A stretch of DNA of 64,000 nucleotides from Bradyrhizobium ivorense (GTDB taxonomy: Bacteria; Pseudomonadota; Alphaproteobacteria; Rhizobiales; Xanthobacteraceae): NCBI RefSeq assembly GCF_900696085.1, contig NZ_CAADFC020000009.1:186001-250000 (forward strand). The letters are read 5' to 3'. The notes below the pieces were generated by a model. That model saw nothing but the letters and a program-made list of their open reading frames with translations. It ran no database searches and had not been told where the DNA came from. This document shows, in pieces, positions 1-64,000 of this stretch. Made by a program: the position numbers and the translations under genes. Numbering within the stretch: position 1 is the stretch's first letter; each line of letters opens with the position of its first letter.

Positions 1-1653
1 GCGATGGCGCAGAGCCCCAATCCCTACAAGCCGACCAAGCGCGGCGGCGGCGGTCCGCTGAAACTGCTGTGGTGGCAGGGCGCGACCCTGCTCAACCCGC
101 ATTTCGCCACCGGCACCAAGGACCAGGACGGCTCGCGCATCTTCTACGAACCGCTCGCGAGCTGGGACGCCGACGGCCATCTCAACCCGATCCTTGCCGC
201 GGAAATTCCCTCAATCCAGAACGGCGGGCTCTCCGCCGACGCCAAATCGGTGACCTGGAAACTCAAGCCCGGCGTGAAATGGCACGACGGCAAACCGGTT
301 ACAGCCGACGACCTGGTGTTCAACTGGGAATACGCCACCGATCCCGCGACCGCGGCGGTCTCGAGCGGCACCTACGCCGACATGACCGTCGAGAAGGTCA
401 ACGACCTCACCATTCGCATCACCTTCAAGCAGCCGACCCCGTTCTGGGCCAACGCCTTTGTCGGCGCCTATGGCTGCATCATCCCAAAACACCTGTTCGC
501 GGAGTACAAGGGCGGCAAGTCGCGCGAGGCGCCGAACAATCTGAAGCCGGTCGGCACCGGGCCCTACAAGTTCGTCGAGTTCAAGCCGGGCGACCTGATC
601 CGCGGCGAGATCAATCCCGACTACCACATGGCGAACCGGCCCCATTTCGACACCATCGAGATGAAGGGCGGCGGCGACGCAGTCTCGGCGGCGCGCGCGG
701 TGATCCAGACCGGCGAATATGATTTCGCCTGGAACATCCAGGTCGAGGACGAGGTGCTGCTGCGGCTCGAGAAGGGCGGCAAGGGCAAGACGCTCTATGC
801 GGTCGGCGGCGACATCGAGTTCATCGCCCTCAACTTCACCGACCCGAACACCGAGGTCGACGGCGAACGTTCCTCGATGAAGACCAAGCATCCGATCCTG
901 TCCGACGCCCGCGTGCGCAAGGCCTTGGCGCTGCTGGTCGACCGCGAGTCCGTCAAGAAGGTGATCTACGGCCGCGCCGGCCGCACCACGTCCAACTATC
1001 TCAATGGTCCGGAAGAATTCGTCTCCAAGAACACCAAATGGGAATTCTCGATCGAGAAGGCGAGCGCGCTGCTCGACGAGGCCGGCTGGAAGATCGGCGG
1101 GGACGGCATCCGCGAGAAGGACGGCAAGAAGCTGAAGCTGCTCTACCAGACCTCGATCAACGGGCCGCGCCAGAAGACCCAGGCGATCGTCAAGCAGGCC
1201 TGCCAGAAGGCCGGCATCGACGTCGAGCTGAAATCGGTGGTGGCCTCGGTGTTCTTCTCCTCCGACGTCGCCAATCCCGACACCTATGCGAAATTCTACG
1301 CCGACATCGAGATGTTCCAGATCCCGATGACGCAGCCCGATCCGGCGCTGCACATGCGCCGCTATCACTCGCGCGAGGTCGCCACCAAGGACAACAAGTG
1401 GCAGGGCCGCAACTTCCCGCGCTGGGTCAACAAGGATTTCGACGCCGCGGTCGATGCGGCGGATACCGAGACTGATCCGATCAAGCGGGCCGACCTCTAC
1501 GTCAAGAGCAACGACCTGATGTGGCAGGACACGGTGGTGATCCCGGTGATGCATCGCGCCGCGGTAGAGGCCTGCACCAACTCGCTGCGGCCGGCGCTCT
1601 CCGGCTGGGCCAACCAGACCGACAATCTGCAGGACTGGTACCGGGAAGCCTGA
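1..1653 (+). CDS. Peptide/nickel-type ABC transporter substrate-binding protein (family 5), 5' end cut by window
   Basis: This is a periplasmic solute-binding protein of the SBP family 5 (DppA/OppA-like). The frame is open from base 1. The first visible residues (A-MAQSPNPYKPTKRGGG) look like a signal-peptide cleavage region followed by a short linker, so the true start and export signal lie upstream and the ATG at 4 is probably internal. The mature body of about 549 residues is the usual size for the family. Typical stretches include 'PLASWDADGHLNPILAAEIP' near residue 50 and 'TWKLKPGVKWHDGKPVTADD' near residue 85. Two permease and two ATPase genes follow on the same strand, so it delivers substrate to that importer. 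The substrate is unknown; peptides, opines or glycosides are all possible. Confidence 0.9.
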   Translation, partial: AMAQSPNPYKPTKRGGGGPLKLLWWQGATLLNPHFATGTKDQDGSRIFYEPLASWDADGHLNPILAAEIPSIQNGGLSADAKSVTWKLKPGVKWHDGKPVTADDLVFNWEYATDPATAAVSSGTYADMTVEKVNDLTIRITFKQPTPFWANAFVGAYGCIIPKHLFAEYKGGKSREAPNNLKPVGTGPYKFVEFKPGDLIRGEINPDYHMANRPHFDTIEMKGGGDAVSAARAVIQTGEYDFAWNIQVEDEVLLRLEKGGKGKTLYAVGGDIEFIALNFTDPNTEVDGERSSMKTKHPILSDARVRKALALLVDRESVKKVIYGRAGRTTSNYLNGPEEFVSKNTKWEFSIEKASALLDEAGWKIGGDGIREKDGKKLKLLYQTSINGPRQKTQAIVKQACQKAGIDVELKSVVASVFFSSDVANPDTYAKFYADIEMFQIPMTQPDPALHMRRYHSREVATKDNKWQGRNFPRWVNKDFDAAVDAADTETDPIKRADLYVKSNDLMWQDTVVIPVMHRAAVEACTNSLRPALSGWANQTDNLQDWYREA

Positions 1654-1672
1654 GCACCGGCCCGGAAATTGC

Positions 1673-1824
1673 TTCCTCTCTCCCTGTCCTTGCGGGGAGA
1701 GAGTCGGGATGAGGGGCTTTATCAGCGAATGCGGTGGACGGTGAGTTCGTGGAGAATCCCCCTCACCCGGAATTCAAGCGGTGCTTGAATTCCGACCTCT
1801 CCCCGCAAGCGGGGCGAGGTGAAG
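1673..1824. repeat. Palindromic intergenic repeat, 'CCCTCACCC/GACCTCTCCCC' family
   Basis: This imperfect inverted structure fills the gap between the binding-protein gene and the first permease gene. One half reads 'TTGCGGGGAGAGAGTCGGGA' and the other 'ACCTCTCCCCGCAAGCGGGG', with an inner small hairpin around AATTCAAGCGGTGCTTGAATT. Related copies lie at 24316-24491, 24541-24716 and 38206-38331. It may weaken read-through, which would raise binding-protein output relative to the permeases (inference). Confidence 0.75.
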
Positions 1825-1896
1825 TTCGAGCTCGCCTGTCGACTGGAAGCAAAATCATCGTGCCCTATGTGCGAGCGTTAGTTAGATGATCTCCCC

Positions 1897-2856
1897 ATGA
1901 GTCAGTATGTCCTGCGTCGCCTGATGATCGCGATCCCGAGCCTGCTCGGGATCTCGCTCGTGCTGTTCATCGTGCTGGCGCTGGCGCCGGGCGATCCGTT
2001 CGGCGAGCTCGCGACCAATCCCAACGTGCCGCCCGAGGTGCAGGCGGCGCTGCGCGCCAAGTTCGGCCTCGACGACCCGATCTATCTCCGCTATCTGCAC
2101 TGGCTCGCGGCGATGGCGCAGGGCGACTGGGGCTTCTCCTTCGTCAGCCGCATGAATGTCGACACGCTGATCCTGCAGCGGCTGCCGACCACGCTCTACG
2201 TGATCGGCTCAGCGCAGCTTTTGGCGCTGGCGATCGCCATTCCGGTCGGCGTCTACGCCGCCACCCGGCCCTACTCGATCTTCGACCAGATCGCCAACAC
2301 CTTCGCCTTCATCGGATTCTCGCTGCCGACCTTCTTCACCGGCATCCTGTTCATTCTGATCTTCTCGGTGAAGCTCGACTGGCTGCCGTTCGTCTATTCG
2401 ACCGACATCAAGGCCACCGGCATTCCCTGGGTGCTGGAGATGATCCGCCAGGCGATCATGCCGGTGATGGTGCTCGGCCTGTTCCAGGCGGCGTCGATGA
2501 CCCGCTTCGTGCGCTCGGCGATGCTCGACGTGATCCGTCTCGACTATGTCACCACCGCCCGCGCCAAGGGGCTCGGCCAGGCCAAGGTGATCGTCAAGCA
2601 TGTGATGCGCAACGCGATGATCCCGGTGGTCACGCTGATCGCGCTGCAGATGCCCGCGGTGTTCGGCGGCGCCATCGTCACCGAGCAGATCTTCCGGATT
2701 CCCGGCATCGGCTCGCTCCTGATCTCTTCCATCCTCGCCAATGACACGCCGGTCGTGATGGCCGTGACCTTCGTCTTCGCGTGTCTCGTGGTGCTGTTCA
2801 ACCTGATTGCAGACGTGCTCTATGGCTGGCTTGACCCTCGCATCTCCTTCCGCTGA
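1897..2856 (+). CDS. Peptide-type ABC transporter permease (DppB-like)
   Basis: Inner-membrane permease of the DppB/OppB type, 319 residues. It opens with the usual N-terminal membrane segment (MSQYVLRRLMIAIPSLLGIS) and a periplasmic region, and then has the conserved block of membrane helices. The cytoplasmic EAA loop that contacts the ATPase is visible as 'DYVTTARAKGLGQAKVIVKH'. It is the second gene of the importer operon, and its last 35 bases overlap the next permease gene, which points to translational coupling. Its partner is the DppC-like permease at 2822-3745. Confidence 0.93.
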   Translation: MSQYVLRRLMIAIPSLLGISLVLFIVLALAPGDPFGELATNPNVPPEVQAALRAKFGLDDPIYLRYLHWLAAMAQGDWGFSFVSRMNVDTLILQRLPTTLYVIGSAQLLALAIAIPVGVYAATRPYSIFDQIANTFAFIGFSLPTFFTGILFILIFSVKLDWLPFVYSTDIKATGIPWVLEMIRQAIMPVMVLGLFQAASMTRFVRSAMLDVIRLDYVTTARAKGLGQAKVIVKHVMRNAMIPVVTLIALQMPAVFGGAIVTEQIFRIPGIGSLLISSILANDTPVVMAVTFVFACLVVLFNLIADVLYGWLDPRISFR

Positions 2857-3744
2857 ACCGCAGCGGCGCGGCTACTCGCCCTGGCGCGAGACCTGGCGGC
2901 GCTACCGCCGGCACAGACCGGCCGTGGTCAGTGCCGTGCTGCTGCTGCTCTTGATCGCAGCCGTCGTACTCGGCCCGTTCGCCTGGCGCGTCTCGATCAG
3001 CGACATGGACGTCGTCGCGGGCCTGCAGGGGCCGTCGCTGGCGCATCCGTTCGGCACCGACGATCTCGGCCAGGATATTTTGGCCCGCATGATCTATGGC
3101 GGCCGGATCTCGCTCGCGGTCGGGCTCGCCGCGATGCTGGTCTCGGTGTTCGTCGGCACCCTGATCGGCGCGCTGGCCGGCATGTCGCGCGGCGCGCTCG
3201 GCTACGCGCTGATGTGGCTGACCGACCTGTTCCTGTCGCTACCGCAGTTGCCGCTGCTGTTGATGCTGATCTATCTGTTCCGCGACGGGCTGAAGGCGGT
3301 GTTCGGCCCGGAGGGCGGCATCTTCATCCTGATCGTGCTCGTGATCGGCGGGCTGCGCTGGATGCCGGTGGCGCGGCTGGTGCGCGCCCAGTTCCTGTCG
3401 CTGCGCGAGAAGGAATTCGTCGAAGCGGCGCGCGCGCTCGGCGCGAGCCCGGTGCGGCAGGTGGTGCGCCACATCCTGCCCAACGCGCTCGGACCGGTGA
3501 TCATCGCCGGCACCATCGACGTCGCGGCGGCGATCATCGCAGAATCGACGCTGTCGTTCCTCGGCCTCGGCTTCCCGCCTGATACCCCCACATGGGGCCG
3601 CATCCTTTATGACGCCAAGGATTTTCTCGACATCGGCCCGCACTGGGCGCTATTCCCCGGCGGCGCGATCTTCATCGCCGTGGTCGCCATCAACTTCATC
3701 GGCGACGGGCTGCGCGACGCGCTCGACGCGCGCAAGGTGATTTG

Positions 3745-3745
<1 letters not shown>
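2822..3745 (+). CDS. Peptide-type ABC transporter permease (DppC-like)
   Basis: Second permease of the importer, 307 residues, DppC/OppC type. It has a basic cytoplasmic N-terminus (RRYRRHRP), a first membrane helix, the conserved '[20 protein letters not shown]' after it, and an EAA loop '[20 protein letters not shown]'. I chose the ATG at 2822. An in-frame TTG at 2807 would add five residues with no better ribosome site. It overlaps the upstream permease by 35 bases and the downstream ATPase start by one base (TGATG), so the genes are expected to be translated together. Confidence 0.92.
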
Positions 3746-4718
<973 letters not shown>

Positions 4719-4722
<4 letters not shown>

Positions 4723-5687
4723 GCGAGCCGCTGCTGCGCGTCAGCAATCTGAAGAAGCATTTTCCGGTGCTGGGCGGGCTGTTGTCGCGCGAGATCGGCC
4801 AGGTCTATGCGGTCGACGGCGTCTCGTTCACGGTTGGCCGCGGCGAGACGCTGGGGCTGGTCGGCGAATCCGGTTGCGGCAAGTCGACCACCGGCCGCTG
4901 CGTGCTCCGCCTGATCGAGCCGACCTCGGGCGAGGTGGTGTTCGACGGCCAGAGCGTGATGGGCCTCGGCGGCGGCGATCTGCGCGCCATGCGGCGCAAC
5001 ATGCAGCTCGTGTTCCAGGATCCGTTCGCCTCGCTCAACCCGCGCATGACGGTCGGCGCGATCCTCGCCGAGCCCTTCATCATCCACGGCACCGTCACCT
5101 CCCCCAGCGAGCGCGAGGACCGCGTCGCGAGCCTGCTGGTCAAGGTCGGGCTGAAGGCCGAGCACATGCGCCGCTATCCGCATGAATTCTCCGGCGGCCA
5201 GCGCCAGCGCATCGCGATCGCCCGCGCGCTGACCCTCGAGCCGAAGCTGATCGTCTGCGACGAGCCGGTCTCCGCGCTCGACGTCTCGATCCAGGCCCAG
5301 GTGATCAACCTCCTGGAGGACCTGCAGGCCGAGCTGAACCTGACCTATCTGTTCGTCGCCCACGATCTCTCGGTCGTGGAGCACATCTCCGACCGTGTCG
5401 CAGTGATGTATCTCGGCCGCATCGTCGAGCTCGCCAAGGCGAGCGACCTCTACCGCAACCCGCAGCATCCCTACACCCGCGCGCTGCTCTCGGCGGTGCC
5501 GGTGCCGGACCCGAAGGCCAAACGCGAGCGCATCCGCCTGAAGGGCGACGTGCCGAGCCCGATGAATCCGCCGAAGGGCTGCCATTTCCACACCCGGTGC
5601 CCGATCGCCGAGGAGCGCTGCAAGCAGACCTCGCCGGAACTGCGGGAGGGCAGCAACGGGCATTTTGTGGCGTGTCATCTGGCGTAG
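4719..5687 (+). CDS. Peptide-type ABC transporter ATP-binding protein (DppF-like)
   Basis: Second ATPase of the importer, 322 residues, DppF/OppF type. It shows Walker [10 protein letters not shown], signature [10 protein letters not shown], Walker [13 protein letters not shown] and a C-terminal cysteine cluster ([15 protein letters not shown]...VACHLA). The start ATG at 4719 overlaps the stop of the DppD-like gene (ATGA), which fixes the start well. It is the last gene of the operon. A stretch of repeats and no obvious strong terminator follows. Confidence 0.93.
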
Positions 5688-5854
5688 CCGGCCAACGCCG
5701 CTTCCGCGGGCTCACGTCGCCGGGCGCGCCGCCAAATATCGAAAAAAACAACCCCATGCAAAGTAGCCGGCAGGCGGCGGCCGGCGCCCGACCGGGCACT
5801 TGACACGTCGGGCAACTCACCATTATCCTTCTAAAATCCCGAAATCACGAGCTC

Positions 5855-5938
5855 GTAGCCCGGATGCAGCGCAGCGCAATCCGGGAATCTTGCCGCGGAT
5901 GCTGACCCCGGATTTCGCAGCGCTGCATCCGGGCTACG
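5855..5938. repeat. Palindromic repeat, GTAGCCCGGATG family
   Basis: An inverted repeat with 18-base arms (GTAGCCCGGATGCAGCGC at 5855-5872 and its complement at 5920-5937) around a loop of about 47 bases that contains the same words again in weaker form. This is a familiar intergenic element of bradyrhizobia. Together with the next element it fills most of the 440-base gap 5688-6127. I see no gene in that gap. Confidence 0.8.
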
Positions 5939-5952
5939 TGGGTTATCCCTCA

Positions 5953-6106
5953 CCGTCACCCTGAGGCGGCCGCTTCTTCAGCGGCCCTCGAAGGGTCGAC
6001 GGCCCGGCTTTTTCCACGAATGTATTGAGACATCGGGGCCGTGCATCCTTCGAGGCTCGCCCAGCGGCGCAATTGCGCCGCAAGGCTCGCACCTCAGGAT
6101 GACGGG
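5953..6106. repeat. Palindromic repeat, GTCATCCTGAGG family
   Basis: The element runs from 'GTCACCCTGAGGCGGCCGC' to 'CACCTCAGGATGACGGGG'. It contains nested hairpins such as GGCCGCTTCTTCAGCGGCC and GGCGCAATTGCGCC. It lies just downstream of the stop of the LysR gene (6128), so it could also act as a barrier between the convergent importer and regulator transcripts. A second copy is at 8121-8259. Confidence 0.75.
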
Positions 6107-6127
6107 GTGGGCTCGAAGACGCTTGGA

Positions 6128-7096
6128 CTAACGCCGCCGCTTCCTTGCGACCTTCATCTTGCCCTTTGCCTTGGCTTTCGATTTCAGCCGCGGAGCAGGC
6201 GCGGCCTCCGCCCGCTCCACCTCGCTCGCATCCGCACGCAGCGTCTCCAGCAGCCAATCGCGGAAGGCGCGCATGCCTGGCGTGGTGTCCTTCGACTTCA
6301 GCCAGCTCAGCCAGTACGAGCCGGCCGGAACCTCAGCCGCGAACGGCCGGGCCAGCCGGCCGGTGACGAGCTCGTTCTCAAACATCGCCACCGGCACGAG
6401 GCCGACGCCGACGCCGCGCGCGGCGGCTTCGGCCATCGCGACCGAACTGTCGAAGATCGGCCCCTGGATTTTTGGGCACGGGGCGCCGGCAACTGCAAAC
6501 CACAGCGGCCATTCCTCGGCGCGGTAGGAGCGCAGCAGAAACTCCTGCGCGAGATCGGACGGCTTGCGCAGCCGCTCGGCGATGTCGGGGCGGCACACCG
6601 GCGACAGCGGCGCGGACAACAGATGGATCGCTTTGGTGCCGTGCCAGGAGCCGTCGCCGAAGCGCAGCGCGAGGTCGAGCCCGTCGCCGGCGATGTCGAC
6701 GCGGTTGTTGTTGGTCAGCAGCCGCAGATCGATATAGGGATGCGCGCGCTTGAAGCGGTCGATCCGCTGCAGCAGCCAGCCGGTGGCAAAGGTCGCGACG
6801 CAGCCGACGGTGACGACCTCGCTTGTGCCCTTGGCCTCGATGCGGTCGATCGCCGCGCCGATCCGATCGAGCGCGTCGGTGAGCACGGGCAACAACGCGA
6901 GGCCCTCGTCGGTGAGCACCAGCCCGCGCGGCAGGCGGCGAAACAGCGACGCGCCCAGCGTGTCCTCGAGCTGCTTGACCTGATGGCTGATCGCGGTCTG
7001 CGTCACGCGCAGCTCCATCCCGGCGCGGGTGAAGCTGAGCAGTCGCGCCGAGGCCTCGAAGGCGCGCAACGCATTCAGCGGCAGATGGCGGCGCAC
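6128..7096 (-). CDS. LysR-family regulator, AmpR/GcvA-like, divergent from beta-lactamase
   Basis: DNA-binding regulator of 322 residues. The N-terminal winged helix (LPLNALRAFEASARLLSFTR...VTQTAISHQVKQLE) is of the AmpR/GcvA branch, followed by a substrate-binding domain. The C-terminus has a basic lysine-rich tail (KSKAKAKGKMKVARKRRR), an unusual extra that may add non-specific DNA contact. The start is a GTG at 7096; no ATG is available in frame. It is divergent from the beta-lactamase gene across 100 bases, the classic ampR-bla layout. It therefore probably controls bla in response to cell-wall fragments (inference by analogy). Confidence 0.88.
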   Translation of the reverse strand: MRRHLPLNALRAFEASARLLSFTRAGMELRVTQTAISHQVKQLEDTLGASLFRRLPRGLVLTDEGLALLPVLTDALDRIGAAIDRIEAKGTSEVVTVGCVATFATGWLLQRIDRFKRAHPYIDLRLLTNNNRVDIAGDGLDLALRFGDGSWHGTKAIHLLSAPLSPVCRPDIAERLRKPSDLAQEFLLRSYRAEEWPLWFAVAGAPCPKIQGPIFDSSVAMAEAAARGVGVGLVPVAMFENELVTGRLARPFAAEVPAGSYWLSWLKSKDTTPGMRAFRDWLLETLRADASEVERAEAAPAPRLKSKAKAKGKMKVARKRRR

Positions 7097-7196
7097 GGGA
7101 TCATGACCACATTTTTCTCATGCCTCGTTGTATAAATGATTGTTTGTCGATCGTCACGCCGCCCGGCAGGTTCGCGCCGCCAACGGAGAATCGGAC
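7097..7196. promoter_or_regulatory. Divergent promoter region of LysR regulator and beta-lactamase
   Basis: This is the only non-coding DNA between the two divergent genes and is AT-richer than its surroundings (a 'TTTTTCTC' run and 'TTGTATAAATGATTG'). A TCAT-N14-ATGA dyad at about 7118-7139 is a candidate LysR-family contact site. A GGAGA ribosome site sits eight bases before the bla ATG. No motif here is strong enough to define promoter boxes. Confidence 0.45.
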
Positions 7197-8096
7197 ATGC
7201 TGACGAGACGGACATTTGGAACGCGCACGCTGGGCCTTGCGATCGCCTTCGCGCTGCCGAGGCAAAGCGCGGCGGCGGACCGCAACGAGCTGACGCAGCG
7301 CCTGCAGCAGGCGTTTTCTCGCATCGAGCAGGGTACCGGCGGCCGGCTCGGCGTCGCCGCGCTCGACAGCGAAACCGGATTGCGCGCCGGCCTGCGCGGC
7401 GACGAACGCTTTCCGATGTGCAGCACCTTCAAGGCACTGGCCTCGGCCGCCGTGCTGCGCCGGGTCGACCGCGGCGAATCCAGCCTCGACCAGCGCGTTC
7501 GGTTCGAGGCCAAGGATATCTTGGCCAATTCCCCGGTCACCAAGGAGCACGTCGCATCGGGCATGACGCTGGCCGAGATCTGCGAGGCCGCCATCACCCG
7601 GAGCGACAACACCGCGGGCAACATGATCCTGCACGAGATCGGCGGGCCGGAAGGCTTGACCAGCTTCTTCCGCGCGATCGGCGACAATGTCAGCCGGCTC
7701 GACCGCTGGGAGCTGGCGCTGAACGAGGCCGTGCCCGGCGATCCGCGCGACACCACCAGCCCGACCGCGATGCTGAAGAATTTGCAGCGCGTGCTGCTCG
7801 GCGACGCCCTGTCGGCCACTTCACGCAAGACGCTGACCGACTGGATGGTCGCCAACAAGACCGGCGACGCGCGGCTGCGCGCCGGGGTCCCTGCGGATTG
7901 GCGGGTCGGCGACAAGACCGGCACCGGCGAACGCGGCACCTACAACGACATCGGCGTATTCTGGCCACCCGGCCGCAAGCCGATCGTGGTCACGGTGTAT
8001 CTGACCGGCGCGACTGCGCCCGCGGACAAGTGCAACGAGGCGATCGCCAGCGTGGCGCGGGCGGTGGCCGGGGCGAGCGCGGGGCAGAGCGGGTAG
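7197..8096 (+). CDS. bla: Class A beta-lactamase with Tat-type signal
   Basis: Periplasmic serine beta-lactamase, 299 residues. All class A landmarks are present: S76-T-F-K79 (Ambler 70-73), SDN at 136-138 (Ambler 130), the omega-loop glutamate E172 in RWELALN (Ambler 166) and KTG at 240-242 (Ambler 234). A cysteine precedes the active serine (C75, Ambler 69), as in carbapenem-hydrolysing KPC/NMC types, but the partner cysteine at Ambler 238 is absent (KTGTGERGT). The N-terminus (MLTRRTFGTRTLGLAIAF) has a twin-arginine motif, so export folded through Tat is likely. The ATG at 7197 has a GGAGA site; an upstream TTG at 7140 is unlikely. It is probably controlled by the divergent LysR gene. Confidence 0.95.
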   Translation: MLTRRTFGTRTLGLAIAFALPRQSAAADRNELTQRLQQAFSRIEQGTGGRLGVAALDSETGLRAGLRGDERFPMCSTFKALASAAVLRRVDRGESSLDQRVRFEAKDILANSPVTKEHVASGMTLAEICEAAITRSDNTAGNMILHEIGGPEGLTSFFRAIGDNVSRLDRWELALNEAVPGDPRDTTSPTAMLKNLQRVLLGDALSATSRKTLTDWMVANKTGDARLRAGVPADWRVGDKTGTGERGTYNDIGVFWPPGRKPIVVTVYLTGATAPADKCNEAIASVARAVAGASAGQSG

Positions 8097-8120
8097 TTTT
8101 GGCCGCGCGATGCGCCCTGT

Positions 8121-8259
8121 CGCCGTCATCCTGAGGTGCGAGCCTTGCGGCGCAATTGCGAGGATGAATCGGCCCGGCTGGTGGCCGTCGATCCTTCGAG
8201 GCTCGCAAGGGCTCGCACCTCCAGCGACAAAGGCGAAGCCTTTGCGCGGGGATGACGGG
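8121..8259. repeat. Palindromic repeat, GTCATCCTGAGG family (second copy)
   Basis: Begins 'GTCATCCTGAGGTGCGAGCC' and ends 'GCGCGGGGATGACGGG', with an inner segment CGATCCTTCGAGGCTCGC that is also found in the copy at 5953-6106. It lies in the 277-base gap after the beta-lactamase gene, where I see no gene. Confidence 0.75.
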
Positions 8260-8267
8260 TCTATCCC

Positions 8268-8354
8268 CGTCATTGCGAGGCGCGTAGCGACGAAGCAATC
8301 CATTCGTCCGCATACGCGGTGACAATGGATTGCTTCGCTTCGCTCGCAATGACG
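8268..8354. repeat. Palindromic repeat, GTCATTGCGAGG family
   Basis: A pair of inverted arms: 'CGTCATTGCGAGGCGCGTAG...AAGCAATCCA' and 'TGGATTGCTTCG...CGCTCGCAATGACG'. They form a long imperfect hairpin. The element sits between the convergent ends of the beta-lactamase gene and the binding-protein gene at 8374, so it may serve as a two-way transcription barrier. Confidence 0.8.
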
Positions 8355-8373
8355 TGGATAGAGTTTTAGTCAC

Positions 8374-9870
8374 CTACTCCCACGACCACGCCGAAAAATC
8401 GTTTTCGAACTGCGGGACTTCCTTCCAGACGCCCTTCAGCTTCTTGGCTGAGATGGTGATCCATTGCGGCTGGAACAGGAAGCCGGCGACCGCGTCGGTG
8501 GCCAGCATGCGCTGGGCGTCGCCGAGCAGTTTGGCGCGGCCGGCTTCGTCCGGCGTCGACATGATCTGCTGGTAGAGCGCGTTGAAGGCCTCGGACTTGT
8601 AGCCGAGATAGTAGTCCGGCTCGGTCAGCTTGACGAGATCGAACGGCTCGACATGCGAGACGATGGTGAGGTCGAAATTATGCGGACCGTTGCCGGCAAA
8701 TACCTGCGACAGCCACTGCGCCCATTCGACGTTCTCGATCCTGGCGGTGATGCCGATCTTGGCGAGTTGCGCCGCGAGGATCTCGCCGCCCTGCCGCGCA
8801 TAGGGCGGCGGCGGCAGTTTCAGGCTCAGTTCGAGCGGCGTGGTGACGCCGGCCTCGGCCAGCAGCTTCTTGGCCTTCTCGGGATCGTAGGGGTTGATGC
8901 CGGTGGTATCGACATAGCCGAGCGAGCCCGGCGTGTAGAAGCTGCCGATCGGCGTGCCGAACCCGTCGACGGCGCCGTCGATCATCGCCTTGCGGTCGAT
9001 CGCGGCGAGGATGGCGCGGCGGACCCGGACGTCATCAAGCGGCTTCTTGCGCTCGTTGATCCCGACGATGGTCTTCGCCTTGGAGCCGCCGACCATCACG
9101 GTGAAGCGCGGATCGGCCTTGAACTGCGCCAGGCTGCGCGCGGCGGCGACGCGCGGGAACGCGTCGACGTCGCCCGACAGCAGCGCTGCGACCTGCGCGG
9201 CGGGATCGCCGATGAAGCGGATCGTCACCTTGGAGAGCTTGATCGCGGCGGCGTTACGATACTCCGGCCATTTCGTCAGCGTGATCGATGAGCCCTTGGC
9301 CCAGGCGCCGAGCGTATACGGCCCGGTGCCGACCGGCTGCGTCACATCTGTCGGCGCGCTCTTCGGCTCGACGATCGAGCCCGACGCCTGCCCGATCAGG
9401 AACGGCAGGTTCGGCTCGGAGTATTTCAGCTTCACCACGATGGTCTCGGCATCGGGCGCGGTGACCGACTCGAACGCCTGGTACAGGCTCTTGTCCTTGT
9501 TGGTCGAGGTCGGCGCCGCGTTGCGCTCGTAGGAGAATTTCACCGCCGCGGAATCGAACGGCTCGCCGTTGTGGAATTTGACGCCCTTGCGGAGCTTGAA
9601 GGTGTAGGTCTTCAGGTCCGGCGAGGCCTGCCAGCTCTCGGCAAGCAGCGGCGACACCGAGCCGTCCTCGTTGATCTTGGTCAGCGTCTCATAGATGTTG
9701 TAGAGCGTCACCTCGGCGATCGCCGCAGCCGCCGCGTTGGTCGGATCGAGTCCCGGCGGCTCCAGCGTCATGCCCATCACGACGCTGTCCTTCTTGGACT
9801 GCGCAAGGCTCGGCAGCGGCGCCATGGCAAAGGCGGCGGCGACGGCGGCAATGGATAGTTTCTTCAGCAT
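8374..9870 (-). CDS. Peptide-type ABC transporter substrate-binding protein (family 5)
   Basis: Periplasmic binding protein, 498 residues, with a clear Sec signal peptide (MLKKLSIAAVAAAFAMAPLPSLAQ, cleavage after ALA-Q). The family 5 body shows 'MTLEPPGLDPTNAAAAAIAE' at the N-terminus and 'YTFKLRKGVKFHNGEPFDSA' around residue 90. It is the last gene of a minus-strand run starting with an amidase at 15315 and including two permeases and two ATPases. A gap of 56 bases separates it from the upstream ATPase gene. The amidase upstream suggests that the transported molecule carries an amide bond (inference). Confidence 0.93.
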   Translation of the reverse strand: MLKKLSIAAVAAAFAMAPLPSLAQSKKDSVVMGMTLEPPGLDPTNAAAAAIAEVTLYNIYETLTKINEDGSVSPLLAESWQASPDLKTYTFKLRKGVKFHNGEPFDSAAVKFSYERNAAPTSTNKDKSLYQAFESVTAPDAETIVVKLKYSEPNLPFLIGQASGSIVEPKSAPTDVTQPVGTGPYTLGAWAKGSSITLTKWPEYRNAAAIKLSKVTIRFIGDPAAQVAALLSGDVDAFPRVAAARSLAQFKADPRFTVMVGGSKAKTIVGINERKKPLDDVRVRRAILAAIDRKAMIDGAVDGFGTPIGSFYTPGSLGYVDTTGINPYDPEKAKKLLAEAGVTTPLELSLKLPPPPYARQGGEILAAQLAKIGITARIENVEWAQWLSQVFAGNGPHNFDLTIVSHVEPFDLVKLTEPDYYLGYKSEAFNALYQQIMSTPDEAGRAKLLGDAQRMLATDAVAGFLFQPQWITISAKKLKGVWKEVPQFENDFSAWSWE

Positions 9871-9926
9871 GTGTTCGTTCCCCCGGACCTCTTCTCTAAT
9901 AGCTTAGGCCAATCCAGCACGGAACG

Positions 9927-10961
9927 CTAACCCGCCTCGGCCACCGCCGGCGGCAGCGCCATCACGGCTTCGGCGTGGTGGCAGGCGGCGAGATGGGCCG
10001 GCCCCACGCTGCGTAGCGCAGGCGCGGTCTCGCGACAATGCTGATCGGCCAGCGGGCAGCGCGGCGCATAGGGGCACCCTACCCCGGCCGACGATTGCGA
10101 GGCGACCAATTGGGCTCCGCGGCGCCGGCGCACCCTACCGGCACGGGCGCGCGGCACCGCATCCAGCAATGCGCGCGTGTAGGGATGCGCGCTGTGCGCG
10201 AACAGATCCTCCGGCCGCGCCTGCTCGACGATACGGCCGAGATACATCACCGCGATTTCGTCGCAGAGCAGGTCGACCACCGCGAGGTCATGGCTGATCA
10301 GGATGTAGCTCAGGGCGAACTGGTCCTGCAGGTCCTGCATCAGATTGAGCACCTGCGCCTGCACGGAGACGTCGAGCGCGGAGACCGGCTCGTCGGCGAC
10401 GATCAGCTTTGGCTGGGTGATCAGCGCGCGCGCGATCGCGATGCGCTGGCGCTGGCCGCCGGAGAATTCGTGCGGAAACTTGTCCATGTCGGCATCGCGC
10501 AAGCCCACCTGGCGCAGCACCGTGGCGACGCGCTCGCGCAAGGCGGCGCGATCGATCCGCCCCAGCGCAGTCAGCGGCTCGGCGACAATCCGCGCGATGG
10601 TCTGCCGCGGGTCGAGCGAGCCATAGGGATCCTGGAACACCATCTGGAAATCGCGCCGGGCGCGGCGCAATTCATCCGAGGGGAGTTGATTGAGGTCGCG
10701 CCCGAGCAGCGAGACCGATCCCGACGACGGCCGCTCCAGCGCCATCACCAGCCGTGCGAAGGTCGATTTGCCCGAGCCGGACTCGCCGACGACGCCAAGG
10801 CTTCTGCCCGCCTTCACCTGCGCCGTGACGCCATTGAGCGCGTTCACCTGCGCCGGCGGCTTGAAGAGACTTTCGCGCGGCAGCGTGTAACGTTGCGCGA
10901 GATCCTTCACCTCGAGCAGCGGCGTCTCGCGCGCGGACGGAGCCTGGTCGAGCATGGTCAT
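9927..10961 (-). CDS. Peptide-type ABC transporter ATP-binding protein (DppF-like)
   Basis: Importer ATPase of 344 residues with Walker A GESGSGKST, signature [10 protein letters not shown], Walker [13 protein letters not shown] and a C-terminal cysteine cluster (GCPYAPRCPLADQHC...AACHH). The start ATG at 10961 lies in an ATGA overlap with the DppD-like gene upstream. It carries about 20 extra residues at the C-terminus, which are alanine-rich and probably disordered. It is predicted to pair with the product of 10958-11968. Confidence 0.92.
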   Translation of the reverse strand: MTMLDQAPSARETPLLEVKDLAQRYTLPRESLFKPPAQVNALNGVTAQVKAGRSLGVVGESGSGKSTFARLVMALERPSSGSVSLLGRDLNQLPSDELRRARRDFQMVFQDPYGSLDPRQTIARIVAEPLTALGRIDRAALRERVATVLRQVGLRDADMDKFPHEFSGGQRQRIAIARALITQPKLIVADEPVSALDVSVQAQVLNLMQDLQDQFALSYILISHDLAVVDLLCDEIAVMYLGRIVEQARPEDLFAHSAHPYTRALLDAVPRARAGRVRRRRGAQLVASQSSAGVGCPYAPRCPLADQHCRETAPALRSVGPAHLAACHHAEAVMALPPAVAEAG

Positions 10962-11968
10962 GCGCCGGCCCTCGGAGCTGATGCCATCGAGACATCGGTC
11001 CTGATGCAGCGCACGCCATGGCCGGCGCCGACATCGACGGCAGGAGGCAGTGCTGTGCGGCAGCGCTCCACGACGATGCCGCAGCGGTCGGCGAAGGTGC
11101 AGCCGGCCGGCAGGTCGGCCAGCTCCGGCACGGTGCCGGCGATGGTCGTCAGCCGCGTCCCCTTGCGCGCGCCGAGCTTTGGGCGGGCGCGGAACAGGCC
11201 CTGGGTATAGGGATGGCCCATCCGCGTGAACACGGCATTGGTCTCGCCGCTTTCGACCACCGTGCCGCCATACATCACCATCATGCGCTGCACGTTCTCG
11301 GCGATGACGCCGAGATCGTGCGAGATCAGGATCATCGACATGCCGCGCTCCTCGACCAGATCGGCGATCAGATCGAGGATCTGGCCCTGGATGGTGACGT
11401 CGAGCGCGGTGGTCGGCTCGTCGGCGATCAGCACGTCAGGCTGGCAGGCCAACGCCATCGCGATCGTGATGCGCTGGCGCTGGCCGCCGGAAAACTGATG
11501 CGGATAGGCATCGACGCGCCTCGCCGCATCCGGCAGGCCGACGCGGTCGAGCAAGGCAATCGCCTGCTTGCGCGCCTCGCCCGTCGCGCAGCCGGTGTGC
11601 CGGCGCAGCGGCTCGGCGACCTGCCGTCCGATCGTGTGCATCGGATTGAGCGCGGTCATCGGCTCCTGAAAGATCATGCTGATGCGGTTGCCGCGCAGCT
11701 TGCAGTAGCGCGCATCCAACAGGCCGACCAGTTCGCTGCCCTCGAGCCGGATGCTGCCGCTGACGACGGCGCTGTCCGGCAGCAGGCCCATCAGCGCCAG
11801 CGCGGTGACGGATTTGCCGCAGCCGGACTCGCCGACCAGCCCGAGCGTCTCGCCGCGGCGAAGTGAGAAGCTGACGCCGCGGACCGCCTGCGCCGGGCCG
11901 CGGCTGGTGTTGAGGCGGACGCCGAGGTCCTTGACCTCGATCAGTGGGGCGCTTGCTGAGCCGTTCAT
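10958..11968 (-). CDS. Peptide-type ABC transporter ATP-binding protein (DppD-like)
   Basis: Importer ATPase of 336 residues starting [20 protein letters not shown]. Walker A is GESGCGKS, the signature is FSGGQRQRI, Walker B is [12 protein letters not shown], and a C-terminal cysteine group ([15 protein letters not shown]) follows. The ATG at 11968 is placed two bases after the stop of the upstream permease gene; the longer open frame in front of it is only a shadow. It ends in an ATGA overlap with the next ATPase gene. Confidence 0.92.
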
Positions 11969-11970
11969 GC

Positions 11971-12867
11971 TCAACGCTCCCGTGCCAACCGCGGATCGAG
12001 CAGATCGCGCAGGCCGTCGCCGAGCAGATTGAGGCCGAGCACGGCGATCGCGATCGCGGCGCCCGGATAAACCGCCAGCATCGGCGACTGGAACAGCAGC
12101 GTCTGCGCGTCGTTCAGCATGCGGCCCCAGGACGGCTGCGGCGGCTGGGTGCCGAGGCCGAGATAGGACAGCGCCGCCTCGGCGAGGATCGCGAGCGCGA
12201 ACTGGATGGTCGCCTGCACGATCAGGATCGACAGGATGTTCGGCAGCACGTGCTCGATGGTGATGCGGAACGTGCCCTTGCCGGCGGCGCGCGCGGCGAG
12301 CACGAATTCGCGGGCCCAGATCGCGTTGGCCGAGCCGCGGGTGACGCGGACGAAGGTCGGGATCTGAAAAATGCCGATCGCAGTGATCGAGGTCAGCATG
12401 CCCGGCCCCGCCACCGCCGCGAGCATGATCGCCGACAGCACGGCGGGAAAGGCGAAGGTGAAGTCGCTGAGGCGCATGATGAGCTCTTCGGTCCAGCCTT
12501 TTCGGGCCGCCGCGATCAGGCCGAGGCAGACGCCGAAGGTGAGGCCGATGCCGACGGCGATGACGCCGACCATGATGGTGGAGCGTGCGCCGACCAAGAG
12601 CAGCGAGACGATGTCGCGGCCGAGCACATCGGTGCCGAGCCAGTGCGCGGCCGAGGGCGGCCGGAGTTTCGATGCGATGTCGATGTCGTAGGCGGACCAC
12701 GGCGTCCACAGCAGCGACAGCAGCGCCGAGCCGAGCACCAGCAGGCTCAGCGCTGCGCCAAGCACGAAGCTGCGATGGCGCAGCGCGCGCCGCCAGAAGC
12801 CAGTTGCCGGCCGCGCGCCGGGCGTGAGCGGCGGCGCATCGGCGGGAATGGTCAGCGGCGCGCTCAC
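11971..12867 (-). CDS. Peptide-type ABC transporter permease (DppC-like)
   Basis: Permease of 298 residues. A proline-rich N-terminus is followed by a membrane helix (SFVLGAALSLLVLGSALLSL), the family block 'HWLGTDVLGRDIVSLLLVGA' and an EAA loop 'EFVLAARAAGKGTFRITIEH'. The start is a GTG at 12867 inside a GTGA overlap with the DppB-like gene. The frame stays open upstream, but only as a shadow of that gene. It works with the permease at 12864-13814. Confidence 0.9.
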   Translation of the reverse strand: MSAPLTIPADAPPLTPGARPATGFWRRALRHRSFVLGAALSLLVLGSALLSLLWTPWSAYDIDIASKLRPPSAAHWLGTDVLGRDIVSLLLVGARSTIMVGVIAVGIGLTFGVCLGLIAAARKGWTEELIMRLSDFTFAFPAVLSAIMLAAVAGPGMLTSITAIGIFQIPTFVRVTRGSANAIWAREFVLAARAAGKGTFRITIEHVLPNILSILIVQATIQFALAILAEAALSYLGLGTQPPQPSWGRMLNDAQTLLFQSPMLAVYPGAAIAIAVLGLNLLGDGLRDLLDPRLARER

Positions 12868-13814
12868 AGATTGGCCACCTTGATGCGCGGATCGATGAAG
12901 GCATAGAGCACATCGACCACGAAATTGACGATGACCACCATCGCCGCCAGCAGCATCACGCAGTTGCGCACCACGATCAGGTCGCGATTGGCGATCGACT
13001 GGAAGATCAGGCGGCCGAGGCCGGGCAGATAGAACACGTTCTCGATCACGATGGTGCCGGCGAGCAGATTGGCGAACTGCAGGCCCATCACGGTCATGAC
13101 CGGGATCATGGCGTTGCGCAGCACGTGGCGCCACAGCACCTCGCGCTTGCCGAGCCCTTTTGCGCGCGCCGTGCGCACGAAATCTTCGCGCAGCACTTCC
13201 AGCACGGCCGAGCGGGTGACGCGGGCGAGGATCGCGGCCTGCACCACGGCGAGCGAGATTGCGGGCAGCAGCAACGACTTGATGCCGGGCCAGATGCCGT
13301 CGTCCCAGCCGGCAAAGCCGCCGGCGGCGAGCAGCTGCAGCTTCACCGCGAACAGCAGGATCAACAGGATCGCGAACCAGAAGTTCGGCAGCGCGATGCC
13401 GACTTGCGTCAGCGACATCACGCCGACGTCGCCGAACCTGTTGTGGTTGGCGGCGGTGTAGATGCCGGCGGTGAGCGCCAGCACCACCGTGATCAGCATC
13501 GACATGATCGCGAGCGGAATGGTCAGCACCAGCCGCTCGGCGATCAGGCCGGCCACCGGCGTGCCGTAGACATAGCTGTTGCCGAGGTCGCCGGACGCCA
13601 TGCCCTTGATCCAGAGCAGATAGCGAACGGTGAGCGGCTGGTCGAGCCCGAGCTTGACGGTGAGCGCGCGCACCGCGTCCGGCGAGGCGTCGGCGCCCAT
13701 CAGCATCTGCGCGGCATTGCCGGGCAGCGCGTCCAGCACGAGGAAAATGATCACCGAGGCGGCGAACAAGGTCGCCACCAGGGTCAAAATCCGCCGTAGC
13801 AGGAAGACGCTCAT
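12864..13814 (-). CDS. Peptide-type ABC transporter permease (DppB-like)
   Basis: Permease of 316 residues beginning MSVFLLRRILTLVATLFAAS, the usual DppB start. It has six predicted membrane helices and an EAA loop 'DFVRTARAKGLGKREVLWRH'. The amidase gene ends 76 bases upstream on the same strand, so the amidase and the importer are probably one transcript. It overlaps the DppC-like gene by four bases. Confidence 0.92.
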   Translation of the reverse strand: MSVFLLRRILTLVATLFAASVIIFLVLDALPGNAAQMLMGADASPDAVRALTVKLGLDQPLTVRYLLWIKGMASGDLGNSYVYGTPVAGLIAERLVLTIPLAIMSMLITVVLALTAGIYTAANHNRFGDVGVMSLTQVGIALPNFWFAILLILLFAVKLQLLAAGGFAGWDDGIWPGIKSLLLPAISLAVVQAAILARVTRSAVLEVLREDFVRTARAKGLGKREVLWRHVLRNAMIPVMTVMGLQFANLLAGTIVIENVFYLPGLGRLIFQSIANRDLIVVRNCVMLLAAMVVIVNFVVDVLYAFIDPRIKVANL

Positions 13815-13890
13815 GCGCGCTCGGATTCAAAAAGCCTGGCCGCAGGTTTCAACATGTTCGCCTGCGAATGCAAGCCCTCCGAACGGTGCT

Positions 13891-15315
13891 TCATGCGTCC
13901 GGCCAACGGCCGAGCAGATCGCCGGCCGCCTCGAACAGTGCGGAGACGCGCAGCAGTTCCGCATCGGCCCGGAAGCGGCCGACCAGATGCAGGCCGATCG
14001 GCAGGCCGTCGCGGCCGAAGCCGGCCGGCAGGCTGATCGCCGGGTGCCCGGTCATGTTGAACAGCATGGTCCAGGGAAACCAGTGCGGCCGCACGCTGTC
14101 AAAGCTGCGGCCGTCGATGTCGACGGTGCCGAACAAATCCTGGTCGATCGGCAGCGCTGATCGGGTCAGGGTTGGCATCGCCAAAAAATCGCCGCGCGCG
14201 AGCAGCGCCTGGATGCGGCGGAACAAAGCGGTGCGGTCAAACATCGCCTGCTGGTAGTCGACGCCAGAGACCTTCGCGGCGAGCGCGAGCTGCTTCAGGA
14301 AAGTTTCGCTGAGGTCATTGGGGTGATCGGCCGCGAGCTTCTCGAAGCGGGTGCGCCAGACGGTGTGGTTGATGGCGCGCCAGATCGGCTCGATGTCAAA
14401 GCCTTCGCCGGAAAACCCTTCCAGCTCGGCCCCTAAGCTCGCCAGCTTGTCGAGACTGGATTTGAACGAAGCGGCGACGTCGGCGGTGACGGGGCGGCCC
14501 GGCGGCGAGACGCAGAACAGCACCCGCTTGCCGCGGAGATCGCCGTGCGGCGCGGCAACGCCGAGATAATCCTGCACCGGCACGCCGATCGACCAGGGAT
14601 CGGACGCGTCCTCGCCGGCCATCGCCTGCATCATCAGCGCAGTGTCGGCAACGGTGCGCGTGGTCGGCGTGACATAGGTCTGGTTGCCGAAGGCGTCCTG
14701 CACCTGGCTGTGCGGGATCACGCCGCTGCTCTGCTTGATCCCGACCACGCCGTTGCAGGCGGCGGGAATTCGCGTCGAGCCGCCGCCGTCGGTCGCAACC
14801 GCCAGCGGTGCGATGCCGCTCGCCACCGCCACCGCCGCGCCGCCGCTCGAGCCGCCGCTGGAGCGTTCCGCGCTCCAGGCGTTGCGGGTGCGGCCGAACA
14901 GCGGCGAGTCGGTCAGGCACTTGCTGCCGAATTCCGGCGTCGTGGTCTTGCCGATCAGGATGCCGCCCTGCGCGCGCAGCCGCGCCACCGCCACGGCGTC
15001 GCTGTCGGGCACATTGTCCCGGTACGGCACGGCGCCGAACGTCGTCCGCACGCCCTTGGTGTTGACGATGTCCTTCACGGTGAAGGGGATGCCGTGCAGC
15101 AGGCCGAGCGGCTCGCCGGCCATGATTTTCCGCTCGGCGACCCTGGCCTGCGCCATCGCCTCGTCGCCGCACAGCGTGATGAAGCAGTTCAGCCTGCCCT
15201 GCAGCCGTTCGGCGCGGGCGAGCACGGCGCTGACGATCTCGACCGGAGAGATCTCCTTGCGGGCGATGCGCGCGCGCAATTCGGTGGCGGGCAGGAAGCA
15301 AGGATCGCCGCTCAT
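13891..15315 (-). CDS. Amidase (amidase-signature family)
   Basis: Cytoplasmic amide hydrolase of 474 residues. The Ser-cisSer-Lys triad of the amidase-signature family is readable: K81 in 'GIPFTVKDI', the cis-serine S156 in GGSSGG and the nucleophile S180 in GGGSTRIPA. The S156-S180 spacing of 24 is the same as in well-studied members. It is the first gene of the importer operon that runs to 8374, and it is divergent from a BenM/CatM-type LysR gene. Together these suggest inducible uptake and hydrolysis of an amide-containing nutrient. The substrate cannot be read from sequence, and relatives include many aryl and aliphatic amidases. Confidence 0.93.
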   Translation of the reverse strand: MSGDPCFLPATELRARIARKEISPVEIVSAVLARAERLQGRLNCFITLCGDEAMAQARVAERKIMAGEPLGLLHGIPFTVKDIVNTKGVRTTFGAVPYRDNVPDSDAVAVARLRAQGGILIGKTTTPEFGSKCLTDSPLFGRTRNAWSAERSSGGSSGGAAVAVASGIAPLAVATDGGGSTRIPAACNGVVGIKQSSGVIPHSQVQDAFGNQTYVTPTTRTVADTALMMQAMAGEDASDPWSIGVPVQDYLGVAAPHGDLRGKRVLFCVSPPGRPVTADVAASFKSSLDKLASLGAELEGFSGEGFDIEPIWRAINHTVWRTRFEKLAADHPNDLSETFLKQLALAAKVSGVDYQQAMFDRTALFRRIQALLARGDFLAMPTLTRSALPIDQDLFGTVDIDGRSFDSVRPHWFPWTMLFNMTGHPAISLPAGFGRDGLPIGLHLVGRFRADAELLRVSALFEAAGDLLGRWPDA

Positions 15316-15395
15316 TCAGACCACGTCTCCCGGGGGCGCCCTCACCATTGACGGCGTTGACAGCGAGAATGACACCCATGTTAACTCGGCGTCCA

Positions 15396-15432
15396 ATACG
15401 AATTTGAAGGCCAACCCATACGTTTTCGGTAT
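15396..15432. promoter_or_regulatory. Candidate LysR operator, ATAC-N7-GTAT, in the amidase/LysR divergent region
   Basis: ATAC at 15418-15421, seven bases, then GTAT at 15429-15432 is an exact match to the BenM/CatM-type recognition sequence ATAC-N7-GTAT. A half-match (ATAC at 15396-15399, spaced 22 bases from the first) lies upstream on the same helical face. The strong site overlaps the first LysR start codon, which fits negative autoregulation. Confidence 0.6.
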
Positions 15433-16324
15433 GCCTATGGATTTGCGTCGGCTTCGTTACTTCGTCGCGGTGGCTGAGGAGCGCAGCGTCGGCAAGGCCG
15501 CCGAGCGGCTGCGGATGGCGCAACCGCCGCTCTCGGTGCAGATCCGCAAGCTCGAGGCCGAACTGGGCACGGCGCTGTTCCGCCGCGGCACGCGCGGGAT
15601 GGATTTGACCGAGGCCGGCCTCGCCCTGATGTCGCGGGCGAGCGAGGCGCTGGCGCTGGCCGAGGAAGGCATCGAGGCTGCCCGCGCGATCGCGTCCGGA
15701 CAGCGCGGCCGGCTTTCGGTCGGCTACATGTTCGTGCTGGCCAGCGCGGTGCTGCCGCGCCTGGTGCCGGAGCTGCGCCGCTCGCTGCCGGGCGTCGATC
15801 TCGATTTCGTCGAGCTCAGCGCGTCGACGCGCGAGACGCTGCTGCTCGACCGCGCCGTCAGCGTCGCCTTGTGCATGCCGGCGATCCATCACCGCGAGAT
15901 CCAGGTGGCACAGATCGGCACGCAGCCGCTGATGCTGGCGATGCCGAGCCGCTCGCCGCTGGCGCGGCTTGCCGCCGTGCCGGTCGAAAGATTGCACGGA
16001 CGGCCGCTCGTGGCCTTGCCGCGACCACAGGATGAACCGACCTCCTCCGCAGTCGCGGCGCTGCTGCGGCGGCACCAGGTCGTGATGCCGGTGGTGAGCC
16101 GGGTCGAGACCGTGCACTCGGCGCTCAGCCTGGTGCTCGCCGGCGAAGGCCTTGCGATCCTGCCAGCCTGCGCCAAGCTCGGCGCACCGCCCGGTATCGT
16201 CTTCAGACCTTTCCTCGAGATCGCCGACGCAATCGAGATCGCCGCCTGCTGGCGGCGGGACTCTTCGAGTCCGCTGATCCGGAATTTCGTCAAGAGCGCC
16301 GAGAAGGTGGTCGCGCGGCTGTGA
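15431..16324 (+). CDS. LysR-family regulator, BenM/CatM-like
   Basis: Regulator of 297 residues. The N-terminus (MDLRRLRYFVAVAEERSVGK...RMAQPPLSVQIRKLEAELG) is the BenM/CatM/CbnR type of winged helix, followed by an effector-binding domain. Two starts are possible: ATG 15431 (adds MP) or ATG 15437. The second may be better because an operator candidate covers the first. The gene is divergent from the amidase-importer operon across 115 bases, so it most likely activates that operon in response to its substrate. It converges on the PfkB kinase gene with 24 bases between stops. Confidence 0.9.
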   Translation: MPMDLRRLRYFVAVAEERSVGKAAERLRMAQPPLSVQIRKLEAELGTALFRRGTRGMDLTEAGLALMSRASEALALAEEGIEAARAIASGQRGRLSVGYMFVLASAVLPRLVPELRRSLPGVDLDFVELSASTRETLLLDRAVSVALCMPAIHHREIQVAQIGTQPLMLAMPSRSPLARLAAVPVERLHGRPLVALPRPQDEPTSSAVAALLRRHQVVMPVVSRVETVHSALSLVLAGEGLAILPACAKLGAPPGIVFRPFLEIADAIEIAACWRRDSSSPLIRNFVKSAEKVVARL

Positions 16325-16348
16325 CGCGGGATATCGGCCGTCGCTTTC

Positions 16349-17287
16349 CTACCAGGTGCCGGCGGGCAGCTCGCGGCTGCGCGGCGGATCGGCGCCGGCG
16401 CGGGTGCAGGTGAAGGCGGCGCATTTGCAGGCGAACGTCAGCGCGCGCTCGAGCTCGGCAGCAGAGATGTCGCGCAGGCGTTGCCGCGCGATGCGGTCGA
16501 GCCGATGCAGCGCCGCCAGCAGCGCGGCCTGAAAGCTGTCACCGGCGCCGATCGTGTCGACCACTTTCACCACCGGCGAGGCGACCTCGATCGGTCCGGC
16601 CTGGCGATGCCAGGCGCAGGCGCCGTTGTTGCCGCGGGTGATGACGACGAGGGAGCAGCCTCCCGCCAGCAGTTTGAAAGCCCTGTCGGCATAGGCCTCG
16701 TCGCCGAACAGATAGGCGAAATCGACGTCGGACATTTTGACGATGTCCGCTCTGCCGCAGAACGCCAGCATGCGCGCGCGGTAGGCGTCCTTGTCCGCAA
16801 CCAGGTTCGGCCGGCAGTTCGGATCGAGCGCGATCGTCACGCTTGGCCGCGCATCCTCGATCAAGGCCAGCGTCTCCGACGCGCCCTTGTCATGGACCAG
16901 CGTGGTCGAGCCGGTGTGGATGCATTCGACGTCCGCAAGCGCGATCGCGTCGCGCCGATAGGTCCAGTTCCGCGATGCGGTGTCGGCGTCGTAGAAGGCG
17001 TATTGCGTCTCGGTGCCGGTGACGCGCGCGAATGCCAGCGTCGCCTGGTGATCGCTGCGGGTCGCGCGGCTGAGATCAACGCCCGAGCTTGCGGCGTGAT
17101 CGGCGATCATCTTTCCGAACGTATCGGTCGAGATGCCGCCGACAAAGCCGGTGGCAACATCGAGCCGCGCGATGCCGACCGCGATGTTGAGGCAGGAGCC
17201 GCCGACCGCCGGCGTCAGCGCCTCGCGCCCGTCCGCCGTCTTCGACGGCAGGAAATCGATCAGTGCATCTCCGCAACTGAGCAGCAT
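16349..17287 (-). CDS. PfkB-family carbohydrate kinase (fructokinase-like)
   Basis: Cytoplasmic sugar kinase of 312 residues. It starts MLLSCGDALIDFLPSKTADG with the fructokinase-type N-terminus and has the glycine-rich 'VGGSCLNIAVGIARLD' and the PfkB signature DTIGAGDSF at 244-252, with D250 as the catalytic base. It is the last gene of the polyol operon, 12 bases after the FGGY kinase gene. In related alphaproteobacterial sorbitol/mannitol loci, a kinase of this type phosphorylates fructose made by the dehydrogenase. That role is inferred here. Confidence 0.9.
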   Translation of the reverse strand: MLLSCGDALIDFLPSKTADGREALTPAVGGSCLNIAVGIARLDVATGFVGGISTDTFGKMIADHAASSGVDLSRATRSDHQATLAFARVTGTETQYAFYDADTASRNWTYRRDAIALADVECIHTGSTTLVHDKGASETLALIEDARPSVTIALDPNCRPNLVADKDAYRARMLAFCGRADIVKMSDVDFAYLFGDEAYADRAFKLLAGGCSLVVITRGNNGACAWHRQAGPIEVASPVVKVVDTIGAGDSFQAALLAALHRLDRIARQRLRDISAAELERALTFACKCAAFTCTRAGADPPRSRELPAGTW

Positions 17288-17299
17288 TTTGCAAATGTC

Positions 17300-18955
17300 C
17301 TAGCTCGACGGTGCTTCGCCCGGCGCGCGCTTCATGGCCTCGCGCGTGTTGCGATCGAGGTCGCGCAGCATCTTGTGCACGCCGCGCTTCTTGCGGTGGA
17401 AATCGGCAAGCTCCGGCCTGGTCGGCTCGCTCAGCCGGCCGAGTGCCGACATGCCGGCCATCGCCGCGTTGATCGAGTCGTGCGCGCCGCTGGCGACCGC
17501 ACCCAGCATCGCGGCGCCAAGCAGCACCGGCTCCTGGGTCTGCGGCAGCGCCACGGTATAGCCGGTGGTGTCGGCCATGATCTGGCGGACCAGCGGGCTG
17601 CGGCTGGCGCCGCCGCCGATCACGATGGTCTTGCCACAGGCGCCGTGCGCCTGCAGTGCATCGATCACGTCGGCGAGGCCATAGGCGAGGCCGCACAGGC
17701 CGGCGACGAACAGCCGCTCCAGCGCCGACACGTCGGTGTCGAGATCGAGCCCCGCGATCACCGCGCGCGAGCCCGGATCGGCATAGGGAGAGCGGTTGCC
17801 GAGGAATTCCGGCAGTACGTGCACATTGCGCGCGAGCAGCGCGGCGGCGCCGGCATTGCCGGCGCGGGCGAGGATGCGCTTCTCGAGGAATTCGATGACG
17901 TCGACGCCGTCGCCCTTCGCCGCGGCCAAAACCTCGGCATGCGCCGGATGCGAGCGCAGCAAATGATCGACTGCGGCGCCGGCCGCGGACTGGCCGCCCT
18001 CGTTGAGCCAGAAGCCCGGCACCATCCCTTCGAAATACGGCCCCCAGACGCCGGGCACGAAACAGGGCTCGACGGTCGTGGCCATGATGCAGGCCGACGT
18101 TCCCATGATGTAGGCGAGCCGCTTGCAGACATCGACCTCCGTGCCGGAGCCGTCGCGGCCGCCGATCGCGCCGACGCCGCCGGCATGCGCATCGATCAGC
18201 GAGGCGCCGACCGCGTTGCCCGGCAGCATGCCGAGATCGCGCGCGGCGGCTTCCGACAGGCCGCGGCCGAGCGGCGAACCGGGCGGGACGATCTCGGTGC
18301 CGATCCGGGCAAAACGATCCGCCGCCAGCGCCTCGAGCCCGACTCGCCGGAGGAACGGTTCGCTCCAGCCGCCCTCGCCTGCGACGTAGGTCCATTTGCA
18401 GGTCACGGTGCAGGTCGAGCGCGCCAGCGAGCCGGTGGCGCGGAACGAGAGATAGTCGGCAAGGTCGAAGAAATGTCCCGCGGCATCGAAGGTCGCCGGC
18501 AGATGCCGCTTCAGCCAGAGGATTTTCGGGATCTCCATCTCCGGCGAGATGGCGCCGCCGACGTAGCGCAGCACGCGGTCGCCGGTCGCGTTGACGAACT
18601 CGGTCTCCTCCATCGCGCGGTGATCCATCCAGACCACGACGTTGCGCGCGGGATCGCCGGACGGGCTGACGGTGAGCGGCCGCCCGGCCGGATCGAGCAC
18701 CACCAGCGAGCAGGTCGCATCGAACCCGATGCCCTTGACGTGCTCGGCTGCGACCGCCGCCTCGCGCATCGCGTTGCGCACCGACGCCACGCAGGCCGCC
18801 CAGATATCGTCGGAGGATTGCTCGACGATATCGCCGGGCTCGTGCCAGACCCGGATCGGATGCTTCGCCGCACCCAGCAGTTTTCCGGTCTCGTCGAACA
18901 CGCCCGCGCGCGCGCTGGTGCTGCCGACATCCACCCCGATGAACGCTTGCCGCAT
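17300..18955 (-). CDS. FGGY-family pentulose kinase (D-ribulokinase-like)
   Basis: Carbohydrate kinase of 551 residues with the actin-like ATPase fold. The phosphate-binding loop reads 'FIGVDVGSTSARAGVFDETG' at the N-terminus, and a second glycine-rich ATP loop reads 'IVIGGGASRSPLVRQIM' near residue 435. Length and the N-terminal pattern (HPIRVWHEPGDIVEQSSDDI) match the ribulokinase-type branch rather than glycerol or xylulose kinases. The ATG at 18955 is preferred to a GTG six bases upstream. The gene sits between a dehydrogenase and a PfkB kinase, so a likely route is polyol to ketopentose to ketopentose phosphate. Confidence 0.9.
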   Translation of the reverse strand: MRQAFIGVDVGSTSARAGVFDETGKLLGAAKHPIRVWHEPGDIVEQSSDDIWAACVASVRNAMREAAVAAEHVKGIGFDATCSLVVLDPAGRPLTVSPSGDPARNVVVWMDHRAMEETEFVNATGDRVLRYVGGAISPEMEIPKILWLKRHLPATFDAAGHFFDLADYLSFRATGSLARSTCTVTCKWTYVAGEGGWSEPFLRRVGLEALAADRFARIGTEIVPPGSPLGRGLSEAAARDLGMLPGNAVGASLIDAHAGGVGAIGGRDGSGTEVDVCKRLAYIMGTSACIMATTVEPCFVPGVWGPYFEGMVPGFWLNEGGQSAAGAAVDHLLRSHPAHAEVLAAAKGDGVDVIEFLEKRILARAGNAGAAALLARNVHVLPEFLGNRSPYADPGSRAVIAGLDLDTDVSALERLFVAGLCGLAYGLADVIDALQAHGACGKTIVIGGGASRSPLVRQIMADTTGYTVALPQTQEPVLLGAAMLGAVASGAHDSINAAMAGMSALGRLSEPTRPELADFHRKKRGVHKMLRDLDRNTREAMKRAPGEAPSS

Positions 18956-18982
18956 GCCCACTCCGTCAGTTGCGGGCCAAGC

Positions 18983-19756
18983 CTACCAGCAAGTGTAGCC
19001 GCCATCGACCAAAACGATGCTTCCCGTCATCAGGCTCGCCGCCTCGGAGGCCAGGAACAGCACGACGGAGGCGATCTCGTCGACCTGGCCCATCCGCGCC
19101 ATCGGGGTTCCGCCGATCCAGGCGTCATACATTCGTGGGCTGCTCTTCACAAAGGCGTTCAGCGGCGTCTCGATATAGGTCGGCGCCACCGCGTTGACGC
19201 GCACCCCGCGCGTCGCCCATTCGGCGGCGAGCGATTTTGTCAAATGGTGCACTGCGGCCTTGGAGGCGTTGTAGAAGCACTGCTCCTGCGGCTTGTTGAC
19301 GATGAAGCCGGACATCGAGCCGACATTGACGATGGTTCCCGACTTCGCCTTCAGCATGTGGTTGCCGAAGGCGCGGCAGCACCAGAAGGTGCCGTTCAGA
19401 TTGACGTCGATGACGTTGAGCCAGTGCTCGTCGGTGACGGTCTCGGCCGGGGTCTCGCTGCGGGCAATGCCGGCATTGTTGACCAGGATGTCGACCTTGC
19501 CGTATTTGCCGACCAGCTCGTCGGCGACGGCCGCGACGCGCTTGGAATCCGTCACGTCCATCAGCGCGATATCGGCATCAAAACCCTTGGCCTTCAGCGC
19601 TGCCTTGGCGTCGTCAGCGACCTTGGCGTCGCGGTCGCCGATGATGACTTTTGCGCCGGCTTCTGCCAGCGCTTCGGCGCAGGCGAGCCCGATGCCCTGA
19701 CCGGCGCCGGTGATGATGGCGGTCTTGCCGCCGAGCTTGAATTTTTCGAGGTACAT
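18983..19756 (-). CDS. SDR-family polyol dehydrogenase
   Basis: Classical short-chain dehydrogenase of 257 residues. Visible are the NAD(P)-binding TGAGQGIG at 16-23, NNAG at 93-96, the active serine S147 and the catalytic pair Y162/K166 (YNASK). The start ATG at 19756 follows an AGGAAGAA ribosome site; in-frame codons further upstream look non-coding. It lies between the importer ATPase gene and the FGGY kinase gene, so it probably oxidises the imported polyol (sorbitol, arabitol, ribitol or similar) to a ketose. Sequence alone does not give the substrate. Confidence 0.92.
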   Translation of the reverse strand: MYLEKFKLGGKTAIITGAGQGIGLACAEALAEAGAKVIIGDRDAKVADDAKAALKAKGFDADIALMDVTDSKRVAAVADELVGKYGKVDILVNNAGIARSETPAETVTDEHWLNVIDVNLNGTFWCCRAFGNHMLKAKSGTIVNVGSMSGFIVNKPQEQCFYNASKAAVHHLTKSLAAEWATRGVRVNAVAPTYIETPLNAFVKSSPRMYDAWIGGTPMARMGQVDEIASVVLFLASEAASLMTGSIVLVDGGYTCW

Positions 19757-19834
19757 TTTCTTCTTCCTTTGCCTGTGCCGCATTGAGCGGCGTGTCGCCC
19801 CGGCCTGAGCGTTTCCGCAGGAATCGTCCGCGTC

Positions 19835-20842
<1,008 letters not shown>

Positions 20843-20858
20843 TGCAAAAGCCTTTCTG

Positions 20859-21689
20859 CTACTTGACCGCGCCGAAGGTCAGGCCGCGGACGAGCTGCCG
20901 CTGACTGAACCAGCCGAGCACGAGAATGGGCGCGATCGCGAGCGTCGACGCCGCCGACAATTTGGCCCAGAACAAACCTTCCGGGCTGGAATAGGATGCG
21001 ATGAACACGGTGAGCGGCGCGGCCTCCAGCGTCGACAGGTTGAGGGTCCAGAACGCCTCGTTCCACGCCAGGATCAGATTGAGCAGCAGGGTCGAGGCCA
21101 GCCCCGGCACCGCCATCGGCGTCAGCACGTAGATCAATTCCCGCCCGATCGTGGCGCCGTCCATCCGCGCCGCCTCCAGAATGTCCTTCGGGATCTCCTT
21201 GAAATAGGTGAACAGCATCCAGATCACGATCGGGAGATTGCCGAGACAGAGGATGAAGATCAGCCCGGTGCGGGTATCGAGCAGGCCGAAATTACGGAAG
21301 ATCAGGTAGATCGGCACCAGCACGCCGACCGGCGGCATCATCTTGGTGGAGAGCATCCAGAGCAGGACGTCCTTGGTGCGCTTGGTCGGCGAGAACGCCA
21401 TCGACCACGCCGCCGGGATCGCGATCAGCATCGCGATCAGCGTCGATCCGCCGGCGATGATGATCGAGTTGAGCGCGTGATGCAGATAGTCGCTGCGCTC
21501 CTGCACGGTGGCGTAGTTCTCCGTGGTCCAGTGGAAGAACAGGAACGAGGGCGGGATCGCAAACGCCTCCAGCTCGGTCTTGAAGCTCGCCAGCACCATC
21601 CACAGGATCGGGAAGAAGATCAGGAAGCCGACCAGCCAGGCCGCCACCGTCGAGATCACCTTGTTCTGTGTCGTGACCATGCGCGCCAT
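20859..21689 (-). CDS. Sugar/polyol ABC transporter permease (MalG/SmoG-like)
   Basis: Inner-membrane permease of 276 residues with six predicted helices and an EAA loop '[20 protein letters not shown]'. The segment '[20 protein letters not shown]' is characteristic of the polyol (SmoG/MtlG) branch of MalG proteins. I placed the start at ATG 21689, four bases after the stop of the first permease gene, with GGAGGCG as ribosome site. An earlier in-frame start would overlap that gene. Confidence 0.92.
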
Positions 21690-21693
21690 GACG

Positions 21694-22566
21694 TTACGCC
21701 TCCAGATTCCGGCCAACGATGCGAACGAGGAAGAAGGCGACGATGTTGGCGAGCACCACCGCGACCAGGCCGCCGGCCGAGGCGCTGCCGACGTCGTACT
21801 GGATCAGCGCCTGCGAATAGATCAAGAAGGCGATGTTGGTGGTCTGCAGGCCGGGACCGCCGCCGGTGGTGACGAAGATCTCGGCGAACACCGTCAGGAG
21901 AAAGATGGTCTCGATCAGGATCACCACGGTGATCGGGCGCGCCAGGTGCGGCAGCGTGATGTAGATGAAGGTGGAGAGCGCGCTGGCGCCGTCCATCTCG
22001 GCGGCCTCCTTCTGCTCCTCGTCGAGCGATTGCAGCGCGGTGAGCAGGATCAGGGTGGCGAACGGCAGCCACTGCCAGGAGATGATCAGGATCACCGAGA
22101 ACAGCGGCGCATCGTTGAACCAGTCGATCGCCGGCATCCCGAACAGATGCGCGATCCAGGCAAACAGGCCCGACACCGGATGCATCAAGAGATTCTTCCA
22201 GACCAGCGCGCTCACCGTCGGCATCACGAAGAACGGCGCGATCACCATCAACCGGACGATCGAGAGCCCGACCACCTGCTGATCGAGCAACAGCGCCAGC
22301 GGCACGCCGAGCACGATCGTGATCGCGAGCACCGAGCCGACCAGCACCAGAGTATTTTGCAGCGAGGCGAGGAACGCCGGATCGGTCAGGAAGTAGCGAA
22401 AATTCTCCAGGCCGACGAAGGATTCGGAGCCGGGATCCAGCAGATTGTAATGCAACGTCGCAAAGTAGATCGTGAGCGCGAGCGGCACGATCATCCAGAT
22501 GAACAACAGTGCCACGGCAGGCGTGAGCAGTGTCCGCGCGAGCAGTTGGGTCTGCTGGGTTGCCAT
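21694..22566 (-). CDS. Sugar/polyol ABC transporter permease (MalF/SmoF-like)
   Basis: Inner-membrane permease of 290 residues starting MATQQTQLLARTLLTPAVAL. It has the MalF-type loop 'SFVGLENFRYFLTDPAFL' and an EAA loop 'EAAEMDGASALSTFIYITLP'. The ATG at 22566 is preferred because AGGAGGCGGGG lies just before it. A TTG 18 bases upstream lies before that ribosome site. The gene is the first permease after the binding protein, separated by 249 bases that contain a repeat element. Confidence 0.92.
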   Translation of the reverse strand: MATQQTQLLARTLLTPAVALLFIWMIVPLALTIYFATLHYNLLDPGSESFVGLENFRYFLTDPAFLASLQNTLVLVGSVLAITIVLGVPLALLLDQQVVGLSIVRLMVIAPFFVMPTVSALVWKNLLMHPVSGLFAWIAHLFGMPAIDWFNDAPLFSVILIISWQWLPFATLILLTALQSLDEEQKEAAEMDGASALSTFIYITLPHLARPITVVILIETIFLLTVFAEIFVTTGGGPGLQTTNIAFLIYSQALIQYDVGSASAGGLVAVVLANIVAFFLVRIVGRNLEA

Positions 22567-22758
22567 CCCCGCCTCCTTTCCCAAAGCGTTTCCAGCGAAA
22601 TGGACGCCGGTTCGCGTGAAGAAAACGCGTCAATCAAAGAACCGAAAGGGGGCGACCATCCCGTTGCGGGAGGGATGGCCGCCAGTGGCCCAGCCCGGGA
22701 GGATTGAGCTGGTTCGCAAACCGGGACGCTTTTTGCGCGCCCCGGCCTTAGCCGATTG

Positions 22759-22812
22759 TCTTGCGCATGATCGCTTCGGAAAACCGCGACACACTTTTCC
22801 GGATCATGCGCT
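22759..22812. repeat. Palindromic repeat, GCATGATC/GGATCATGC family
   Basis: Inverted arms 'GCGCATGATCGCTTCGGAAA' and 'TTTTCCGGATCATGCGC'. It sits between the binding-protein gene and the first permease gene of the polyol importer. Such a hairpin could stabilise the upstream message and give more binding protein than permease (inference). Other copies are at 26887-26982, 41543-41645 and 55745-55801. The rest of the 249-base gap holds no gene. Confidence 0.85.
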
Positions 22813-22815
22813 GGG

Positions 22816-24129
22816 CTATTTCAGGTAGCCCGCGCGCTTCATCTCGCGTTCGGTCGAGGACTGCGCCGCAGCGAGCGCGGCATCGACCGTGGTCGAGCCG
22901 GACAGCGCCGCCGAGAATTGCTGGCCGACCGAGGTGCCGATGCCCTGGAATTCAGGGATCGCGGCGTATTGCACGCCCACGTAAGGCACCGGCTTCACCG
23001 TCGGCTTGTTCGGATCGGCGGCGTCGATCGAGGCCAGCGTCATCTTGGCGAACGGAGCCGCCTTCAGATAGTCGGGGTTCTTGTAGAGCGACATGCGCGT
23101 TCCGGGAGGTGCTGCGGCCCAACCCTCCTTGTCAGCGACGAGCTTGGAGTAGTCCTTGCTGGTCGCCCAGGCGATGAACTTCTCGGCCGCGTCGACCTTC
23201 TTCGAGCCGGCGGGGACCGCGAGGCTCCATGCCCACAGCCAGTTGGCGTTCTTGCCGAGCCCGGTGTTCGGCGCCAGCGCGAAGCCGACCTTGTCGGCGA
23301 CCCTGGAGTCCTTCGGATTGGTTACGAACGACGCCGCCACCGTGGCGTCGATCCACATCGCGCATTTGCCGGCGTTGAACAGCGCGAGGTTCTCATTGAA
23401 GCCGTTCGAGCTGGCGCCGGGAGGTCCGGCCTGCTTCATCAGGTCGACATAGGTCGTGAGCGTCTTCTTCCATTCCGGCGAGTTGAACTGCGGCTCCCAT
23501 TTCTCGTCGAACCAGCGCGCACCGAACGAATTGGCCATCGCGGTCAGGAACGCCATGTTCTCGCCCCAGCCGGCCTTGCCGCGCAGGCAGATGCCGTAGA
23601 CGCCGCCCGACTTGTCGGTCAGCTTCTTGGCGGCATCGACCACGAAATCCCAGGTCGGGCTGTCCGGCATCTTCAGGCCGGCCTTGTCGAACAGATCGGT
23701 GCGGTACATCACCATCGAGCTCTCGCCGTAGAACGGCGCGGCATAGAGCTTGCCGTCGACCGAGACCGCGTCCTTGATCTTCGGCAACAGGTCGCCGACG
23801 TCATAGTCGGCGCCGAGCTTGTCGAGCGGCACCAGCCAGCTCTTCTTGGCCCAGATCGGCACCTCATAGGTGCCGATGGTCAGCACGTCGAACTGGCCGC
23901 CCTTGGTGGCGATGTCGGTGGTGACGCGCTGGCGCAGCACGTTCTCCTCGAGCGTCACCCATTTCACGGTGATGTCGGGGTTTTTCGCGGTGAATTCGCT
24001 GGTGAGCCCCTGCATGCGGATCATGTCGCCATTGTTGACGGTCGCCACCGTCAGCGTGGTCTGGGCGATCGAGGGGGCAGAGATCAAAAGGGCAGCCGCG
24101 CCCGCAACGGCGCAAAGGACGTTTTTCAA
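22816..24129 (-). CDS. Sugar/polyol ABC transporter substrate-binding protein (SmoE-like)
   Basis: Periplasmic binding protein (family 1) of 437 residues, with a Sec signal peptide of about 22 residues ending SAPSIAQ. Characteristic stretches are 'TVATVNNGDMIRMQGLTSEF' and 'FDVLTIGTYEVPIWAKKSWL', typical of the polyol-binding SmoE/MtlE group. The start is TTG at 24129 behind a strong GGGAGG site; there is no ATG in frame. It is the first gene of the operon running down to 16349, and a SorC-type operator candidate lies in front of it. Confidence 0.92.
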   Translation of the reverse strand: MKNVLCAVAGAAALLISAPSIAQTTLTVATVNNGDMIRMQGLTSEFTAKNPDITVKWVTLEENVLRQRVTTDIATKGGQFDVLTIGTYEVPIWAKKSWLVPLDKLGADYDVGDLLPKIKDAVSVDGKLYAAPFYGESSMVMYRTDLFDKAGLKMPDSPTWDFVVDAAKKLTDKSGGVYGICLRGKAGWGENMAFLTAMANSFGARWFDEKWEPQFNSPEWKKTLTTYVDLMKQAGPPGASSNGFNENLALFNAGKCAMWIDATVAASFVTNPKDSRVADKVGFALAPNTGLGKNANWLWAWSLAVPAGSKKVDAAEKFIAWATSKDYSKLVADKEGWAAAPPGTRMSLYKNPDYLKAAPFAKMTLASIDAADPNKPTVKPVPYVGVQYAAIPEFQGIGTSVGQQFSAALSGSTTVDAALAAAQSSTEREMKRAGYLK

Positions 24130-24151
24130 GGTGACCTCCCATCTGTCACGT

Positions 24152-24186
24152 TGAGCATATGCCCACGTGTTGAGCGTATGTTCAAC
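24152..24186. promoter_or_regulatory. Candidate SorC-type operator upstream of polyol operon
   Basis: TGAGCATATG at 24152-24161 is followed by an imperfect palindrome GTTGAGCGTATGTTCAAC at 24169-24186 (14 of 18 positions symmetric). The same ten-base word occurs in the promoter of the HAD-SorC operon (26363-26372, opposite strand). Two related half-sites about 19 bases apart suit a multimeric SorC-family regulator. Confidence 0.5.
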
Positions 24187-24315
24187 CTGTCGTCAAATTT
24201 TGTCAAGCGCGCGAACGCCCCGCCACGCGCGATTGTGGGTTCCGGCACACGCTGGAGGGGAGATGTTGCGGGAGCGAAAGAGGCGCTGCTGCGTCCGGCA
24301 AAATGAAAACGCAGT

Positions 24316-24491
24316 GCGGCCGCAACGGGACTGCGCTCCCTCGCCCCGCTCTTGCGGGGAGAGGGTTGGGGTGAGGGGCCTCTATCCGGCGAGCACTTTG
24401 GGTCTGTTGAGCAGCGTGCCTGGCCCCTCACCCGGATCGCATCTGCGATGCGATCCGACCTCTCCCCGCAGAAGAGCGGGGAGAGGTGAAG
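24316..24491. repeat. 176-bp repeat, copy 1 ('CCCTCACCC/GACCTCTCCCC' family)
   Basis: Starts GCGGCCGCAACGGGACTGCG and ends GAGCGGGGAGAGGTGAAG. It is nearly identical to the copy at 24541-24716, with the same length and only scattered differences, giving a period of 225 bases. Inner hairpin: GGATCGCATCTGCGATGCGATCC. It lies in the 591-base gap 24130-24720 between two divergent-running units, where I see no intact gene. Confidence 0.9.
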
Positions 24492-24518
24492 GCGAGCGCA
24501 CGGCTCGCTGCAAAAAAG

Positions 24519-24545
24519 CTATCGTTCGAGCACGGCGCGCGCGGC
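24519..24545 (-). pseudogene. Remnant of a sorC-like gene 3' end (about nine codons)
   Basis: Read on the minus strand, this stretch gives A-A-R-A-V-L-E-R-stop. The intact regulator gene 202 bases away ends A-T-A-R-A-V-L-E-R-stop. The last seven residues and the stop agree, and three of the codons differ silently (CGC/CGA, GAA/GAG, CGA/CGG). The remnant sits between the two 176-bp repeats. It looks like a leftover of an older or homologous gene end after duplication or recombination. It is short, so chance is not strictly excluded, but 23 of 27 bases agree. Confidence 0.6.
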
Positions 24546-24716
24546 CGCAACGGGACTGCGCTCCCTCGCCCCGCTCTTGCGGGGAGAGGGTTGGGGTGAG
24601 GGGCTTCTATCCGGCGAGCACTTTGGATGTGTCGAGCAGCGTGCCCGGCCCCTCACCCGGATCGCATCTTTGATGCGATCCGACCTCTCCCCGCAGAAGA
24701 GCGGGGAGAGGTGAAG
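24541..24716. repeat. 176-bp repeat, copy 2
   Basis: Second copy of the element at 24316-24491, ending four bases before the stop codon of the SorC-type regulator gene. Differences from copy 1 include 'GATGTGTCGAGC' for 'GTCTGTTGAGC' and 'ATCTTTGATGC' for 'ATCTGCGATGC'; some of these changes are compensated in the hairpin. It may end transcription of the regulator gene. Confidence 0.9.
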
Positions 24717-24720
24717 CCCG

Positions 24721-25674
24721 CTACCGCTCGAGCACGGCTCGCGCGGTGGCCTCGTCGGTGATCAGGCCGTTGACCACGCGCCCTGCCAGCGCGGCCTTGA
24801 TCGCCGGCACTTTGCCGGCGCCGACGGCGGCGGCGATCGTGGTGGAGACCGCTGGGATCTGCGGCGGAATGCTGGTGAGGCGCTTGTTGGTACCGCCCTT
24901 GATCAGCCGTCCCTTGGCGTCATAGGCCCAGCCCGTCACCTCGCCGATCGCGCCGAGCCGCATCATCTCCAGCAGCTCCTCGCGGGTGACAAAACCGTCG
25001 ACATGGACCTGGGCCTTCTGATCCATCTGGCCGATGCCGATCAGCCGGAGATCGGCCTTGGCGGCGACCGCCCTCACCCGCGCGATCGGGTCGATGCGGA
25101 CCATGCGGTTGCGCTCGTCCTCGCTCGACATCAGGAACGGCAGCGGCATCGGGTAATGCCGCGCGCCGGTGCGGTCGGCGAGCCGCCCCACCGTGTCGTA
25201 GAAACTCGCCGAGCCGTCGGCAGAGATGTTGCCGACCAGCGAGACGATCTGGTGATCCGGCCGCTCGATCGGCGAGACGCGCTCGACCGCGGCGCGCACC
25301 GCGCGGCCGGTGCCGAGCGCCACGATGACGGGCGTTTCCGAGCGCAGCGTCATCTCCAAGAGATTGGCGCTGCGCTCGGCGATTCCCGCGGTCGACAGCG
25401 GCGCCGCCGGATCGCTCGGAACCACCTCGCAATGCACCAGCTCGAACCGCTCCTTCAGCCGCGACGCCAGTTCCATGCAGGCCGCAATCGGATGCTCCAG
25501 GCGAAACGTGATCAGCCGCTCCGCGAGGCACAGCGACACCAGGCGCTGCGCCGAAGCACGCGACACCTGCAGCATCTTTGCAATTTCATCCTGGGTGTGG
25601 CCGGCGATGAAATAGAGCCAGCCGGCGCGCGCCGCATCGTCGAGGCGGGACTTTTCGTTGTCAGGCGCCACCAT
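24721..25674 (-). CDS. SorC/DeoR-type sugar-binding transcriptional regulator
   Basis: Regulator of 317 residues. Residues about 15-60 form a helix-turn-helix (AGHTQDEIAKMLQVSRASAQ), and the rest is the SorC-type sugar-phosphate-binding domain (e.g. 'VIVALGTGRAVRAAVERVSP', 'LIKGGTNKRLTSIPPQIPAV'). It is the second gene after the HAD phosphatase gene, nine bases apart. It faces the same direction as the polyol operon, from which it is separated by the repeats at 24316-24716. It is the natural candidate to control both units by binding the shared TGAGCATATG motif. Confidence 0.92.
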   Translation of the reverse strand: MVAPDNEKSRLDDAARAGWLYFIAGHTQDEIAKMLQVSRASAQRLVSLCLAERLITFRLEHPIAACMELASRLKERFELVHCEVVPSDPAAPLSTAGIAERSANLLEMTLRSETPVIVALGTGRAVRAAVERVSPIERPDHQIVSLVGNISADGSASFYDTVGRLADRTGARHYPMPLPFLMSSEDERNRMVRIDPIARVRAVAAKADLRLIGIGQMDQKAQVHVDGFVTREELLEMMRLGAIGEVTGWAYDAKGRLIKGGTNKRLTSIPPQIPAVSTTIAAAVGAGKVPAIKAALAGRVVNGLITDEATARAVLER

Positions 25675-25683
25675 CGTCGTCCG

Positions 25684-26349
25684 TCAGCCTTCCGTCCAGA
25701 AATCGGTCATCGCCGCAAAGATTCGATCCGCCCCCGCGTCGCGCAGCAGACTATCGCCTTCCCGCCCGCGGTGGTGGGCACCGCCGACAAATCCCCACAC
25801 TTTCATGCCCGCCGCCTTCGCCGCTATCACGCCGCTGACGCTGTCCTCGATCACCAGCGTCCGCGGCGGCGAGGCTGCCATCTCGCGCGCGGCATGCAAA
25901 AACAGATCCGGCGCCGGCTTGCCGTGTTGCACCATCTGGGAGGTGTAGAGCCGCTCGCCGAAATACGGCGCAAGTCCCGTCAGCTCCAGCGAAAATCTGA
26001 CACGCTCGAGGTCGCTCGACGATGCGACGCAATGCGGCAGCCGCAACTCCGCCAGCACCGCCGCGACGCCGGCGATCGGCTTGAGCTGCGCGCGAAAGGT
26101 CTCGCGCACCGCGAGCGCCAGTTCAGCCAGGAAGCTTTCCGGCAAGGGCTGGCCGGCCGCGCGGCAATGCTCGGTCACGGCCGCCGTGCTGCGGCCGAGG
26201 AAGAGTTTGAGCGCCTGCGCGGTGCTCATTTCGATGCCGGCCCGGCCGAGCGCCTCGGACAGGCAGCGGCAGCTCAGCTCCTCGCTGTCGACGAGGACGC
26301 CGTCGCAGTCGAAGATGACGAGGTCGGTCTCGGGAAGCCGGAGGTCCAT
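25684..26349 (-). CDS. HAD-family phosphatase (beta-PGM/phosphoglycolate phosphatase-like)
   Basis: Cytoplasmic HAD hydrolase of 221 residues. Motif I is FDCDGVLVDSE at 12-22 with the nucleophile and acid/base aspartates, motif II serine is in CVASSS, the lysine is in 'HGKPAPDLFL', and the last acidic motif is in LVIEDSVSG. A helical cap domain follows motif I. It is the first gene of a two-gene operon with the SorC-type regulator. Related phosphatases occur in sorbitol/mannitol loci, where they may clear a sugar phosphate that would otherwise act as inducer or toxin (inference). Confidence 0.9.
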   Translation of the reverse strand: MDLRLPETDLVIFDCDGVLVDSEELSCRCLSEALGRAGIEMSTAQALKLFLGRSTAAVTEHCRAAGQPLPESFLAELALAVRETFRAQLKPIAGVAAVLAELRLPHCVASSSDLERVRFSLELTGLAPYFGERLYTSQMVQHGKPAPDLFLHAAREMAASPPRTLVIEDSVSGVIAAKAAGMKVWGFVGGAHHRGREGDSLLRDAGADRIFAAMTDFWTEG

Positions 26350-26362
26350 CCCGCCATGAGAT

Positions 26363-26383
26363 CATATGCTCAGCGCATGAGCA
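26363..26383. promoter_or_regulatory. Candidate SorC-type operator upstream of HAD-sorC operon
   Basis: A perfect palindrome TGCTCA-GCGCA-TGAGCA at 26367-26383, extended on one side to CATATGCTCA at 26363-26372, the complement of the TGAGCATATG word in front of the polyol operon (24152). It begins 14 bases before the HAD start codon, so bound protein would block transcription. Confidence 0.55.
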
Positions 26384-26456
26384 ATAGATCACAATTTATG
26401 ACCGCCCCGCACGCACCCGCGACCGACCGTGCGGGCGCCGCATCGCACCGGCGATT

Positions 26457-26867
26457 TCAATCCCTCCGTTGCCGACCGGCCTTGGCATCGAGGCGCTGCG
26501 TGAGACGGCGCAGATCGATCACCGTCCGCTCGTGCGTACCCCTGCCGATCTCCTCGACCTCGTCGCGCGCGGTCACCGCGAAGACGATCCGTCGGCCCTC
26601 GACATGCGTCACCTCCGCCTCCGCGGTGACGCGCTGGCCGACTGGCGTCGCCGCGAGGTGGCGCACGTCGACCACGGTGCCGAGGGCGCTCTCGCCGGGC
26701 TCCAGATAGTCACGAATGGCGTTGAGCGCGGCGTTCTCCATGATCAAGACCATGATCGGTGTCGCCAGCACCGGCGGCAGGATCGCATCCTTAAACCGGC
26801 TCGCCAGGTGCTCGGGCGCGACGACGAGCGCAAAGCTTCCCTTCGCTCCCGGGGGTATCGCACGCAT
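26457..26867 (-). CDS. FlK-like hotdog thioesterase (fluoroacetyl-CoA thioesterase family)
   Basis: Small cytoplasmic protein of 136 residues with the single hotdog-fold layout. The catalytic set of the fluoroacetyl-CoA thioesterase FlK (Thr42, Glu50, His76, Gly69) maps exactly by spacing: T36 in ATP, E44 in MEN, G63 and H70 in VRH. I chose the ATG at 26867 because CGGAGGCAAAAC precedes it; the frame upstream runs into a repeat element. FlK relatives are common and most act on other acyl-CoAs, so fluoroacetate itself is not implied. It shares a strand with the downstream-numbered chaperone genes but is separated from them by the repeat. Confidence 0.85.
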   Translation of the reverse strand: MRAIPPGAKGSFALVVAPEHLASRFKDAILPPVLATPIMVLIMENAALNAIRDYLEPGESALGTVVDVRHLAATPVGQRVTAEAEVTHVEGRRIVFAVTARDEVEEIGRGTHERTVIDLRRLTQRLDAKAGRQRRD

Positions 26868-26886
26868 GTTTTGCCTCCGTGTCGCC

Positions 26887-26982
26887 TGCGCGACGAGATT
26901 AGGTTGAATCGTCATCGCGCCTTCGCTCTTCAGTTTGAGCATGATCTTTCGGAAAACCGTTTCGCATTTTTCCGGATCATGC
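26887..26982. repeat. Composite palindromic repeat, GATTAGGTTGAATCG plus GCATGATC family
   Basis: Two joined units: 'GCGCGACGAGATTAGGTTGA...TCGTCATCGCGC' and 'TGAGCATGATCTTTCGGAAA...TTTTTCCGGATCATGC'. The same composite is at 41543-41645. The right end overlaps the stop codon of the small gene at 26977-27210. Confidence 0.85.
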
Positions 26983-27210
26983 CCGGTCGGCGCCAAGGAA
27001 CGCAGGCGCGAGGTCTTCCTGCACGATGACGCCGGCCGCCTCCGGCGTCAGCTCGCTGCCGACCAGATCGAGATTCCGCGCGGCTTCGAGCAGCATGGCG
27101 CGGACGTCGTCCGGCGTGAGCACGCCTTTCGCAATGAGCTTGCGGACCAAAGCCTGCAGGATGAGAACGTCGATTTGGCCGTGTGCAAGCGGCGTCAGCT
27201 TTTCGCTCAT
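26977..27210 (-). CDS. Small protein of unknown function
   Basis: A 77-residue soluble protein, mostly helical by composition, starting MSEKLTPLAHGQIDVLILQA. It reads as one helical domain (LVRKLIAKGVLTPDDVRAML) with an acidic C-terminal part. I do not recognise the family. The ATG at 27210 lies behind 'GGAGACGATC'. It is on the same strand as cbpM, 49 bases after it, so it may share the chaperone transcript. Its stop lies inside a repeat element. Coding style matches the neighbours, which supports it as real. Confidence 0.65.
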   Translation of the reverse strand: MSEKLTPLAHGQIDVLILQALVRKLIAKGVLTPDDVRAMLLEAARNLDLVGSELTPEAAGVIVQEDLAPAFLGADRA

Positions 27211-27259
27211 GATCGTCTCCGGATCGTTGGTTCCGTCACGTGCCGGCCTGGGCGGGCAC

Positions 27260-27532
27260 CTAAGGCCGTCGCGCGATGTCGTCGTGCAGTTCTGCGAATG
27301 CCTTGCGCAGGCCGTGCAGCTGATCGACCAGATGCAGGATGACGTCGATGCCCTCGTCGTTGACACCGAAATCGCTCTTCAGATCCTGGATCAGATGGGC
27401 GCGCGCCACATCGGTGTCGGAGAACGTCATTTCGTCGGTGGACTGATCCGGAACCAGCCACTGCTGCTCGATCCAGAACTCCAAGGTCTGCACCTCGAGA
27501 CCCGCGTGGGTGAGGAACTGATGTCTGTTCAT
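27260..27532 (-). CDS. cbpM: Chaperone modulator CbpM
   Basis: A 90-residue MerR-like helical protein ([20 protein letters not shown]...[20 protein letters not shown]). CbpM binds the J-domain of CbpA and holds its co-chaperone activity in check. The start overlaps the stop of the upstream DnaJ-type gene by four bases (ATGA), the usual cbpA-cbpM arrangement. Identification rests on this pairing as well as on the sequence pattern. Confidence 0.88.
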
Positions 27533-28431
27533 GATGCGCCATCCTCCCGCGGATTGAATGCCTTGCGATCCCAGCCCGACACGAACGCTTCGAGCGCGGG
27601 ATCGGGTCCTTTCGGCAGGACCACCTTGAGCTTGACGAATTCATCGCCATGGCCGCCGCCGACATGCGGCGCGCCCTTGCCGCGCAGCCGCATCGTCGTG
27701 CCGGTGTTGGATCCCTTCGGCACCGTCATCGTGACGTCGCCGGTCGGCGTCGGCACCCGAACCTTGCCACCGAGCACGGCCTCGGACAGCGAGATCGGCA
27801 ATTCCAGCGAGATGTCGTCGCCCTCGCGCGTGAAGCGGGGATCGGGCCGGACCGCAACCTCAATCAGCGCATCGCCGGGGCCGCCCTTGCCGGTGCCCGG
27901 TGCGCCCTTGCCGCGCAGGCGCAACACCTGCCCGTCGACCAGGCCCGGCGGAATCGTCACATCGAGCGTGCCGCCGTCGGGCAAGGTCAGGCGCTTGGCC
28001 GCACCGGTGATCGACTCGGCGAAATCGATCGTCAGGCTGTAGTGCAGATCGCGGCCGCGCCGGTTGGCGCGCGCCTGCTCGCTTCGTCGCAGCAGCTCGG
28101 CGAAGGCGTCGTCGGAATCCATGTAGTCGGCGTAGCCGGATGCATCGGCATAGGGATGCCCCTCATCCGCGGTAGCAAAATCCCGGTAGTAGCGATGCTG
28201 CGGCCGCTCGGCGCCGCTCTCGTCGATCTCGCCGGCGTCGAAGCGCTTGCGCTTGTCGGCGTCGCTGAGCAGACCATAGGCCGCGGAGACTTCCTTGAAC
28301 TTCTCCTCGGCGGCCTTGTCGCCGGGATTGAGATCCGGATGCAGCTTCTTGGCCAGCTTGCGATAGGCCTTCTGGATGTCGGCCGCAGTCGCCGCCGGGG
28401 CCACGCCAAGCACTTCGTACGGATTTCTCAC
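27529..28431 (-). CDS. cbpA: DnaJ-family co-chaperone CbpA
   Basis: J-domain protein of 300 residues. The J-domain is N-terminal (NPYEVLGV...KLHPDLN, HPD at 31-33), then a short charged linker, then two C-terminal substrate-binding domains with repeated 'LRLRGKGAP' motifs. The zinc-finger region of DnaJ is missing, as expected for CbpA. I chose GTG 28431 with GGAG seven bases upstream; TTG 28479 would add residues that do not fit the family. CbpA stimulates DnaK and can bind curved DNA. ClpB is encoded nearby on the other strand, and the two act in the same disaggregation pathway. Confidence 0.92.
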
Positions 28432-28533
28432 GATCTGCTCCGCAACATCGAGAATGCGCCCGAGATCATGAGGGCTCAAAAGCAGGCGATTTGCAAGGCC
28501 GCTCGCACCGCCTCCAAGCTTGCAGACATCCGA

Positions 28534-29004
28534 TTATCCGTCGTAGCGCAGCTCGAGGCTACCGAGCTTCTCGGCGATGCGACGGCTGGCCTCGTCCTGC
28601 TGACGCGATGGCCGCAGCGCCATCACACCGTTGACGCCGCCGGCGAGGTTGCGCCCGTCGGACGCGGCCGCCGCACCGTAGGTGCCGGCAAGCCGGCCGG
28701 GCGTCAGCCACGGCGTCGGTGCGATCACGTCCCAGCTCAGCGCGATTTCCGCTTCGCCGATGTTGATGCCGAAGTTGACGGCGAAGTTCTGGATGGCGGC
28801 GAGATAGCGGTCATCCGGCTTGCCGGCGACGTGCAGCACGCACGCCAGATTGGTCACCGACCCCAGGATGAATCCGCTCCCGGCGCCGCCACGGCACGTC
28901 AGCGTTCCGACCTGAACCGGCCCGGTCTGCTGCGCGAGGCCGGCGCCGAACGGCGCAGCCAGGACCAGGGCAACGGCAACAGCCGATCCGATCAACCTGT
29001 CCAT
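28534..29004 (-). CDS. DUF992-family exported protein
   Basis: A 156-residue protein with a Sec signal peptide (MDRLIGSAVAVALVLAAPFG...GLAQ). The mature part has the DUF992 pattern: 'VGTLTCRGGAGSGFILGS' with one conserved cysteine, a second cysteine in 'LACVLHVAG', and 'PGRLAGTYGAAAAS' near the end. Function of the family is unknown; it is a periplasmic or envelope protein. The ATG at 29004 has GGAGGGTGCC upstream. It may be transcribed together with cbpA, 102 bases downstream. Confidence 0.85.
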   Translation of the reverse strand: MDRLIGSAVAVALVLAAPFGAGLAQQTGPVQVGTLTCRGGAGSGFILGSVTNLACVLHVAGKPDDRYLAAIQNFAVNFGINIGEAEIALSWDVIAPTPWLTPGRLAGTYGAAAASDGRNLAGGVNGVMALRPSRQQDEASRRIAEKLGSLELRYDG

Positions 29005-29223
29005 GACGGCACCCTCCGCTCGGGCTGCTCGCAAAATCCTGCGCAAGCCTTACGCGCGAACACGGCATTTGGTTCCGGTGGCCGGTATTTCAGCGATCGA
29101 ACGGCAATTGACTATCATTTGAAACGACCACACCATCGCATGACGGGTGCCACCATCTGGCGCCGGCGCAGATTGCGTGGCATGCACGGTTTCGGCTCGT
29201 TGATATGGCCTTGAGGTGCCGCG

Positions 29224-31836
<2,613 letters not shown>

Positions 31837-31991
31837 AGGCGGTGCATGCCGCGCCGGTGCCGCGCGATGTCATCGCAGCGTCGTCAGGCGGAATCATATG
31901 TCAAGCAGACCGTCGAATGACGCAGATGCCCTTGCGGGGGCCGGCCATTTCGAGCCCTTGTAAAGGCTTTTGTGGCGTGCTCCTCTGCCCG

Positions 31992-32012
31992 TGCCTGGCG
32001 GTCCGCCAGGCA
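31992..32012. promoter_or_regulatory. Perfect 21-bp palindrome upstream of the DyP-encapsulin operon
   Basis: TGCCTGGCGG-T-CCGCCAGGCA, symmetric in all ten positions of each arm. It lies 53 bases before the DyP start codon and 155 bases after the clpB stop. A one-base spacer is too tight for an RNA hairpin loop, which argues for a protein-binding site more than a terminator, though a hairpin with a larger melted loop is possible. The rest of the 229-base gap holds no gene. Confidence 0.5.
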
Positions 32013-32065
32013 TTCTGTCCCTGCCTTTTGTCCTCGTCGACGTGCCGTTCAGTAAGGAGAGATGC

Positions 32066-33106
32066 GTGCCATCAGCCGTTCCGCAACCGGTCGCTGCGAA
32101 GCTGACGCGCGCGGCCATCTTTCTTGCGGTCACGATCAAGCCCGATCCGAATCATGACGTGGTGGTGCGGTCGCTGTGCGGCGATCTCGCCGCGCTGGTG
32201 CGCGCCGTCGGCTTCCGCGACCTCGAGGGTCGGCTGTCCTGCGTGATGGGGATCGGCTCGGAGGCGTGGGACCGGCTGTTCGGCGCGCCGCGGCCGAAGG
32301 ATTTGCATCCGTTCCGCGAAATCCATGGCGTTCACCATGCCGTGGCGACGCCGGGCGACCTGCTGTTTCACATCCGCGCCGTGCCGATGGATCTGTGCTT
32401 CGAGCTTGCGACCCAGATCATGACGCGGCTCGGCGACGCCGTCGCGTCGGCGGACGAAGTGCACGGCTTCAAATATTTCGACGAGCGCGACCTGCTCGGC
32501 TTCGTCGACGGCACCGAGAATCCCGAAGACCAGGCCGCGACCGACGCCACCATCATCGGTGAGGAAGATGCGGCGTTTACCGGCGGCAGCTATGTGATCG
32601 TGCAGAAATACCTGCACGACCTCGGCAAGTGGAACGAGCTGCTGGTCGAGATGCAGGAGAAGATCATCGGCCGCACCAAACTGTCCGACATCGAGCTGGA
32701 TGATTCGGTGAAGCCGAGCTACGCCCACAATGCCTTGACCACCATCGTGGAGAATGGCGAGGAGCTCGACATCGTCCGCGACAACATGCCGTTCGGCAAT
32801 ATCAGCAAGGGCGAGCTCGGCACCTATTTCATCGGCTACGCCAAGTCGCCGCACCGCATCGAGCAGATGCTGCAAAACATGTTCGTCGGCAAGCCGCCGG
32901 GCAACTACGACCGCCTGCTCGACTTCAGCCGCGCCGTGACCGGCACGCTGTTCTTCGTCCCGTCCGCGACCTTCCTGGAGGACGCCGCGAACGTGGTGCC
33001 CGCGCCCGCCCAGCCCGCGCTCGATCCGGCCGACGAGACAACTGCACCAAGATTGCCGCCGACCGATGGCTCGCTCGGGATCGGCTCACTGAAAGGAGAG
33101 GCTTGA
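32066..33106 (+). CDS. DyP-type peroxidase with encapsulin-loading peptide
   Basis: Heme peroxidase of 346 residues, DyP class B/P (YfeX-like). Catalytic features: D148 in GFVDGTENP, proximal heme ligand H221 in 'PSYAHNAL', distal R238 in VRDNMPFG. The C-terminus is a proline/alanine linker (about 311-333) followed by DGSLGIGSLKGEA, the consensus encapsulin targeting peptide. The enzyme should therefore be packed inside the shell encoded by the next gene, one base away. The start is GTG 32066 behind AAGGAG; the nearby ATG at 32062 is out of frame. It uses peroxide to oxidise dyes, phenols or heme-related compounds; the natural substrate is unknown. Confidence 0.95.
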   Translation: MPSAVPQPVAAKLTRAAIFLAVTIKPDPNHDVVVRSLCGDLAALVRAVGFRDLEGRLSCVMGIGSEAWDRLFGAPRPKDLHPFREIHGVHHAVATPGDLLFHIRAVPMDLCFELATQIMTRLGDAVASADEVHGFKYFDERDLLGFVDGTENPEDQAATDATIIGEEDAAFTGGSYVIVQKYLHDLGKWNELLVEMQEKIIGRTKLSDIELDDSVKPSYAHNALTTIVENGEELDIVRDNMPFGNISKGELGTYFIGYAKSPHRIEQMLQNMFVGKPPGNYDRLLDFSRAVTGTLFFVPSATFLEDAANVVPAPAQPALDPADETTAPRLPPTDGSLGIGSLKGEA

Positions 33107-33107
33107 T

Positions 33108-33923
33108 ATGAATAACCTTCATCGGGGACTTGCTCCCATCTCGGACGCGGCATGGGCCCAGATCGAAGAGGAAGCCTCGCGCACGCTGAAGCGGCATCTG
33201 GCGGCGCGCCATGTCGTCGACCTCGACGGCCCGAAGGGTATCGACTACTCCGCGGTCGGCACCGGCCATCTCAAGCGGATCGCGACCCCGGGCGACGGCG
33301 TCGAGGCCAACCAGCGCGACGTCCGGGCGCTGGTCGAATTGCGCGTGCCGTTCGAGCTGACGCGCGCGGCGATCGACGACGTCGAGCGCGGCGCCAATGA
33401 TTCCGACTGGGAGCCGCTGAAACAGGCGGCGCGCAAGATCGCGTTCGCAGAGGATCGCGCGGTGTTCGACGGCTATGCCGCCGCCGGCATTCAGGGCATC
33501 CGCCAGGGCACCAGCAACCCGGTGCTGACGCTGCCGTCGAGCGTAAAGAACTATCCGAGCGTGGTGGCGCAGGCGGTGAGCCAGCTGCGGATGGCCGGCG
33601 TCAACGGTCCCTATACGCTGTTGCTCGGCACCGAGCCGTTTACGGCGATCGGCGGCGCGACCGATGACGGCTATCCGGTGTTGCAGCACATCCAGCGCCT
33701 GGTCGACGGCAAGATCATCTGGGCGCCGGCGATCGAAGGCGGCGTCGTGCTCACCACCCGCGGCGGCGATTTCCAGCTCTCGATCGGCCAGGACCTCTCG
33801 ATCGGCTATCTCAGCCATTCCGCGAGCGCGGTGCAGCTGTATTTCCAGGAAACCATCACCTTCCTGATGCTGACCAGCGAGGCCTCGGTGGTGCTCGCGC
33901 CGGAGGCAAAGAAGCCCGCCTGA
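33108..33923 (+). CDS. Family 1 encapsulin shell protein
   Basis: Shell protein of 271 residues with the HK97-like fold of encapsulins (linocin M18/CFP29 family). Recognisable stretches: the N-terminal helix 'NNLHRGLAPISDAAWAQIEE' that binds cargo peptides, 'ARHVVDLDGPKGIDYSAVGT', 'DWEPLKQAARKIAFAEDRAV' and 'GGVVLTTRGGDFQLSIGQDL'. The size predicts a small T=1 shell of 60 subunits, about 24 nm. The gene starts one base after the DyP stop, with AAGGAG inside the DyP 3' end, so cargo and shell are made together. It likely forms a peroxidase nanocompartment in the cytoplasm. Confidence 0.96.
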   Translation: MNNLHRGLAPISDAAWAQIEEEASRTLKRHLAARHVVDLDGPKGIDYSAVGTGHLKRIATPGDGVEANQRDVRALVELRVPFELTRAAIDDVERGANDSDWEPLKQAARKIAFAEDRAVFDGYAAAGIQGIRQGTSNPVLTLPSSVKNYPSVVAQAVSQLRMAGVNGPYTLLLGTEPFTAIGGATDDGYPVLQHIQRLVDGKIIWAPAIEGGVVLTTRGGDFQLSIGQDLSIGYLSHSASAVQLYFQETITFLMLTSEASVVLAPEAKKPA

Positions 33924-33995
33924 TCGCGGGCGGCACCGATCAATCCGGACTGCTGTTGTGCGGGGGATGTCGTCAAACCGTAATGGAGAAACTCC

Positions 33996-34190
33996 ATGCA
34001 GGACTACGATCTCTACATCAACGCCAAGAAGGCATCGGTCGGTCTATACGTCCGCAAGGGCGCAGGTCTGCCCGACCTCGCCGACGCCAAGGACTGGGTG
34101 TTCGACGGCACTTCGGCAGAGGCCAATCTGCCGCCACAGCTCGTGAAGGAGATCGAGGCCAACGGCCACGCCTTCCGCGACATGAATTGA
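33996..34190 (+). CDS. Small protein of unknown function behind encapsulin
   Basis: A 64-residue protein (MQDYDLYINAKKASVGLYVR...) with a GGAGAAACTCC ribosome site and the same strand as the encapsulin gene, 72 bases after it. It is acidic, soluble and lacks cysteines and an encapsulin targeting peptide, so it is not an obvious cargo. The pattern 'GLYVRKGAGLPDLADAKDWV' is well structured (predicted beta strands then helix), which supports a real protein. I do not recognise a characterised family. A GC-rich inverted repeat (GCCCGC/GCGGGC, 33914-33931) spans the encapsulin stop and could attenuate read-through into it. Confidence 0.7.
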   Translation: MQDYDLYINAKKASVGLYVRKGAGLPDLADAKDWVFDGTSAEANLPPQLVKEIEANGHAFRDMN

Positions 34191-34199
34191 GCGCGTAGC

Positions 34200-35498
34200 T
34201 TACCGCGCTCTATCCCCGACCTTGACCGGCGCGGTCTCGGGCATCAGCCCCATCGCGACAAGGCCGACGATCGCCGCCAGCAGCAGGTACCAGGACGGCG
34301 CCAGCGGATCTCCGGTCACGTGCAGCAGCCAGGTGACGACGAGCTGCGCGGTGCCGCCAAAGCTCGCGATCGCGACCGCATAGATGGTGGCAAACACGCC
34401 GCCGCGGATGTTCTGCGGCAGCGCTTCGGTGAACGCGGCATAGAACGCCGTGAACGGCAACGATCCGATGAACGACAGCACGCCGAAGCCGAACAGCAGC
34501 GACCACGCGCCGGGCGCCTGCACGATCCACAGGAACGCCGGATAGGTCAGCACCAGCACGACCAGCTGCGGCCAGACCATGATCGGCTTGCGTCCGAGCC
34601 GATCGGCGAGCCAGCCGCCGAGCAGCGCGCCGATGATCTGCAGCCCGTTGCTGACCAGCGACACCGTGAACGCCAGCGACGGCGACACATGCAGCGTGGT
34701 CTTGGCGTAGGTCGTCATGTACTGCGTGACGTAGGTCGAGATCGTGCCGCTGGCGAGAATCATCACCGCCAGCACGATGACGCGAAGATGGCGCCGCGCC
34801 TGCGCGACATGACCCGAGCCTTCGACGCTGACGGCGGGACGCTCGGCGTGCGAGATCGTCTCCGGCAGCGTGCGGCGCATCCAGATGCCGAACGGCAGGC
34901 AGACCGCTCCGATCAGGAACGCGACGCGCCAGCCATAGGACTGCAGCATCTCGGGCGCCATCGTGCTGCTCAGGACGACGCCGACCAGCGCGCCGGCGGT
35001 GGCCGCGATCTCCTGGCTGGCGGGCTGCCACGCCACCACGAGGCCGCGATCCCGCGGCGCCGCGATCTCGATCAGATAGGCCGTGGTCGGCCCGACCTCG
35101 CCGCCGAGCGCGAACCCCTGCACCATCCGCGCCACGATCACGACGATCGGCGCGACGACGCCGATCGTCTCATAAGCCGGCGTCAGCGCGATGGTCAGGA
35201 TCGCGCCGCCCATCAGCGCAAAGCTCAGCAGCATGGCCGGCCGCCGGCCGACCCGATCGGAGAAGATGCCGAGCACGATGCCGCCGATCGGCCGCGTCAG
35301 GAACCCGGCGCCGAAGGTCGCCAGCGACAGCATGAGACTGCCGTACTCGCTGTGCGCGGGGAAGAAGGTGCGCCCGATCTCGGTCGCGAAGAAGCTGTAG
35401 GTGATGAAGTCGTAGAACTCCAGCACGTTGCCGATGGTCGCGGCAAAGGCTGCGCGCTTGACGTCGAATGCCTGTTTCGCCTCGCTATCCGGCAACAA
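34200..35498 (-). CDS. MFS transporter, metabolite:H+ symporter (MHS) type
   Basis: Inner-membrane transporter of about 432 residues with twelve predicted helices. MHS-family marks: 'AATIGNVLEFYDFITYSFFA' at the first helix, the 'DRVGRRPAMLLSFALMGG' loop after helix 2, 'RMVQGFALGGEVGPTTAYLI' in helix 4 and 'DRLGRKPIMV' in the second half. Relatives carry citrate, alpha-ketoglutarate, proline/betaine or shikimate; the substrate is not readable. The start is uncertain: TTG 35498 with AAGGA upstream fits the family, while the frame extends further upstream without sense. It converges on the small gene behind encapsulin. Confidence 0.85.
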   Translation of the reverse strand: MLPDSEAKQAFDVKRAAFAATIGNVLEFYDFITYSFFATEIGRTFFPAHSEYGSLMLSLATFGAGFLTRPIGGIVLGIFSDRVGRRPAMLLSFALMGGAILTIALTPAYETIGVVAPIVVIVARMVQGFALGGEVGPTTAYLIEIAAPRDRGLVVAWQPASQEIAATAGALVGVVLSSTMAPEMLQSYGWRVAFLIGAVCLPFGIWMRRTLPETISHAERPAVSVEGSGHVAQARRHLRVIVLAVMILASGTISTYVTQYMTTYAKTTLHVSPSLAFTVSLVSNGLQIIGALLGGWLADRLGRKPIMVWPQLVVLVLTYPAFLWIVQAPGAWSLLFGFGVLSFIGSLPFTAFYAAFTEALPQNIRGGVFATIYAVAIASFGGTAQLVVTWLLHVTGDPLAPSWYLLLAAIVGLVAMGLMPETAPVKVGDRAR

Positions 35499-35739
35499 TC
35501 TCGGTTCCTTGTACGCCTGTTCGGAGCGAATATTATTCGTCGCGCCATGCGAGGCAAGGCATGGCAACACCGCGCGATCGCATGCCGTTCGCAATCGACG
35601 GGAGGACAGATGTGATGCCAGCCGACAGTGCTCACGGCGCGCGACAATCGGGTCGTCAAGGCCGCCGACCACGCGTGACGCGAACGGCACGGCGGCTCCG
35701 GTCGCTGGGACCGGAGCGAGCAACGGATCGCGGGGTCGC

Positions 35740-36723
35740 TCAGTCGCGCTTGGTGAGCGAAGGCCGGGTCTGCTGGAACAGCAGATAGAGCGCGCGCGGA
35801 TTGGTGGTCAGATAGCGCCAGAACAGCCGGCGCGGCTCGAGCCAGAGCCGCCAGGCCCATTCCAGCCCGACGATCTGCATCCAGCGCGGGGCGCGCGGCA
35901 GAGTGCCCGAGAGGAAGTTGAACAGTCCGCCCGAGGTCTTGATGGCGCCGACATTGCCAAGCCGCGGCAGGTACTCGTCGACGAACGCCTGCTCATAGGG
36001 CACGCCGAGCGCGACCCAGAGAAAGTCGGGCGCCAGCGCGTTGATCTCGTCGACCTTGGCCCGCAGCGCTTCACCGCGCAGGTAACCGTGGCAATGGCCG
36101 ACGATCTTCAGGGCGGGAAACGCCCTGCGGACATTGGCGACCGCCGCCTTGTTCTCGGCCTCGTTGGCACCGAACATGTAGAATGTCAGGCCGAGCTCTT
36201 CGGCCTTGCGTGCGACCACGCCGAACAGGTCGGTTGTCGCGACGCGCTCGGGAAGCGGCTTCGACGACCGCAGCTTCGACACCATGACCAGCGGCTGCCC
36301 GTCGGCATTGATCAGGTCGGCGGCTCTGAACAGCCGGTCGGTCATCGGCTCGGTCGCGCAGCGCGACAGCACCTCGCCATTGGCCGAGGTCAGGTACAGC
36401 GGCCGGCGCACGCGCCGCTGCGGATGCACCAGATCGACCATGAAGTTCGCGGTCTGCTCAAGATCAAGCACGGCGAGCCGCAACCCGCCGACGGTCGCCC
36501 GGTCGACGCTGTCGGTCGCGGCCCGGCCCACCGGATTGACGCGACGTTCGCGCATGCCGGTTGACGGCATACCGGCGGATTTTGCCAGCGTGCCGCGCGA
36601 GGTGTTGCAAATCTGGACAGGCGGAGCAGCCGTGTCGGAATTGGTACGCCGGGACACTTCGCGACCGTCGCGCGAGGGCGAAGTTGCGGAGGAAACGCGG
36701 GCGTTTTGGCTGTGACTCAACAT
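35740..36723 (-). CDS. WecG/TagA/CpsF-family glycosyltransferase
   Basis: Peripheral-membrane glycosyltransferase (GT26) of 327 residues. The conserved core 'LYLTSANGEVLSR...LINADGQPLV' and the C-terminal signature 'RAPRWMQIVGLEWAWRLWLE' followed by P-RRLFWRYL are clear. Family members add N-acetylmannosamine(uronate) or similar sugars to a lipid-linked acceptor. About 75 N-terminal residues before the core look disordered. The ATG at 36723 is preferred over upstream in-frame codons. It opens the polysaccharide locus, and the divergent gene at 37045 shares its promoter region. Confidence 0.88.
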   Translation of the reverse strand: MLSHSQNARVSSATSPSRDGREVSRRTNSDTAAPPVQICNTSRGTLAKSAGMPSTGMRERRVNPVGRAATDSVDRATVGGLRLAVLDLEQTANFMVDLVHPQRRVRRPLYLTSANGEVLSRCATEPMTDRLFRAADLINADGQPLVMVSKLRSSKPLPERVATTDLFGVVARKAEELGLTFYMFGANEAENKAAVANVRRAFPALKIVGHCHGYLRGEALRAKVDEINALAPDFLWVALGVPYEQAFVDEYLPRLGNVGAIKTSGGLFNFLSGTLPRAPRWMQIVGLEWAWRLWLEPRRLFWRYLTTNPRALYLLFQQTRPSLTKRD

Positions 36724-37044
36724 TTCACCAGGAGCTCCAATGCTTACGGGCTCCCGACTGCAATATCGAGTCCAGACTCGGAGGGATATCTCTTGTCTTA
36801 GCGGGTCAACTGGACCGTAAAGGTTCGTTAACGGTAACGATCGCACGTCTGTCCGGCGCACGTTAACCGGCGCGCACGATCGCGCACGAAAGCACGCGCG
36901 CCATCAGCAACACTGTGCAAAGATGAAGGCACTATATTAATACAAATCGCATTCCATCGGTGCATGGCCCCGTGGGCCTTGTGCTATAGGTCGCAGCGTC
37001 GGATTGTCCCGACACGTTGAAAACGCCCGGTAGCTTGGTCACGC
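36724..37044. other. Divergent intergenic region of the polysaccharide locus, AT-rich
   Basis: These 321 bases hold no gene. They include the least GC-rich DNA of the locus (about 36920-36960, 'GGCACTATATTAATACAAAT') and a 'CTTGTGCTATAGG' box near 36979, either of which could be a promoter -10 region. A repeated word around GGTTCGTTAACGGTAACGAT may be an operator. No assignment is firm. Confidence 0.4.
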
Positions 37045-38178
37045 ATGAACAAGAATGATGACGCGTTCGATGTCTGCATCGACGACGCATTCGACTTCCT
37101 GTCCGAGGAATACGCGGAGCTGTTCAGCGGCTCGGACGCGACCGCTTTTCAGCATCCGCTGTGGCTGAACAGCATCTACCGCCGGCTCGGTCCCGCGATG
37201 GCGGCGAAGCCGCTGGTCGTCGTCGTTCGCCGCCGCTCAACCGGCGCGATGGCGGCCGTGCTGCCGCTGCTGCGGGTGCGGCGCGGGCCGATGCGCACCA
37301 TTGAATTCGCCGATCTGCGTGTCTCCGACTATCTGGCGCCGGTCTGCTCGGTGCAGACCTTCGCCGAGCTGCTGCAGAACAAGGCTGCCTGCGAGAGGCT
37401 TCGACAGCTTGTCAGGCCGTTCGACCTGCTGCGCATCCCGAAACTGCTCGACGCGAGGATGCCGATCGAGAATCTGCTCGGTGCGCCGCACCGGGCTTCG
37501 ATGGACACCAACGCCTATGCAACGGTGCTGTCGGCGCCGTTCGAGCAATGGCAAATCAATGCGCTGGGACGCTCCTATATGAAGGAGCTCGCAAAGAAAT
37601 GGCGCCAGATCCACAAGAAAGGCACGCTGACCTTCTCGTGGTGCGAGGATCGCGCCTCCATCCTCGAGGCCATGGACGTCATGAGGAAGTTTCGCGGCCC
37701 GCGGTTTCAGGCCCATGGCGACGGCGATCTGCTGCAGCGTCCGGAATATTTCGACTTCTACTCCGATGTGGCGCTGCGCCTCGATCCGTTTGCGCGGATC
37801 TACACCATGAAGATGGACGGCAATGTGATCGCGACGGCGCTTGGGCTGACGCACCGTGACCGCCTGCTGATCGTCATGACCGCGTTCGACATCGAGGGAT
37901 ACAAGAGCCAGTCGATCGGCGCGCTGACCTTCGAAAGTGTCGCCAGGGATTGCATCGAGCGCGGCTATCAGGTGCTTGACTTCACCATCGGTGACGAGCC
38001 CTACAAGATGCAGTTCGGCGGACAGCCCACGCCGATGTCGAGCGTGACGCAGGCCGGCAGCGCCGCGGGCGCGGTCGCGTTGTTTGCGCTGAGGCAGGCG
38101 CCCTGGATCAAGCAGGCCGCCAAGCGAATGACCGAGTTCAGGCTGCCGCCCGCCCGGACCTCGACCGGCACACGCTAA
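37045..38178 (+). CDS. GNAT-type acyltransferase, CelD/BcsL-like (Acetyltransf_6)
   Basis: Protein of 377 residues with the double GNAT layout of the CelD/FemAB-like group. The N-terminal half has 'FQHPLWLNSIYRRLGPAMAA', and the acyl-CoA-binding half has 'ARIYTMKMDGNVIATALGLT' and 'FDIEGYKSQSIGALTFESVA', ending 'QVLDFTIGDEPYKMQFGG'. Such proteins are found in exopolysaccharide and cellulose loci and probably acylate a sugar or lipid-linked intermediate in the cytoplasm. It is divergent from the WecG-type gene. Function within the locus is inferred. Confidence 0.85.
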   Translation: MNKNDDAFDVCIDDAFDFLSEEYAELFSGSDATAFQHPLWLNSIYRRLGPAMAAKPLVVVVRRRSTGAMAAVLPLLRVRRGPMRTIEFADLRVSDYLAPVCSVQTFAELLQNKAACERLRQLVRPFDLLRIPKLLDARMPIENLLGAPHRASMDTNAYATVLSAPFEQWQINALGRSYMKELAKKWRQIHKKGTLTFSWCEDRASILEAMDVMRKFRGPRFQAHGDGDLLQRPEYFDFYSDVALRLDPFARIYTMKMDGNVIATALGLTHRDRLLIVMTAFDIEGYKSQSIGALTFESVARDCIERGYQVLDFTIGDEPYKMQFGGQPTPMSSVTQAGSAAGAVALFALRQAPWIKQAAKRMTEFRLPPARTSTGTR

Positions 38179-38205
38179 GGCAGTATCGGGTCTGACCGTT
38201 CGGTC

Positions 38206-38331
38206 CACCTCTCCCCGACGGGGAGAGGTCGATTTGCGCAGCAAATCGGGTGAGGGGCCGCGGCAATAATGAGGGACCATAACCCCTCACCCGGCGCTAC
38301 GCGCCGACCTCTCCCAAAGGGAGAGGTCAAC
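38206..38331. repeat. Paired inverted repeats, 'CCCTCACCC/GACCTCTCCCC' family
   Basis: Hairpin CACCTCTCCCCGACGGGGAGAGG, then GATTTGCGCAGCAAATC, then a mirror copy 'CCTCACCCGGCGCTACGCGC...CTCTCCCAAAGGGAGAGG'. It sits between the convergent ends of the acyltransferase and monooxygenase genes and is well placed as a two-way terminator. Confidence 0.8.
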
Positions 38332-38403
38332 TTCCGATGCTGCGCAAGCTCAACTGAATCTCGTCGCTCGCTCCAGCGACGCCGCCGAGTGGCGCTTGTC
38401 AAA

Positions 38404-39624
38404 TTATCGCAACGCGCCGCGGACGCGCGTGACCCATCCCGGGTGAATCCGGTCCACCCGATGCGTGATCATGCGCCGCAGGAAGTGCAGCTTGCGCCGC
38501 GCGCTCCACCTCGCGTCGTTGTTCAACGTCAGGGCCTGGCGGAAACGCGCCATGTCCAGCGAATGGCGGTCGGCAGCGAGCTTGCCCTGATCGGAATAAA
38601 ACTGCGCGATCTTGTCTGCGCCCATGCCCTCGGTCTCGAGCCAGCGCGGCACATGGTCGGTGCACAGACGCTCGACATCGACCAGCAGACGGCTGACGCC
38701 GGTCCCGGCGGCCGGACAGTTGGTTTGAAACGCGTCGCCGATCAGCACGACGCCTGGCTGCAGATGGCCCTCGACCACGGACAGGTCCATGACCCAGCTC
38801 TGCACCTGGCCGACGACATCGAAATCGCCGAGATAGCGCTGCAATCCCGGCATCAGCCGAAGCAGCGTCCGCTTGGTGTCGCGGCGCAGCTCGCGCATGA
38901 TCGGATCGGTCGGGTCGCGGAACATGAACAGGTTCGCCCGCATGCCGTCCGCGATCGGAAACAGGCTGAGATAATCGACGCCGTCGGCGGTGCGCTCGCC
39001 ATAGGCGGTCAGCGCGTCGAACTCGAACGGCGCGTTGTCCGGACGCGCGATGGTAAATCCGAATGACACCGAATGGCGTTCGGCGAGCATCCGCCGCTTG
39101 ATTCCAAGACTGTACGCCAGCGGGCTCGCCATGCCGGTCGCCAGGATGACGAGCCGCGAAGTGACGCGCTTGCCGGAGGCGAGCTCCAGCTGCTGACGAT
39201 CGTCGCTGCAGCTGATGCCGGTCACCTGATCGATCAGGAAGCTGGTTGGATCGGACAACAGCCCGCGGGCCATGCCGACGAGGCTGGCATAGGACAACCC
39301 GAACGCCTGGCCGACGCTGATATCGACCACCTTGCCGTCGCGGATGTTGAGCACCCGATTATACGGCGCGCCGACAGCCTCGAGGTCGTTGATGAAGCCA
39401 AGCTGGCGAATGAGATCGAGCTGCCGGCCGCCGATCTTTTCGACACGAAATTCGTCTGGCGGGACCGTGCGCTTGTCGATCAGGACGACCCGGTATCCGG
39501 CCCGCACCAGCACGGCGCGCGCGAGCGAGCCCGCTAGCCCAGCGCCGACGATGGCGACGTCCGCTTCGATTGTGTGCGCCTCGCTGGCTGCGATCGGCCT
39601 TGCAATGCTTTCGTCAACGATCAT
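38404..39624 (-). CDS. FAD-dependent monooxygenase/oxidoreductase
   Basis: Flavoprotein of 406 residues in the PHBH/UbiH-type group. The dinucleotide fold GAGLAGS lies near residue 27 ('ADVAIVGAGLAGSLARAVLV'), and the second FAD motif 'VVLIGDAFQTNCPAAGTGVS' is near residue 295. There is no signal peptide or membrane helix. It is transcribed opposite to its neighbours inside the polysaccharide locus. Similar enzymes hydroxylate or dehydrogenate small molecules; a role in tailoring a polyketide-like or lipid part of the polymer is possible but only a guess. Confidence 0.85.
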   Translation of the reverse strand: MIVDESIARPIAASEAHTIEADVAIVGAGLAGSLARAVLVRAGYRVVLIDKRTVPPDEFRVEKIGGRQLDLIRQLGFINDLEAVGAPYNRVLNIRDGKVVDISVGQAFGLSYASLVGMARGLLSDPTSFLIDQVTGISCSDDRQQLELASGKRVTSRLVILATGMASPLAYSLGIKRRMLAERHSVSFGFTIARPDNAPFEFDALTAYGERTADGVDYLSLFPIADGMRANLFMFRDPTDPIMRELRRDTKRTLLRLMPGLQRYLGDFDVVGQVQSWVMDLSVVEGHLQPGVVLIGDAFQTNCPAAGTGVSRLLVDVERLCTDHVPRWLETEGMGADKIAQFYSDQGKLAADRHSLDMARFRQALTLNNDARWSARRKLHFLRRMITHRVDRIHPGWVTRVRGALR

Positions 39625-40195
39625 CTGTCCGCTCCGAACGGCTTAACTGCCCGCCGAATTGCAATTTCCTTGCCTGCTGTGCCGCGGACCGGACAGCGCG
39701 TTCCACGATCGAGGTTAACGGCAGCGCCGGGAGGCACGTGGGGGAGAGCTCGGCACACGCCTTGCCCTGTCATAGGCGGCGTGCAGCGGTATTTTCCGGA
39801 GGTCCGGCTGCAGGATGGATGGTTACTGCATCGTCAACGGCGCCAATCGGGGTCTGGGAGCCGCATTGGCGTATCCGCGATGTGTGGAGGCTGCTCCGCC
39901 GGTTCGTCACGCCGCCGGCTCGGCCCTGCGTGAAACCTCTGCGCCTTTTGGAGACAGGCGTTTCAGAATGGTGCAAGACGGAAAGGTCGCCGGGGACCAG
40001 ATCCGCGCGACGCGCGGCCGCTGAAAACGAACGGAATCTTAGCAACAGAACATTAACACTCCAGCATTCGCCAAGTGCTACGTTGGCAGGTGCTACGTTG
40101 GCAGGTGCTGCGTGCCAAGTACATCGTTGCCAAGTGCTAGCCGCCCAGATGCTAGGTTCAACGGCCTGACAGGATCCTGAGAATACCCGGTCTCC
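39625..40195. other. Long intergenic region, no convincing gene
   Basis: These 571 bases lie between divergent genes for a monooxygenase and a flippase. Several open frames occur on both strands but have poor codon composition and no ribosome site, so I do not call them. The right part (about 40050-40160) is repetitive and includes 15-bp direct repeats. The large space suggests regulation or a decayed gene. Confidence 0.5.
40075..40113. repeat. 15-bp tandem repeat GTGCTACGTTGGCAG
   Basis: Two exact copies at 40075-40089 and 40090-40104, then a partial third (GTGCTGCGT). Further degenerate copies occur on to 40139 (CATCGTTGCCAAGTGCTAG). The repeat ends about 60 bases before the flippase start codon, so copy-number change could alter its expression. 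Confidence 0.8.
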
Positions 40196-41545
40196 ATGTT
40201 TGACTCCCTCCTCCAACTGATGCGTCGTGATGTGACGCGCGGCGTTGCCGGGACCATTTTGCTCAAGGTCGGCAGCGGCGGGCTCGCGTTCGCGATGTTC
40301 TCGCTGGCCGCGCGGGCGATGTCGGCCGACGAGTTCGGAGATTTCGCGACCTGGCTGTCGGTCGCCCAGATCGCCTCGGTCGTCGGTCTGGTCGGCCAGG
40401 AGCTGCTGCTGGTTCGCTTTCTCAACGAGTACCAGGTGCGCGGTGAGACCGACCTCACCAAGGGCGTCCTGCTGTCCAGCCTGAAGAACTCCGCGATCGG
40501 CATGCTGATCTCGATCGCCGCCATCGCCGCGGTCGCCTGGATTCGCGGCGAGTGGTGGCTGCTCATCCTGTCGGTCTCGGCCTTTGCCGCCGTCAATTCC
40601 GGACTGATGCTCGGCAGCCAGATCGCGCGATCCCTGGTCAGCATCCTGATGGGCGAAGGCAATCGCGAATTCTTCTGGCGGGTCGCCGTCGTGCTGCTGC
40701 TGATCGCGGCGCTGTTCGGTCACCGGCAACTCACGCCCGCCGAATTGTTCGCCGCGATGGCGATCGCGATGTCCGCGAGCCTGCTCGTGCAGATCGCCTC
40801 GATCGTGCGCGTGCTGCCGAACCTGCGCAGCGTCGACGCCCGCTTCGAGCGGCCGCGCTGGCGGGCGAGCGCGTTCCGCTACTGGCTCGCTTCGATCCTT
40901 GAGGCGGCCAACCAGTACTTCGACGTCATCCTGGTCTACTGGATGCTGGACCCGGCAACGGCCGGCGTCTATTTCGCGGCTTCGCGCCTCGCCAACCTGT
41001 TCGCCATGCTCTCGGCGGCGCTGTATACGTTCGGCGCACGGCGGCTGCCCTCGCTGTATTTCAGCAGCAACCATCGTGAGCTCGAGCACACCTTGAAGCT
41101 GATGGCGGAGGTGACCGCGATTTGCGTCTTCGTTGGCCTCGTCATCGTCTGCGGCGGCGCTTCCTGGCTGCTCGGCCTGTTCGGGCCGCATTTCGCCGCG
41201 CAGCAATGGGTGTTGATCGTGCTCGCGCTCGGAACGGCGTTTCAGGCGGCGGGCGGCCCGTCGGCGGCCATCCTGCAGCTGACCGGCCATGAGCGCGAAT
41301 ATGTTCCCGTGCTCACCGCGAATGTGGTGCTGCGGCTGGCCGGCTTCCTGGTCCTGATCCCCTGGCTCGGCGTGCTCGGCGCCGCGATCTCGGCCACCGT
41401 CTCGCTGGTGCTTGCCACCATCGCGCTCAACGTGCTGTGCCGGCGGCGAACCGGCGTCGACCCGTCTGTGCTGGTGCTGTCGCATCTGTCGTCGTCGAAG
41501 GACGGCAGCACCTACGCGGTCCGCGTCGCAGACACCAACGACTAA
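40196..41545 (+). CDS. Polysaccharide flippase (Wzx-like, MATE/MVF superfamily)
   Basis: Integral membrane protein of 449 residues with about twelve predicted helices. It begins 'RDVTRGVAGTILLKVGSGGL' and has 'ARAMSADEFGDFATWLSVAQ', the usual first-helix pattern of O-antigen/EPS flippases. It should move lipid-linked repeat units across the inner membrane. Its gene is followed at once by a strong hairpin-forming repeat containing the stop codon region, a likely transcription end. Neighbours for chain assembly support the role. Confidence 0.88.
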   Translation: MFDSLLQLMRRDVTRGVAGTILLKVGSGGLAFAMFSLAARAMSADEFGDFATWLSVAQIASVVGLVGQELLLVRFLNEYQVRGETDLTKGVLLSSLKNSAIGMLISIAAIAAVAWIRGEWWLLILSVSAFAAVNSGLMLGSQIARSLVSILMGEGNREFFWRVAVVLLLIAALFGHRQLTPAELFAAMAIAMSASLLVQIASIVRVLPNLRSVDARFERPRWRASAFRYWLASILEAANQYFDVILVYWMLDPATAGVYFAASRLANLFAMLSAALYTFGARRLPSLYFSSNHRELEHTLKLMAEVTAICVFVGLVIVCGGASWLLGLFGPHFAAQQWVLIVLALGTAFQAAGGPSAAILQLTGHEREYVPVLTANVVLRLAGFLVLIPWLGVLGAAISATVSLVLATIALNVLCRRRTGVDPSVLVLSHLSSSKDGSTYAVRVADTND

Positions 41546-41645
41546 AGCGCGATGAGATTAGGTTGAATCGTCATCGCGCTTTAGCTTCTTGTTTGAGCAT
41601 GATCTTTTCGGAAAACCGCTTCACACTTTTCCGGATCATGCTCTA
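41543..41645. repeat. Composite palindromic repeat; first hairpin is terminator-like
   Basis: The first unit has perfect 12-base arms AAAGCGCGATGA and TCATCGCGCTTT around a 15-base loop, and begins at the flippase stop codon. The second unit is the GAGCATGATCTTTTCGG / CCGGATCATGCTC element. The same composite occurs at 26887-26982. It separates the convergent flippase and Wzc-like genes and may end both transcripts. Confidence 0.85.
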
Positions 41646-41667
41646 GATCTCGTTCGGTCGATGGATG

Positions 41668-43779
41668 TCAGCTCGCCATGCCCAGGGCATCGCCCTGGAC
41701 CGGACGGACGGGGCTGCCGACCGGCACGCAATTGACCACCAGCGCGGTCGGCACGGCGGCGAACTTCGACAGGCCGGCCCGCGCCTTGCGCACGGCAGCC
41801 GAATTGGCCGCGCCGTCGCGCGCCACCAGGATGATCAGGTCGGCATGATCGGCGAGCGCCGACGCGTCGAATTGCGCGGCCAGCGCCGATGCGTCGACGA
41901 TGATCAGGTCGAACTCGGATCGAATGTCGTCTGATGACAACGGCTGCGTCTTCTTGCTGGCGCTCAGCAGTTCGACGACGGCACGCAGATCGGCCTTGAT
42001 GATACCCGCGCCCTGCGCCGGCGCGGCATCGGCGCCATCCGGCGTCATCTCGATCAGGACGCTGAGCATCCCGTTCTTCACGGCCGACCGGTTGAGCGAC
42101 CGCGCCACCGTGCTGCCGCCCGCACCTAGCTCGACCGACATCAGCAGCGCGACCTTGCCATGCGACCCGGCAAGCTGCTGGATGTTCTCGATCAATAGAT
42201 GCAGATGCGGACTGAGGTCGGGCTCGGCGGTTGCAGACGCCGGATTCTGCCAGACGCTTCTGACGGATGCCGGCGACGCCAGGTTCGGAATGCGGGCCAG
42301 CACCGGCAGGCCCGGCGGCAATGCCGGCTGCAGGACCGGCGCCTCCTCGCGCGGAGCTTTCAGAACCGGCCGCGCCGGAATCCATCTATAGGCGGGGACG
42401 GCGACGATGGCGGTCGACATCAGCAGCGATGCGATGGCGAGCGCGGCCAGCAGCAAGGGCAGCGGCGGAAGCGTCGAACGGATCGGCGGCGTCGCGAACG
42501 AGGCGACCTTGGTCTGGGAGTTCTGCAGCGAGCGCTGCTCGTCGGTGGTTTTGTACCGCGACAGGAATTGCTCGTAGATGCTCTTGTTGGCATCGGCGTC
42601 GCGCTGCAGGTCCTGCAGCTTCACCAGCGCCTGACCGTCGACCAGGATCTGCGATTCGACCGCCTTCTGCTGATCCTCCAGCGCCTTCTGCTGATCGCGC
42701 TGGGCCTCGTATTCCGACCTGGCGGTATCGATGTTCTTCTTGCGCTCGATCTCGATCTGCCGGTTGAGATCGTTCAACTGGCTCAGCGACATCACGAGGT
42801 CGGGGTGGCGGTCACCGAACACCGCCCGCTTCTGCGCGATCTGATCGTTCAGCGCGGAGCGCTGGGCGCGCAGCGTGCTGAGCAGGTCCTGCTTGATCGG
42901 GCCGTCGACATTGGCCTTGAGGTCGCGCTGCGCCTGATCGAGGCGGGACTTGGCCTCTTCGGTGCGGGCCCGCGCAGCGGCCACCTGCTGGGTCAGGTCG
43001 GTGACCCGTAGTTGCTGGGTGGTGGATTCCTTGCCGGCATTGACGATGCGATGCTCGAGCTTGAATTTCGCCACGGCATCTTCCGACGCCCGCAAGCGAT
43101 CGTTCAAGGTCTTGAGCCGGCTCTTCAGCCAGTCGGCCGCCTCGTCGGTCGCAACGGTGCGGGTTCCGCGCTGGCTGGCGACGAAGGCCTCGGCCACGGC
43201 ATTGGCGTAATGCGCCGCGCGCTGCGCATTGTTCGAGGTGAACTTGATGGCGATAACATAGGTTAATCCACGGCGGGAAATATCCAGCCGATTGCGAAAC
43301 CGATCGACCAGGCGCGTGATGTCGGTCTTGCCGCCGGCGATATCGTCATCCTCCGCGATCTTGAGCTGCTCGATCAGCGGCCGGAGAAAGTCGTCGGACT
43401 TGGCGATTTCGACCAGGCTCTGCAGCGCAGCGGCATCCTGGCCGATCCCCGGCAGCACGTCCTGCTCGGTGGTCACGCGCTGCTCGCGCGGATCGACGAC
43501 GACCAGCGCGGTCGCCGCGTAACGAACCGGCACCAGCATGAGAACAATGACGCCGAGCGCGAAGATGACCGCGGCAAGCATCAGGATGCGCTGGCCGTTT
43601 TCGCGCAGGAACGACGCGATACCGGAAAGGGTCAGCGCGCCCTTGATGGTCTCGGCTTCAGGCCCGTCGGCCGGCGCACCGGCAGCCTCCCACGACGCCG
43701 CGGGCTCGGTCGGACCGGACCTTGTCGGGCCTGGGCGGCCACGGAACATCATGGGCTTTGACTCGAATTCAACTGGCAC
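41668..43779 (-). CDS. Wzc/ExoP-like polysaccharide co-polymerase with degenerate kinase domain
   Basis: Inner-membrane protein of 703 residues. Layout: cytoplasmic proline-rich N-terminus, helix 1 at about 65-83, Wzz domain, long periplasmic coiled coil (about 210-440, rich in Q/K/E/R), helix 2 near 470, and a C-terminal BY-kinase-like domain from about 530. That domain keeps the fold and an aspartate of Walker B (FDLIIVDAS, D629), but the Walker A loop reads VELGAGGSTVA instead of the usual GxGKST, so the essential lysine is lost. The tyrosine-rich tail is also absent. It probably sets chain length without kinase activity. Confidence 0.88.
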   Translation of the reverse strand: MPVEFESKPMMFRGRPGPTRSGPTEPAASWEAAGAPADGPEAETIKGALTLSGIASFLRENGQRILMLAAVIFALGVIVLMLVPVRYAATALVVVDPREQRVTTEQDVLPGIGQDAAALQSLVEIAKSDDFLRPLIEQLKIAEDDDIAGGKTDITRLVDRFRNRLDISRRGLTYVIAIKFTSNNAQRAAHYANAVAEAFVASQRGTRTVATDEAADWLKSRLKTLNDRLRASEDAVAKFKLEHRIVNAGKESTTQQLRVTDLTQQVAAARARTEEAKSRLDQAQRDLKANVDGPIKQDLLSTLRAQRSALNDQIAQKRAVFGDRHPDLVMSLSQLNDLNRQIEIERKKNIDTARSEYEAQRDQQKALEDQQKAVESQILVDGQALVKLQDLQRDADANKSIYEQFLSRYKTTDEQRSLQNSQTKVASFATPPIRSTLPPLPLLLAALAIASLLMSTAIVAVPAYRWIPARPVLKAPREEAPVLQPALPPGLPVLARIPNLASPASVRSVWQNPASATAEPDLSPHLHLLIENIQQLAGSHGKVALLMSVELGAGGSTVARSLNRSAVKNGMLSVLIEMTPDGADAAPAQGAGIIKADLRAVVELLSASKKTQPLSSDDIRSEFDLIIVDASALAAQFDASALADHADLIILVARDGAANSAAVRKARAGLSKFAAVPTALVVNCVPVGSPVRPVQGDALGMAS

Positions 43780-43953
43780 GGTGCAATACCTGCTCCAGCC
43801 TAAATATCTATGGTTAATCGGCAGTTACCCGCGCTTTGCGCCGCCGTAACCAATTAGTTAACGAGCCGTTGTATCGTGGCTGTCAGACAGCTTCCTGATT
43901 CTTTGACCGGCGCATTGAACTAAATCAGCAGTAACCTCAACACGCGCTCCTCG

Positions 43954-45225
43954 ATGTACGAGCGATCCTCGCGTGATAGATACGGGCTCATAATTATGGG
44001 AGGCCAGTCGACTCCTTCATCGGGTGAGGAATCCGTGCTCCACTACACGCCCAGCACAGACCTGCGAGAGGCCCCCACCGCCTCCGGCATCGGGCCGAAG
44101 GCGGGCAAGCCGAAGCTGCGCGTGATGCTGGTGCAGACCCAGGCGGAGAACGCCGGCGCCCAGGAGATTTCGCGGCTGGTCGGGGCCGGCCTCGCCGCGC
44201 GCGGTTACGAGGTCGCCAACCTGTTCTTCTTCCGCAGATCGGCTTCCTTCGACGAGCCGCCCAATACGTTCTATTGCGCGGACAGCCGTCCGGGCAACCC
44301 GCTGGCGCTGCTGCGGATGCTGTGGACGCTCGCCGGTCACATCAGGACCATCCGGCCGGACGTCGTGCTGACCTTCCAGCATTTCGGCAACGTGATCGGC
44401 GGCGCCGTGTCGAGCCTCGTCAGCCGCGCCCCCGTCATCGCCAACCAGGTCTCCTCGGCGATGTCGATGAGCTGGCCGGTGCGCGTCGCCGATATCGTGA
44501 TGGGCAGCGTCGGCTTCTTCCAATGCATCACGCTGAACTCGCAGGCCATGGAGCGCGAATATGCCCGGTATCCGGCGCCCTATCGCGCGCGCATGAAGCA
44601 CGTGCCGCACGGCTTTGACGACAAGTCGCACGGCCTGTCGAAAGAGGAAGCGCGCCGGCAGTTCAAGCTGCCGCCGGATCATGTCCTGCTCGGCTGCGCC
44701 GCGCGGCTGCACCCGCACAAGCAGCTCGATGCGGCGATCCGCCTGCTGGCCAACGAGCCGTCGTGGCAGCTTGCGCTCGCAGGCCAGGGCGCGGACGAGC
44801 CGCGGCTGCGGGCGCTGGCGGATCAGCTCAAGGTCTCCGGCCGGCTGCATTTCATCGGCGAGATTCCGCCGCGGCAGATGGCGGACTTTCTCGCCTGCCT
44901 CGACGTGTTCGTGTTTCCGACCCAGGCCGAGACCTTCGGCCTCGCCGCCGTCGAGGCCGCCAGCGCCGGCATTCCCTGCGTCGTCAACGACCTCCCCGTC
45001 CTCCGCGAGGTGCTGTCGTTCGAGGGCAAGCCGACCGCGATCTTTGTCGATGCATCCGACCAGGCCGCGTTTTCGGCGGCGGTTGCCAAAGTTCTGACCG
45101 ATCAAACGTTGCGCGACGCGTTGCGACAAAGCGCCAAGGGGCTGCGATCGCGCTATTCGCTCGACGGCATGATTGAGGAATACGTCCAGATTCTCGACGC
45201 CGCCGTGACAAGGGGCGCGCAATAG
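43954..45225 (+). CDS. GT4-family glycosyltransferase
   Basis: Glycosyltransferase of 423 residues with the GT-B fold. The N-terminal Rossmann half starts after a disordered lead of about 50 residues ('KLRVMLVQTQAENAGAQEIS'), and the C-terminal donor-binding half has 'LLGCAARLHPHKQLDAAIRL' and the EX7E-type motif 'FPTQAETFGLAAVEAASAGI'. It uses a nucleotide-sugar to extend the polysaccharide unit. ATG 43954 is the longest start; ATG 43996 is an alternative with no better ribosome site. The divergent neighbour is the Wzc-like gene, and the next gene follows after 16 bases. Confidence 0.9.
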   Translation: MYERSSRDRYGLIIMGGQSTPSSGEESVLHYTPSTDLREAPTASGIGPKAGKPKLRVMLVQTQAENAGAQEISRLVGAGLAARGYEVANLFFFRRSASFDEPPNTFYCADSRPGNPLALLRMLWTLAGHIRTIRPDVVLTFQHFGNVIGGAVSSLVSRAPVIANQVSSAMSMSWPVRVADIVMGSVGFFQCITLNSQAMEREYARYPAPYRARMKHVPHGFDDKSHGLSKEEARRQFKLPPDHVLLGCAARLHPHKQLDAAIRLLANEPSWQLALAGQGADEPRLRALADQLKVSGRLHFIGEIPPRQMADFLACLDVFVFPTQAETFGLAAVEAASAGIPCVVNDLPVLREVLSFEGKPTAIFVDASDQAAFSAAVAKVLTDQTLRDALRQSAKGLRSRYSLDGMIEEYVQILDAAVTRGAQ

Positions 45226-45241
45226 ACGGGGTGGGCCGGAC

Positions 45242-46798
45242 ATGATCATCCAATTTCGTTGCGAACGCGACCACGCGCGGCGCTGGATGTGCCGCGAGAC
45301 GCTGCACGTCAACGGCGAGGACATTCCCGTTCAGATCGCCTGGACCGCAACCACGGAGCCGCGGCCTGCCGGCCTGGAGGCGCTGTTTGCGCTCGAGCGC
45401 GTGGTGTTGCGCAAGGGCAAGGCCGGTGGCGCCGACATGGTCAAGGCGCTCCCGGAGCAGTCGCAGGCAAGGCTCGGCGACGCAGACGTCGTGGTGGATT
45501 TCACCACCGCCGAGCGGGACCGGGACAGCGCCGCAAAGCTCTATCTCCGCCCGAGATTCAATGGCGTCGCGGGCGAAAACGCGGCACTCGCGGCGATCCT
45601 CGCCGGCAACCTGCCGGTGATCGAAATCGTCAACGAGCGCGACGGCACGGTGATCGACCGCGGTCATCCGTCTGCGGAGGTTGCCGCCGGCCTGAGCGGC
45701 GGGCTCGACACGGTGATGGCGCGAACCCTGAGCATGCTGGCGGCGGCCGTGTCGGGCGCGCCGAGACTGGTGCCGCAGCTGGCCTATTCGATGGGCGCTC
45801 CGCGCAAGCCCGCGCCCTATGTGCTCCGCGGCGTGGCAACGTCAATCGCGAAGGAAATCTATCGCCTGTGCTGCTATGCCCCGCATTGGCACGTCGGCTG
45901 GCGCTACAACGACAACTCCGACATCTGGCAGACGCGCGATCTAAGCGGACCAGCCTGGAACGTGCTCGCCGATCCCGGAAACCACTTCTATGCCGATCCC
46001 GTCCCGGTGACATGGCAGGGCAGAACTGTCGTGTTCTTCGAAGACCTCGACCACCGCGTCGGCAAGGGCATCATCTCAGCGATCGAGTTCGACGGCAAAG
46101 GCCCGATCGGTGACGTGTTTGCCGTGCTGGAAGAGCCCTGGCATCTGTCCTACCCGTTCCTAATCGAGCAGAACGGCGAATTGTGGATGATCCCAGAGAG
46201 CACCGGGCATCGCGACGTCCCGGTCTACAAATGCGTCCGCTTTCCGGACAAATGGGAGCGGCACGCGACGCTGCTCTCCGGGCTCGAGCTCGCCGACGTC
46301 ACGATCACGCAACACAACGGCCTCTATTACATGTTCGGCGCCTGGCGCGACGGCACCGGCGGCTACTCCGATACGCTGGCGATCTACTACGCCGAGCAGC
46401 TGTTCGGCCCCTGGCAGCCGCATGCCAGCAATCCGATCCTGATGGATCGCGCGACGACGCGGCCGGCCGGGAATTTCGTCACCATCGATGGCCGGCTGTG
46501 GCGGCCGGTGCAGGACTGCACCAACGGCTATGGCGCAGCGCTTGGCCTTGCCGAAATTCTCGAACTGTCGCCGACGACATACCGCCAGACGGTGCGCCAT
46601 CTGCTCAAGCCCGGACCGCTATGGACCGGACGGAAGCTGCACACGCTCAACCGGTGCGGCACGCTCGAGGTGATCGACGGCTCGCGGGTTCAGCCGAAGA
46701 CCACGGCCTTGCTGAACAGGTTTCGCTCGTCCGGCAAGTCGTCGCAGCCGGAATGGCGCGGCGCGATCGCGAAACCCGTAGCCGAGCGCCAGCACTAG
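45242..46798 (+). CDS. GINT1-like (glucosamine inositolphosphorylceramide transferase N-domain) protein
   Basis: Protein of 518 residues. The C-terminal two thirds (from about 215) resemble the five-bladed, GH43-like domain found at the N-terminus of plant glucosamine inositolphosphorylceramide transferases: 'HFYADPVPVTWQGRTVVFFE', 'EPWHLSYPFLIEQNGELWMI' and 'PESTGHRDVPVYKC'. The first 200 residues are a separate domain I cannot assign with confidence; they loosely resemble a formyltransferase-like fold. It is co-directional with the GT4 gene and 16 bases after it, so it likely acts on the same sugar unit. A role as transferase or hydrolase is inferred only. Confidence 0.7.
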   Translation: MIIQFRCERDHARRWMCRETLHVNGEDIPVQIAWTATTEPRPAGLEALFALERVVLRKGKAGGADMVKALPEQSQARLGDADVVVDFTTAERDRDSAAKLYLRPRFNGVAGENAALAAILAGNLPVIEIVNERDGTVIDRGHPSAEVAAGLSGGLDTVMARTLSMLAAAVSGAPRLVPQLAYSMGAPRKPAPYVLRGVATSIAKEIYRLCCYAPHWHVGWRYNDNSDIWQTRDLSGPAWNVLADPGNHFYADPVPVTWQGRTVVFFEDLDHRVGKGIISAIEFDGKGPIGDVFAVLEEPWHLSYPFLIEQNGELWMIPESTGHRDVPVYKCVRFPDKWERHATLLSGLELADVTITQHNGLYYMFGAWRDGTGGYSDTLAIYYAEQLFGPWQPHASNPILMDRATTRPAGNFVTIDGRLWRPVQDCTNGYGAALGLAEILELSPTTYRQTVRHLLKPGPLWTGRKLHTLNRCGTLEVIDGSRVQPKTTALLNRFRSSGKSSQPEWRGAIAKPVAERQH

Positions 46799-46809
46799 CA
46801 CACCCACGG

Positions 46810-47535
46810 TCACGCCTGCGAAAACGCGACCTCGCTGAAATCGATCGCGACCATCAGCATGTCGGTGATCGGCCTGCGATTCGGGCCGCGGGTGTAGGCA
46901 CGCCGCACGCTCGGCAGCCGAATGCCGCCCGCCTCGATGTAGCCCGACGTCAGCTGCGCCGCCGGAAAGCCTCCTGCGATGCTCACGCTGTAGTCGTGAC
47001 GGCGCAGCATCATGTCCGGACCGAAGAAGAAGTCCTGCGTCATGCAATGCGTCTCGATCCAGCCCGGGAAATAGGCGCGCAGCACGCGCCAGGTTTCCTC
47101 GCCCTCGCGCCAGGCCTCTAGCTCCTCGACCCGGACGCCGTCCATAGCCAGCACGAACGGCGTGGTCAGGTAGGTCCATACCGCCTCGCCGTTGAAATAG
47201 GCGCGGTGCAGCGGATCCCAGGGCGTGTGCATCTGGTGACCGGCAAACGAATCGCGCGGCGCGCGGCGCTCCGCCACCAACGTGCCGTCGAGCTTCTCGA
47301 TCGCCACCCGGTCCTGGGTGAACATCGTGCGCTGGTCGGCCGCGCCGAACGGGGTGATCGACGCCCGCTCCTCGTGCAGCCACACCGTCATGCGCCGCGG
47401 CGAGCGATCCTGCAGCAGGCCCTTCAGGGCGAAGAAGCCGCCGCCGGTGACGATGGTCGCCTCCACCTTCGCATATCGCCGCCAGCGTTCCAGCCCGCCA
47501 TGCGCCTCGAGAACTTCGCCAAGCAGCCCGCTCAT
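46810..47535 (-). CDS. Protein of unknown function, LolA-like fold possible
   Basis: A 241-residue protein without signal peptide, beginning MSGLLGEVLEAHGGLERWRR. The 'AHGGLERW' opening followed by many beta-strand-like segments is seen in proteins with a LolA/LppX-like half barrel that bind lipids, but here the protein would be cytoplasmic. The start lies seven bases after the stop of the binding-protein gene with GAGGCGG between, so it is the last gene of the HxlR-controlled operon. It converges with the polysaccharide locus. I do not recognise a characterised family. Confidence 0.75.
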   Translation of the reverse strand: MSGLLGEVLEAHGGLERWRRYAKVEATIVTGGGFFALKGLLQDRSPRRMTVWLHEERASITPFGAADQRTMFTQDRVAIEKLDGTLVAERRAPRDSFAGHQMHTPWDPLHRAYFNGEAVWTYLTTPFVLAMDGVRVEELEAWREGEETWRVLRAYFPGWIETHCMTQDFFFGPDMMLRRHDYSVSIAGGFPAAQLTSGYIEAGGIRLPSVRRAYTRGPNRRPITDMLMVAIDFSEVAFSQA

Positions 47536-47542
47536 GACCGCC

Positions 47543-48742
47543 TCACTTCGCGTCGGCGCTCTGCACGCCGCCGAACTGCTCCCAGGAGCTTCCGGTCCAG
47601 CGCTGCAGCTGCAGCTGGGTGTAGGCCATGCTGTTGTCGGGGCCGGTGTTGATGGTGATGCCCGGCATCAGCGTCGGCAGCGTGAGCCCCTTGATGTTGC
47701 GCGCCTGCTTCACGATGTTCTCGCGCGACAAATCGTTGCCGCATTGCTTCAGCACCTGTTCGAGGATCTGGCCCTGGTGCGTGCCGAACAGATAGTTGCT
47801 GTCGCCGATGTCGGCCCCGGGAAGATACTTCTCGAAATGCGCGCGATACCATTTGACGCCGGGATCGTCGGCCCATTTCTTGTCGTTGGGATCCTTGGCA
47901 ATGGTCGCCACGACGACGCCCACCGCCTTGTCGGCGCCGGCCGGCACGATGGTCGAAGAGACGGAGCTCGACACGTAGTTGAGGACGGTGAGCGGCGTCC
48001 AGCCGATCTCGCTCGCCTTCTTGATCGCCTGTGCCGCGAATTTCGGCGTGCCAGCGATCAGGAACGCCTGGGCGCCCGATGCCTTCAGCTGCACCACGCG
48101 GGAATCGATGGTCGGCTCGGTGACCTCGTAGGGCGACGTCACCACCTTCTTGTCGAAGTCGGCCTTCAGCGTCTCCTTGAACGCGGTGACGAAATCGCGG
48201 CCGAGATCGTCGTTCTGATAGAGGATCGCAATCTTGGCGTCGGGCGCGGTCTGCGCGATGTATTTTGCGTAGATCTTGCCTTCGGTGTTGTAGCTTGGCA
48301 GCCCGGTAGTGGTCGTCGGGAACTCGGCGAAATTCGTGAACTTGGTGGCGCCGCTGACCACGAAGAGATCCGGCACCTTCTTGGCCGTGATGTACTTGAT
48401 CGTCGCGCCGATGCCGGGCGTGCCGAGCTGGCTGAACATGAACGCCACCTCGTCGCTCTCGATCAGCTTCCTGACCTGCTCGACCGCTTTCGGCGGCGTG
48501 TAGGCGTCGTCATAGGTGATGAGGTTGATCTTGCGGCCGTTGATGCCGCCGCGGTCATTGATCGAATTGACATAGGCGATGAGGCCGCGGCCGGTGTTGC
48601 TGAGCGGCGACGCGGGGCCGCTGAACGGGAAGACCGCCCCGATCTTGATCTCCGATTCCGTGACGCCAGGCGTTTCGGCGCGCGCCGGAGCCGCGACAAG
48701 CGATGCAAGCAATGCAACCGATACTGCAAACTGCTTCAACAT
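47543..48742 (-). CDS. Branched-chain amino acid/aromatic-type ABC substrate-binding protein (LivK-like)
   Basis: Periplasmic binding protein (type I fold, Peripla_BP_6) of 399 residues with a signal peptide (MLKQFAVSVALLASLVAAPARAE). Family marks are 'IKIGAVFPFSGPASPLSNTG' and 'NLITYDDAYTPPKAVEQVRK'. It belongs to the group often linked to import of aromatic or other carboxylic acids. The ATG at 48742 has GGAGGAAAATTTC upstream. No permease or ATPase gene lies in the window, so it must use a transporter encoded elsewhere. Its place in the catabolic operon suggests that it captures the pathway substrate. Confidence 0.9.
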   Translation of the reverse strand: MLKQFAVSVALLASLVAAPARAETPGVTESEIKIGAVFPFSGPASPLSNTGRGLIAYVNSINDRGGINGRKINLITYDDAYTPPKAVEQVRKLIESDEVAFMFSQLGTPGIGATIKYITAKKVPDLFVVSGATKFTNFAEFPTTTTGLPSYNTEGKIYAKYIAQTAPDAKIAILYQNDDLGRDFVTAFKETLKADFDKKVVTSPYEVTEPTIDSRVVQLKASGAQAFLIAGTPKFAAQAIKKASEIGWTPLTVLNYVSSSVSSTIVPAGADKAVGVVVATIAKDPNDKKWADDPGVKWYRAHFEKYLPGADIGDSNYLFGTHQGQILEQVLKQCGNDLSRENIVKQARNIKGLTLPTLMPGITINTGPDNSMAYTQLQLQRWTGSSWEQFGGVQSADAK

Positions 48743-48795
48743 GAAATTTTCCTCCCGTGTTATGATTTGATCGGTTCTCGCGTCCTCGGCCGCGG

Positions 48796-49497
48796 CTACC
48801 AGGCCTCTCCGAACGGCCGGATCTCGACATTGAACGACCACGCGCTGCGGTCCTGATGCACGACGTGCCAGATCTCGCTGGCGATCGCGGCCGGCTTGAT
48901 GAAGAAGTCGTCCGGCCGGTCCGGCCAGCGCTTCCGGGTCCATTCCAGATCGATCACGGCGTCGATCACGACATAGGCGACATGAACGCCCTGCGGCCCG
49001 AGATCGCGCGCCATCGCCTCGGCGAGAATGCGCTGCGCCGCCTTGGTCGGCGCAAAGCCGGCGAAGCCGGCCTTGCCGCGCAACGCCGAGGTGTTGCCGG
49101 TCGCGACGATGGCGCCCTTGCCGGCGCTGATCATCGCCGGGGTGAATCGCCGGGCGAGATGCAGCAGCCCCATCGTGTTGACCTGAAAATTGCGATTGAG
49201 AAGCTGCGGGTCGATCTCCCGGAAGGTGCCGAACCCGCCGCCGACCGCGTTGTGGATCACGACCGCGGGACTGCCGAGATCGCGCTCCACTGCTGATGCC
49301 GCCGCCTCGATCTGCGCCAGATCGGACACGTCGCAGCGATAGGCCTTCGCGCCCGGCAGCTGCTTCTCGAGCGCGGCCAGCCGTTCCTCGTTCCTGGCAA
49401 GCATGGCGACGCGGTAGCCGCCTTCAGCAAATTTTCTCGCCAGCGCCGAACCCGTGCCGGGGCCGACGCCAGTGATCAGACAGACAGGCGCGGTCAT
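48796..49497 (-). CDS. Atypical SDR protein lacking the catalytic tyrosine
   Basis: SDR-fold protein of 233 residues. The cofactor loop is TGVGPGTG at 9-16, and a serine-containing 'TGNTSALRGKAGFAG' follows. Where classical SDRs have YxxxK it has F148-A-P-T-K152, so the tyrosine is replaced by phenylalanine while the lysine remains. This matches the SDR_c10-type subgroup. It ends 'VEIRPFGEAW', almost the same as the paralog at 56993-57730. Its reaction is unknown; it may bind cofactor or act on CoA esters without the usual proton relay. Confidence 0.88.
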   Translation of the reverse strand: MTAPVCLITGVGPGTGSALARKFAEGGYRVAMLARNEERLAALEKQLPGAKAYRCDVSDLAQIEAAASAVERDLGSPAVVIHNAVGGGFGTFREIDPQLLNRNFQVNTMGLLHLARRFTPAMISAGKGAIVATGNTSALRGKAGFAGFAPTKAAQRILAEAMARDLGPQGVHVAYVVIDAVIDLEWTRKRWPDRPDDFFIKPAAIASEIWHVVHQDRSAWSFNVEIRPFGEAW

Positions 49498-49533
49498 GCG
49501 ATCAGCCCTCCAAATTGTCAGTCATACCCATGC

Positions 49534-50340
49534 TCAGGCAGCGGCTTTCGACAGCAGCTTCTCGACGTATGGCTTGAGGTCCGGCGAAAAATGCGCGTGC
49601 GCGACCAGCCGGTCGAAGTGCGCAAAGGTCAGCGGATATTCAGCCCGCACGCCCGGGTGCAGGATTTTGCCGAGCCCCTGCGCGCGTAATTGCTCGGACC
49701 GGGCATGCTCGTTCATGAACAGCGCGAGTTCAGCGGCAAAGCAGATATCGGCGATCGAGATGCCGTCGCCGACCAGCGCGCGCCGCTGCGGCGACAGCGC
49801 CTGTTCGATACCGGAAGCGTAGATTGCGAACGCGTCCCTGGCGCGCCCATGAATGGCCGTATCGACCGTGCCGCCCGACAGCGCCAGCAGGTAGATCTGC
49901 GAGTCCCGGGCGAACACCAGGCTGACATCGAGAAAGCTGTCGATCCTGGACGCCTCATAGGCGTCGCGGCCGTAAAGCGGGAATTTTGCCGCACCGAGCC
50001 GCGCCACCGTCCGCATGATGCTGTTGGACTCGAAGATCCCGACCTTGCCATCGGGCCCGAATGCCGCGGGCACGTTGCCGAACGGCTGCGCCGCCATGAA
50101 CGCGTCGGTCTTGAACAGCTGGGCGCCGGTCAGCCCGACCCGGCCGGTGCGCGCGAGCGACGCCAGCGATGCGCGTTCGTCCTCGGTCAGCGGGCGGGCA
50201 TCATAGTCCCACAGCCAGTCGCGCAGCTCCTTGCCGGACGCCCCGCGGACCTCGACATCGACGCCGCAGAAACGTGCGGCGATCGTCGCCTTCCAGACGC
50301 GCGGGTTCGGCAGGTACGAGAATATCCGCAGGTCAGCCAT
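49534..50340 (-). CDS. Glutathione S-transferase-like protein
   Basis: GST-fold protein of 268 residues, longer than the usual 200-220. The thioredoxin-like N-domain starts 'LRIFSYLPNPRVWKATIAAR' and is interrupted by an insert of about 45 residues before the 'IFESNSIMRTVARLG' glutathione-binding segment. The C-terminal helical domain has 'GDGISIADICFAAELALFMN' with the N-capping box. The pattern is close to the eEF1B-gamma-like GST branch. In a catabolic operon it could conjugate or isomerise an intermediate. The substrate is unknown. Confidence 0.88.
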   Translation of the reverse strand: MADLRIFSYLPNPRVWKATIAARFCGVDVEVRGASGKELRDWLWDYDARPLTEDERASLASLARTGRVGLTGAQLFKTDAFMAAQPFGNVPAAFGPDGKVGIFESNSIMRTVARLGAAKFPLYGRDAYEASRIDSFLDVSLVFARDSQIYLLALSGGTVDTAIHGRARDAFAIYASGIEQALSPQRRALVGDGISIADICFAAELALFMNEHARSEQLRAQGLGKILHPGVRAEYPLTFAHFDRLVAHAHFSPDLKPYVEKLLSKAAA

Positions 50341-50364
50341 CGGACTTGCTCCGGATACGAACGG

Positions 50365-51525
50365 TCAGGCCGCGAGCTTGAGGATCTTGACCACGTCGGC
50401 CGGCTCGCGGATCGGCTGCGGATTGGCCCGGGTGAAGATCGACAGCATCGCGTTCTTGCCGATCAGCTCAAACCGATCCTCGCCGACGCCGACATCGGCC
50501 AGCCGCCGCGGCAGGCCGAGCTCGGCGATGAAAGCGGCAAACGTCTCGCCGGCGTCGCGCCCCGGCGCACCGAGCGCGGCGGCGACCGATTTCTGCGCGG
50601 CTTCCGTCGCGGGCCGGTTGTATTTCAGCACGCTCGGCATCATCACCGCCGTGCAGAAATAGTGCGGCACGTCGCAGGTGCCGCCGAGCACGTGGCCGAT
50701 GGCGTGGCTGGCGCCCATCGGCACCCGCGACTGCAGCCCGAACGCCGACAGCCACGAGCCGAGCTGGCAGCTCAGCCGTGCGTCCTCGTCGCCGGGATTG
50801 GCCTTGGTGCGCAGCAGGCCGTCATGCAAATAGCGCAGCCCCTGCTGGCAGACCGCATCGACCAGCACGTTGGGACGGCTGGAGCAGATCGCCTCGATGC
50901 CGTGATCCATCGCCCGCGTGCCGGAGCCGAGCCAGAGTTTTTCTGGCGTATATTTCGTGATCGCGGGATCGAGGATGATGGCGCGCGGCATCATCATCGG
51001 GTGATTGAAGATCTGCTTCAGCTTGCGGCTGGTGTCGGTGACCAGCGCGCCGGAATTGTACTCGCCGCCCGAGAGCGTGCTCGGGATCGCGATCATCCGC
51101 ACTTTTGGCGTCCGGAACGGCCCGAAGCGGCGATCCGGCGTGGTCTCGAAACCGTCGAGTCCGGCCGGCTCGAAGATCTCGTTCTCCATGCACATCAGCA
51201 CGATCTTCGCGGCATCGACCACCGAGCCGCCGCCGATCGCGACCACCAGATCGGCCTTGGCCTCGCTGGCCTGCCGCGCGATCTGCGTCACCACATCCCG
51301 CGTGGTGTGCTGCGGCACGCCGTCGAAGGTCGCGGCATGACGATCGCCGAGCGCCTTGCGGATCTTCTCGATCTCGTCGGTCGTGGTGTTCAGCGTCCGG
51401 CTGGCGATCAGATAGACGCGCTTGGCGCCGAGCCGCTCGGCCTCCTCGCGCAGCGCTTCGGCTGCCGGCCTGCCGTAGATCACGGATTCCATGGTGGGAT
51501 ACTGATGACTGCCGACGACGCCCAT
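50365..51525 (-). CDS. Iron-containing alcohol dehydrogenase / maleylacetate reductase-like
   Basis: Group III-type dehydrogenase of 386 residues. The nucleotide-binding 'ADLVVAIGGGSVVDAAKIVL' and 'TLSGGEYNSGALVTD' are clear. Metal site: the histidine pair in 'SHAIGHVLGGTCDVPH' keeps the 14-residue spacing and the first histidine in AMDHGIE is present, but the usual aspartate four residues before it is an arginine, a feature nearer to maleylacetate reductases (which may act without metal). In this operon it may reduce or oxidise a ring-cleavage or chain intermediate. Confidence 0.87.
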   Translation of the reverse strand: MGVVGSHQYPTMESVIYGRPAAEALREEAERLGAKRVYLIASRTLNTTTDEIEKIRKALGDRHAATFDGVPQHTTRDVVTQIARQASEAKADLVVAIGGGSVVDAAKIVLMCMENEIFEPAGLDGFETTPDRRFGPFRTPKVRMIAIPSTLSGGEYNSGALVTDTSRKLKQIFNHPMMMPRAIILDPAITKYTPEKLWLGSGTRAMDHGIEAICSSRPNVLVDAVCQQGLRYLHDGLLRTKANPGDEDARLSCQLGSWLSAFGLQSRVPMGASHAIGHVLGGTCDVPHYFCTAVMMPSVLKYNRPATEAAQKSVAAALGAPGRDAGETFAAFIAELGLPRRLADVGVGEDRFELIGKNAMLSIFTRANPQPIREPADVVKILKLAA

Positions 51526-51571
51526 GCGCTTGCTCCCTCGATCTGTCCGTGATCCACGCGGCCGATGCGGC

Positions 51572-52339
51572 CTACAGTTTTGAAAAGTCCGGCTGCCGCC
51601 GCTCCGCGAAGGCGGCGAACGCCTCGCGGGCCTCCGGCGTCGTCAGCCGTTGCTTGAACAGCACGCCCTCTTCCGCAATCTGCGCGGCGATCCGCTGATG
51701 CTCGCGCATCAGCTTCTTGGTCAGGCTGAGCGAGCCGGCCGGACGCTTGGTCAGCGCGATGGCGGCGTCATGCGCCTTCTTGCGCAGGTCGGCCTGGGGC
51801 ACCACGGCGTTGGCGAGGCCGGATGCCAGCGCGCCTGCGGCATCCATCGGCTCGCCGAGCGCGAACATCGCATAGGCGCGCGCATGCCCGATCCGCAAAG
51901 GCAGCAGCCAGCTCGACGCCGCTTCGGGAACCAGTGCCAGATTGACAAACGGCGTGATCAGCCGCGCGTTATCGGCGAGATAGACGAGGTCGCAATGCAG
52001 CAGCATCGTGGTGCCGACGCCGACGGCATTGCCCTGCACCGCGGCGACGATCGGCTTGCCAACCTTGCTGATGGTGTCGATGAAGCGATGCGCCGGGCTG
52101 TCGACGGTGCCCTCGCCGCGCGCCTGGCTGGCGAAGTCGGCGAGATCGTTGCCGGCGGTAAAGCTGTCGCCGTCGCCCTGGAACAGGATGACGCGGACCG
52201 ACGGATCCGCCTCCGCCTTGCTAAGCGCGTCGGACATCGCGTTGTACATGGCGCCGGTCAGCGCGTTCTTCTTCTCCGGCCGCTGCATGGTCACCGTCAG
52301 CACGCCGCCGGCGATCTCGGTCTTGACATGTTCGGTCAT
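51572..52339 (-). CDS. Enoyl-CoA hydratase/isomerase family protein
   Basis: Crotonase-fold protein of 255 residues. It starts MTEHVKTEIAGGVLTVTMQR with the usual PEKKNALT, the first oxyanion loop is 'FTAGNDLADFAS', and the second is 'GNAVGVGTTMLLHCDLVYLA'. The two catalytic glutamates of classical hydratases are not both evident (the region after the second loop reads 'PFVNLALVPEAASSWLL', with one glutamate), so it could be an isomerase or lyase. It lies 46 bases after the dehydrogenase gene in transcript order reversed; in the operon it follows the nitronate-monooxygenase-like gene. Confidence 0.9.
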   Translation of the reverse strand: MTEHVKTEIAGGVLTVTMQRPEKKNALTGAMYNAMSDALSKAEADPSVRVILFQGDGDSFTAGNDLADFASQARGEGTVDSPAHRFIDTISKVGKPIVAAVQGNAVGVGTTMLLHCDLVYLADNARLITPFVNLALVPEAASSWLLPLRIGHARAYAMFALGEPMDAAGALASGLANAVVPQADLRKKAHDAAIALTKRPAGSLSLTKKLMREHQRIAAQIAEEGVLFKQRLTTPEAREAFAAFAERRQPDFSKL

Positions 52340-52350
52340 GACATCCTCCT

Positions 52351-53361
52351 TCAGGCCACCGCGCGGGCCGGGCTGGTTTCAAATTGGCCGTCGAGGAAGC
52401 CGGTCAGCCGCTGGCGGATGATCTGCTCGGCTTCGCTCATGATGCGGTCGATCAGCTCCTTGACGGTCGGGATGTCGTTGATCAGGCCGACCACCATGCC
52501 GCAGCTCCAGGCACCGGCATCCATCTCGCCGTCGATCATCACCTTCGGGTAGACGCCGGCGACTTGCTCGTGAATGTCCTCGATCTTCAGCTTGGCGCCC
52601 TTCTCGCGCTCGATCTCGAGCAGCTCGTCGACGCCCTTGTTCTTCAGCACGCGCTCGGTGTTGCGCAGAGCGCGCATCACGAGGCGAGTGTCGAGCTCGT
52701 TGGCCTCGACCAGCGCCTTCTTCACATTGGGATGAACCGGCGCTTCCTTGGTGGCGATGAAGCGGGTGCCCATGTTCATGCCGGCCGCGCCCATCGACAG
52801 CGCCGCGACCAGGCTGCGTGCATCCGCCATGCCGCCCGAGGCGACGAACGGGATCGTCAGCTCGTCCGCGGCACGCGGCAGCAGGATCATGTTGGGGATA
52901 TCGTCCTCGCCGGGATGTCCGCCGCACTCGAAGCCGTCGACGCTGACCGCGTCGCAGCCGATCTTCTCGGCCTTCAGCGAATGCCGCACCGAGGTGCATT
53001 TGTGGATCACCTTGATGCCGGCGGCCTTCAGCGCCGGCATGTACTGCTCCGGGCTGCGGCCCGCGGTCTCCACCGCCTTGACGCCGCCCTCGCGGATCGC
53101 GGCGATATATTCCGGATAGGGCGGCGCGGTGAAGCTCGGCAGGAAGGTGAGGTTCACGCCGAACGGCTTGTCGGTCATGTCGCGGCAGCGCGCGATTTCC
53201 TTGGCCAGCAGCGCCGGCGTCTTCTGGGTCAGGCCGGTGATGATGCCGAGTCCGCCGGCATTGGACACCGCGGCGGCCATCTCGGCAAAGCCGACGTAAT
53301 GCATGCCGCCCTGGATGATCGGGTGCTGAATGCCGAACAGTTCAGTGATCGCTGTCTTCAC
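52351..53361 (-). CDS. Nitronate monooxygenase-family flavoprotein
   Basis: FMN-binding TIM-barrel protein of 336 residues. It starts 'KTAITELFGIQHPIIQGGMH' and has 'HKCTSVRHSLKAEKIGCDAV' followed by 'SVDGFECGGHPGEDD', and 'PFVASGGMADARSLVAALSM' in the phosphate-binding part. The family covers nitronate oxidases, but in CoA-ester operons relatives work as double-bond or carbonyl reductases (for example IpdC in steroid ring degradation). The start is GTG 53361 with GGGAGAAACTT; the frame upstream is only a shadow of the thiolase gene. Confidence 0.9.
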   Translation of the reverse strand: MKTAITELFGIQHPIIQGGMHYVGFAEMAAAVSNAGGLGIITGLTQKTPALLAKEIARCRDMTDKPFGVNLTFLPSFTAPPYPEYIAAIREGGVKAVETAGRSPEQYMPALKAAGIKVIHKCTSVRHSLKAEKIGCDAVSVDGFECGGHPGEDDIPNMILLPRAADELTIPFVASGGMADARSLVAALSMGAAGMNMGTRFIATKEAPVHPNVKKALVEANELDTRLVMRALRNTERVLKNKGVDELLEIEREKGAKLKIEDIHEQVAGVYPKVMIDGEMDAGAWSCGMVVGLINDIPTVKELIDRIMSEAEQIIRQRLTGFLDGQFETSPARAVA

Positions 53362-53384
53362 AAGTTTCTCCCTGCGTTTTCCGG

Positions 53385-54575
53385 TCAGTGGACGATTTCG
53401 AACAGGCCGGCGGCGCCCATGCCGCCGCCGATGCACATGGTGACAACGCCGTACTTCGCCTTGCGCCGGCGGCCCTCGATCAGCAGGTGGCCGGTGAGCC
53501 GCGCGCCGGTCATGCCGTAGGGGTGGCCGATCGCGATCGAGCCGCCGTTGACGTTGAGCTTCTCGGGATCGATGCCGAGCTTGTCGCGGCAATAGATCAC
53601 CTGCACCGCATAGGCCTCGTTGAGCTCCCAGAGGTCGATGTCGTCGATCTTGAGATTGTGCCGCTTCAAGAGGCGCGGGATCGCGGCGACCGGGCCGACG
53701 CCCATCTCGTCGGGCTCGACGCCGGCGGCGACAAAGCCGCGGAAGATGCCGAGCGGCTTGATGCCCTTCTGCGCGGCGATCCGGTCGCTCATGATCACGC
53801 AGGCCGAGGCCCCGTCGGAGAGCTGGCTGGCATTGCCGGCGCTGATGGTCTTGCCCTCGAACACCGGCTTGATCTTTGCCAATCCTTCGGCGGTGGTGTC
53901 GGGGCGCGGGCCTTCATCCTTCGACAAGGTCACCTGCTGGAAGGAAACCTCCTTGGTGTCCTTGTTGACCACGGCCATCTTGGTCGTGAACGGCACGATC
54001 TCGTCGTTGAAGCGGCCGCCCTGCAGCGCGGCGCCGACGCGGCGCTGGCATTCGAGGCTGTATTCGTCCTGCTTGTCGCGGCCGATCTTGTAGCGCTCGG
54101 CGACGACCTCCGCCGTCTCCAGCATCGACATGTACATCTCCGGCTTCATCGCCATCAGCTCGTCGTCGACGGCGTGGAACCGGTTCATGTGCTCGTTCTG
54201 CACCAGGCTGATCGACTCGATGCCGCCGCCGATCGCGATCTCGACGCCATCCAGCATCACTGAGCGCGCGGCGACCGCGATCGCCTGCAGGCCGGAGGCG
54301 CATTGCCGGTCGATGGTGGTGCCGGCGACCGTCACCGGCAAACCGGCGCGGATCGCGCCCTTGCGCGCGACGTTCATCACCATGGTGCCCTGCTGCATCG
54401 CGCAGCCCATCACCACGTCCTCAACCTCGCCGGGCGCGATGCCGGCGCGCTTCACGGCTTCAGCCATGACGTGGCCGGCCAGCGTCGGCCCCTCGGTGTT
54501 GTTGAGCGCGCCGCGATAGGCCTTGCCGACGCCGGTGCGCGCGGTGGAGACGATGACTGCTTCGGGTGATGACAT
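53385..54575 (-). CDS. Acetyl-CoA acyltransferase (thiolase)
   Basis: Degradative-type thiolase of 396 residues. Nucleophile C92 in '[13 protein letters not shown]', the catalytic histidine in '[14 protein letters not shown]' and the second cysteine in '[10 protein letters not shown]' are all present. It should release acetyl- or propionyl-CoA from a 3-ketoacyl-CoA as the last step of a beta-oxidation round. It lies between the acyl-CoA dehydrogenase genes and the flavoprotein gene, with spacers of 15 and 23 bases. Confidence 0.95.
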
Positions 54576-54590
54576 GCTTGCCTCTCTGTC

Positions 54591-55721
54591 TCAGGCGGCC
54601 GCCTCGAGCTGCGCGAAGCGCAGCACGTGGTAGGCGGGATCGCCGAACTGGATGTTGATGGATGAAATCCGCTTGAAGTAGTGGCCGACATTGAGTTCGT
54701 CGGTCATGCCCATGCCGCCGTGCAACTGTACCGCCTGGTCGGCGACGAACTTGCCGGAATAGCCGATCTTCGACTTTGCGCCCGAGGCCAGCCGCGAGAC
54801 GCCGGCGTCCGCGCCGCTGAGGCTCAGCGAGAGGTGCTGCATCAGCGACAGCGCCTCCTGATGCGCGATGAACATGTCGACCATCCGGTGCTGCAGCACC
54901 TGGAAGCTGCCGATCGTGGTGCCGAACTGCTTTCGTGTCTTGGAGTATTCCAGCGTCGCCGAATTCAGCTCGCCGATCGCGCCGACCGCCTCCGCACAGA
55001 GTGCGCCGATGGCACGGTCGCGGCAGGACTCGAGCGCGGCAACGCCCTCGCCTTCCCGGCCCAGCAGCTGGCCGCGGACGCCGCGCAGCTTGAGCTCGGC
55101 GGCGCGGCGGCCGTCGATGGTCTTGAAGCTCTGCAGATCGAGATTGGCGGCGCGGCGATCCACCACGAACAGGCTGACGCCGCCGCGATCGTGGCGATGG
55201 CCCGAGGTCCGCGCGGAAACGATCAGATGGTCCGCCCAGGGCGCTGCCAGCACCGCGGTCTTTTCGCCGGTGAGGACATAATCGTTGCCGTCGCGGCGCG
55301 CCGACGTGGTGACGGTGGCGAGATCGAAGCGCGAGCCTTTTTCGGTCCAGGCCAGCGCCCAGAGTTTTGTGCCCGCAGCGATGTCCGGGATCAGCGCCTG
55401 CTTCTGTGCGTCGGTGCCTACCTGCTCGATCAGGCCGCCGGCAACCACAACGGTCTCGACAAAGGGCTCGACGACGAGATGACGGCCGAACTCCTGCATG
55501 ATGATCATGGTCGACAGCGGTCCGCCGCCGAGCCCGCCGACCTCCTCGCCAAACGGCGCGGCAAGCAGGCCGAGCTCCGCGAACGCGGCCCATTGCTTGC
55601 GGCTAAAACCCTCCTCGCTGGCGACGATCTTGCGGCGGGCGTCGAAATCATACTGGTCGCGCAGCAGACGCTGCACGCTGGATCGCAACAATTCCTGCTC
55701 TTCCGTGAACTGGATATCCAT
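54591..55721 (-). CDS. Acyl-CoA dehydrogenase, small-subunit (PimD-like) type
   Basis: FAD protein of 376 residues of the kind annotated as pimeloyl-CoA dehydrogenase small subunit. It starts MDIQFTEEQELLRSSVQRLL then 'RDQYDFDARRKIVASEEGFS', and the C-terminal half has 'QLHGGMGMTDELNVGHYFKR'. At the position of the classical catalytic glutamate near the C-terminus it reads 'NIQFGDPAYHVLRF', with no glutamate. It probably forms a heteromer with the large-type subunit encoded directly upstream in transcription (55799-56980). A 77-base spacer with a repeat lies between the two genes. Confidence 0.9.
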   Translation of the reverse strand: MDIQFTEEQELLRSSVQRLLRDQYDFDARRKIVASEEGFSRKQWAAFAELGLLAAPFGEEVGGLGGGPLSTMIIMQEFGRHLVVEPFVETVVVAGGLIEQVGTDAQKQALIPDIAAGTKLWALAWTEKGSRFDLATVTTSARRDGNDYVLTGEKTAVLAAPWADHLIVSARTSGHRHDRGGVSLFVVDRRAANLDLQSFKTIDGRRAAELKLRGVRGQLLGREGEGVAALESCRDRAIGALCAEAVGAIGELNSATLEYSKTRKQFGTTIGSFQVLQHRMVDMFIAHQEALSLMQHLSLSLSGADAGVSRLASGAKSKIGYSGKFVADQAVQLHGGMGMTDELNVGHYFKRISSINIQFGDPAYHVLRFAQLEAAA

Positions 55722-55744
55722 TCGATCCTCGTTGCCTGTAGTTC

Positions 55745-55798
55745 TTGTTTGAGCATGATCTCTTCGGAAAACCGCTTCACACTTTTCCGGATCATGCT

Positions 55799-55801
<3 letters not shown>
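55745..55801. repeat. Palindromic repeat, GCATGATC/GGATCATGC family
   Basis: Arms 'GAGCATGATCTCTTCGGAAA' and 'TTTTCCGGATCATGCTC'. It lies inside the operon between two acyl-CoA dehydrogenase genes and overlaps the stop codon of the upstream one (TAG at 55801-55799). A hairpin at this place could change the ratio of the two subunits. Confidence 0.85.
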
Positions 55802-56980
<1,179 letters not shown>

Positions 56981-56992
56981 TTGCCGTGCTCC

Positions 56993-57730
56993 CTACCACT
57001 TCTCGCCGAACGGCCGGATCTCGAGCTCGAAGGTCCAGGCGCTCTTTGGCTGCTGGTAGAGCTGCCAGTATGACGCCGCGACCGAGGCCGGCGGCATCAG
57101 CAGATCCGGATCGTCGAGCGCGTTGGGACCGAGCGCCTCGACGCGGCGCTGCCGCACCCATTCGGTGTCGACGCCGGCATCGATGATCAGATGCGCGACA
57201 TGGATGTTCTTCGGTCCGAGCTCGCGCGCCATCGCCTGCGCCACCGCGCGCAAACCGAATTTGGCGCTGGCAAACGCGGCATAGCCGCTGCCACCGCGCA
57301 GCGACGCGGTCGCGCCGGTGAAGAAGATGTTGCCGCCGCCGCGCGGCAGCATCAGCCGCGCCGCCTCGCGCCCGGCGAGGAAGCCGGAGTAGCAGGCCAT
57401 CTCCCAGACCTTGCGGAACACCCGCTCGGTGGTCTCCAGGATCGGGAAGTTGACGTTGGCGCCGATGTTGAAGATGCAGACTTCCAGCGGCGCATGCTTG
57501 TCGGCGTCGTTGAGGAAGGAGATGATCTCTTCCTCCTTGCGCGCGTCGAGCGAACGGGCGTGGATTTCGCCGCCGAGAGCTTCGACTTCCTTGACCAGCG
57601 GCGCCAGCTTGTCGCCGTTGCGGCGGCCGGCGAAGATCGTGAAGCCCTCGGAGGCGAACTTCTTGGCGATTTCGCCGCCGATGAAATCGCCGGCACCAAT
57701 GACGGCGACCGTCCTGTTTCTCTTCTGCAT
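56993..57730 (-). CDS. Atypical SDR protein lacking the catalytic tyrosine (paralog)
   Basis: SDR-fold protein of 245 residues. The cofactor loop reads IGAGDFIG at 11-18, which is incomplete compared with TGxxxGxG. The active-site region is 'FTGATASLRGGSGYAA', then F153-A-S-A-K157 in place of YxxxK. It shares the end 'LEIRPFGEKW' with the paralog at 48796-49497. It lies 12 bases before the acyl-CoA dehydrogenase gene in the operon. Two such proteins in one operon suggest a heteromer or two consecutive, similar steps. Confidence 0.88.
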   Translation of the reverse strand: MQKRNRTVAVIGAGDFIGGEIAKKFASEGFTIFAGRRNGDKLAPLVKEVEALGGEIHARSLDARKEEEIISFLNDADKHAPLEVCIFNIGANVNFPILETTERVFRKVWEMACYSGFLAGREAARLMLPRGGGNIFFTGATASLRGGSGYAAFASAKFGLRAVAQAMARELGPKNIHVAHLIIDAGVDTEWVRQRRVEALGPNALDDPDLLMPPASVAASYWQLYQQPKSAWTFELEIRPFGEKW

Positions 57731-57778
57731 GGTGTTCTCCGGCTTTGTGTTTGAGTGAACTGATCTGCGAACGCGGCG

Positions 57779-59332
57779 TCAGCTTTGGCTGCGCAGCGAC
57801 TCCGCCAGCTTGTGCTTCAGCAGCTTGCCCGTCGACGTCGCGGGCAGCGCGTCCATCAGAATAATCTCGGACGGCCGCTTGTACGAGGTGAGTTGCGGTG
57901 CGACATGGGCCATCAAGTCCTGCACCGTGGCGGTCGAGCCCTTGATCAGCTGCACGAAGGCGACGACTTCCTCATTGCCCTCGACCGGCCGCCCGACCAC
58001 GGCGCATTGCACCACGGCATCGTGCGTGCTCAGCACCGCCTCGATCTCGGCCGGGTAGACGTTGAAGCCGGAACGGATGATCATCTCCTTGGTCCGCCCG
58101 ACGATGTACATCGCACCGTTCTCGAAGCGGGCGAGATCCCCGGTGTTGAACCAGCCGTCGGGATCGATCGCCTTGGCGGTCAGGTCGGGCGCGCGGTAGT
58201 AGCCGCGCATCACGTTGGGGCCGCGGACATGAAGCTCGCCGACCTCGCCATCCGCGACAGGCTTGCCGTCCTGGCTGACCAGCTTGGCCTCCAGGCCCGG
58301 CATGATGGTGCCGACCGCATGGTCGGCCCGGGGATTGTCGGGCCGGACGCCGGAAATTCCCGGCGAGCATTCGGTGATGCCGTAGCCGTTGAGAAGGGGC
58401 AGGCCGAGCTCCTGCTCGACGCGCGATTTGAGCTCGATATCGAGCGGCGCGCCCGCCACCGAGATCACGCGCAGCTTGCCGCGATCGAGCTTCGGCAGGC
58501 CGGCAGTGCGGCGGTACTCGAGCAGGCGCTGATAGGTCGCCGGCACGCCGTTGAGAATGGTGATGCCTTCGTCCGCCATCGCCTTCACCAGCGCGGCGGG
58601 ATCGTATTTTGCGACCAGGCGCACGGTGGCGCCGACCATCAGGGTCATGGTGAGCAGCGAGATGCCGACGATGTGCGAGATCGGCAGCACGCAATATTGC
58701 ACGTCATCGGCCGTCATCTTGCGGAAGGCGGCGGTGCCGCGGGCGCTGAACAGGAGATTGCGGTGCGTCAGCATCACGCCCTTCGGGGTACCCGTGGTGC
58801 CGGACGTGTAGATGAGAACCGCAACCTGCCTGGCGCCGTCGGCCTCGACCGGCTCGGCCACGGTCGCAATGTTCAGGCTGGTGACCGCGATGCCGCGCAG
58901 CGGCCCGACATCCTGCACGGTCGCCTCATAGCGCGTGGCATGGGCGGCCGCCTCCTGCGAGACTTCGGCGGTCAGGAACACGCGGCGGGTGCCGCTGTGA
59001 TCCTTGATCTGATCGATTTCGCGCGGCGACAGCCGCGGATTGACCACGATCGCCCAGGCGTCGAGCCGGCTCGCGGCAAACAGCAGGCAGGACAGCGGAA
59101 CGGAATTTTCGCTGACGATCATCATGCGGTCGCCGGGCCGGATGCCGAGCGCGCGCAGGGCTTCGGTGACACGGCCCACGACCTGATCGAGCTCGCGATA
59201 GGTGAGCCACATCTTGTCGTCGACCAGCGCCATACGATCCGGTGTCGCTCCGACGTAGTGGTCCATCACCTCGTGGAGGCGGTTCGGCAGACCTTCCACA
59301 CTTCCTTCTTCCACCTGCGTCATCGCCAGCAC
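57779..59332 (-). CDS. AMP-forming acyl-CoA synthetase (class I adenylate-forming ligase)
   Basis: Ligase of 517 residues that should activate a carboxylic acid to its CoA ester, the entry step of the pathway. Motifs: P-loop 'YTSGTTGTPKGVMLTHRN', 'GYGITECSPG', the hinge region 'WFNTGDLARFENGAMYIVGR' followed by TKEMIIRSGFNVYPAEIE, and the C-terminal catalytic lysine in 'STGKLLKH'. GTG 59332 is chosen because GGGAGG lies just before it; ATG 59323 is three codons inside. It is the second gene of the HxlR-controlled operon. Confidence 0.94.
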   Translation of the reverse strand: MLAMTQVEEGSVEGLPNRLHEVMDHYVGATPDRMALVDDKMWLTYRELDQVVGRVTEALRALGIRPGDRMMIVSENSVPLSCLLFAASRLDAWAIVVNPRLSPREIDQIKDHSGTRRVFLTAEVSQEAAAHATRYEATVQDVGPLRGIAVTSLNIATVAEPVEADGARQVAVLIYTSGTTGTPKGVMLTHRNLLFSARGTAAFRKMTADDVQYCVLPISHIVGISLLTMTLMVGATVRLVAKYDPAALVKAMADEGITILNGVPATYQRLLEYRRTAGLPKLDRGKLRVISVAGAPLDIELKSRVEQELGLPLLNGYGITECSPGISGVRPDNPRADHAVGTIMPGLEAKLVSQDGKPVADGEVGELHVRGPNVMRGYYRAPDLTAKAIDPDGWFNTGDLARFENGAMYIVGRTKEMIIRSGFNVYPAEIEAVLSTHDAVVQCAVVGRPVEGNEEVVAFVQLIKGSTATVQDLMAHVAPQLTSYKRPSEIILMDALPATSTGKLLKHKLAESLRSQS

Positions 59333-59389
59333 GGGAACCTCCCTCGAACTGCCCTTTGGGCTTGATTGTCGTCTTGAAGCGTTCCTTGC

Positions 59390-60028
59390 TCAGGCGGTCT
59401 TGCGCCGCCCTGCCGCAAGCTGCGCCACGATCTCTTCCTCGACCTCGCGCAGGCGATCCTTGCCGAAGAAGATCTCGTCGCCGACGAAGAAGGTCGGCGA
59501 GCCGAACGAGCCGCGCGCCACCGCAGCGCTGGTGTTGTCGATCAGCTTCTTCTTGACCTCATCCTGCTGGGCGCGGGCGATGATGCGGTCGATATCGAGG
59601 CCGGAGGACAGGAACGCCTCGCGGAACACCTGCGGGTCGTCCATCTTCTTGGGCTCGACCCACATGTGGTGATAGGCGGCGCGGAAATACGGTTCGAACA
59701 GTCCCTCGAACTCGGCAGCGACCACGCCGCGCATCAGCATCAACGTGTTGACCGGGAAGAACGGGTTCTGCTTGAACTTTGTGATGTTGTAGCGCCGCAG
59801 GAAGCGCTCGGTCTCGAGCGCATTGTATTCGGGCTTGTTCTTGATGCCGCGCAGCGACTCGCCCGGCGACATATTGCCGGTCGCCTTGTAGACGCCGCCG
59901 AGCAGCACCGGGCCGTAGGCGAATTTCACGCCGGTGCGCTTTTCGATCTCCGGCAAGGCGAGTTCGGCGAGATAGGCGTTGGGGCTTCCAAAATCGAAAT
60001 GGAACTCGACCTTGAGCGGAGCAGCCAT
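59390..60028 (-). CDS. 2-hydroxychromene-2-carboxylate isomerase-like protein (DsbA/kappa-GST fold)
   Basis: Thioredoxin-fold protein of 212 residues with helical insert. The active-site segment 'EFHFDFGSPNAYLAELALPE' has serine where DsbA has cysteine, as in the glutathione-dependent hydroxychromene-carboxylate isomerases of aromatic degradation. 'SFGSPTFFVGDEIFFGKDRL' holds the conserved cis-proline. The ATG at 60028 is preceded by GGAAGGG. It is the first gene of the operon and faces the HxlR regulator gene across 197 bases. Its real substrate in this pathway is unknown. Confidence 0.9.
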   Translation of the reverse strand: MAAPLKVEFHFDFGSPNAYLAELALPEIEKRTGVKFAYGPVLLGGVYKATGNMSPGESLRGIKNKPEYNALETERFLRRYNITKFKQNPFFPVNTLMLMRGVVAAEFEGLFEPYFRAAYHHMWVEPKKMDDPQVFREAFLSSGLDIDRIIARAQQDEVKKKLIDNTSAAVARGSFGSPTFFVGDEIFFGKDRLREVEEEIVAQLAAGRRKTA

Positions 60029-60095
60029 CAAAACGCCCTTCCCTGCGCTTGGCGGCCGTTGCTCGGCCACCCGGTTGATCGTGGCCCGGACCTTA

Positions 60096-60112
60096 AGTTC
60101 TATTTTAGAACT
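60096..60112. promoter_or_regulatory. HxlR operator candidate 1 (perfect palindrome)
   Basis: AGTTCTA-TTT-TAGAACT, fully symmetric, in an AT-rich island upstream of the catabolic operon (start codon at 60028). The region 60096-60200 is the only AT-rich DNA between the divergent genes. A near copy lies 76 bases away. Confidence 0.7.
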
Positions 60113-60171
60113 GTCAATATGATATTTGTCATGTAACTAGCTATCTGAAGGCATCCTGTTGAAATGACGTC

Positions 60172-60188
60172 AGTTCTGTTTTAGAATT
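60172..60188. promoter_or_regulatory. HxlR operator candidate 2 (near-perfect palindrome)
   Basis: AGTTCTG-TTT-TAGAATT, differing from candidate 1 in two positions. It lies 38 bases before the start codon of the HxlR gene, suited to autoregulation. The 76-base centre-to-centre distance is close to seven helical turns, which would let two dimers face the same side or form a loop. Confidence 0.65.
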
Positions 60189-60225
60189 TTATTTGTACTG
60201 TCGTGGCAGATCGCTGGAGACGCCG

Positions 60226-60738
60226 ATGAAATGGGATGCCCTTGAAGAGGAGCCGTGCTCGCTGGCCCGCACCGTGGCCGTGATCGGCGACCGCTGGAGC
60301 CTCTTGATCCTGCGCGAATGTTTCCTGCGCATCCGCAGGTTCGACGACTTCCAGGCGTCGCTCGGCATCACCCGCCATCTGCTCGCCGACCGGCTCAAGA
60401 AGCTGGTGCGCTTCGGCGTGCTGCGCAAGATTCCGTATCAGGAATCGCCGAAGCGCTACGAATACATCCTGACGCAGAAGGGCCTCGACCTCTACCCGGT
60501 GATCATGTCGATCGTGCACTGGGGCGACACCCACATGGTCGACGCCCGCGGCCGGCCGATGCTGCACGAACACAAGAACTGCCACAAGATGTTCGACCCC
60601 GTGATGGTCTGCTCGGAATGCGGCGAGCCGCTGAGCGCGAAGGCGGTCCACGTCCATCGCGGCCCGGGCGCACGGCAATCCTCGCCGGTGCATGCCAAGG
60701 CGCAGGAGCGCGGCAAGCGCGTCGCCGAGCCGGGCTAG
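60226..60738 (+). CDS. HxlR-family transcriptional regulator with C-terminal cysteine motif
   Basis: Regulator of 170 residues. The winged helix (residues 10-95) is of HxlR type: 'EEPCSLARTVAVIGDRWSLL...RRFDDFQASLGITRHLLADR' and so on, with the wing at 'QESPKRYEYILTQKGLDLYP'. Past residue 110 a tail of about 60 residues carries H114, C119, C129 and C132 (HKNC...VCSEC), a possible small zinc or redox-sensing site. The ATG at 60226 follows GGAGACGCC. It is divergent from the 13-gene catabolic operon and is its probable regulator. Confidence 0.9.
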   Translation: MKWDALEEEPCSLARTVAVIGDRWSLLILRECFLRIRRFDDFQASLGITRHLLADRLKKLVRFGVLRKIPYQESPKRYEYILTQKGLDLYPVIMSIVHWGDTHMVDARGRPMLHEHKNCHKMFDPVMVCSECGEPLSAKAVHVHRGPGARQSSPVHAKAQERGKRVAEPG

Positions 60739-60748
60739 GCAATCGGCT

Positions 60749-61750
60749 TCATCGCGGGCCGTCCACGAACGCAACCGGGATGCCCTTCGCGATGTGCTTC
60801 GCGACGCGTTCGGCGTCCCAGTTGGTGAGACGCACGCAGCCGTGCGATTCCGCCTTGGAGATCCTGTCCGGCGCAGCCGTGCCGTGAATGCCGTAGCCTT
60901 CGGCCGAAAGATTGATCCAGACCGAGCCGACCGGATTGTTGGGGCCGGGCTTGATGGTGAAGGGCCTGCGCGAGTGGACGCCCTTGAAGTGATAGTTCGG
61001 GTTGTAGCGATAGGTCGGATTGCGATGGATCTCGGTGACCTTCAGGGTGCCGGTGGGAGACGGCTTGTCCTTGCTGCCGACCGTCGCCGGGTAGAAGCCG
61101 ATCAGCGCGTTCGACTTGTCGTATAGCTTGACGACCTGCCGGCTCTTGTCGATCTCGACGCGGTCGGCCTTTGCGGGAGCGCTGCCCGGCGCTCCGCCGC
61201 CGGTATCGATCACGACGATGGTCGCGCCGGCCCGATCGAAGCGTTGTCCCGGGTTGAGGCTGGCCAGCAACGCTTCGCTCATGTGAAATCGCTCGGCCAG
61301 CTTTTCGCGCGGGCTGGTAAAGCCGAGATGCGGGAGGTCCTTCATCGCCTCCATTTTGGCAGGCAGCTTGTGCAGGAAGGGGCCGGCGAGATCCTGTTCG
61401 GTGATGGTGTAGCTGGTTGTCGCCGGCCGGTTGTCCGCCCGCAGCGCCGTCCAGACCTCATCGGTCGGCGCATCGCCGCTCGGCAACTCGCGGGCTTCGG
61501 CGTAGGCGCGAAGCGCTTTCTTGGCATTCTCGCCGAACTTGCCGTCGATCTCACCGGGAGAAAAGTGCGCCCGGTCGAGCAGCACCTGCAGCCGCACCCC
61601 TGCCGGCGTCGGTTTTTCGTTGGACAGGGTTTTGCTCGACGGCTCGGCCGCGTCGATCGCAGCCGCATTGATCTCGGCGCCGAACGCGCGACCGGCCGCC
61701 AGGACGACGGCCAGGGTGATACCAACATTGCACACGGCTCTGAGCGACAT
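60749..61750 (-). CDS. L,D-transpeptidase (YkuD/ErfK type)
   Basis: Envelope protein of 333 residues. The N-terminal signal peptide ([20 protein letters not shown]...FGAE) is followed by a peptidoglycan-binding-like segment ([20 protein letters not shown]) and then the YkuD catalytic domain from about residue 190, ending in the [12 protein letters not shown] motif with the nucleophilic cysteine and the histidine of 'YGIHGT'. It makes 3-3 cross-links or anchors proteins to peptidoglycan in the periplasm. ATG 61750 is chosen because it begins the signal peptide. It converges on the HxlR gene. Confidence 0.93.
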
Positions 61751-61861
61751 CGGGCCGCCTTTCACATTGCCGACGCTCTCCTTCACGACTGTATGCAATG
61801 AAGAGAACGGCCAAGTGAACGCGCGGTTCCTGTGTTGGGCCGGCGCGCGAGCCGAACTGGC

Positions 61862-62737
61862 TCAGTGCGACGGCGCGGTCATCAATGCGACGTTGCCGCC
61901 GAGCAGGCAGCCGACCGGGCGGCCGCCGGCAAAGCCGATGCGGACGCGGATCTCCGACAGCCGCCCCATCGCACGGCCCTGCAGGATACGAATCTCGCCG
62001 TCGTTGGCATCGACCAGACCGTAGTCGAGCAGGCCGAACGCCAGCGCCGCCGCCGCAATCCCGGTGGCCGCATCCTCCCGATACCCCGATGAGCGCGGAA
62101 ACTGCCGCGCCTCGAACAGCCGCGCGGCGCGGTCGATCACGGCGAACGGGTAAAGCCCGGTCGATCCGATCCTGCCGCAGACCGCCTCGACGGCCTCGAC
62201 CGCGGGATCGAGCGCGTTCAGCGCGTCCGGGGAACGCATCGGGATCAAGGTCTTGACCCGCGACGTGACGGCGTTGGCGGGCGCTGCCTCGCCGATCGCA
62301 TCCGGGCGGGCTGCGAGGGCGCGCAGCACGTCGTCGCGTTGCGCGGCGGTGAGCGGAACGACCTTGCCGGCCGGCTGGGTGATCTCGACCCGCGGCTCGC
62401 CGCCGCGATCGCGGCTGATGAAGCCGGTGACCGGACCGCTGCGCGTCGAGATCCGGATCGTATCGCCGGGCAATCGTCCCTGCCGTGCCAGCAACCACAG
62501 AGCACCGATGGTCGCGTGGCCGCACATTTCCATTTCGTGGTTCGGAACGAAGAAGCGAAACGTGGCGTCGAAATCGTCGCTCTCCGCCGGCAACACGAAG
62601 CCGGACTCGTGGCCATGACGGCGGGCGACGTCCTGCATCTCGGACGCGCTCATGCCGCTTGCATCCACCACGATCGGACAGGGATTGCCGCCCGCCCCAT
62701 CTACCGTGAACACGCTGACCAGTTCGGCTGTCGTCAT
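61862..62737 (-). CDS. PhzF-family epimerase/isomerase-like protein
   Basis: Protein of 291 residues with the two-domain diaminopimelate-epimerase-like fold. The PhzF marks 'FTVDGAGGNPCPIVVDASGM', 'GHESGFVLP' with catalytic E44 and 'FVPNHEMEMCGHATIGALWL' are clear, as is the second-domain glycine motif 'SGYREDAATGIAAAALA'. PhzF itself isomerises a phenazine precursor, but no phenazine genes are here and the family is wide, so the reaction is unknown. The ATG at 62737 has GAGGATACC upstream. Confidence 0.9.
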   Translation of the reverse strand: MTTAELVSVFTVDGAGGNPCPIVVDASGMSASEMQDVARRHGHESGFVLPAESDDFDATFRFFVPNHEMEMCGHATIGALWLLARQGRLPGDTIRISTRSGPVTGFISRDRGGEPRVEITQPAGKVVPLTAAQRDDVLRALAARPDAIGEAAPANAVTSRVKTLIPMRSPDALNALDPAVEAVEAVCGRIGSTGLYPFAVIDRAARLFEARQFPRSSGYREDAATGIAAAALAFGLLDYGLVDANDGEIRILQGRAMGRLSEIRVRIGFAGGRPVGCLLGGNVALMTAPSH

Positions 62738-62782
62738 GATGGTATCCTCGCGCAATCAGCGGCTACACTGCCCAAGCCGCCG

Positions 62783-63829
62783 CTACTTGACCAGCGTCTT
62801 GCCGGTCTCGGGGTGCTGCAGCCAATCGAGCAGCGCCGCGTGGAAGCGCGCCGGCGCCTGGATCTGCGGGGAATGGCCGAGGTCGGGGAATTCGATCAGC
62901 TGCGAATGCGGAATCCGCTTGACGGCTTCCTTGCCGAGCACGGGATAGTTGCCGAGCGTCTTGCGGATCTCCGGCGGCGCGGTGTCCTTGGCGATCGCCG
63001 TGGTGTCCTTGTCGCCGATCACGAGCAGCGTCGGCGGCTTGATCTGCTCGAATTCATAGAACACCGGCTGGGTCGCGATCATGTCGTAGAGCCGCGCCGA
63101 GCTCGACGCCACGGCGTCGCGGTCCGGGCCGCGATACATTCCGGCCAGCATCTGCACCCAGGTCTCGTAGGACGGATCCCAGGTGTCGGCATAGTACGTG
63201 GCGCGCTCATAGGCGCGGATGCTGTCGGCGGTGACGCGGGTCTCGCGCTGCATCCAGCCGTCGAGGCTGAGCCACGGCACACCCCTGGCCTTCCAGTCCT
63301 CCAGCCCGATCGGATCGACCAGCACCAGGCGATCGGTGGCCTCCGGATACATCAGCGCGTAGCGCATCGCCAGCATGCCGCCGGTGGAATGGCCGACCAT
63401 GATCGCGCGCTCGATGCCGAGCGAAGCCAGCAGCGCGCGGCTGTTGCCGGCGAGCTGCTGGAAGGTGAACTGGTAGCGTTCCGGCTTGCTCGACTTGCAG
63501 AAGCCGATCTGATCCATCGCAATGACGCGGTAGCCGGCGCCGCTGAGCGCCTTGATGGTGCCGTCCCAGGTCGCGGCACAAAAATTCTTGCCGTGCAGCA
63601 GCACCGCGGTCTGCCCGTTCGGCGCCGCCGGCTTGACGTCGAGATAGGCCATCTCGAGCTCCTGCCCCTGCGAGCTGAAGCGATAATGCGCGACGGGATA
63701 GGGATATTCAAAACCCTGCAGCTCCGGTCCATAGGCTGGCTCTTCGCTCGCCGACTGCGCGAAGGCGTTAGAGGCGCCGAGCGTGACGCTCGCGGCAACG
63801 GCAATATGAAACAGAGTTTTCAGGTGCAT
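62783..63829 (-). CDS. Exported alpha/beta hydrolase
   Basis: Periplasmic or secreted hydrolase of 348 residues with a signal peptide (MHLKTLFHIAVAASVTLGASNAFAQ). The alpha/beta-hydrolase core shows the oxyanion 'AVLLHGKNFCAATWDG', the nucleophile S148 in GHSTGG, the acid in 'LLVIGDKDTTA' and the catalytic histidine in 'PDLGHSPQ'. It could cleave an ester, lactone or epoxide. It lies 45 bases before the PhzF-like gene on the same strand; a shared transcript is possible. The ATG at 63829 is the natural start. Confidence 0.92.
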   Translation of the reverse strand: MHLKTLFHIAVAASVTLGASNAFAQSASEEPAYGPELQGFEYPYPVAHYRFSSQGQELEMAYLDVKPAAPNGQTAVLLHGKNFCAATWDGTIKALSGAGYRVIAMDQIGFCKSSKPERYQFTFQQLAGNSRALLASLGIERAIMVGHSTGGMLAMRYALMYPEATDRLVLVDPIGLEDWKARGVPWLSLDGWMQRETRVTADSIRAYERATYYADTWDPSYETWVQMLAGMYRGPDRDAVASSSARLYDMIATQPVFYEFEQIKPPTLLVIGDKDTTAIAKDTAPPEIRKTLGNYPVLGKEAVKRIPHSQLIEFPDLGHSPQIQAPARFHAALLDWLQHPETGKTLVK

Positions 63830-63940
63830 CTTGCAAGGTCCGAGCGCGAGGGATGATCTGGCGATGCCGTAGCCGAACGCAGGGACGCCATCCAGCGCCC
63901 CCGCGATGATTTGTTCGTGATCCGGCGGCCGGACGCGCCG

Positions 63941-64000
63941 TTACACCGGATCGAAGGCGCGGATCGGCGGCAGGTTGCCGCTAAAACGCTCGACCTCGAC
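63941..64000 (-). CDS. Probable 3' end of a gene continuing beyond the window
   Basis: Read on the minus strand, the last 60 bases encode VEVERFSGNLPPIRAFDPV and a TAA stop. Codon use is like the neighbouring genes and the frame is open to the window edge, so a C-terminal end is likely. It is too short to name a family. The 111 bases between it and the hydrolase start contain no other feature I can support. Confidence 0.45.
   Translation of the reverse strand, partial: VEVERFSGNLPPIRAFDPV

Follow-up and report, generated by a model that had tools for sequence, protein, structure and literature searches.

The window, as we call the whole stretch of 64,000 nucleotides that was analysed (G000:C9:186001-250000), belongs to a Bradyrhizobium ivorense genome of 9.4 Mb in 44 contigs, and its genes find their closest named matches in Bradyrhizobium. 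It carries the genes for a DyP-type peroxidase, a family 1 encapsulin shell and a small third protein, here called Sm, all on the forward strand. The original prediction had placed a chaperone block next to this operon, and ClpB, a J-domain protein and a CbpM/MerR-like protein are indeed encoded there. The features are as follows.

26977-27210, minus strand: 'hypB', small conserved protein, third gene of a divergent CbpA-CbpM unit (tblastn match from a Bosea homologue, L223; start chosen by eye)
27260-27532, minus strand: CbpM-like chaperone modulator, MerR/HspR-like (PF13591, 44.5 bits; matches the CbpM of Shinella plasmid pShin-01)
27529-28479, minus strand: CbpA-type J-domain co-chaperone (PF00226, PF01556)
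28534-29046, minus strand: DUF992 protein between the two chaperone units (PF06186, 68.8 bits)
29224-31836, plus strand: ClpB disaggregase (TIGR03346, 1410 bits, cut-off 1232)
31955-31966, plus strand: conserved element CCCTTGTAAAGG upstream of DyP (core CTTGTaAAGG in 22 aligned Bradyrhizobium upstream regions)
32066-33106, plus strand: DyP-type peroxidase, encapsulin cargo (TIGR01413, PF04261, PF20628; GTG start, 346 aa)
33065-33103, plus strand: cargo-loading (targeting) peptide DGSLGIGSLKGEA, DyP residues 334-346
33092-33099, plus strand: Shine-Dalgarno-like site AAAGGAGA of the shell gene, inside the Lys-Gly-Glu codons of the loading peptide
33108-33923, plus strand: family 1 encapsulin shell (NF041155, PF04454, PDB matches; 271 aa)
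33985-33989, plus strand: ribosome-binding site GGAGA of Sm, read from the sequence
33996-34190, plus strand: Sm, conserved 64-aa accessory protein (homologues, dN/dS, predicted beta-beta-beta-alpha-beta fold)
34200-35723, minus strand: MFS transporter, convergent neighbour at the right-hand edge of the module (PF07690)

In profile searches 'hypB' matched no Pfam family, and the HspR model NF047375 gave the CbpM-like protein 34.6 bits, which is under its cut-off.

GxxDG is a motif of the DyP family, and GFVDG occupies residues 145-149 of the window's DyP, which scores 284.6 bits against TIGR01413 (cut-off 100.5). Alignment to PDB 8u4z (E 6e-146) places His221 and Arg238 as the proximal His and distal Arg that the accessible part of PMC10960027 names, and with these residues and the motif the protein belongs to the DyP family. 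Its nearest relative by tree path is the DyP of B. tropiciagri SZCCT0294, with 95% identity over the DyP core. The C-terminus had been predicted to be the loading peptide of family 1 encapsulins; it is DGSLGIGSLKGEA, intact at residues 334-346 and in agreement with the GSLxIGSLK consensus given in the same part of PMC10960027. This C-terminal targeting peptide, together with a shell gene co-encoded 1 nt downstream, identifies the protein as an encapsulated DyP.

The shell protein reaches 352.2 bits against NF041155 (cut-off 100) and 328.7 bits against PF04454 (cut-off 24.3), which places it in family 1, and it aligns without gaps over residues 1-266 to the solved Klebsiella shell 8u50 (E 1.9e-115), bearing out the forecast of a family 1 shell gene beside DyP. 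Among the pocket residues that PMC10960027, in its accessible part, lists in Klebsiella numbering (Arg34, Asp38, Asp229, Ile230), the shell retains R34, D38 and D229 and has Leu at 230, a conservative change from Ile. Judging by the gap-free match to 8u50, it would be expected to form a T=1 HK97-fold particle of about 24 nm. As a cargo-shell pair the two genes are nothing unusual and belong to the commonest class of encapsulins: 1,505 of 2,383 family 1 systems are of the DyP class in the part of PMC8346489 available. That the general system is known from other bacteria, as had been noted, is right, and the DyP encapsulins of Klebsiella pneumoniae and E. coli (8u50, 8u4z, 9e5e), as far as the accessible text of PMC10960027 and PMC12140327 goes, have the same two-gene core and loading motif; the likeness extends over 266 residues of the shell and nearly the full length of DyP with its tail. 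They differ in their surroundings, the neighbours here being ClpB, CbpA/CbpM and Sm.

The DyP stop codon, TGA at 33104-33106, is followed by a single T and then by the shell ATG at 33108, so that the one-base gap originally described is correct to the base. Such a gap is uncommon: among 50 named relatives that have both genes, 3 show it (L063, L064, L086), 40 have a DyP stop that overlaps the shell start by 8 nt (ATGAATAA), and 7 have other spacings. The cargo here ends three residues sooner than in the overlapping form. Since the likely ribosome site of the shell gene, AAAGGAGA, sits within the last codons of the cargo, cargo and shell may be translated in tandem, and codon usage favours such coupling. 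All 22 loci compared (the window and L061-L081), which through shared ancestry are not fully independent, use AAA for the Lys and GGA for the Gly. As background, in L061-L081 the genes for DyP, shell and ClpB have AAA at 256 of 1,621 and GGA at 115 of 2,389 codons. Another glycine of the loading peptide, placed between Ile and Ser, is encoded by GGC in 22 of 22. In the genus sample, one operon (L028) has AAG-GGA at the Lys-Gly codons, and among more distant operons these codons vary. Of the original claim that cargo and shell are encoded and translated together, the co-encoding and a favourable layout thus stand, and the coupled translation itself would be their likely consequence.

The third small gene, which had also been predicted, is conserved, has a ribosome site and evolves with a dN/dS of about 0.1. 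Measured against the window gene, Sm has a median dN/dS of 0.10 in 20 comparisons; with 21 comparisons each, the shell has 0.11 and DyP 0.16, some of the synonymous distances being near saturation. In Sm, 13 of the 64 residues are invariant across 46 aligned sequences; Sm is under purifying selection. Sites resembling GGAGAGGAG precede most Bradyrhizobium copies, and weaker ones precede the others. Given its linkage, its ribosome sites and its dN/dS, Sm is a real gene and a chance open reading frame is ruled out. Profile searches assigned it to no Pfam, NCBIfam or PHROG family. Its AlphaFold model, a small fold predicted with confidence (pLDDT 89.7), has strands at residues 3-9, 12-20 and 34-41, a helix at 47-56 and a last strand at 58-62. 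Foldseek gave no match in the PDB at E <= 0.001, and the best E in a profile search of PDB sequences was only 0.33. The nearest solved fold is NE1680 (2hfq), with a middling Z of 5.1 over 60 residues; chains that we take from their titles to be MbtH-like reach Z 2.2-2.7 over 45 residues. These comparisons concern the fold only, and an MbtH homologue is ruled out by sequence, the hhalign profile probability being 0.1%. Over most of its length Sm is, at profile level, distantly homologous to a family of small Bradyrhizobium proteins that we call 'B' (hhalign 87% over 56 columns in local mode, 40% in global mode), whereas the control, MbtH against B, gave 0.5%. The B proteins (L048:5936-6130; homologues L191-L220) have about 60 residues and occur in 39 of 60 genomes, with up to 6 matches each; the single member checked has no Pfam family above cut-off.

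Homologues of Sm were found in Bradyrhizobium, Rhizobium, Shinella, Mesorhizobium, Afipia, Brucella grignonensis, Hyphomicrobium, Frateuria, Luteibacter and Pseudoxanthomonas, in unclassified metagenome bins (one labelled Verrucomicrobiota) and on plasmids of Bosea, Shinella, Paraburkholderia and Caballeronia. In named genomes, mostly of Alphaproteobacteria, there are 59 Sm loci, a set that contains many close relatives and three partial Sm matches (L117-L119); 50 of them adjoin DyP and shell (one with a truncated shell match, L096), 4 adjoin DyP only and 5 neither. Sm lies downstream of the shell in 24 and upstream of DyP with a shell gene in 26, and the nearest DyP or shell match is within 500 nt in 52 of the 54 Sm loci with DyP, the exceptions being L095 and L100. 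In Paraburkholderia and Caballeronia, Sm is near the DyP unit, not inside it. Among 195 genomes of an evenly drawn Bradyrhizobium sample, encapsulin was found in 39 (one weakly, G120), Sm in 32, both in 30 and neither in 154 (Fisher p 5e-25, ignoring relatedness), and the two are linked in 28 of the 30. This sample and the 59 loci are not mutually independent, because some contigs are in both (for example L082 and L048). Sm without DyP nearby also exists, and two genomes with Sm (G037, G073) had no detectable DyP. Conversely, three lineages in which DyP and shell are retained (L155/L119, L165, L272), and perhaps a fourth (L339, a weak match), have an Sm that seems decayed; on the megaplasmid of Methylorubrum extorquens AM1 (L272:4644-4832) a remnant with an internal deletion is found upstream of a DyP-encapsulin pair that is itself intact. 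Across the class, 385 genomes included two with an Sm match, of which one is the genome of the window and the other is doubtful, and 14 with an encapsulin match; in the wider flanks of 14 class-wide encapsulin loci outside the window's genome DyP was recognisable at one and Sm at none. Of nine encapsulin regions on plasmids (L264-L272), picked from 40 of 63 records and not part of the Sm set, eight lacked Sm and one was that with the remnant.

CbpA-type J proteins, CbpM, ClpB and DUF2171 recur around Sm operons, and some lineages have an FAD oxidoreductase and DUF2945 after the shell. The same neighbours are found in Rhizobium, Shinella, Mesorhizobium, Afipia, Brucella, Bosea and others, on plasmids too, and in two gene orders; DUF2171 had no match at the window locus or at its near relatives L063 and L064. 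The Bradyrhizobium sample provided 41 loci for examination, of which 40 have DyP together with a shell gene. Chaperone or DUF2171 neighbours accompany 31 of 31 operons with Sm (30 intact, 1 remnant) as against 1 of 9 without (p 1.2e-7, ignoring relatedness); the sole Sm-less operon with such neighbours, L247, has ClpB and a J-domain gene, and eight Bradyrhizobium operons keep DyP and shell with neither Sm nor chaperones. A wider-family sample had a DyP match in 35 of 198 genomes, and 25 loci were examined in wide flanks; DyP matches of about 56% identity and less were viewed in short flanks only. Sm was intact at 4, a remnant at 2 (one a weak match) and absent at 11 of its 17 DyP-shell loci, and the neighbours were present at 6 of 6 with Sm (L163 with DUF2171 only) versus 0 of 11 without, 3 of the 11 being on short contigs. 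Seven DyP loci of this sample without peptide and shell had neither Sm nor chaperones in their flanks, and their genomes were not among the Sm-positive genomes of the Sm search. A DyP without a shell match (L346) likewise lacked Sm and chaperones, and two DyP-shell loci (L313, L314) had no Sm within short flanks. The form of the system here had been called less studied, with the chaperone block and third gene treated as context; since both recur with the operon across several families, it is they that make up its less ordinary part.

We consider it probable that the DyP-loaded family 1 encapsulin is one unit of a stress-response module that is co-inherited with chaperones, DUF2171 and Sm. In such a module the C-terminal peptide of a heme peroxidase would direct its packing into a small icosahedral shell, the two proteins would be made by tandem translation, and the pair would be inherited together with CbpA/CbpM, ClpB, Sm and, although absent from the window locus, DUF2171. 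Under heat or oxidative stress the module would remove peroxide and rescue damaged proteins, which is its most likely function. The gene identities, operon layout, linkage and purifying selection are direct observations, and we infer shell assembly, DyP loading, coupled translation and the stress function. A stress role for DyP encapsulins has already been proposed in print, in literature of which part was accessible.

For Sm, the role that we favour is that of a small cytosolic helper that would keep fresh DyP competent for heme uptake and hexamer assembly until the shell closes, but this is a guess and a doubtful one, and the more specific proposal, that Sm is a dedicated maturation or assembly factor, neither cargo nor shell, which holds DyP in a heme-accepting, shell-competent state while CbpA and ClpB serve the same loading pathway under stress, we regard as unlikely. 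We know of no dedicated non-cargo, non-shell factor for encapsulin maturation or assembly. An undersupplied maturation step is plausible, since, in the accessible part of PMC12140327, heme came to about 4% when an enterobacterial DyP-shell pair was co-expressed in E. coli in its native two-gene form. Against a helper, many DyP-encapsulin operons, and shell-less DyPs, do without Sm. At four Sm loci (L087, L095, L105, L112) the DyP is left without loading peptide and shell, and these losses need four changes on the DyP tree, with not all forks supported; as an argument for a link between Sm and DyP they are weakened because the set was chosen by Sm. Those same four loci tell against Sm as a second cargo or as a binder of the shell in its lumen, at its pores or on its surface, albeit with the same reservations, that they were found via Sm and that the forks separating their four places are partly unsupported. 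The adjacency of Sm to a shell gene at 50 of 59 loci speaks for this alternative. Yet inspection by eye of 46 aligned Sm proteins showed no tail resembling GSLxIGSLK, so Sm is probably not a cargo, and we hold this alternative as a whole to be improbable.

A reading that we take seriously, without preferring it, is that Sm is a stress-island gene with a job of its own, for example with the chaperones, and no physical link to DyP or shell, its linkage arising from co-regulation and joint transfer of the island. Sm tracks the chaperone/DUF2171 neighbourhood in both samples (31 of 31 versus 1 of 9; 6 of 6 versus 0 of 11), peptide-less DyPs outside the island lack it, the homologous B proteins are multicopy in Bradyrhizobium, and at one locus (L084) Sm has CbpM and a J-domain gene next to it, and the 1.5 kb left before the contig ends contain no DyP. 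However, whichever of the two gene orders applies, Sm is close to DyP or the shell gene, and at six loci with Sm, DyP and shell (L101, L104, L113, L115, L116, L117) the flanks contain no match to a chaperone or DUF2171, those of Frateuria, Luteibacter and Pseudoxanthomonas included. The DyP tree, built by a quick method and weak at many forks, has only 4 changes of Sm. The neighbours follow Sm in 1.7 of 3 independent contrasts on average and never go the opposite way, which is not significant; with only three such contrasts, statistics cannot separate a protein that works on DyP from one that works beside it. The seven DyPs without peptide and shell also lack Sm, so Sm is not a simple follower of DyP, and the idea that it follows DyP irrespective of the island is weakened. 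As these peptide-less, Sm-less DyPs belong to a sample chosen by DyP, Sm fits the island form better than it fits DyP alone. Finally, the locus could be an ordinary two-gene DyP encapsulin with ClpB and a small gene as chance or local neighbours. Its core is of the commonest family 1 type (1,505 of 2,383 systems in the available part of PMC8346489), but recurrence of the neighbours across genera, on plasmids and in two gene orders contradicts this reading, and we think it very improbable.

Accessory genes beside a DyP core are known from other lineages: the accessible part of PMC8346489 lists a cupin and a short-chain oxidoreductase in mycobacteria and DUF1345 and DUF5709 in Streptomyces. Those systems are similar in combining a DyP core with lineage-specific accessory genes and differ in that neither Sm nor chaperones are named for them in that part of the paper. 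Closer in context is a plasmid of Roseateles sp. XES5 (L268), where a J-domain protein and CbpM likewise lie directly upstream of DyP and shell; it differs in having no Sm by profile search and a sigma-70 family gene following. We found no paper pairing 'encapsulin' with 'ClpB' or 'CbpM' in a search that covered neither supplements nor most subscription papers, and no title or opening of an abstract concerned Sm. The neighbourhood with Sm is thus a conserved variant, for which the literature searched held no description, of a core of known kind. According to the sections available, the cellular role of DyP encapsulins is still speculative (PMC8346489) and heme-loaded ones are hard to make in E. 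coli (PMC12140327); a conserved partner and a chaperone neighbourhood offer a genetic handle on both questions.

Upstream of DyP, the CCCTTGTAAAGG element is followed in Bradyrhizobium by a conserved block resembling GCATGCTCCTCT, and the two could possibly be a promoter or operator. A loose RpoH-type pattern was not found upstream of DyP (22 regions) or ClpB (35), a sigma-70 scan of 31800-34300 gave none, and an Rfam search of 28400-34300 had no match.

A second, broken DyP-encapsulin is present in the same genome (G000:C36:12583-13579; L002, L053). Its DyP is reduced to residues 167-343 and its shell, which has an early stop, to residues 1-125, and the locus runs into an IS1182-family transposase; in the DyP tree its DyP piece clusters with the Bradyrhizobium copies that have Sm upstream of DyP. 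On plasmids of Methylobacterium and Sphingomonas (L264, L271), the same nanocompartment occurs in a different, DNA-repair context, with uvrB, uvrA, DyP, encapsulin and a PRC-barrel gene in one orientation.
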